A program made the position numbers and the translations under genes. Under the pieces are notes generated by a model, which had not been told where the DNA came from, made no database searches, and saw only the letters and a list, made by a program, of their open reading frames with translations. Positions 1 to 16,992 of a stretch of DNA of 16,992 nucleotides are shown one piece after another. The DNA lies in NCBI GenBank assembly GCA_001797815.1, contig MGQK01000073.1:969-17960 (forward strand), given 5' to 3'. The stretch is from Deltaproteobacteria bacterium RBG_13_61_14 (lineage in GTDB: Bacteria > RBG-13-61-14). The stretch's first letter is position 1; each line of letters begins with the position of its first letter.

Positions 1-138
1 GGTGTGCTCGTCCACCTTGAGCTCGTCAATCAGGTAACGTTTCTCGCTCTCGTCCGGATTAAAGAAGACCAGGACTTGCGATTCCCCGTCGGGACTCTCG
101 ACCATGCGACCATCGGTGATTTGATATTTCTTCAGCAT
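1..138 (-). CDS. corA: CorA-family magnesium/divalent cation transporter, N-terminal fragment
   Basis: Only the first 46 codons lie in the window; the gene runs off the left edge. The translation starts MLKKYQITDGRMVES and ends KRYLIDELKVDEHT. The opening (MLK.Y....GR.VE) and the LIDEL..DEHT segment match the start of the cytoplasmic domain of CorA-like Mg2+/Co2+ channels; the GMN pore motif would be beyond the edge. The ATG at 138 is preferred because it begins the recognisable domain; a purine-rich AAAGGA lies 11 bases upstream. A strong promoter and a hairpin leader precede it. Family assignment rests on a short stretch, so the ion specificity is open. Confidence 0.72.
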   Translation of the reverse strand, partial: MLKKYQITDGRMVESPDGESQVLVFFNPDESEKRYLIDELKVDEHT

Positions 139-193
139 CCGGAGGATGTTCCTTTTGCGCAAAAAGCGATCTCAAAGGTTCAGACATACCCTT

Positions 194-239
194 AAAAATA
201 GCCGCCGAGGATGGGGGAATTCTTTCCACTCTCCTCGGC
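194..239 (-). promoter_or_regulatory. Hairpin plus U-run in the corA leader (possible attenuator)
   Basis: Reading the minus strand, GCCGAGGA (239-232) pairs with TCCTCGGC (211-204). A small inner GGAA/TTCC stem lies inside, and TTTTT follows at 198-194. The structure begins within about ten bases of the predicted transcript start and ends some 55 bases before the start codon. It looks like a weak intrinsic terminator placed inside a leader, as in transcription attenuation. No M-box or other named riboswitch pattern was recognised. The U-run is short and separated from the stem by a few bases, so termination is uncertain. Confidence 0.35.
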
Positions 240-251
240 TCAGTCTCGGAT

Positions 252-279
252 ATTTTAGCACCTGCCGTCCGGCTGTCAA
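252..279 (-). promoter_or_regulatory. Sigma70-type promoter for the corA-like gene
   Basis: On the minus strand a perfect -35 TTGACA (279-274) is followed after 16 bases by TAAAAT (257-252), five of six matches to the -10 consensus. Transcription would start near 245 and leave a leader of about 107 bases before the ATG at 138. It is the best consensus promoter seen in the window. Confidence 0.6.
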
Positions 280-292
280 GCAAGTGACCGCG

Positions 293-431
293 CTTGCCCA
301 CCCCCATTTTTTAGCATCGCCGCGTATTTTCGGTCTGCGTAGGGGCGCAATTGATTGCGCCCACATCTCCGAAAGGGCGCGATAAATCGCGCCCCTACCC
401 CCGGATTCCCGGAAAAATGGGGGCGGGCAAG
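293..431. repeat. 139-bp MITE-like repeat, family A copy 1
   Basis: The ends are near-perfect inverted repeats: CTTGCCCACCCCCATTTTT on the left (from 293) and its near complement AAAAATGGGGGCGGGCAAG on the right (413-431). Inside are two palindromic modules facing each other, 339-362 (GTAGGGGCGCAAT, self-complementary arms) and 375-398 (ending GCGCCCCTAC). The same design recurs at 2473-2610 (reversed) and 8780-8925. No protein is encoded. The rest of the 139-585 gap holds promoters only. Confidence 0.8.
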
Positions 432-538
432 AGTGACCGCGGCAAAGCATCTAGCAACAACCCGCAAGCTCCCGCGGCCGGCCAGATCCAGCGGGATGAT
501 CTGTCCCTAGGCCATGACCATACTCCCGAGACTCGTCC

Positions 539-567
539 TTGCCACCACGGAAATTCTGGGATAGACT
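539..567 (+). promoter_or_regulatory. Possible sigma70 promoter for the TlpA-like gene
   Basis: TTGCCA (539-544) and TAGACT (562-567) are spaced by exactly 17 bases. Transcription would begin around 574, giving a very short leader that just contains the AAAGGG ribosome-binding site before the ATG at 586. The -10 box is only a four-of-six match. Confidence 0.3.
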
Positions 568-585
568 GCAAGCAAAGGGCAAGGA

Positions 586-1215
586 ATGGATAAAAAGATC
601 GCGTTAATCGGGTTCATCGTGATTGCCACCGTGGCCTTGATCTATCTCAGCCTGAGCGGCCCCAAAATGTTTTATCCCGAAGCGCTGCCGCCGGCGGACC
701 TCTCCACCAGCAGCGCCCGTCCTGAACTTCCGCCCGGTCATCCCGAAGTCCCGGGCGTCGCCGACACCGCCATCCAGGCGCCTGATTTCAAGGTGACGGA
801 CCTCCAGGGACGTTCCGTTTCCCTGCACGAGCTCCGGGGAAAAGCGGTGCTGATCAACTTCTGGTCCACCAGTTGCCCTCCCTGCATCATCGAAATGCCC
901 TCGCTGGCCAAGCTCAATCGCCTGATGGCCGGCCAGCCTTTCCAGATCCTGGCCGTCACCGCGGACTCCCGTAGAACCGTAGAGGCGTTTCTCAAAGAAA
1001 TTCCCCTGGACCTCCCCATCTACCTGGATACCAGCCACCAGGCCCATGACCAGTTCGGCGTTTACTTGTTCCCGGAGAGCTTCATCATTGCGCCCGACGG
1101 CAAGGTGGACAACCATGTGATCGGCGCCGCGGACTGGAGCCACTCCTCGGTCCTCGAATACTTCCAAAAACTGATCGCTGCCGCCGCTCCCCCAGCCCAG
1201 ACCACCACCCCTTAG
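586..1215 (+). CDS. Membrane-anchored TlpA/ResA-like thioredoxin-fold protein
   Basis: A 209-residue protein. Residues 5-24 form one hydrophobic segment after MDKK, an uncleaved anchor or signal peptide that would put the domain outside the cytoplasmic membrane. A Pro-rich linker (about 31-63) leads into a redoxin domain (APDFKVTDLQG from about 66). The active site is FWSTSCPPC with cysteines 97 and 100, and the FPES segment carries the likely cis-proline at 163. Both redox features of the TlpA/ResA family are therefore intact. Such proteins reduce disulfides, often for cytochrome c or copper-centre assembly, but no such genes are adjacent. AAAGGG six bases upstream supports the ATG at 586. 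The C-terminus is an Ala/Pro/Thr-rich tail. The gene stands alone, divergent from corA. Confidence 0.88.
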   Translation: MDKKIALIGFIVIATVALIYLSLSGPKMFYPEALPPADLSTSSARPELPPGHPEVPGVADTAIQAPDFKVTDLQGRSVSLHELRGKAVLINFWSTSCPPCIIEMPSLAKLNRLMAGQPFQILAVTADSRRTVEAFLKEIPLDLPIYLDTSHQAHDQFGVYLFPESFIIAPDGKVDNHVIGAADWSHSSVLEYFQKLIAAAAPPAQTTTP

Positions 1216-1287
1216 CAGGAAACCTCTTTCATTTCCTCCCTAAGAAAGCCGTTTAACTCTAATCGTGCGGTTGGAAAAAAGATTTTT

Positions 1288-1434
1288 TCACCACAAAGGC
1301 ACAAAGTCACGAAGAGTAAGCGGGTTGAGACCACGGGTTCCAGGCGCGAGCGAAAAACTTGGACCGGGAAGAAAATCCCCGCCGAATCGGTAAGAAATCA
1401 TTCTGACTTAGAGCCTTAGTGTCTTCGTGGTTAA
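1288..1434. repeat. Family B inverted repeat (CACAAAGGCACAAAG type), copy 1
   Basis: The left arm reads CACCACAAAGGCACAAAG and continues CACGAAG (from about 1289). The right arm (1407-1434), read in complement, is AACCACGAAGACACTAAGG. The two arms are related but diverged, and about 90 bases lie between them. The same motif pair occurs at 13036-13124. The repeat fills the convergent gap between the TlpA-like gene and the site-2 protease gene (1216-1456); no gene was seen there. Confidence 0.7.
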
Positions 1435-1456
1435 ATCCTAATTGCATTTTCCGGGT

Positions 1457-2434
1457 TTAACTTAGAGGGGATATCCAGTTCAGGCTGGTGCCGGGCGGTT
1501 CCACCAAGGTGAACGGCTGGGGCATGAAGCAGAGCAAAAAGACCAGAAGAGCGGCCAGGGCCAGGAGCCAGCGCAGGGCGTCCAGGCGGACCTCCGGGTG
1601 TTCCGGGGGCGGATGTTGGATCCCGCGCCGGCCCATGAGAATGAGCACGAAGAGCGCGAACACGCCCCAGCCCGGCCAAAACCTGGAAAGGACGATAAGC
1701 AGGGCAAGGGTCAGCCACGAGAGCCAGAGGGTGCGCCGGCCGAAGACGGCATAGGCGATATGGCCGCCATCCAACTGGCCGATGGGGAGCAGGTTGATCA
1801 TGGTCACAAAGAAACCCACCCAGGCGGCGTCCAGGATCGGGCTGATGATGATCATCTTCGCCGGCACCGGGCCCAGCCAGAAGGAGAAGGCAAGGGCTTC
1901 AAGCGCGTTGGGGTTGAACAAGACTTGTCCGACCGCGGCTTCCATCGGCGCTACCTGGGCGTGCTGGATGCCCACGTAGAGCGCGAACAAGCTGACCACA
2001 AACCCGCACAGCGGCCCGGCCGCGCCGATGTCCACCAAGGCCCGCCGGTCGCGGATCCGGCCCCGCATGAAGATGAGCGCGCCGAAGGTGCCGACCAGGT
2101 TGGGCGCCGGGATGAAGTAAGGCAAGCTCGCTTGCACCCGGTGATGGCGGGAGAGCAGGAAATGACCCATCTCGTGGCTGCCGAGGATCACGATCAAGGT
2201 GATGGAGAAGGGCAGCCCGTCCAGCAGCCACTCCGGGTGAAAGTGCAGGCGGAACAGGAATTCGCGCAGGTTGGGCAGGAAGTGCGCCATGTAGGTGCCG
2301 GCCAAAAGCGTGGTGCCGGCGGTGGTGATGAGGAGAACTAGGTTGATCCAGGGAAAGCGCCGGCGCGGGGCCGGCGGCGGGAAGATGACCGGCGGGTATT
2401 CCAACCGATAGCCGTAATCCGAAGGACTGCTCAT
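1457..2434 (-). CDS. Site-2 protease family (M50) intramembrane zinc metalloprotease
   Basis: 325 residues, multi-spanning. A short polar Pro-rich N-terminus (PPVIFPPPAPRRR) precedes hydrophobic segments at roughly 29-53 and 73-95. The zinc motif HEMGH is at 87-91, followed by FIPAPNLVGTFGALI. The second catalytic motif NLLPIGQLDGGH is at about 214-225 with Asp222 as the third zinc ligand. Further membrane helices follow to the C-terminus. The order and spacing fit the EGY-like/compact S2P group, and no PDZ domain is visible. Such proteases cleave transmembrane substrates, often anti-sigma factors, but none is adjacent. It lies downstream of the dehydratase operon on the same strand, separated by a repeat, so it is probably its own unit. 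No strong ribosome-binding site was found (AAGGG lies almost against the ATG). Confidence 0.93.
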   Translation of the reverse strand: MSSPSDYGYRLEYPPVIFPPPAPRRRFPWINLVLLITTAGTTLLAGTYMAHFLPNLREFLFRLHFHPEWLLDGLPFSITLIVILGSHEMGHFLLSRHHRVQASLPYFIPAPNLVGTFGALIFMRGRIRDRRALVDIGAAGPLCGFVVSLFALYVGIQHAQVAPMEAAVGQVLFNPNALEALAFSFWLGPVPAKMIIISPILDAAWVGFFVTMINLLPIGQLDGGHIAYAVFGRRTLWLSWLTLALLIVLSRFWPGWGVFALFVLILMGRRGIQHPPPEHPEVRLDALRWLLALAALLVFLLCFMPQPFTLVEPPGTSLNWISPLS

Positions 2435-2472
2435 GCCCTTAAAATAACACGGCTGCTCTTGACCGGCAACCG

Positions 2473-2610
2473 CTTGCCACCTTCATTTTTCCGGGAGCCG
2501 GGGTAGGGGCGCGATTTATCGCGCCCTTGCAGGAACTGGGCGCAATGAATTGCGCCCCTACGCAGTCCGAAAATATGATGTGGTGCAGCCCCAAAACGGG
2601 GGTGCCCAAG
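2473..2610. repeat. MITE-like repeat, family A copy 2 (reversed)
   Basis: A 138-bp element bounded by CTTGCCACCTTCATTTTT on the left and, in complement, CTTGGGCACCCCCGTTTT on the right. Internal modules are 2503-2526 (GTAGGGGCGCGAT, arms self-complementary) and 2538-2561 (ending GCGCCCCTAC). The order of the two modules is the reverse complement of that in the copy at 293-431. It occupies most of the gap 2435-2655 after the end of the dehydratase operon, where its hairpins may also stop transcription. Confidence 0.78.
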
Positions 2611-2655
2611 CCGGCAACCGGCGGTTTTTAACAAGGCCTGTCGGATCAAGCGGTC

Positions 2656-3261
2656 TCAGACCTGATGGGGCGGGCCGGCTTTTCGCAAACCTTGGCCCAT
2701 GGCTTCCAGCGCGGCCAGGATATCCAGGCGCGGAGCGATCCGCTTCTTGATGAATCCCATCAAATAGCCGGCTCCGTAAGCCAGGGCGCTTATGATCTGG
2801 TTCATGATTCCCTCCACGGGTTGATCGGCATGCAAGGGCGGATATTCGCCGGCCTCGATCAAGTCGGCGCGGCCGATGGATTCGAGGTAACTGGGATAAA
2901 TGTAGGGCACCACGTAAAAGAGCGGCACGGCTTTCATCAACAGGGCGATGGAGCCGCGGGCCAGGAGCTTCTTCTCGTTGATGCCTTTGGCCACCGGCAA
3001 GAGGCCGAGCAGGACGCGCTGGAAATCCTCGGACCGGCCGGCCATGCCCACGGTCCCCGCCGCGGTCGAGTCCGTGCGGATGACCAGTGGGGTGCAGGTG
3101 AGGTCTATCTCCGCGGCCAGGGGAGGATCTTTCAACTCCAGCTTGAGCAGCAGCGGCGTGCCTTCGGTGATCTCCCGGATGATCGGATCCAGCCGGGGCA
3201 GCCGGCGCAGGAACCCGCCGATGACCAGGTCCAGCTCTTGGCTATTCGCCAACCCGGCCAT
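2656..3261 (-). CDS. SCP2-like lipid-binding domain protein, last gene of the dehydratase operon
   Basis: 201 residues from the ATG at 3261. That start has GGAGCGGAG just upstream and overlaps the end of the preceding gene by 20 bases; an in-frame upstream start would lie wholly inside that gene. Residues about 36-106 have the alternating pattern of sterol-carrier-protein-2 folds: LLLKLELKDPP, then a strand-rich stretch, then AGRSEDFQRVLLGLLP and a GxI-type ending (ARGSIALL). The C-terminal 90 residues are helical and not recognised. SCP2 domains bind long-chain acyl-CoAs or sterols in a hydrophobic cavity. Position in the operon suggests it presents or holds a hydrophobic substrate for the dehydratase-type enzyme. 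The fold call comes from pattern reading only and the function is inference. Confidence 0.5.
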   Translation of the reverse strand: MAGLANSQELDLVIGGFLRRLPRLDPIIREITEGTPLLLKLELKDPPLAAEIDLTCTPLVIRTDSTAAGTVGMAGRSEDFQRVLLGLLPVAKGINEKKLLARGSIALLMKAVPLFYVVPYIYPSYLESIGRADLIEAGEYPPLHADQPVEGIMNQIISALAYGAGYLMGFIKKRIAPRLDILAALEAMGQGLRKAGPPHQV

Positions 3262-4576
3262 GCTCCGCTCCCGGTTTCGCCCGCCCTTTGCGGGGCAGGA
3301 CCATTTCTTCCACAAAGCGCTTCAACTCGAACTGGAGTTCCTTGTAGGTCAAAATGCGCGGGTCAAACATGTCGAACTCGAACACCAGGAGCGGGATGTC
3401 CGCCTTCTTGCACGCCTCCTTGAACAACCCGATCCCGCCCCAGGAATGCTTGCAGGCAATGTGCCCGGCCAGGATCCCGCAGTCGGCCTGGAAGCGCTCG
3501 TGCAAAACCATAAAGTCTTCGATGTAGCGTTTCATGGTTCCCCGGAACTGACGCGACATCGGGTGGCAGTTCACCATCCGCCGCGCCAGGCCGAAAAGCA
3601 TGGCTTCTTCGCTGGAGGTGTCAATCCAGGCTTCGGACGCATAATAGCCGAAGATGTCCATGGGGATGACCAGACCCAGCTCGGCTTCCATCCAATCGTA
3701 GATCTGGATGTCCCACCAGACCGGGTCCTGATACCAGATCGCCCGCGCCTTTTCCTGGAAATAACGCACGCCCGTTTCCACCTTGCGCCGGGCGTCCTCG
3801 GCCAAGGCCCGCGCGATCTCCAGCCCCCAGCGTGAGCCGCTGAACCCGATCATCAGCACCATGGTGAACGCGGCCACCTTGGAGGGCTGCATGGTCGGAG
3901 CGCGGCTTCTCCATTCCATCCAGTCCCAGAGGTATTGGCTGGTGCGGTTGGTGGTCTCGCAGACTTTCCGGAGCCGATCCCATTCCAGGCGCCGGCCGGT
4001 ATGCTTTTCCAGAAAGGGGATCAGCTCCCGCAACTGGCCGGCCACTTGCCGGAAGGTGCGCTCGTCGTCGTAGGGCGGCACGTCAATCACAAAGAGCGGC
4101 ACGCGGTTGCGCTGCTCGGCCATGGCCTGGACCACCGCCACCTGCGAGTCGCACGGAGTGTTGATGCCCACCAGGCAGGCCGGCTCCGGGTATAGGCCCC
4201 GGAGCAGCGCCCCGATCCCGGCCTTGTCCGCGGAGCAACAATCCGCGGAATAGCCCTTGGACTCGGCCAGGTCAATGAACGCTTCGGTGTCGGCCTGGTC
4301 GCCCACGATGCTGGAGAGCGCGGCCAGCTCCGACACGCAAAACGGGACGACGCCCAGCGCCCAGATCAGCTCGGGATTAAAACCCAGGTTATACCAGACC
4401 GCCGGCTGGCCGGCGTCGCTCTTCGAGAACTTGTCCAGCAGGAAACCCCGCAAGTTGCTGAGCATCCCGCTCAAGCCCCGGCCCTCCGGGTCCGCGGCAA
4501 ACAGTGAATCCATCCGGGTCAGGGTGGCCCACACGGTCTCCCATTCGCGCGCCCGCTCTCGACCCAGAATCGGCAT
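3242..4576 (-). CDS. 2-hydroxyacyl-CoA dehydratase / benzoyl-CoA reductase family subunit (HgdB-like)
   Basis: 444 residues from the ATG at 4576, which shares one base with the stop of the upstream gene (TGATG); GGAGG lies about ten bases before it. A TTG one codon earlier is possible but less likely. Family hallmarks include GFNPELIWALGVVPFC (Cys80), SADCCSADKAGIGALL (Cys113/114) and GILAGHIACKHSWGGIGL (Cys375), then LVFEFDMFDPRI near the C-terminus. Three conserved cysteines of this type hold the [4Fe-4S] cluster that receives an electron from the ATP-driven activator. The enzyme acts in the cytoplasm on a CoA thioester. It pairs with the product of the gene directly upstream, so the two should form a heterodimer. 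The substrate cannot be assigned from sequence. Confidence 0.88.
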   Translation of the reverse strand: MPILGRERAREWETVWATLTRMDSLFAADPEGRGLSGMLSNLRGFLLDKFSKSDAGQPAVWYNLGFNPELIWALGVVPFCVSELAALSSIVGDQADTEAFIDLAESKGYSADCCSADKAGIGALLRGLYPEPACLVGINTPCDSQVAVVQAMAEQRNRVPLFVIDVPPYDDERTFRQVAGQLRELIPFLEKHTGRRLEWDRLRKVCETTNRTSQYLWDWMEWRSRAPTMQPSKVAAFTMVLMIGFSGSRWGLEIARALAEDARRKVETGVRYFQEKARAIWYQDPVWWDIQIYDWMEAELGLVIPMDIFGYYASEAWIDTSSEEAMLFGLARRMVNCHPMSRQFRGTMKRYIEDFMVLHERFQADCGILAGHIACKHSWGGIGLFKEACKKADIPLLVFEFDMFDPRILTYKELQFELKRFVEEMVLPRKGRAKPGAEHGRVGE

Positions 4577-5721
4577 CAATCATTCCTCCGGGTTTCCAGC
4601 CTCTCGATAAAGGCCTGCACCCGCGTCTTGACCTGACCGGTGGACACCGTCCCGTATTCGCGCTCCAGGACCAGCATGGGCAGGGGATGGGTCTCAAAGC
4701 GATGGCGCAGGTTGTGCACCTCGTTCGCCCAGATCTGGCAGAACTTGATGCGGGTGAAGATGATGCCGTCCGCCCTGCTGGCCTGATACAAGTCGAGCAG
4801 CGCCTGCCACCGTTGAGGAAACTCGTCCATCATCCGGGCGCAGGGGATCTGGTGGAGGTAAGCGCGGGCCAGGGAGGAAAGCGGATCTTTCCCGATCTCG
4901 ACCACCCGGCCCAGGCCGCGGCTGCCGAAGCAAAGCAAGTCGCCGACCACCTGGGCCCCCTGGCTCTCGATGGTGCGAACGAACCTCGGGTCATCCAGCT
5001 CGCCGCCGATCAGCAGCACCCGGCCGCGAATGCCGGCGATGGGATCCAGGGTTTCGGCCTCGGCGATCAAGGCATCCGCCAACTCGACAAACCGCTCCGG
5101 CGGCAGAGACCGCGCGGCCACCAGGGCGGTGAAGACATCGGCGCCCGCAAGCCTGGGCGCGGGACCCTGGCGCAGATCATCGAGCTTTTGCACCCGCTCC
5201 CGCACCCGGTTCATCCGGGTAATGGCCTGATTCAGCGCTTCCCCGCCGACCCGAACCTGGAAGTGGTCTTCCAGCGACGCCTTCAGCCGCGAAAGTTCCT
5301 CGAGATACCAGGGGAAAAGGCCGGCGCGCAGGCTATGGGGCACCGAAATATAGCCGTGATAAGCCAGGTCGCTCTTCGCGACCAGGACATCGTTGCCGCG
5401 GCGGATGTGGTCGCAGGTATTGACCGAGATCTGGCCCGCGAGAAAATCATAAGCGCCGTCGAGCACGGCCGCGGCAATGTGCCGGACCAAGGAGCAGGTC
5501 AGATGGGAAAGGTAAGCATCGCCGCTGGAAGAATCTTCCTGCCCAAGGCCGCGCAGCCGGACCGGAGACAACCCCGCGGCCAGCAGCAGCTCCACCGGCA
5601 CGTAAGAGCAAAAGTAGCCCACCGCCGGCCGGCCGGCGCGCAGTGCATCCTCCGGCTTCGCGGCCTCCACCGCGGCGCGAAGCGCACGCAGCGCGTCCGA
5701 GCTTTCAGCGGACTTTCCCAA
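4576..5721 (-). CDS. 2-hydroxyacyl-CoA dehydratase / benzoyl-CoA reductase family subunit (BcrC/HgdA-like)
   Basis: 381 residues. It begins at a TTG (5721), because AAGGAG (5733-5728) sits six bases upstream and no ATG fits. Conserved features are VGYFCSYVPVELLLAAGLSPVRL at the start of the fold (Cys38), HLTCSLVR (Cys76), ISVNTCDHIRR (Cys103), RIKFCQIWANEV (Cys328), and the diagnostic C-terminal LEREYGT..TGQVKTRVQAFIE. Cys76, Cys103 and Cys328 are the likely cluster ligands. It overlaps the preceding CdhC-like gene by 17 bases and the next subunit gene by one base, so translation is coupled. It and the HgdB-like protein form the probable substrate-reducing or dehydrating component. Dehydratase and ring reductase cannot be told apart by eye. 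Confidence 0.88.
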   Translation of the reverse strand: MGKSAESSDALRALRAAVEAAKPEDALRAGRPAVGYFCSYVPVELLLAAGLSPVRLRGLGQEDSSSGDAYLSHLTCSLVRHIAAAVLDGAYDFLAGQISVNTCDHIRRGNDVLVAKSDLAYHGYISVPHSLRAGLFPWYLEELSRLKASLEDHFQVRVGGEALNQAITRMNRVRERVQKLDDLRQGPAPRLAGADVFTALVAARSLPPERFVELADALIAEAETLDPIAGIRGRVLLIGGELDDPRFVRTIESQGAQVVGDLLCFGSRGLGRVVEIGKDPLSSLARAYLHQIPCARMMDEFPQRWQALLDLYQASRADGIIFTRIKFCQIWANEVHNLRHRFETHPLPMLVLEREYGTVSTGQVKTRVQAFIERLETRRND

Positions 5722-6502
5722 GGGGGTCTCCTTGACCTGACCGGGTCCGGCGGCGGATGACCGTCACCTCCCGGATCTGATCGCACACCGGCTTTTCCTC
5801 GCAGGACTCGCAGTTCAATTCCTCGCACTCATAGTCGCCCGCTCCGCCCAGCGAGATCTTCCGGTGCCGGCCGGAGTAGATCCCGGCCTCCGCGGCCAGG
5901 GCGGAAAATTTTTCTACCTCCGCGCGGTCCGAGGTGATGAAAATGCTCTCCACCGCTAGAATCCCGCGGACTTCCCGCCGAAAAGCCTCGGCCAAGGCCG
6001 TGCCCAGGAGCGCAAAGTCCAAACCCGCGGCAATCGCCTGATGACTACCCCGCAGCCACAGCCGGCCCGGCACCACGCGCGCCATCACGCCCGGCAGCCG
6101 GCGAGTCAAAAACTGGATGGCTTCCAGACGAAAAAGATCCAGTCCGGGGGCCCGGGCGATCCCCAGCAGGATGATCTGGGCGTAATCGCGCTCTGCTCCG
6201 AGGCAGGCGGCCAGGTCCGGCCCGAGCAGGGTGACCCGGCCGTCTCGAATCATTTCCGGCTCCGCCGTCCAGATCACCGCATGCGCGGAAGCGCGAGCGG
6301 GCGGACCCAACTCGACCGCGGTATCCGCCGCCAGCAAAATTTTGTTCGCCGGCTCCGATCCCGCGTCGAAGCTCCGGCGATATTCCAGGAGCCGCAAAGG
6401 ATCGCCGGCGCTTTCGGTCCCGCATCGCGCTTCGGCCAAAAGCTTTCGGGCCCGGGTCACCAGGGCCTGCATGTCCGGTTCTGCGGTTTCAGGGCTGGTC
6501 AT
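5705..6502 (-). CDS. Short acetyl-CoA synthase beta (CdhC/AcsB)-like protein in a dehydratase operon
   Basis: 265 residues from the ATG at 6502, which overlaps the activator stop by four bases (ATGA). I recognise the pattern of the acetyl-CoA synthase/CdhC catalytic region: VTLLGPDLAA, then ILLGIARAPG (for GIIVEVAGR-type segments), then LWLRGSHQAIAAGLDFALLG (for RISKEAF..GL.LKHLG), then VESIFITSDRAEVEK. A cysteine cluster follows at 226, 231, 234 and 240 (YECEELNCESC...VC). In acetyl-CoA synthase the equivalent region carries the A-cluster [4Fe-4S] ligands. The protein is far shorter than AcsB and has no CGC nickel site, so acetyl-CoA synthesis is unlikely. It probably binds an Fe-S cluster and either passes electrons or assists the dehydratase. 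Homology is by pattern memory; the role is inference. Confidence 0.55.
   Translation of the reverse strand: MTSPETAEPDMQALVTRARKLLAEARCGTESAGDPLRLLEYRRSFDAGSEPANKILLAADTAVELGPPARASAHAVIWTAEPEMIRDGRVTLLGPDLAACLGAERDYAQIILLGIARAPGLDLFRLEAIQFLTRRLPGVMARVVPGRLWLRGSHQAIAAGLDFALLGTALAEAFRREVRGILAVESIFITSDRAEVEKFSALAAEAGIYSGRHRKISLGGAGDYECEELNCESCEEKPVCDQIREVTVIRRRTRSGQGDPLGKVR
5728..5733 (-). promoter_or_regulatory. Ribosome-binding site deciding a TTG start
   Basis: AAGGAG on the minus strand (5733-5728), six bases before the TTG at 5721. It lies inside the end of the CdhC-like gene and is what fixes the unusual start of the BcrC/HgdA-like subunit. Confidence 0.6.
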
Positions 6503-7296
6503 GGTTGGCTTGATTTTTTGGCCTGGTCCTGGGCGATGAGGGCGGCGCCCAGGGCGCCGATGATCTGCGGGTCCACCCCTTCCGGAAAGCGAGCCAGGTT
6601 CATCCCCAGTTTTTTCGCGACCGCGTCCACCACGCCCGCGTTCTTGGCCACTCCCCCGGTAACGACAATTTCCGGCTCCACCCCTACCCTTTTGGCCAAA
6701 GCCACCACCCGGCTGGCCAGCGACTGGTGCAAACCCTTGACAATGCCCGGAAGCGGCGCGCCCTCGTTGACCAGGTTGATCACCTCGGACTCGGCAAACA
6801 CCGAGCACATGTTGCCGATCATGCAGGACTCGCCCGGCTCAAAGTGCAAACGGGACAGATCGGCGAGGGGGACGTCCAGGGTCCGCACCATCATCTCCAG
6901 GAACCGGCCGGTGCCGGCGGCGCACTTGTCATTCATGGCAAAGTCGAGCAGGTTGCCGTCCCGGTCTATGCAGATGGCCTTGGTGTCCTGGCCGCCGATA
7001 TCGAGGACGGTGCGGACCGAGGGCAGGTAATAATGCGCGCCCCGGCCGTGACAGCTCAGCTCGGAGATATTGGTATGGGCAAATGAGACTTGGGCCCGGC
7101 CGTAGCCGGTGCCGACCACGAACCGGACCCGGTCGGGCGAGATTCCGGCCTGGGATAGCGCTTGCTCGTAGATGGCCGCCGCGGTTTTGGCCGGGTTGGT
7201 GGAACTCGGGCCGATCACCGATCCCAGGATCTGCGAATTTTGGAGGATGACCGCTTTGCTAGCGGTCGAGCCGATGTCCACTCCCGCGGTGATCAT
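6499..7296 (-). CDS. 2-hydroxyacyl-CoA dehydratase activator ATPase (HgdC/BadG family)
   Basis: 265 residues, the usual length of the single-domain activator. The ASKHA ATPase fold is clear: phosphate-1 motif AGVDIGSTASKAVIL (4-18), DIGGQDTKAI (99-108), and the adenosine motif VVTGGVAKNAGVV (211-223). NDKCAAGTGRFLE carries Cys125 and GNMCSVFAESEVI carries Cys164. These correspond to the two cysteines that in the homodimer bind one bridging [4Fe-4S] cluster. It hydrolyses ATP to deliver a strongly reducing electron to the partner dehydratase or reductase. It is followed by the CdhC-like gene with an ATGA overlap and preceded by the flavoprotein gene with a 54-base gap. Only one activator is encoded, as in dehydratases, whereas class I benzoyl-CoA reductase has two ATPase subunits. 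Confidence 0.93.
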   Translation of the reverse strand: MITAGVDIGSTASKAVILQNSQILGSVIGPSSTNPAKTAAAIYEQALSQAGISPDRVRFVVGTGYGRAQVSFAHTNISELSCHGRGAHYYLPSVRTVLDIGGQDTKAICIDRDGNLLDFAMNDKCAAGTGRFLEMMVRTLDVPLADLSRLHFEPGESCMIGNMCSVFAESEVINLVNEGAPLPGIVKGLHQSLASRVVALAKRVGVEPEIVVTGGVAKNAGVVDAVAKKLGMNLARFPEGVDPQIIGALGAALIAQDQAKKSSQP

Positions 7297-7350
7297 GCCC
7301 CTGCTTCAATCCAAGGTTGGCTCAAGTCCGACGGCGCTTGGTGGAACCGC

Positions 7351-8646
7351 TTAATTCCAGTTGGCCAGGATGCGGCTGGCCGCGTATTTTCCGAGACAAA
7401 GCGTCAGCAGGACCACCGGGGTGCCCAGCTCGTCCGGGATCACGCTGGCGTCGGCCACGTAGCAACGCTTGATCTGGGTCTCCAGGTTCTTGTCCACCAC
7501 CTTGCCGATCGGCGCCGACCCTCCGGGATGGGCGGCCTTGACCGGAGAGGTCCAGAGCGAGGACTTGGTCGCCCCGGCTTTAAGCAGGATCTCCCGGGCG
7601 TGGCCGTCGCCGGACTCCAGCCGCTTCTTGACCTCGGGCTCCAGCGCTTTCTTCAAGTTGCCGTTGGCGTCAATGGTCCCGGAAATCGGGTCTTTGACCT
7701 TGGTCATGATCCCCAGGATGTGGGCCACGTTGGCAACCTGGTCCAGCCGGCCCTTCATCCCCAGCGAGGCCAATTGCAGCATCCAGGGCTCGGCCAGGTC
7801 GGTCATGACATAACCTTCTTTTTCCCAATACTGCCAGGTGCCGGCGGTCATGGGCACATCGTAAATCGAACCCTTCTCCTGGCCGGGGCGCATCCCATAA
7901 GTAAAGATCAGCGGGTCCGTGAAAAAACCTTGCCCGGCCTTTTCGACACCGGAGCGTTTCAGGATCACCGGGGTGCCCAGGCCGCCCGCGGCCAGGACCA
8001 CCCGGCCGGCCCGCAGCGTGAACGGCCCCTGGGGCCCCATTCCCTTAACGCCCGCGGCTTTCCCGTTCTCCTGGATGACCTCTTCCACTTTCACCCGGGT
8101 GAGAAGTTCCATGCCCATTTGCTGCGCCTGCTTGATAAACTCCCGGCTCGTCCACTTCGCGCCCCGCTTGCACCCGAGCATGCACTCCCCGCAATCCCGC
8201 ACGCACTTCTCCGGGTTTATGAACTTGGGCAGGAGCTGCCAGTCCATTCCCAGGGCCTGGGCCGCCTCCAGCATCCGGCGCGCGCCATCGCCCACGAGCT
8301 TTTCCGGCAGCGGCCGGATCCCCAGCTCTTCCTCGAACTCGTCCGCATAGGGCGCCAGGTCAATTCCGGTCTGTTCCTTGATGAAGGCCGCCGGCCGGGT
8401 GGCGGTGCCGCAGTAAATCAGGGAAGACCCGCCGGTGGTAATCCCCCGGATCATCATGGCATGACCCAGGGGAAGCGAATTTTTCAGGTCCATCTTGGGC
8501 AAGACCGCGAAATGCGAACCCACCCAATCGCTGTCCGTGCCCCATTCCAGCATGACCACCTTTTTCCCGGCCTTGACCAGTTCACGCGCCGCCGAGGCGC
8601 CGCCCGGGCCCGAACCCACCACGATCACCTCATATTCCTTGTTCAT
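7351..8646 (-). CDS. GMC-like FAD oxidoreductase with a four-cysteine Fe-S motif
   Basis: 431 residues from the ATG at 8646, preceded by GGGAGGA at good spacing. The N-terminal Rossmann motif VVGSGPGGASAARELVKAGKKVVMLE (9-34) binds FAD. RGITTGGSSLIYCG (67-80) resembles the second FAD-contact motif of the glucose-methanol-choline family. Cysteines 148, 152, 155 and 159 (CVRDCGECMLGC) look like a ferredoxin-type cluster ligand set followed by RGAKWTS. The C-terminal block HPGGSAPIG (His373) and YVADASVIPDELGTPVVLLTLCLGKYAA matches the GMC C-terminal domain. It should oxidise an alcohol or related CH group and pass electrons onward through the cluster. As first gene of the operon, it may feed electrons to, or make the substrate for, the dehydratase-type enzyme. 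Substrate unknown. Confidence 0.8.
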   Translation of the reverse strand: MNKEYEVIVVGSGPGGASAARELVKAGKKVVMLEWGTDSDWVGSHFAVLPKMDLKNSLPLGHAMMIRGITTGGSSLIYCGTATRPAAFIKEQTGIDLAPYADEFEEELGIRPLPEKLVGDGARRMLEAAQALGMDWQLLPKFINPEKCVRDCGECMLGCKRGAKWTSREFIKQAQQMGMELLTRVKVEEVIQENGKAAGVKGMGPQGPFTLRAGRVVLAAGGLGTPVILKRSGVEKAGQGFFTDPLIFTYGMRPGQEKGSIYDVPMTAGTWQYWEKEGYVMTDLAEPWMLQLASLGMKGRLDQVANVAHILGIMTKVKDPISGTIDANGNLKKALEPEVKKRLESGDGHAREILLKAGATKSSLWTSPVKAAHPGGSAPIGKVVDKNLETQIKRCYVADASVIPDELGTPVVLLTLCLGKYAASRILANWN

Positions 8647-8708
8647 GAAAGTCCTCCCTTGAAAAAATGGGCTGGCTGCGGTCAACAAAGAGTGAACACG
8701 TTGAGGCA

Positions 8709-8737
8709 AAATTACCCATTCCGGTTGGCAAAGACAA
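8709..8737 (-). promoter_or_regulatory. Possible promoter of the dehydratase operon
   Basis: On the minus strand TTGTCT (8737-8732) and TAATTT (8714-8709) are 17 bases apart. A start near 8702 would give a leader of about 56 bases to the flavoprotein ATG. The -10 match is modest; an overlapping GGTAAT is an alternative. It lies between the repeat at 8780-8925 and the first gene of the operon. Confidence 0.35.
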
Positions 8738-8779
8738 CCTTAGCTCATTTCCTTGGAAAAGGCAAGGTCAATCGGCTTT

Positions 8780-8925
8780 TTGCCACCCCCATTTTTTTGA
8801 CCGCACCGTATATTTTCGGCCTTTGTAGGGGCGCAATTTATTGCGCCCAGTTTCTGCAAGGGCGCGATAAATCGCGCCCCTACCCCGCGCCGCGAGAAGT
8901 TCCCGGAAAAATGGGAGTGGGCAAG
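8780..8925. repeat. MITE-like repeat, family A copy 3
   Basis: About 146 bp, bounded by TTGCCACCCCCATTTTTT on the left and, in complement, CTTGCCCACTCCCATTTTT on the right. The internal modules are 8825-8848 and 8860-8883, in the same order as in the copy at 293-431; the shared TATTTTCGG(C/T)C flank is also present. It sits between the thiamine enzyme gene and the dehydratase operon, so it may separate their transcripts. Confidence 0.8.
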
Positions 8926-8960
8926 GGTGAAGATAACCTTGGCAAAATCTCGAGAAGTGA

Positions 8961-10682
8961 TTATTGCGATCCTCCTCCCACCAGCTTGCTTAGCGCCGAG
9001 ATGTCCGTTTTTCGGCCGATGGCCGCCAGAGCCATGCTGCCCGGGCTGATCACCTCACGGTCAATATAGACATTGATCACTGCCGGTTTCTCGGCGGCAA
9101 AGGCGCGCATAAGCGCCGGCCGGATCTCCTGGGGCTCGTGCACCTCTTCCCCATAACCCCCCAGCGTCTCGCAGATCTTGTGGTAGGGCACGTCGCCCAA
9201 GTCCACCCCGATACACCGCTCTTTTCCGTAGCGCAGGGTCTGGCTGTGCATGACCATGCCCCAGGCCTGGTCATTGAAAACCACCACCACGATCGGGAGT
9301 TTGAGGCTGATCGCGGTCTGGAGTTCCATCAGGTTGAAGCCCAGGGAACCGTCGCCCACCGTCGCCATCACCCGCTTGTTGGGAAAAGTAAGCTTCGCGG
9401 CCACCGCGTAAGGCAGGCCCACGCCCAGGCAGCCGAACAGGCCCGATTCCAGCGTGTGCCCCGGCGCGTTAAACCGCCGGACCATGCCCATCCAGATCTG
9501 GGCATCGCCGCCGTCCAGCGCCAGGATATCCTCCGGTCCCAGGAACTGGTCAATCTCGTGCGCCAATCGCGCCGGATGGATGGGCACCGCCGTGGACTCG
9601 GCCTGGCTGCGAAAGGCCTTCTTGCCCATGGCATCGGCCTTGGTCAAGTCTTCGCGCCAGGCGGAAAACCGCTCGGGGCTGATGAACTCTCTTCCGGCCT
9701 GGGCCAGTTGCTCGAGCACCCGGCCCGCGTCTCCGATGATGCCCACGTCGGCCGGCCGGTTGCGGCTGATTTCTCCCGGATCCAGGTTGACCGCGATCAG
9801 CTTGGCCGCGGGCGAAAAGATCCGGCCATAGGCTAAAAAGAGACTGATGCGGGTGCCGACCAAGAGGACCAGGTCGGCGCGGGTGAGCGCGCTCAGGGCC
9901 GCGCCGGGCCGGAGCGGGAGTGACGGCCCGAAGCACAGGGCATGGTCGTCGGAGAGACAGCCCTTGCCCAGCGAGGAGGTAAAGACCGGGACGCCGCTGG
10001 CCTCCGCGAATTTCTGCAGCGCATCAACCCTGCCGGCAAACCATACCCCGCTGCCGGCGATCAGCACCGGCCGCTGGGCTTGAGCAAGCAGGCGCACGGC
10101 TTCGGCCACCTTGTCCGGGTCCCCGGCCGGCCGCGAGAGCGCCACCGGACGCGCCAAAGCCACGGCCGAGTCCTTGACCGTGGCGCCCAAAACATCGGCC
10201 GGGATTTCCAGGTAAACCGGCCCGGGCGCGCCGCTTCTGGCCTGGTGAAAGGCCTGGTGCAGGGTCTCGCCGATCCGCGCCGTGTCCTCTTCCCTCCGGG
10301 CCCACTTGGTCAACGGCTCGACCACCTTGAGCTGGTCAAGCTCCTGAAGATCGAGCCGGCCCACCATGTCCGTGGCCACACAGCCGGAGATCACCACCAG
10401 CGGGATCCCGGCCAATTTGGCATTGGCTATCGCGGTGAGCGCGTTGGTAAACCCGGGACCGGCCGTGACCACGGCCACCCCAGGCTTGCGGGTGAGCCGG
10501 GCCGAGGCCTCGGCCATGAACACCGCGGCCTGCTCGTGCCGGGTGGAGACGAGTTGGAGGTCCGAGTCCAGGAGCGCATCGTAGATCGAGGCGATGTGCC
10601 CGCCGCAGATGGCGAAGACCATTTCCACGCCCTCGCGCTCAAGGGCCTGGACCACGATTTTACCGCCGGTTAAATCTGCCAT
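8961..10682 (-). CDS. Thiamine-diphosphate-dependent enzyme (acetolactate synthase / 2-hydroxyacyl-CoA lyase-like)
   Basis: 573 residues with the three-domain layout of the ThDP decarboxylase/lyase superfamily. The N-terminal pyrimidine-binding domain has STRHEQAAVFMAEASARLT with the catalytic glutamate at 50. The central domain runs from about 190 to 330. The C-terminal domain holds the ThDP motif GDGSLGFNLMELQTA (443-457), closing with NDQAWG (Asn470). The segment RLDLQELDQLKVVEPLTKWA (109-128) recalls 2-hydroxyacyl-CoA lyases and benzaldehyde lyase as well as acetolactate synthase. No ilvN regulatory subunit or other branched-chain gene is adjacent, so biosynthetic acetolactate synthase is less likely. 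GGGAG seven bases upstream supports the ATG at 10682. It lies just upstream of the dehydratase operon on the same strand. The exact reaction is unresolved. Confidence 0.85.
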   Translation of the reverse strand: MADLTGGKIVVQALEREGVEMVFAICGGHIASIYDALLDSDLQLVSTRHEQAAVFMAEASARLTRKPGVAVVTAGPGFTNALTAIANAKLAGIPLVVISGCVATDMVGRLDLQELDQLKVVEPLTKWARREEDTARIGETLHQAFHQARSGAPGPVYLEIPADVLGATVKDSAVALARPVALSRPAGDPDKVAEAVRLLAQAQRPVLIAGSGVWFAGRVDALQKFAEASGVPVFTSSLGKGCLSDDHALCFGPSLPLRPGAALSALTRADLVLLVGTRISLFLAYGRIFSPAAKLIAVNLDPGEISRNRPADVGIIGDAGRVLEQLAQAGREFISPERFSAWREDLTKADAMGKKAFRSQAESTAVPIHPARLAHEIDQFLGPEDILALDGGDAQIWMGMVRRFNAPGHTLESGLFGCLGVGLPYAVAAKLTFPNKRVMATVGDGSLGFNLMELQTAISLKLPIVVVVFNDQAWGMVMHSQTLRYGKERCIGVDLGDVPYHKICETLGGYGEEVHEPQEIRPALMRAFAAEKPAVINVYIDREVISPGSMALAAIGRKTDISALSKLVGGGSQ

Positions 10683-10729
10683 CTGATTGCTCCCTCGTAT
10701 TAATAAGTAAGGTCATCATCCGGAGAGGA

Positions 10730-10791
10730 GGGCATGAATCCAATCATGCCCTACGGTTGCCTTATCGTAGGGCGGGTTTGGATACCCGCCC
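10730..10791. repeat. Head-to-head pair of small palindromes
   Basis: Module one (10730-10755) is GGGCATGA, a short loop, TCATGCCC, then CTACG. Module two (10766-10791) is CGTAGGGCGGGT, a loop, ACCCGCCC. Read outward from the centre both begin CGTAGGGC and share a TTGGAT-like loop, while their stem arms differ. The pair lies in the divergent gap 10683-10964 between the thiamine enzyme and the kinase; apart from the promoters nothing else was seen there. Confidence 0.7.
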
Positions 10792-10909
10792 GATCCTGGA
10801 AGACGAACGCTAACCGAATCTGTCAATACAACTCCCGCCATGGCTGCTTGATATTTTACCTTAGTTGGCAGGGTGATTGCGAATCCTTTTCCTGCTCGTA
10901 AAAAAATCC

Positions 10910-10938
10910 TTGAAAAGAAAGCCCGGTCAAGATACGAT
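10910..10938 (+). promoter_or_regulatory. Sigma70-type promoter for the kinase-FHA operon
   Basis: TTGAAA (10910-10915) and TACGAT (10933-10938) are 17 bases apart. Transcription would start about 10945, leaving roughly 20 bases of leader that include AGGA (10953-10956) eight bases before the ATG. Confidence 0.45.
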
Positions 10939-10964
10939 TATGTCCAGGATTCAGGAAGCCGACC

Positions 10965-12089
10965 ATGGCCGAGACAGAGAAAAAAGCCGGATTGACTTTC
11001 GGCCGCTACCAGGTGGTGTCGGAGCTGGGCCGCGGCTCCATGGGCGTGGTTTACAAGGCGCGCGACCCGGTCATCGGCCGGATGGTGGCGGTCAAGAGCA
11101 TCCCGGAAACCTTTGCCCTGGAACCCGGAAAACGGGAGGAGTTCATCCGCCGGCTGCGCCAGGAGGCCACCACCGCCGGCCGGCTCCAGCACCCACACAT
11201 CGTGACCATCTTCGACGTGGGCGAAAGCGAGGCCGGACCCTACATCGCCATGGAGTTTCTGGACGGGGTGACCTTGCGCGAAGTGGTCGCGGCCCGGAAG
11301 ACGCTCTCCCTGCGCCAGCTTCACGAAGTGGTGCGGCAGGTCGGCGAGGGGCTGGATTACGCCCACGCCAAGGCGGTGATCCACCGGGACATCAAGCCGG
11401 CCAACCTGATGATCGTGCAGGGCAACCTGGTCAAGATCATGGACCTGGGCATCGCCCGCATCCCCTTCTCCGACCTGACCAAGGAGGGCAAGCTGGTCGG
11501 CTCGCCCAGCTACATGTCGCCGGAGCAGCTCCAGGGCCAGAAAATTGACGGCCGCTCCGACCTCTTCAGCCTGGGCGTGACCATCTACCAGTGCATGACC
11601 CTGAAAAAGCCCTTCCCCGGCGAGAACATCAACGAGATCTGCATGAAGATCGTGCACGGCCCCTTCACCCCGCCCACCGAGCTTCGCCGCGACTTACCCA
11701 AGGGCTTTGACCGGTTCATGGAAACCGCGTTGGCCAAGGACCCGGACCTCCGGTTCCAAAACGGCGCGGAGATGGTGGGGTCGCTGGAAAAACTTTTGGC
11801 CGACCGGGGGGAGCGCAGCGAAACCACGGCCTCGGAGTCGGTCAGCGAGGGCGTGCCCCCGCGGCCGCCGGCCCCGGAGGAAGTGGAAGTAACCTCCAAC
11901 CCCAACCTGATGCCCACCTCGGAGATCGAGGATATTTTCCGCGACCTCACCTCCAGCCACCGCCTGCTCGACCTGCGCGGCCAGCGCGCCGGAGGGAGCC
12001 AGGACCTGGGCTGGCTGATCTGGGTGATCCTGGCCGTGGCGGTGGGACTTCTCCTGGCCGTAGTTCTGCTTTGGAAATCAGGTGGGTAA
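10965..12089 (+). CDS. Membrane-anchored Ser/Thr protein kinase (PknB-like, Hanks type)
   Basis: 374 residues. The kinase domain spans about 15-280: glycine loop LGRGSMGVVY (21-30), catalytic lysine AVKSIP (Lys44), IHRDIKPANLMI with catalytic Asp142, metal motif MDLGIAR (DLG in place of DFG, Asp160), activation segment VGSPSYMSPEQL (SPE for APE), and DLFSLGVTIY. A Pro/Glu/Ser-rich linker (about 281-345) leads to one transmembrane helix (349-370) at the extreme C-terminus, followed only by KSGG. There is no extracellular PASTA or other sensor domain, so the kinase is tail-anchored with its catalytic part in the cytoplasm. All catalytic residues are present. The FHA gene follows 16 bases after its stop, so the two are probably co-transcribed and the FHA protein is a likely partner. 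Confidence 0.93.
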   Translation: MAETEKKAGLTFGRYQVVSELGRGSMGVVYKARDPVIGRMVAVKSIPETFALEPGKREEFIRRLRQEATTAGRLQHPHIVTIFDVGESEAGPYIAMEFLDGVTLREVVAARKTLSLRQLHEVVRQVGEGLDYAHAKAVIHRDIKPANLMIVQGNLVKIMDLGIARIPFSDLTKEGKLVGSPSYMSPEQLQGQKIDGRSDLFSLGVTIYQCMTLKKPFPGENINEICMKIVHGPFTPPTELRRDLPKGFDRFMETALAKDPDLRFQNGAEMVGSLEKLLADRGERSETTASESVSEGVPPRPPAPEEVEVTSNPNLMPTSEIEDIFRDLTSSHRLLDLRGQRAGGSQDLGWLIWVILAVAVGLLLAVVLLWKSGG

Positions 12090-12105
12090 GAGGGAGAAAA
12101 CGCGA

Positions 12106-13023
12106 ATGGTCACTCGCTGTCCCGGATGCTTAATGCCGCTCCATTTCGAGACCGACTCGGCCTATGACCGGGTCTTGCTCAAGTGCCCGGAGTGCTTTTA
12201 CATCTTCCTGGTGGACGGACCGTCGGAGAGCGCGGAGAAAGAAGAACCCGCGGATGAGGCCACGATCCTGCTCGGCGAGTTCAAGCCCGAAGGCGACATC
12301 TCCGACTTTTGCTGGAACGTGCCGGGCGCCAGCCTCACCGTGATCGAGGGCGAGAGCTCGGGCACCCACTACAAAATCCGCGGCGAACGCGTGACCGTGG
12401 GCCGCGAAGGCGCGGACCTGACCCTGGCCGACCCGGCCCTTTCCCGCCGGCACCTGGAGATCGTGCGGGACCAGGACCGCTACCTCGTGCGCGACCTGCA
12501 GAGCAAGAACGGCACCTTCCTCAACGGCCAGCAGGTGAAAGAAGCCCGGCTCGCGCACATGGACGAGATCTGGGCGGGCAAGAGCCGGATCCTGTTTGCC
12601 GTGCTGGCCGGACCGGAAGAGCAGGCGGAACCCGACGCCACCGGCGAGCGGAAAAAATTCCTGCGCGAAGACCGCACCAAGGTGGAAACCGCGGAGTCTG
12701 AACACGCCTTGCCTCCGAACCGCGAGTTCTTCTTCGAATTTTTACAAGGCCCGAAAAAGGGCCGGTCGTTCCGGTTCCCCAAGGGCCGGCTGATCCTCGG
12801 CCGGTCTTCGGAGTGCGACCTGGCGCTCGACGACGTCCAGACCTCCCGCCGGCACGCCATGATCGAAGTGCTCTCCCGCGAGCACATCTTCCTCACCGAT
12901 CTCGCCTCGGCCAACGGCACTTACCTGAACGGAGTCCGAATCCGGTCCTCCCGCCTCAAGCATGAGGACAAGATCCGTTTCGGCAACACCGTGCTCAAGT
13001 TCGTCATCCAGGACATTCCATGA
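12106..13023 (+). CDS. Zinc-ribbon protein with two FHA domains
   Basis: 305 residues from the ATG at 12106, chosen because AGGGAG lies nine bases upstream; a GTG at 12082 overlapping the kinase gene is an alternative without a good site. The N-terminus has two CxxC knuckles (Cys5/8 and Cys27/30), the MJ0042-type zinc ribbon seen on many bacterial FHA and PilZ-linked proteins. The first FHA domain (about 75-165) shows VTVGREGADL, SRRH and SKNGTFLNG. The second (about 205-300) shows LILGRSSECDLALDD, SRRH and SANGTYLNG. Both keep the Arg, Ser and Asn residues that bind phosphothreonine. Thr53 in DEATILLG and threonines in the linker are possible phosphorylation sites. It follows the kinase gene and likely reads or mediates its signal. 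Confidence 0.92.
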   Translation: MVTRCPGCLMPLHFETDSAYDRVLLKCPECFYIFLVDGPSESAEKEEPADEATILLGEFKPEGDISDFCWNVPGASLTVIEGESSGTHYKIRGERVTVGREGADLTLADPALSRRHLEIVRDQDRYLVRDLQSKNGTFLNGQQVKEARLAHMDEIWAGKSRILFAVLAGPEEQAEPDATGERKKFLREDRTKVETAESEHALPPNREFFFEFLQGPKKGRSFRFPKGRLILGRSSECDLALDDVQTSRRHAMIEVLSREHIFLTDLASANGTYLNGVRIRSSRLKHEDKIRFGNTVLKFVIQDIP

Positions 13024-13035
13024 CGAGTAAAAGAG

Positions 13036-13124
13036 TTAAAACACAAAGGCACAAAGACACAAAGAAAATAAAAAGGCTCCACGGCTCTTTTAGCTTAGAG
13101 CCTTTGTGTCTTTGTGGTGAAAAA
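13036..13124. repeat. Family B inverted repeat, copy 2
   Basis: Left arm AACACAAAGGCACAAAGACA (13039 onward) and right arm CCTTTGTGTCTTTGTGGTG (13101-13119) are near-perfect inverted repeats separated by a short AT-rich and GGCTCC-containing loop region. It is the same motif as at 1288-1434 and lies between the FHA gene and meaB. As a long hairpin it may stop or shield the upstream transcript. Confidence 0.78.
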
Positions 13125-13164
13125 TTTTCTTCCGGCTCGCCAAGCCCTTGCCTTCCGGCCAGTG

Positions 13165-14127
13165 ATGCTAGCTAACGATCTGCTCACTCGCATGGAGCAG
13201 GGCGACCGCCGCGCCCTGGCACGCCTGATGACCCTGGTCGAAGCCCGCCCGCCCGAGATCTACGCGGTCATGAGCCGGGTCGCCCGCCTGGCCCGGGGCA
13301 CGCCCCGGCTGGGCATCACCGGCCCGCCCGGCGCGGGCAAGTCCACTTTGATTGACGGACTGATCCGGCTGCTCCGCGGCCGCGGCAAAACTATCGGCGC
13401 GGTGGTGATTGACCCCTCCAGCCCCTTTTCGGGCGGAGCGGTGCTGGGCGACCGGGTGCGCATGCAGGACCACGCGGTGGACCCCGGCGTTTTCATCCGC
13501 TCGCTCGGCTCGCGCGGCTCGCACGGCGGCATCTCCCGCGCCACCATGGAGGTGGCCTTGCTCCTCGATGCCTTCGGCATGGACGAGATCCTGATCGAGA
13601 CCGTGGGCGTGGGCCAGACCGAGCTGGACATCATGGGCATCGCCGATACCACGGTGGTGGTGCTGGTGCCGGAGGCCGGCGACACCGTGCAGACCCTGAA
13701 GGCGGGCCTGATGGAGATCGGCGACATCTTCGTGGTCAACAAGGCCGACCGCGAGGGCGCGCTTCGCATGGCCGCGGAGCTGCGCGCCATGGTTGAGCAG
13801 ACCCCCTCACCCAAGTCCTGGTCCGCGCCGGTGCTGCTCGCTTCAGCCCGCGAGGGCCAGGGGCTGGAGGAATTGCTGGAGGCCATCGTCGGCCACCGCC
13901 AATATATGTCCGACCGGCCCGAGGCCGAGGCCTTCCGCCGCAACTTTCACCGCCGGCAACTGATCGAGATCATCCTGGCCGAACTCGGCATGCGGCTGGA
14001 TGCCAACCCCGCGGCGGAGGCGATCTACGAGCGGGTGATGGCCGGGGCGCAAGACCCTTACGCCGCGGCCGCGGAACTTTTAACCGACCCGGCCCGCCTG
14101 GCTGAACTTCTCCGTCTCCGAAGGTAG
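13165..14127 (+). CDS. meaB: MeaB/ArgK-type GTPase, chaperone of cobalamin acyl-CoA mutases
   Basis: 320 residues. Walker A GPPGAGKSTL (53-62), VVIDPSSPFSGGAVLGDRVRM (80-100), the signature SRGSHGGISRAT (116-127), ETVGVGQTE (145-153) and the guanine-specificity motif NKAD (192-195) identify the MeaB family of G3E-type GTPases. These proteins load and protect methylmalonyl-CoA mutase or related B12 enzymes. No mutase gene is present in the window. The ATG at 13165 is preferred: an in-frame start at 13114 would place the first codons inside the family B repeat. The ribosome-binding site is weak. The stop codon (TAG, 14125-14127) lies within a palindromic repeat. Confidence 0.9.
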   Translation: MLANDLLTRMEQGDRRALARLMTLVEARPPEIYAVMSRVARLARGTPRLGITGPPGAGKSTLIDGLIRLLRGRGKTIGAVVIDPSSPFSGGAVLGDRVRMQDHAVDPGVFIRSLGSRGSHGGISRATMEVALLLDAFGMDEILIETVGVGQTELDIMGIADTTVVVLVPEAGDTVQTLKAGLMEIGDIFVVNKADREGALRMAAELRAMVEQTPSPKSWSAPVLLASAREGQGLEELLEAIVGHRQYMSDRPEAEAFRRNFHRRQLIEIILAELGMRLDANPAAEAIYERVMAGAQDPYAAAAELLTDPARLAELLRLRR

Positions 14128-14151
14128 GGGCACGGCATGCCGTGCCCCTAC
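14124..14151. repeat. Perfect 28-bp palindrome overlapping the meaB stop codon
   Basis: The sequence GTAGGGGCACGGCA and its exact complement form an uninterrupted palindrome. It shares the outer GTAGGGGC/GCCCCTAC with the family A modules but has different inner arms (GCACGGC/GCCGTGC). It can form a strong hairpin at the end of the meaB message, though no T-run follows. Confidence 0.8.
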
Positions 14152-14155
14152 GGGT

Positions 14156-14184
14156 TTGACATCATTCTTACTCGATGGTAAAAA
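14156..14184 (+). promoter_or_regulatory. Promoter for the methyltransferase, probably giving a leaderless mRNA
   Basis: A perfect -35 TTGACA (14156-14161) is 17 bases from TAAAAA (14179-14184). The expected start, about seven bases past the -10 box, coincides with the ATG at 14191. No ribosome-binding site precedes that ATG, which agrees with a leaderless transcript. Confidence 0.5.
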
Positions 14185-14190
14185 CTGGCT

Positions 14191-15348
14191 ATGCCGCGAA
14201 TCGAAAAAAAATCCAAGCTCAAGCGGGATCGCAAGACCATTGCGACAACCGGCAGAAGAGTCCTTTTTCCGGAGAGCGAGGGCCCCTCGATCAAAACCCG
14301 GTCGGCCACCGCGGAAGACCCGGTGCTTCGCCGATATCTTCCCCTCCAGGATTTGGACGCGGCCGCGGAATTTCCCAAGCTCGGAATCCTGGATTGGCGC
14401 GAAAATCCGCCGGAACCGGGAAGCATCGAAATCGAGCAGGCGGCAAACCGGATCATCTGCGCCGACAGCGAAACCGCTCTTAAATGTCTGCCCGACAATT
14501 CGATTGACTGCATCATCACCAGTCCGCCTTACTGGAACGTGATTGATTACGGGGTCGCGGGCCAGCTCGGCTTCTGCTCCTACGATGAATACCTGATGCA
14601 ACTCCTCGCCGTCTGGCGCGAGTGCGAGCGCATCCTGGTCCCCAACGGCAAACTCTGCATCGTCGCGCCGATCATGCCCATTTCAAAAAAGGTTTTACCG
14701 GACCAACACACCCGGCATATCAAGAATATCAGCAATGATATCGAATCCATCATTTTAACTTACTTGACCCTGAACCGGTTCAGCCTCTACATCTGGCAGA
14801 AGCAGACCACCGAGAAAATGTTCGGCTCCTACCCCTTCCCTCCCAACCTCTATGAGCAAAACACCATCGAGTTCATCTCCGTGTTTGTCAAAGCCGGGAA
14901 ACCAAAGCAGGTTCCGAAAGAGGTCAAAGAGCCGAGCAAGGTTACAGAAAAAGAATGGATGAACCTCACCCGCCAGATCTGGCCGCTCTATCCCGAAGAC
15001 GTGAAGCGCGTTAGCCATCCCGCGCCTTTCCCGGAAAGCCTGCCCAACCGCCTGATCGCCATGTATTCCTTCGCCGCCTGCCCGGAGAGCGATCCGCCTT
15101 TCTGGGGCGACATTGTCCTCGATCCTTTTAACGGCACGGGCGCTACTTGTGTCGCGGCTAAAAAGCTGGGCCGTCGCTTCATCGGGATTGATCTCTCCCC
15201 CGATTTTTGCGTGATTACCCGCCGGAGAGTCAACAAGACCATTCTTGACCGAAAAATCTCCCAACTTGAAGATCCAAAGAACGCGAACGAGAACCATCAG
15301 AAGCAAGATGCCTTGTTTCATCTTCCACGTTTCCAGGCCCATAGTTGA
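14191..15348 (+). CDS. Orphan site-specific DNA methyltransferase (N4-cytosine/N6-adenine type)
   Basis: 385 residues. The catalytic motif TSPPYW (110-115) comes before the SAM-binding motif DPFNGTGATCVAAKKLGRRFIGIDLS (311-336), the order of beta-class amino-methyltransferases. The SPPY form is most common in N4-cytosine enzymes but also occurs in N6-adenine ones. The region between (about 130-300) should contain target recognition, and the first 80 residues are basic and unrecognised. The gene looks more AT-rich at both ends than its neighbours, which hints at acquisition. No restriction endonuclease gene is adjacent. Its stop overlaps the dGTPase start by one base. The recognition sequence cannot be predicted. 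Confidence 0.88.
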   Translation: MPRIEKKSKLKRDRKTIATTGRRVLFPESEGPSIKTRSATAEDPVLRRYLPLQDLDAAAEFPKLGILDWRENPPEPGSIEIEQAANRIICADSETALKCLPDNSIDCIITSPPYWNVIDYGVAGQLGFCSYDEYLMQLLAVWRECERILVPNGKLCIVAPIMPISKKVLPDQHTRHIKNISNDIESIILTYLTLNRFSLYIWQKQTTEKMFGSYPFPPNLYEQNTIEFISVFVKAGKPKQVPKEVKEPSKVTEKEWMNLTRQIWPLYPEDVKRVSHPAPFPESLPNRLIAMYSFAACPESDPPFWGDIVLDPFNGTGATCVAAKKLGRRFIGIDLSPDFCVITRRRVNKTILDRKISQLEDPKNANENHQKQDALFHLPRFQAHS

Positions 15349-16394
15349 TGGAAAAATCACCCTTGTTGATCCGGGAACAACTGGAAAAACTGGAACACCA
15401 GGTGCTCTCGCCGCTCGCGGCCAAGAGCGACGAGAGCAAAGGCCGGGAGCGGCCGGAGCGGCCCTGCAACATCCGCCCGGCTTTCCAGCGCGACCGCGAC
15501 CGGATCGTCCACTGCAAGCCCTTCCGCCGGCTCAAGCACAAAACCCAGGTCTTCCTGGCCCCCACCGGCGACCACTACCGCACCCGGCTCACCCACACCA
15601 TCGAAGTGAGCCAGATCGCCCGCACCGCGGCCAAGGCGCTCTTCCTCAACGAAGACCTGACCGAGGCCGTCGCGCTCGGACACGACCTCGGGCACACGCC
15701 CTTCGGCCACGCCGGCGAGCAGGCGCTCAACCAGATCCACAAAGGCTTCCATCACGCCGAGCACAGCTTAAGGGTGGTGGAGATCCTGGCCAATGACGGC
15801 AAGGGGCTGAACCTGACCTGGGAAGTGCGCGACGGGATCCGGGAGCACACCAAGGGCAAGGAGATGCCCATCCTCAGCGATGCCCGGAACGGCGCGGCCA
15901 CCCTGGAGGGCAAGCTGGTGCGGGCGGCGGACGTGATCGCCTACACCAACCACGACTTGGAGGACGCGCTTCAGGCGAAGCTGATCAAGAGGCAGGACAT
16001 CCCGGCTGGCTGCCTGAAGATTTTAGGAGCCACTCACCGCATTCGGATCAATACCATGCTCACTGACCTGATCCTGGAGACCGGCAGAGTGAACCAGAAC
16101 CGGGTGGTGATGAGCCCGCGGGTGCTGCATGCCACGGAAAAGCTCCGGGAATTTCTCTTCGAGCAGGTTTACGAGCACCCGGCGATTGCCGGAGAGGTGG
16201 AGAAGGCCAAGAAGGTCATCCAGGACCTTTACCGTTATTTCCTGGAGCATCCGGAAAAACTTTTAGAGGTCAGCGGAAAAAAGGAATTTCGGTTTGAGCT
16301 TAAGCAGGAGGTTTGCGATTTCATCGCCGGCATGACCGACCGCTACGCCCTCGACCTCTATCACGCGCTCTTCGTCCCCCGCCCCTGGACCTGA
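15348..16394 (+). CDS. dgt: Deoxyguanosinetriphosphate triphosphohydrolase-like HD protein
   Basis: 348 residues from the ATG at 15348, which overlaps the methyltransferase stop (TGATG); a TTG one codon earlier is the alternative. HD-domain metal ligands are visible: RTRLTHTIEVSQIART (His83), ALGHDLGHTPFGHAGE (His112, Asp113) and RAADVIAYTNHDLEDAL (Asp195). The N-terminal RPAFQRDRDRIVHCKPFRRLKHKTQVF is the substrate-contact segment typical of dGTPases. The length fits the compact type-2 dGTPase group. It hydrolyses dGTP or other dNTPs to nucleoside and triphosphate, controlling dNTP pools. In many bacteria it precedes dnaG-rpoD; here a repeat-rich gap and a gene on the opposite strand follow. 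Translational coupling to a DNA methyltransferase is unusual. Confidence 0.92.
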   Translation: MEKSPLLIREQLEKLEHQVLSPLAAKSDESKGRERPERPCNIRPAFQRDRDRIVHCKPFRRLKHKTQVFLAPTGDHYRTRLTHTIEVSQIARTAAKALFLNEDLTEAVALGHDLGHTPFGHAGEQALNQIHKGFHHAEHSLRVVEILANDGKGLNLTWEVRDGIREHTKGKEMPILSDARNGAATLEGKLVRAADVIAYTNHDLEDALQAKLIKRQDIPAGCLKILGATHRIRINTMLTDLILETGRVNQNRVVMSPRVLHATEKLREFLFEQVYEHPAIAGEVEKAKKVIQDLYRYFLEHPEKLLEVSGKKEFRFELKQEVCDFIAGMTDRYALDLYHALFVPRPWT

Positions 16395-16442
16395 CCCTGG
16401 GTTCGACATAATCTTGCTAGAACTGGTTTCATAACCCCAATC

Positions 16443-16498
16443 GTAGGGGCGTGATTCATCACGCCCTTTTCAGAGGGCGCAATGAATTGCGCCCCTAC
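16443..16498. repeat. Family A paired palindromes without the outer inverted repeats
   Basis: Two facing modules: 16443-16466 (GTAGGGGCGTGAT, ATCACGCCC) and 16475-16498 (GGGCGCAAT, ATTGCGCCCCTAC). The internal arrangement matches the copies at 293, 2473 and 8780, but the CTTGCCCACCCCC-type ends are missing. It lies in the gap 16395-16765 after the dGTPase gene. Confidence 0.78.
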
Positions 16499-16580
16499 AA
16501 ATTTTCCAAGATTGAATAGTATGTTCTACCCGAAGCTATGAAACCCGATCTAGACCTTCGGCCGCTTTAACCGGGGATTA

Positions 16581-16767
16581 AGAGCTTATCCGTAAATACC
16601 AACAAGGGATCAGATGACGCTTCACTCCGGTTCGTATCCAGCGACCCACCCCCTCTCCCTAGCCCTCTCCCCCACGGGGGAGAGGGGAGGGTGAGGGGGA
16701 ATCAGGCCTCAAGAGTGGAGACTCGCGTTAGTCAATTGCATGATCTCTCTATTTACGGATAAGCTCT
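16581..16767. mobile_element. 187-bp MITE-like element with 18-bp perfect terminal inverted repeats
   Basis: AGAGCTTATCCGTAAATA (16581-16598) recurs as an exact inverted copy at 16750-16767. There is no coding capacity, and no clear target duplication was seen in the flanks. Size and ends suggest a non-autonomous insertion-sequence derivative. Its right end supplies two bases of the stop codon of the PilZ gene. A separate C/G-rich hairpin lies inside it. Confidence 0.6.
16649..16700. repeat. CCCTCTCCC/GGGAGAGGG hairpin repeat nested in the MITE-like element
   Basis: CCCTCTCCCT (16651-16660) and AGCCCTCTCCCCC pair with GGGGGAGAGGGG and AGGGTGAGGGGG around a short CACG-containing centre. This is a third palindromic repeat type, unrelated in sequence to families A and B. 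Confidence 0.65.
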
Positions 16768-16992
16768 AAGTCGGCTGTTCCACAAACTCGTGGATCACTT
16801 GACGCGCCGCCTCGGGCAGGTTGAGGAAGCGGATGCCCATGCCCGAGGGCGAGTTCGAGCCTGGGGCAGCCGGGATGATCCGGATCACTTCCGCCGCCAC
16901 CTGGAGCGGCTGGTCCGAGCTGGGGAGCGAAAATTGGAGGTCCAGGGGGGTCCCCGCCGGCAGGGGTTCTTCGGCTTGAAGGAACATGCCGC
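16766..16992 (-). CDS. PilZ-domain protein, C-terminal fragment
   Basis: The last 75 or so codons of a minus-strand gene that enters from the right edge. The translation includes GMFLQAEEPLPAGTPLDLQF, then PLQVAAEVIRI, then GMGIRFLNLPEAARQVIHEFVE. This is the second half of a PilZ domain: the G-(M/L)-F strand, the V.AEV strand and the G(M/I)GI.F strand, ending in a helix. The N-terminal RxxxR c-di-GMP-binding motif would lie beyond the window, so nucleotide binding cannot be judged. The stop codon TAG (16768-16766) is formed at the junction with the 187-bp element, so the true C-terminus may have been altered, though the domain looks essentially complete. Confidence 0.75.
   Translation of the reverse strand, partial: GMFLQAEEPLPAGTPLDLQFSLPSSDQPLQVAAEVIRIIPAAPGSNSPSGMGIRFLNLPEAARQVIHEFVEQPT

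Follow-up and report, generated by a model that had tools for sequence, protein, structure and literature searches.

A six-gene operon on the minus strand of the window (the whole 16,992-nucleotide stretch analysed here) appears to encode an ATP-driven, low-potential CoA-thioester reductase from a new clade of the benzoyl-CoA reductase/2-hydroxyacyl-CoA dehydratase superfamily, a reading we hold with moderate confidence. Related ATP-driven enzymes serve anaerobic microbes in the most demanding reductions of fatty- or aromatic-acid thioesters. The redox potentials attained within this superfamily are among the lowest in biology and, to our knowledge, only a few of its reactions have been characterised. 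The genes are packed at positions 2656–8646, and the identities and overlaps proposed for them in the initial annotation were borne out by Pfam matches, gene spacing and, for the SCP2-like protein, a predicted model. All six were found in place as follows.

7351–8646, minus strand: GMC-type FAD oxidoreductase, 431 aa, with a CxxxCxxCxxxC motif (CVRDCGECMLGC) (Pfam GMC_oxred_N)
6499–7296, minus strand: activator ATPase of the HgdC/BzdQ/BcrAD type, 265 aa (TIGR00241; Pfam BcrAD_BadFG)
5705–6502, minus strand: CdhC-like protein, 265 aa, ACS middle domain plus CxxCx5C (Pfam CdhC; AF2 model)
4576–5721, minus strand: HgdN, HGD-D subunit, 381 aa, TTG start (Pfam HGD-D)
3242–4576, minus strand: HgdC, HGD-D subunit, 444 aa from the ATG at 4576 (Pfam HGD-D)
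2656–3261, minus strand: SCP2-fold protein, 201 aa from the ATG at 3261 (predicted model; Pfam SCP2 below cut-off)

A 54-base gap separates the GMC gene from the ATPase gene, after which the ATPase and CdhC-like genes join at ATGA, the CdhC-like gene overlaps HgdN by 17 bases (with the TTG start of HgdN), HgdN and HgdC join at TGATG, and HgdC overlaps the SCP2 gene by 20 bases, given the ATG at 3261. No CoA transferase is present in the six-gene operon, a single BadF/BcrA-type ATPase occurs in the window, and no frame of the window contains the ferredoxin motif CxxCxxCxxxC, in agreement with the earlier claim that a ferredoxin is absent. The parallel claim that a second ATPase and an acyl-CoA dehydrogenase are missing holds for this copy but not for the family: a pair of ATPases occurs in 12 of 34 related loci, and five of the loci have acyl-CoA dehydrogenase genes alongside. 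A second copy in the same genome (L013) also has two ATPases. A TPP enzyme at 8961–10682 was rejected as an operon member, being separated by a 314-base gap with a repeat and unseen in related loci. The flanking inverted repeats were likewise rejected as a mobile-element boundary because the palindrome pattern was found at 119 places in the genome, and a search of PLSDB for plasmid-borne copies gave no match.

The unusual partner set is real and conserved. Among 34 CdhC-like gene loci, with neighbours scored within 6 kb, HGD-D genes were found in 29, and four of the remaining five lie near contig ends. These loci span Chloroflexota, Myxococcota, Thermodesulfobacteriota, Spirochaetota, Jordarchaeia and others, and genomes of this type hold only about 5–16 HGD-D genes each, hence the linkage is above chance and the genes are not chance neighbours. 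Other neighbours were ATPase (26 loci), CooC-like (19) and SCP2 (13) genes; at the related operons L035 and L036 no ATPase gene was detected within 6 kb, which counts against the proposed ATP-driven reductase. The CooC-like proteins possess a CxC motif and have CooC (3kje) as their top PDB match. The exact six-gene order was seen only in the window among the loci compared, but partial order extends beyond this genome: a relative of the same order (L009) keeps the five-gene run ATPase-CdhC-HgdN-HgdC-SCP2, L010 keeps its last four genes on a contig that begins inside the CdhC-like gene, and in two further lineages (L018, L021) the complete set is found in a different arrangement. The occurrence of the same set in unrelated bacteria and archaea marks it as a real, shared machine. 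We found no CdhC-type partner of such reductases in the literature searched (open-licence papers), and the “Magic” benzene-activation cluster (PMC13101534) was discarded as a match, as its listed proteins differ.

Both catalytic subunits exceeded the Pfam HGD-D (PF06050) cut-off of 28.4 bits (HgdN 248.5 bits, HgdC 198.8 bits). The top PDB match of HgdN was BzdN (8s02_B, E 1.9e-26), and HgdC matched BzdO (8s02_A) at E 1.1e-10. In alignment columns, HgdN has Cys at all six [8Fe-9S] double-cubane positions of BzdN, with ligand roles taken from PMC11971306. Two of these positions are Pro and Ala in the dehydratase subunit HadC, which favours reduction over dehydration; judged by these residues, the enzyme is more probably a reductase. 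Hence, of the “reduction or dehydration” of a CoA thioester originally proposed, the first is now preferred and the second disfavoured. The original label “HgdA/HgdB-like” is sound as regards the HGD-D family but undersells HgdN, which carries the six-cysteine site of BzdN and DCCP. The site does not by itself define a CoA-thioester reductase, nor does such an enzyme require it: DCCP, which is not known to act on CoA esters, likewise has all six cysteines, and MbdN, a class I reductase subunit, lacks the site.

HgdC retains equivalents of the BzdO active-site residues Cys95, Cys128, Cys380 and Glu65 (alignment columns). The position of BzdO His131, however, is His in none of 41 clade members versus 7 of 19 sequences outside, and is Gln throughout the window subclade (11/11); the clade has a signature of its own (C-D; GHxxCK). 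Clade-wide loss of His131 suggests that the chemistry may differ from Birch-type reduction. Equivalog scores of the catalytic subunits were far below cut-off (BzdN 93/453.8 bits, BcrC 98.8/421.2 bits, BzdO 47.7/448.6 bits, BcrB 22.6/486.6 bits), and those for the NCBIfam models HadB (52.5 of 750 bits) and HadC (94.3 of 700 bits) were also below it. The highest-scoring model for HgdN was the DCCP profile NF040772 (178.3 bits, cut-off 350). CdhC-associated HgdN and HgdC each formed one separate clade (support 100/96 and 100/99) in trees whose references were PDB proteins (BzdNO, HadBC, MbdN and DCCP), a set without Thauera-type BcrBC, MbdO, HgdAB and FldBC. All references fell outside the clade in the trees of both subunits, so neither subunit sits within a characterised group among those tested.

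The CdhC-like protein scored 28.3 bits against Pfam CdhC (cut-off 24) and matched ACS chains by profile (E 1.7e-15) across the middle domain. Its AF2 model (pLDDT 83.6) is closest to ACS 3git (Z 18.4, model residues 34–236), and the invariant Trp149 aligns with the WVRIS motif of ACS. Across 34 homologues C231 and C234 are invariant and C240 nearly so; the protein ends shortly after this CxxCx5C motif, without the Ni-binding C-terminal ACS domain. The activator ATPase scored 248.9 bits against TIGR00241 (cut-off 125.4), matched PDB 4eht at E 1.2e-68 and has both cluster cysteines in alignment (KCAAGTG, CSVFAESEV). The GMC protein scored 82.6 bits against GMC_oxred_N (cut-off 23), and the same gene occurs in L017, L018, L021, L022, L029, L039 and L040. 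Its CxxxCxxCxxxC motif is conserved across 10 aligned sequences from module relatives, although L017 and L021 differ by one residue in the spacing of the first gap. The SCP2-like protein fell below the Pfam SCP2 cut-off (17.1 bits versus 21.3); its AF2 model (pLDDT 79.9) has an SCP2 fold (Foldseek E 2.6e-6, Z 12.4).

In the mechanism we propose, a single [4Fe-4S] cluster would bridge two copies of the activator ATPase, and this dimer, once reduced, would deliver single electrons to HgdN upon ATP hydrolysis. The putative double-cubane [8Fe-9S] cluster of HgdN would store and relay these electrons. The CoA thioester would then be reduced in HgdC at a site-open [4Fe-4S] cluster, where the conserved Glu would act as one acid/base and Asp/His residues specific to the clade would stand in for BzdO His131. 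The CdhC-like protein may be a subunit of the complex and, speculatively, the point of electron entry through its three-cysteine Fe-S motif, replacing ferredoxin; where present in related loci, the CooC-like ATPase may mature it. The SCP2-fold protein may bind or present the substrate, and its modelled fold is what points to a hydrophobic one. The Fe-S GMC flavoprotein could perform a coupled oxidoreduction. The acyl-CoA dehydrogenase genes beside five related operons fit a CoA-thioester substrate.

Alternative functions were weighed against this reductase. The operon could encode an atypical radical 2-hydroxyacyl-CoA dehydratase, in which a single electron injected by the ATPase would sustain many turnovers while HgdNC dehydrates a hydrophobic 2-hydroxyacyl-CoA. 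Superfamily and activator are held in common, the single ATPase is homologous to the dehydratase activator, and HadB also lacks His131 (Val there). We nevertheless consider a dehydratase unlikely given the intact six-cysteine site of HgdN, the low HadB and HadC scores, the position of HadBC outside the clade, the lack of a CoA transferase in the operon, and the paired ATPases of related loci, as in class I reductases. An ordinary class I reductase of benzoyl-CoA or substituted benzoyl-CoA in an anaerobic aromatic pathway would explain why BzdN is the best PDB match of HgdN and why the double-cubane cysteines and Glu65 are common to BzdNO. This is distinctly improbable in view of the Bzd and Bcr scores, the placement of both subunits outside the BzdNO clade and the lost His131. 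Furthermore, just three of the 28 module genomes yielded an Oah/BamA ring hydrolase above the cut-off, and the genome of the window was not one of them (top score 99.3 bits, cut-off 464). As no ring hydrolase exceeded the cut-off in the other 25, canonical benzoyl-CoA degradation is an unlikely role.

A rather unlikely reading is that the proteins use ATP to mature or reductively activate another metalloenzyme, e.g., CODH/ACS, the ACS-like domain serving as a docking mimic with no CoA turnover. Corrinoids and MCR, both of which undergo ATP-driven activation (PMC6739815; PMC12176620), give this reading a precedent, and the ACS middle domain, the CooC-like neighbour with its CxC motif in related loci and the presence of ACS in 21 of 28 module genomes are consistent with it. 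An activator dedicated to ACS is weakened, however, because the ACS C-terminal domain was not detected in seven of the 28, all drafts of uncertain completeness, which include L026, L028, L030 and L038 (Myxococcota-type) and L029 (Spirochaetota). Neighbouring genes for acyl-CoA dehydrogenase and the SCP2-fold protein also suggest that the substrate chemistry is that of acyl-CoAs. We consider it very improbable that the enzyme is DCCP-like and reduces a small molecule at the double-cubane cluster itself, with no CoA ester involved. DCCP is the top-scoring model for HgdN, but below its equivalog cut-off; DCCP lies outside the clade, and the operon has two different subunits, of which HgdC shares with BzdO/HadB an open cluster site with three cysteines.

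The CoA-thioester reductase remains our preferred reading. The clade is coherent and widespread, with its own active-site signature and partner proteins, and annotation by homology would label its members benzoyl-CoA reductase or 2-hydroxyglutaryl-CoA dehydratase. If they are a new reductase, claims of aromatic degradation in subsurface bacteria and archaea based on such annotations need review. A bolder and tentative suggestion is that the operon represents an enzyme class of its own, in which an ATP-driven reductase recruited an ACS relic as a working subunit, in many lineages together with a CooC-like metal-inserting ATPase, and acts on a CoA thioester by active-site chemistry of a kind not known in benzoyl-CoA reductases or hydroxyacyl-CoA dehydratases. 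If an ACS domain has been reused alongside a CooC-like partner, components of the Wood-Ljungdahl pathway would have gained a second function.

Compared with known systems, the module resembles the bzd-type class I benzoyl-CoA reductase (BzdNOPQ, Aromatoleum) in its two HGD-D subunits and BadF/BcrA-type ATPase; the N-type subunit has the same six [8Fe-9S] cysteines, and its partner has Glu65 and the three cysteines of the active site. It differs in scoring far below the equivalog cut-offs, falling in another clade, lacking His131 and, in most module genomes, a ring hydrolase over cut-off; the window has one ATPase and no ferredoxin, and adds CdhC-like, SCP2 and Fe-S GMC partners. It shares with 2-hydroxyisocaproyl-CoA dehydratase (HadBC and HadI) the fold, the activator ATPase (4eht) and the three-cysteine cluster of the HadB-type subunit, whereas HadC lacks two double-cubane cysteines, and the operon lacks a CoA transferase and belongs to a different clade. 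DCCP has the six-cysteine site and the best-scoring profile for HgdN, but HgdN scores below its cut-off, clade and partners differ, and the module has a further subunit that bears an open [4Fe-4S] site. Acetyl-CoA synthase beta (CdhC/AcsB) has the same middle-domain fold, and the CdhC-like cysteines lie where its A-cluster [4Fe-4S] motif begins; the CdhC-like protein, however, stands alone at about 250–270 aa, without the N-terminal domain of bacterial ACS or the Ni-binding C-terminal domain. Finally, the CooC-like proteins of 19 of the 34 related loci (not the window) share the P-loop MinD-like fold and CxC motif of CooC nickel-insertion ATPases, but their genes are linked to the CdhC-like gene rather than to CODH/ACS.

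The six-gene operon is best read as encoding an ATP-driven CoA-thioester reductase. Its gene overlaps, described in the initial annotation, were borne out given a TTG start for HgdN and ATG starts at 4576 (HgdC) and 3261 (SCP2). Pfam and NCBIfam profiles assigned a GMC oxidoreductase, an activator ATPase (above the TIGR00241 cut-off in NCBIfam), a CdhC domain (28.3 bits against a Pfam cut-off of 24) and two HGD-D subunits, HgdN and HgdC, with the SCP2 protein under its profile cut-off by sequence. Predicted structures settled the two weak assignments. The SCP2-like protein, modelled at pLDDT 79.9, resembles sterol carrier proteins in fold (Z 12.4). For the CdhC-like protein, modelled at pLDDT 83.6, the best match is the acetyl-CoA synthase (ACS) middle domain (3git, Z 18.4, model residues 34–236), the next unrelated fold reaching only Z 3.1. 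The ferredoxin motif CxxCxxCxxxC occurs in no frame of the window, in agreement with the ferredoxin absence proposed earlier. Palindromic repeats, GGGCGCRATNNATYGCGCCC, flank the operon in inverted orientation, often as two copies ~12 bases apart; this REP/BIME-like family has 119 sites in the genome and 0 in a reversed control.

314–436, palindromic repeats
2499–2576, palindromic repeats
2656–8646, minus strand, six-gene operon
8810–8887, palindromic repeats
16468–16501, palindromic repeats

Directly upstream on the same strand (8961–10682) lies a TPP enzyme of the acetolactate synthase/2-hydroxyacyl-CoA lyase type, under all equivalog cut-offs shown.

A CdhC-like profile scan of 84,980 species genomes gave at least 27 loci; the true number may be higher, since the scan relied on one short peptide pattern. 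Stand-alone CdhC-like genes were present in six of 192 sampled genomes (the window genome G000 plus G001, G002, G026, G037 and G078), the remaining matches being mostly full-length ACS. Of 34 loci, 29 carry HGD-D genes no more than 6 kb from the CdhC-like gene; over the same distance, 26 have an activator ATPase (two in 12 loci), 19 a CooC-like ATPase (CxC motif; top PDB match CooC, 3kje), 13 an SCP2-like gene and five an acyl-CoA dehydrogenase; GMC matches were strong in eight operons. SCP2 and CooC are nearly mutually exclusive, co-occurring only in L017. Four of the five loci lacking HGD-D (L017, L027, L032, L034) are near a contig end; the fifth, L011, has CdhC-like and CooC-like genes (region 7665–10150) followed by a PP-loop protein resembling the sulfur transferase LarE in sequence. 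Gene order is partly conserved: ATPase-CdhC-HgdN-HgdC-SCP2 recurs in L009, from a relative within the same order, and CdhC-HgdN-HgdC-SCP2 in L010, whose contig begins within CdhC, but L018 and L021 hold all six components in orders different from the window. Tandem HgdC-type subunits, two per operon, occur in L031 (Jordarchaeia) and L019 (Chloroflexota).

The window genome holds further copies. L013 (contig C21) is a two-ATPase version with CdhC-like and CooC-like genes. On contig C40, a close HgdN-HgdC-SCP2-GMC paralogue (L075, 15439–20000; L118, 1–2092), with no adjoining ATPase or CdhC-like gene, lies ~13 kb from a BzdNO/HadBC-like pair accompanied by CoA ligase and 2-oxoacid:ferredoxin oxidoreductase genes plus a ferredoxin-like ORF. 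BzdN-related matches number up to 13 per genome in G073, G071, G061 and G067 (Dehalococcoidia-type and others), a large unexplored expansion of the BzdN/HGD-D superfamily.

Searched against the PDB, the CdhC-like family profile reaches ACS chains at E 1.7e-15. Besides the middle domain of ACS, the protein has, close to its end, a CxxCx5C at the start position of the ACS A-cluster [4Fe-4S] motif (C231 and C234 invariant, C240 nearly invariant, in 34 homologues); unlike ACS, it has no Ni-binding C-terminal domain. It is not a broken ACS gene, because a full-length ACS lies on another contig of the window genome. The operon as a whole is probably not an ACS accessory, since seven of the 28 genomes with the module, several of them perhaps incomplete drafts, gave no ACS C-terminal domain; these include Myxococcota-type and Spirochaetota loci. 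Canonical benzoyl-CoA degradation is also improbable, as the ring hydrolase Oah/BamA was above cut-off in only 3/28 module genomes, the window genome not being one of them.

In the proposed CoA-thioester reductase, electrons would pass from the ATPase to a double cubane in HgdN and on to the open cluster and substrate in HgdC. Most simply, though as the least certain step, the CdhC-like protein would be a subunit delivering electrons in place of a ferredoxin. The modelled SCP2 fold points to a hydrophobic ligand, and acyl-CoA dehydrogenase genes adjoining Chloroflexota operons would suit a place in acyl-CoA metabolism.

CdhC-associated HgdN proteins form one clade outside BzdN, HadC, MbdN and DCCP (support 100/96), and HgdC proteins one outside BzdO and HadB (100/99), in keeping with the undescribed system suggested initially. 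The clades are set apart only from Bzd, Had, DCCP and, in the HgdN tree, Mbd, because the PDB reference rows, which came from printed alignments covering most of each chain, included no HgdAB, FldBC or Thauera BcrBC. Several ungrouped rows within the clade proved to be module loci once longer flanks were read (L121, L122, L123, L126), and both subunits score far under every NCBIfam equivalog cut-off. By undescribed we mean not found in the open-licence literature.

BzdN holds an [8Fe-9S] cluster on six cysteines (PMC11971306). The six positions, picked by conservation in BzdN and DCCP (36, 73, 100, 263, 293, 327), are cysteine in all module HgdN, whereas HadC lacks two and MbdN three. Of the initially proposed "reduction or dehydration", this double-cubane site favours the former. 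However, MbdN is a reductase without the full site, which is thus not required for reduction, and DCCP indicates that the site by itself does not imply a CoA substrate. In HgdC, Asp directly follows the Cys128 equivalent in 40/41 clade members, and His stands three residues ahead of the third cysteine in 31/41, against 0/19 outside. These signature and cluster residues of both subunits are read directly from sequence; a catalytic role for them is putative. Five HgdC sequences (L093, L110, L112, L114, L115), which fall within one supported subclade, have His for the third cluster cysteine (PHK). BzdO binds a [4Fe-4S] cluster through Cys95, Cys128 and Cys380, with catalytic Glu65/His131 (PMC11971306); HgdC shares the three cysteines and the Glu, but His131 is found in 0/41 clade members, with Gln instead in the window subclade.
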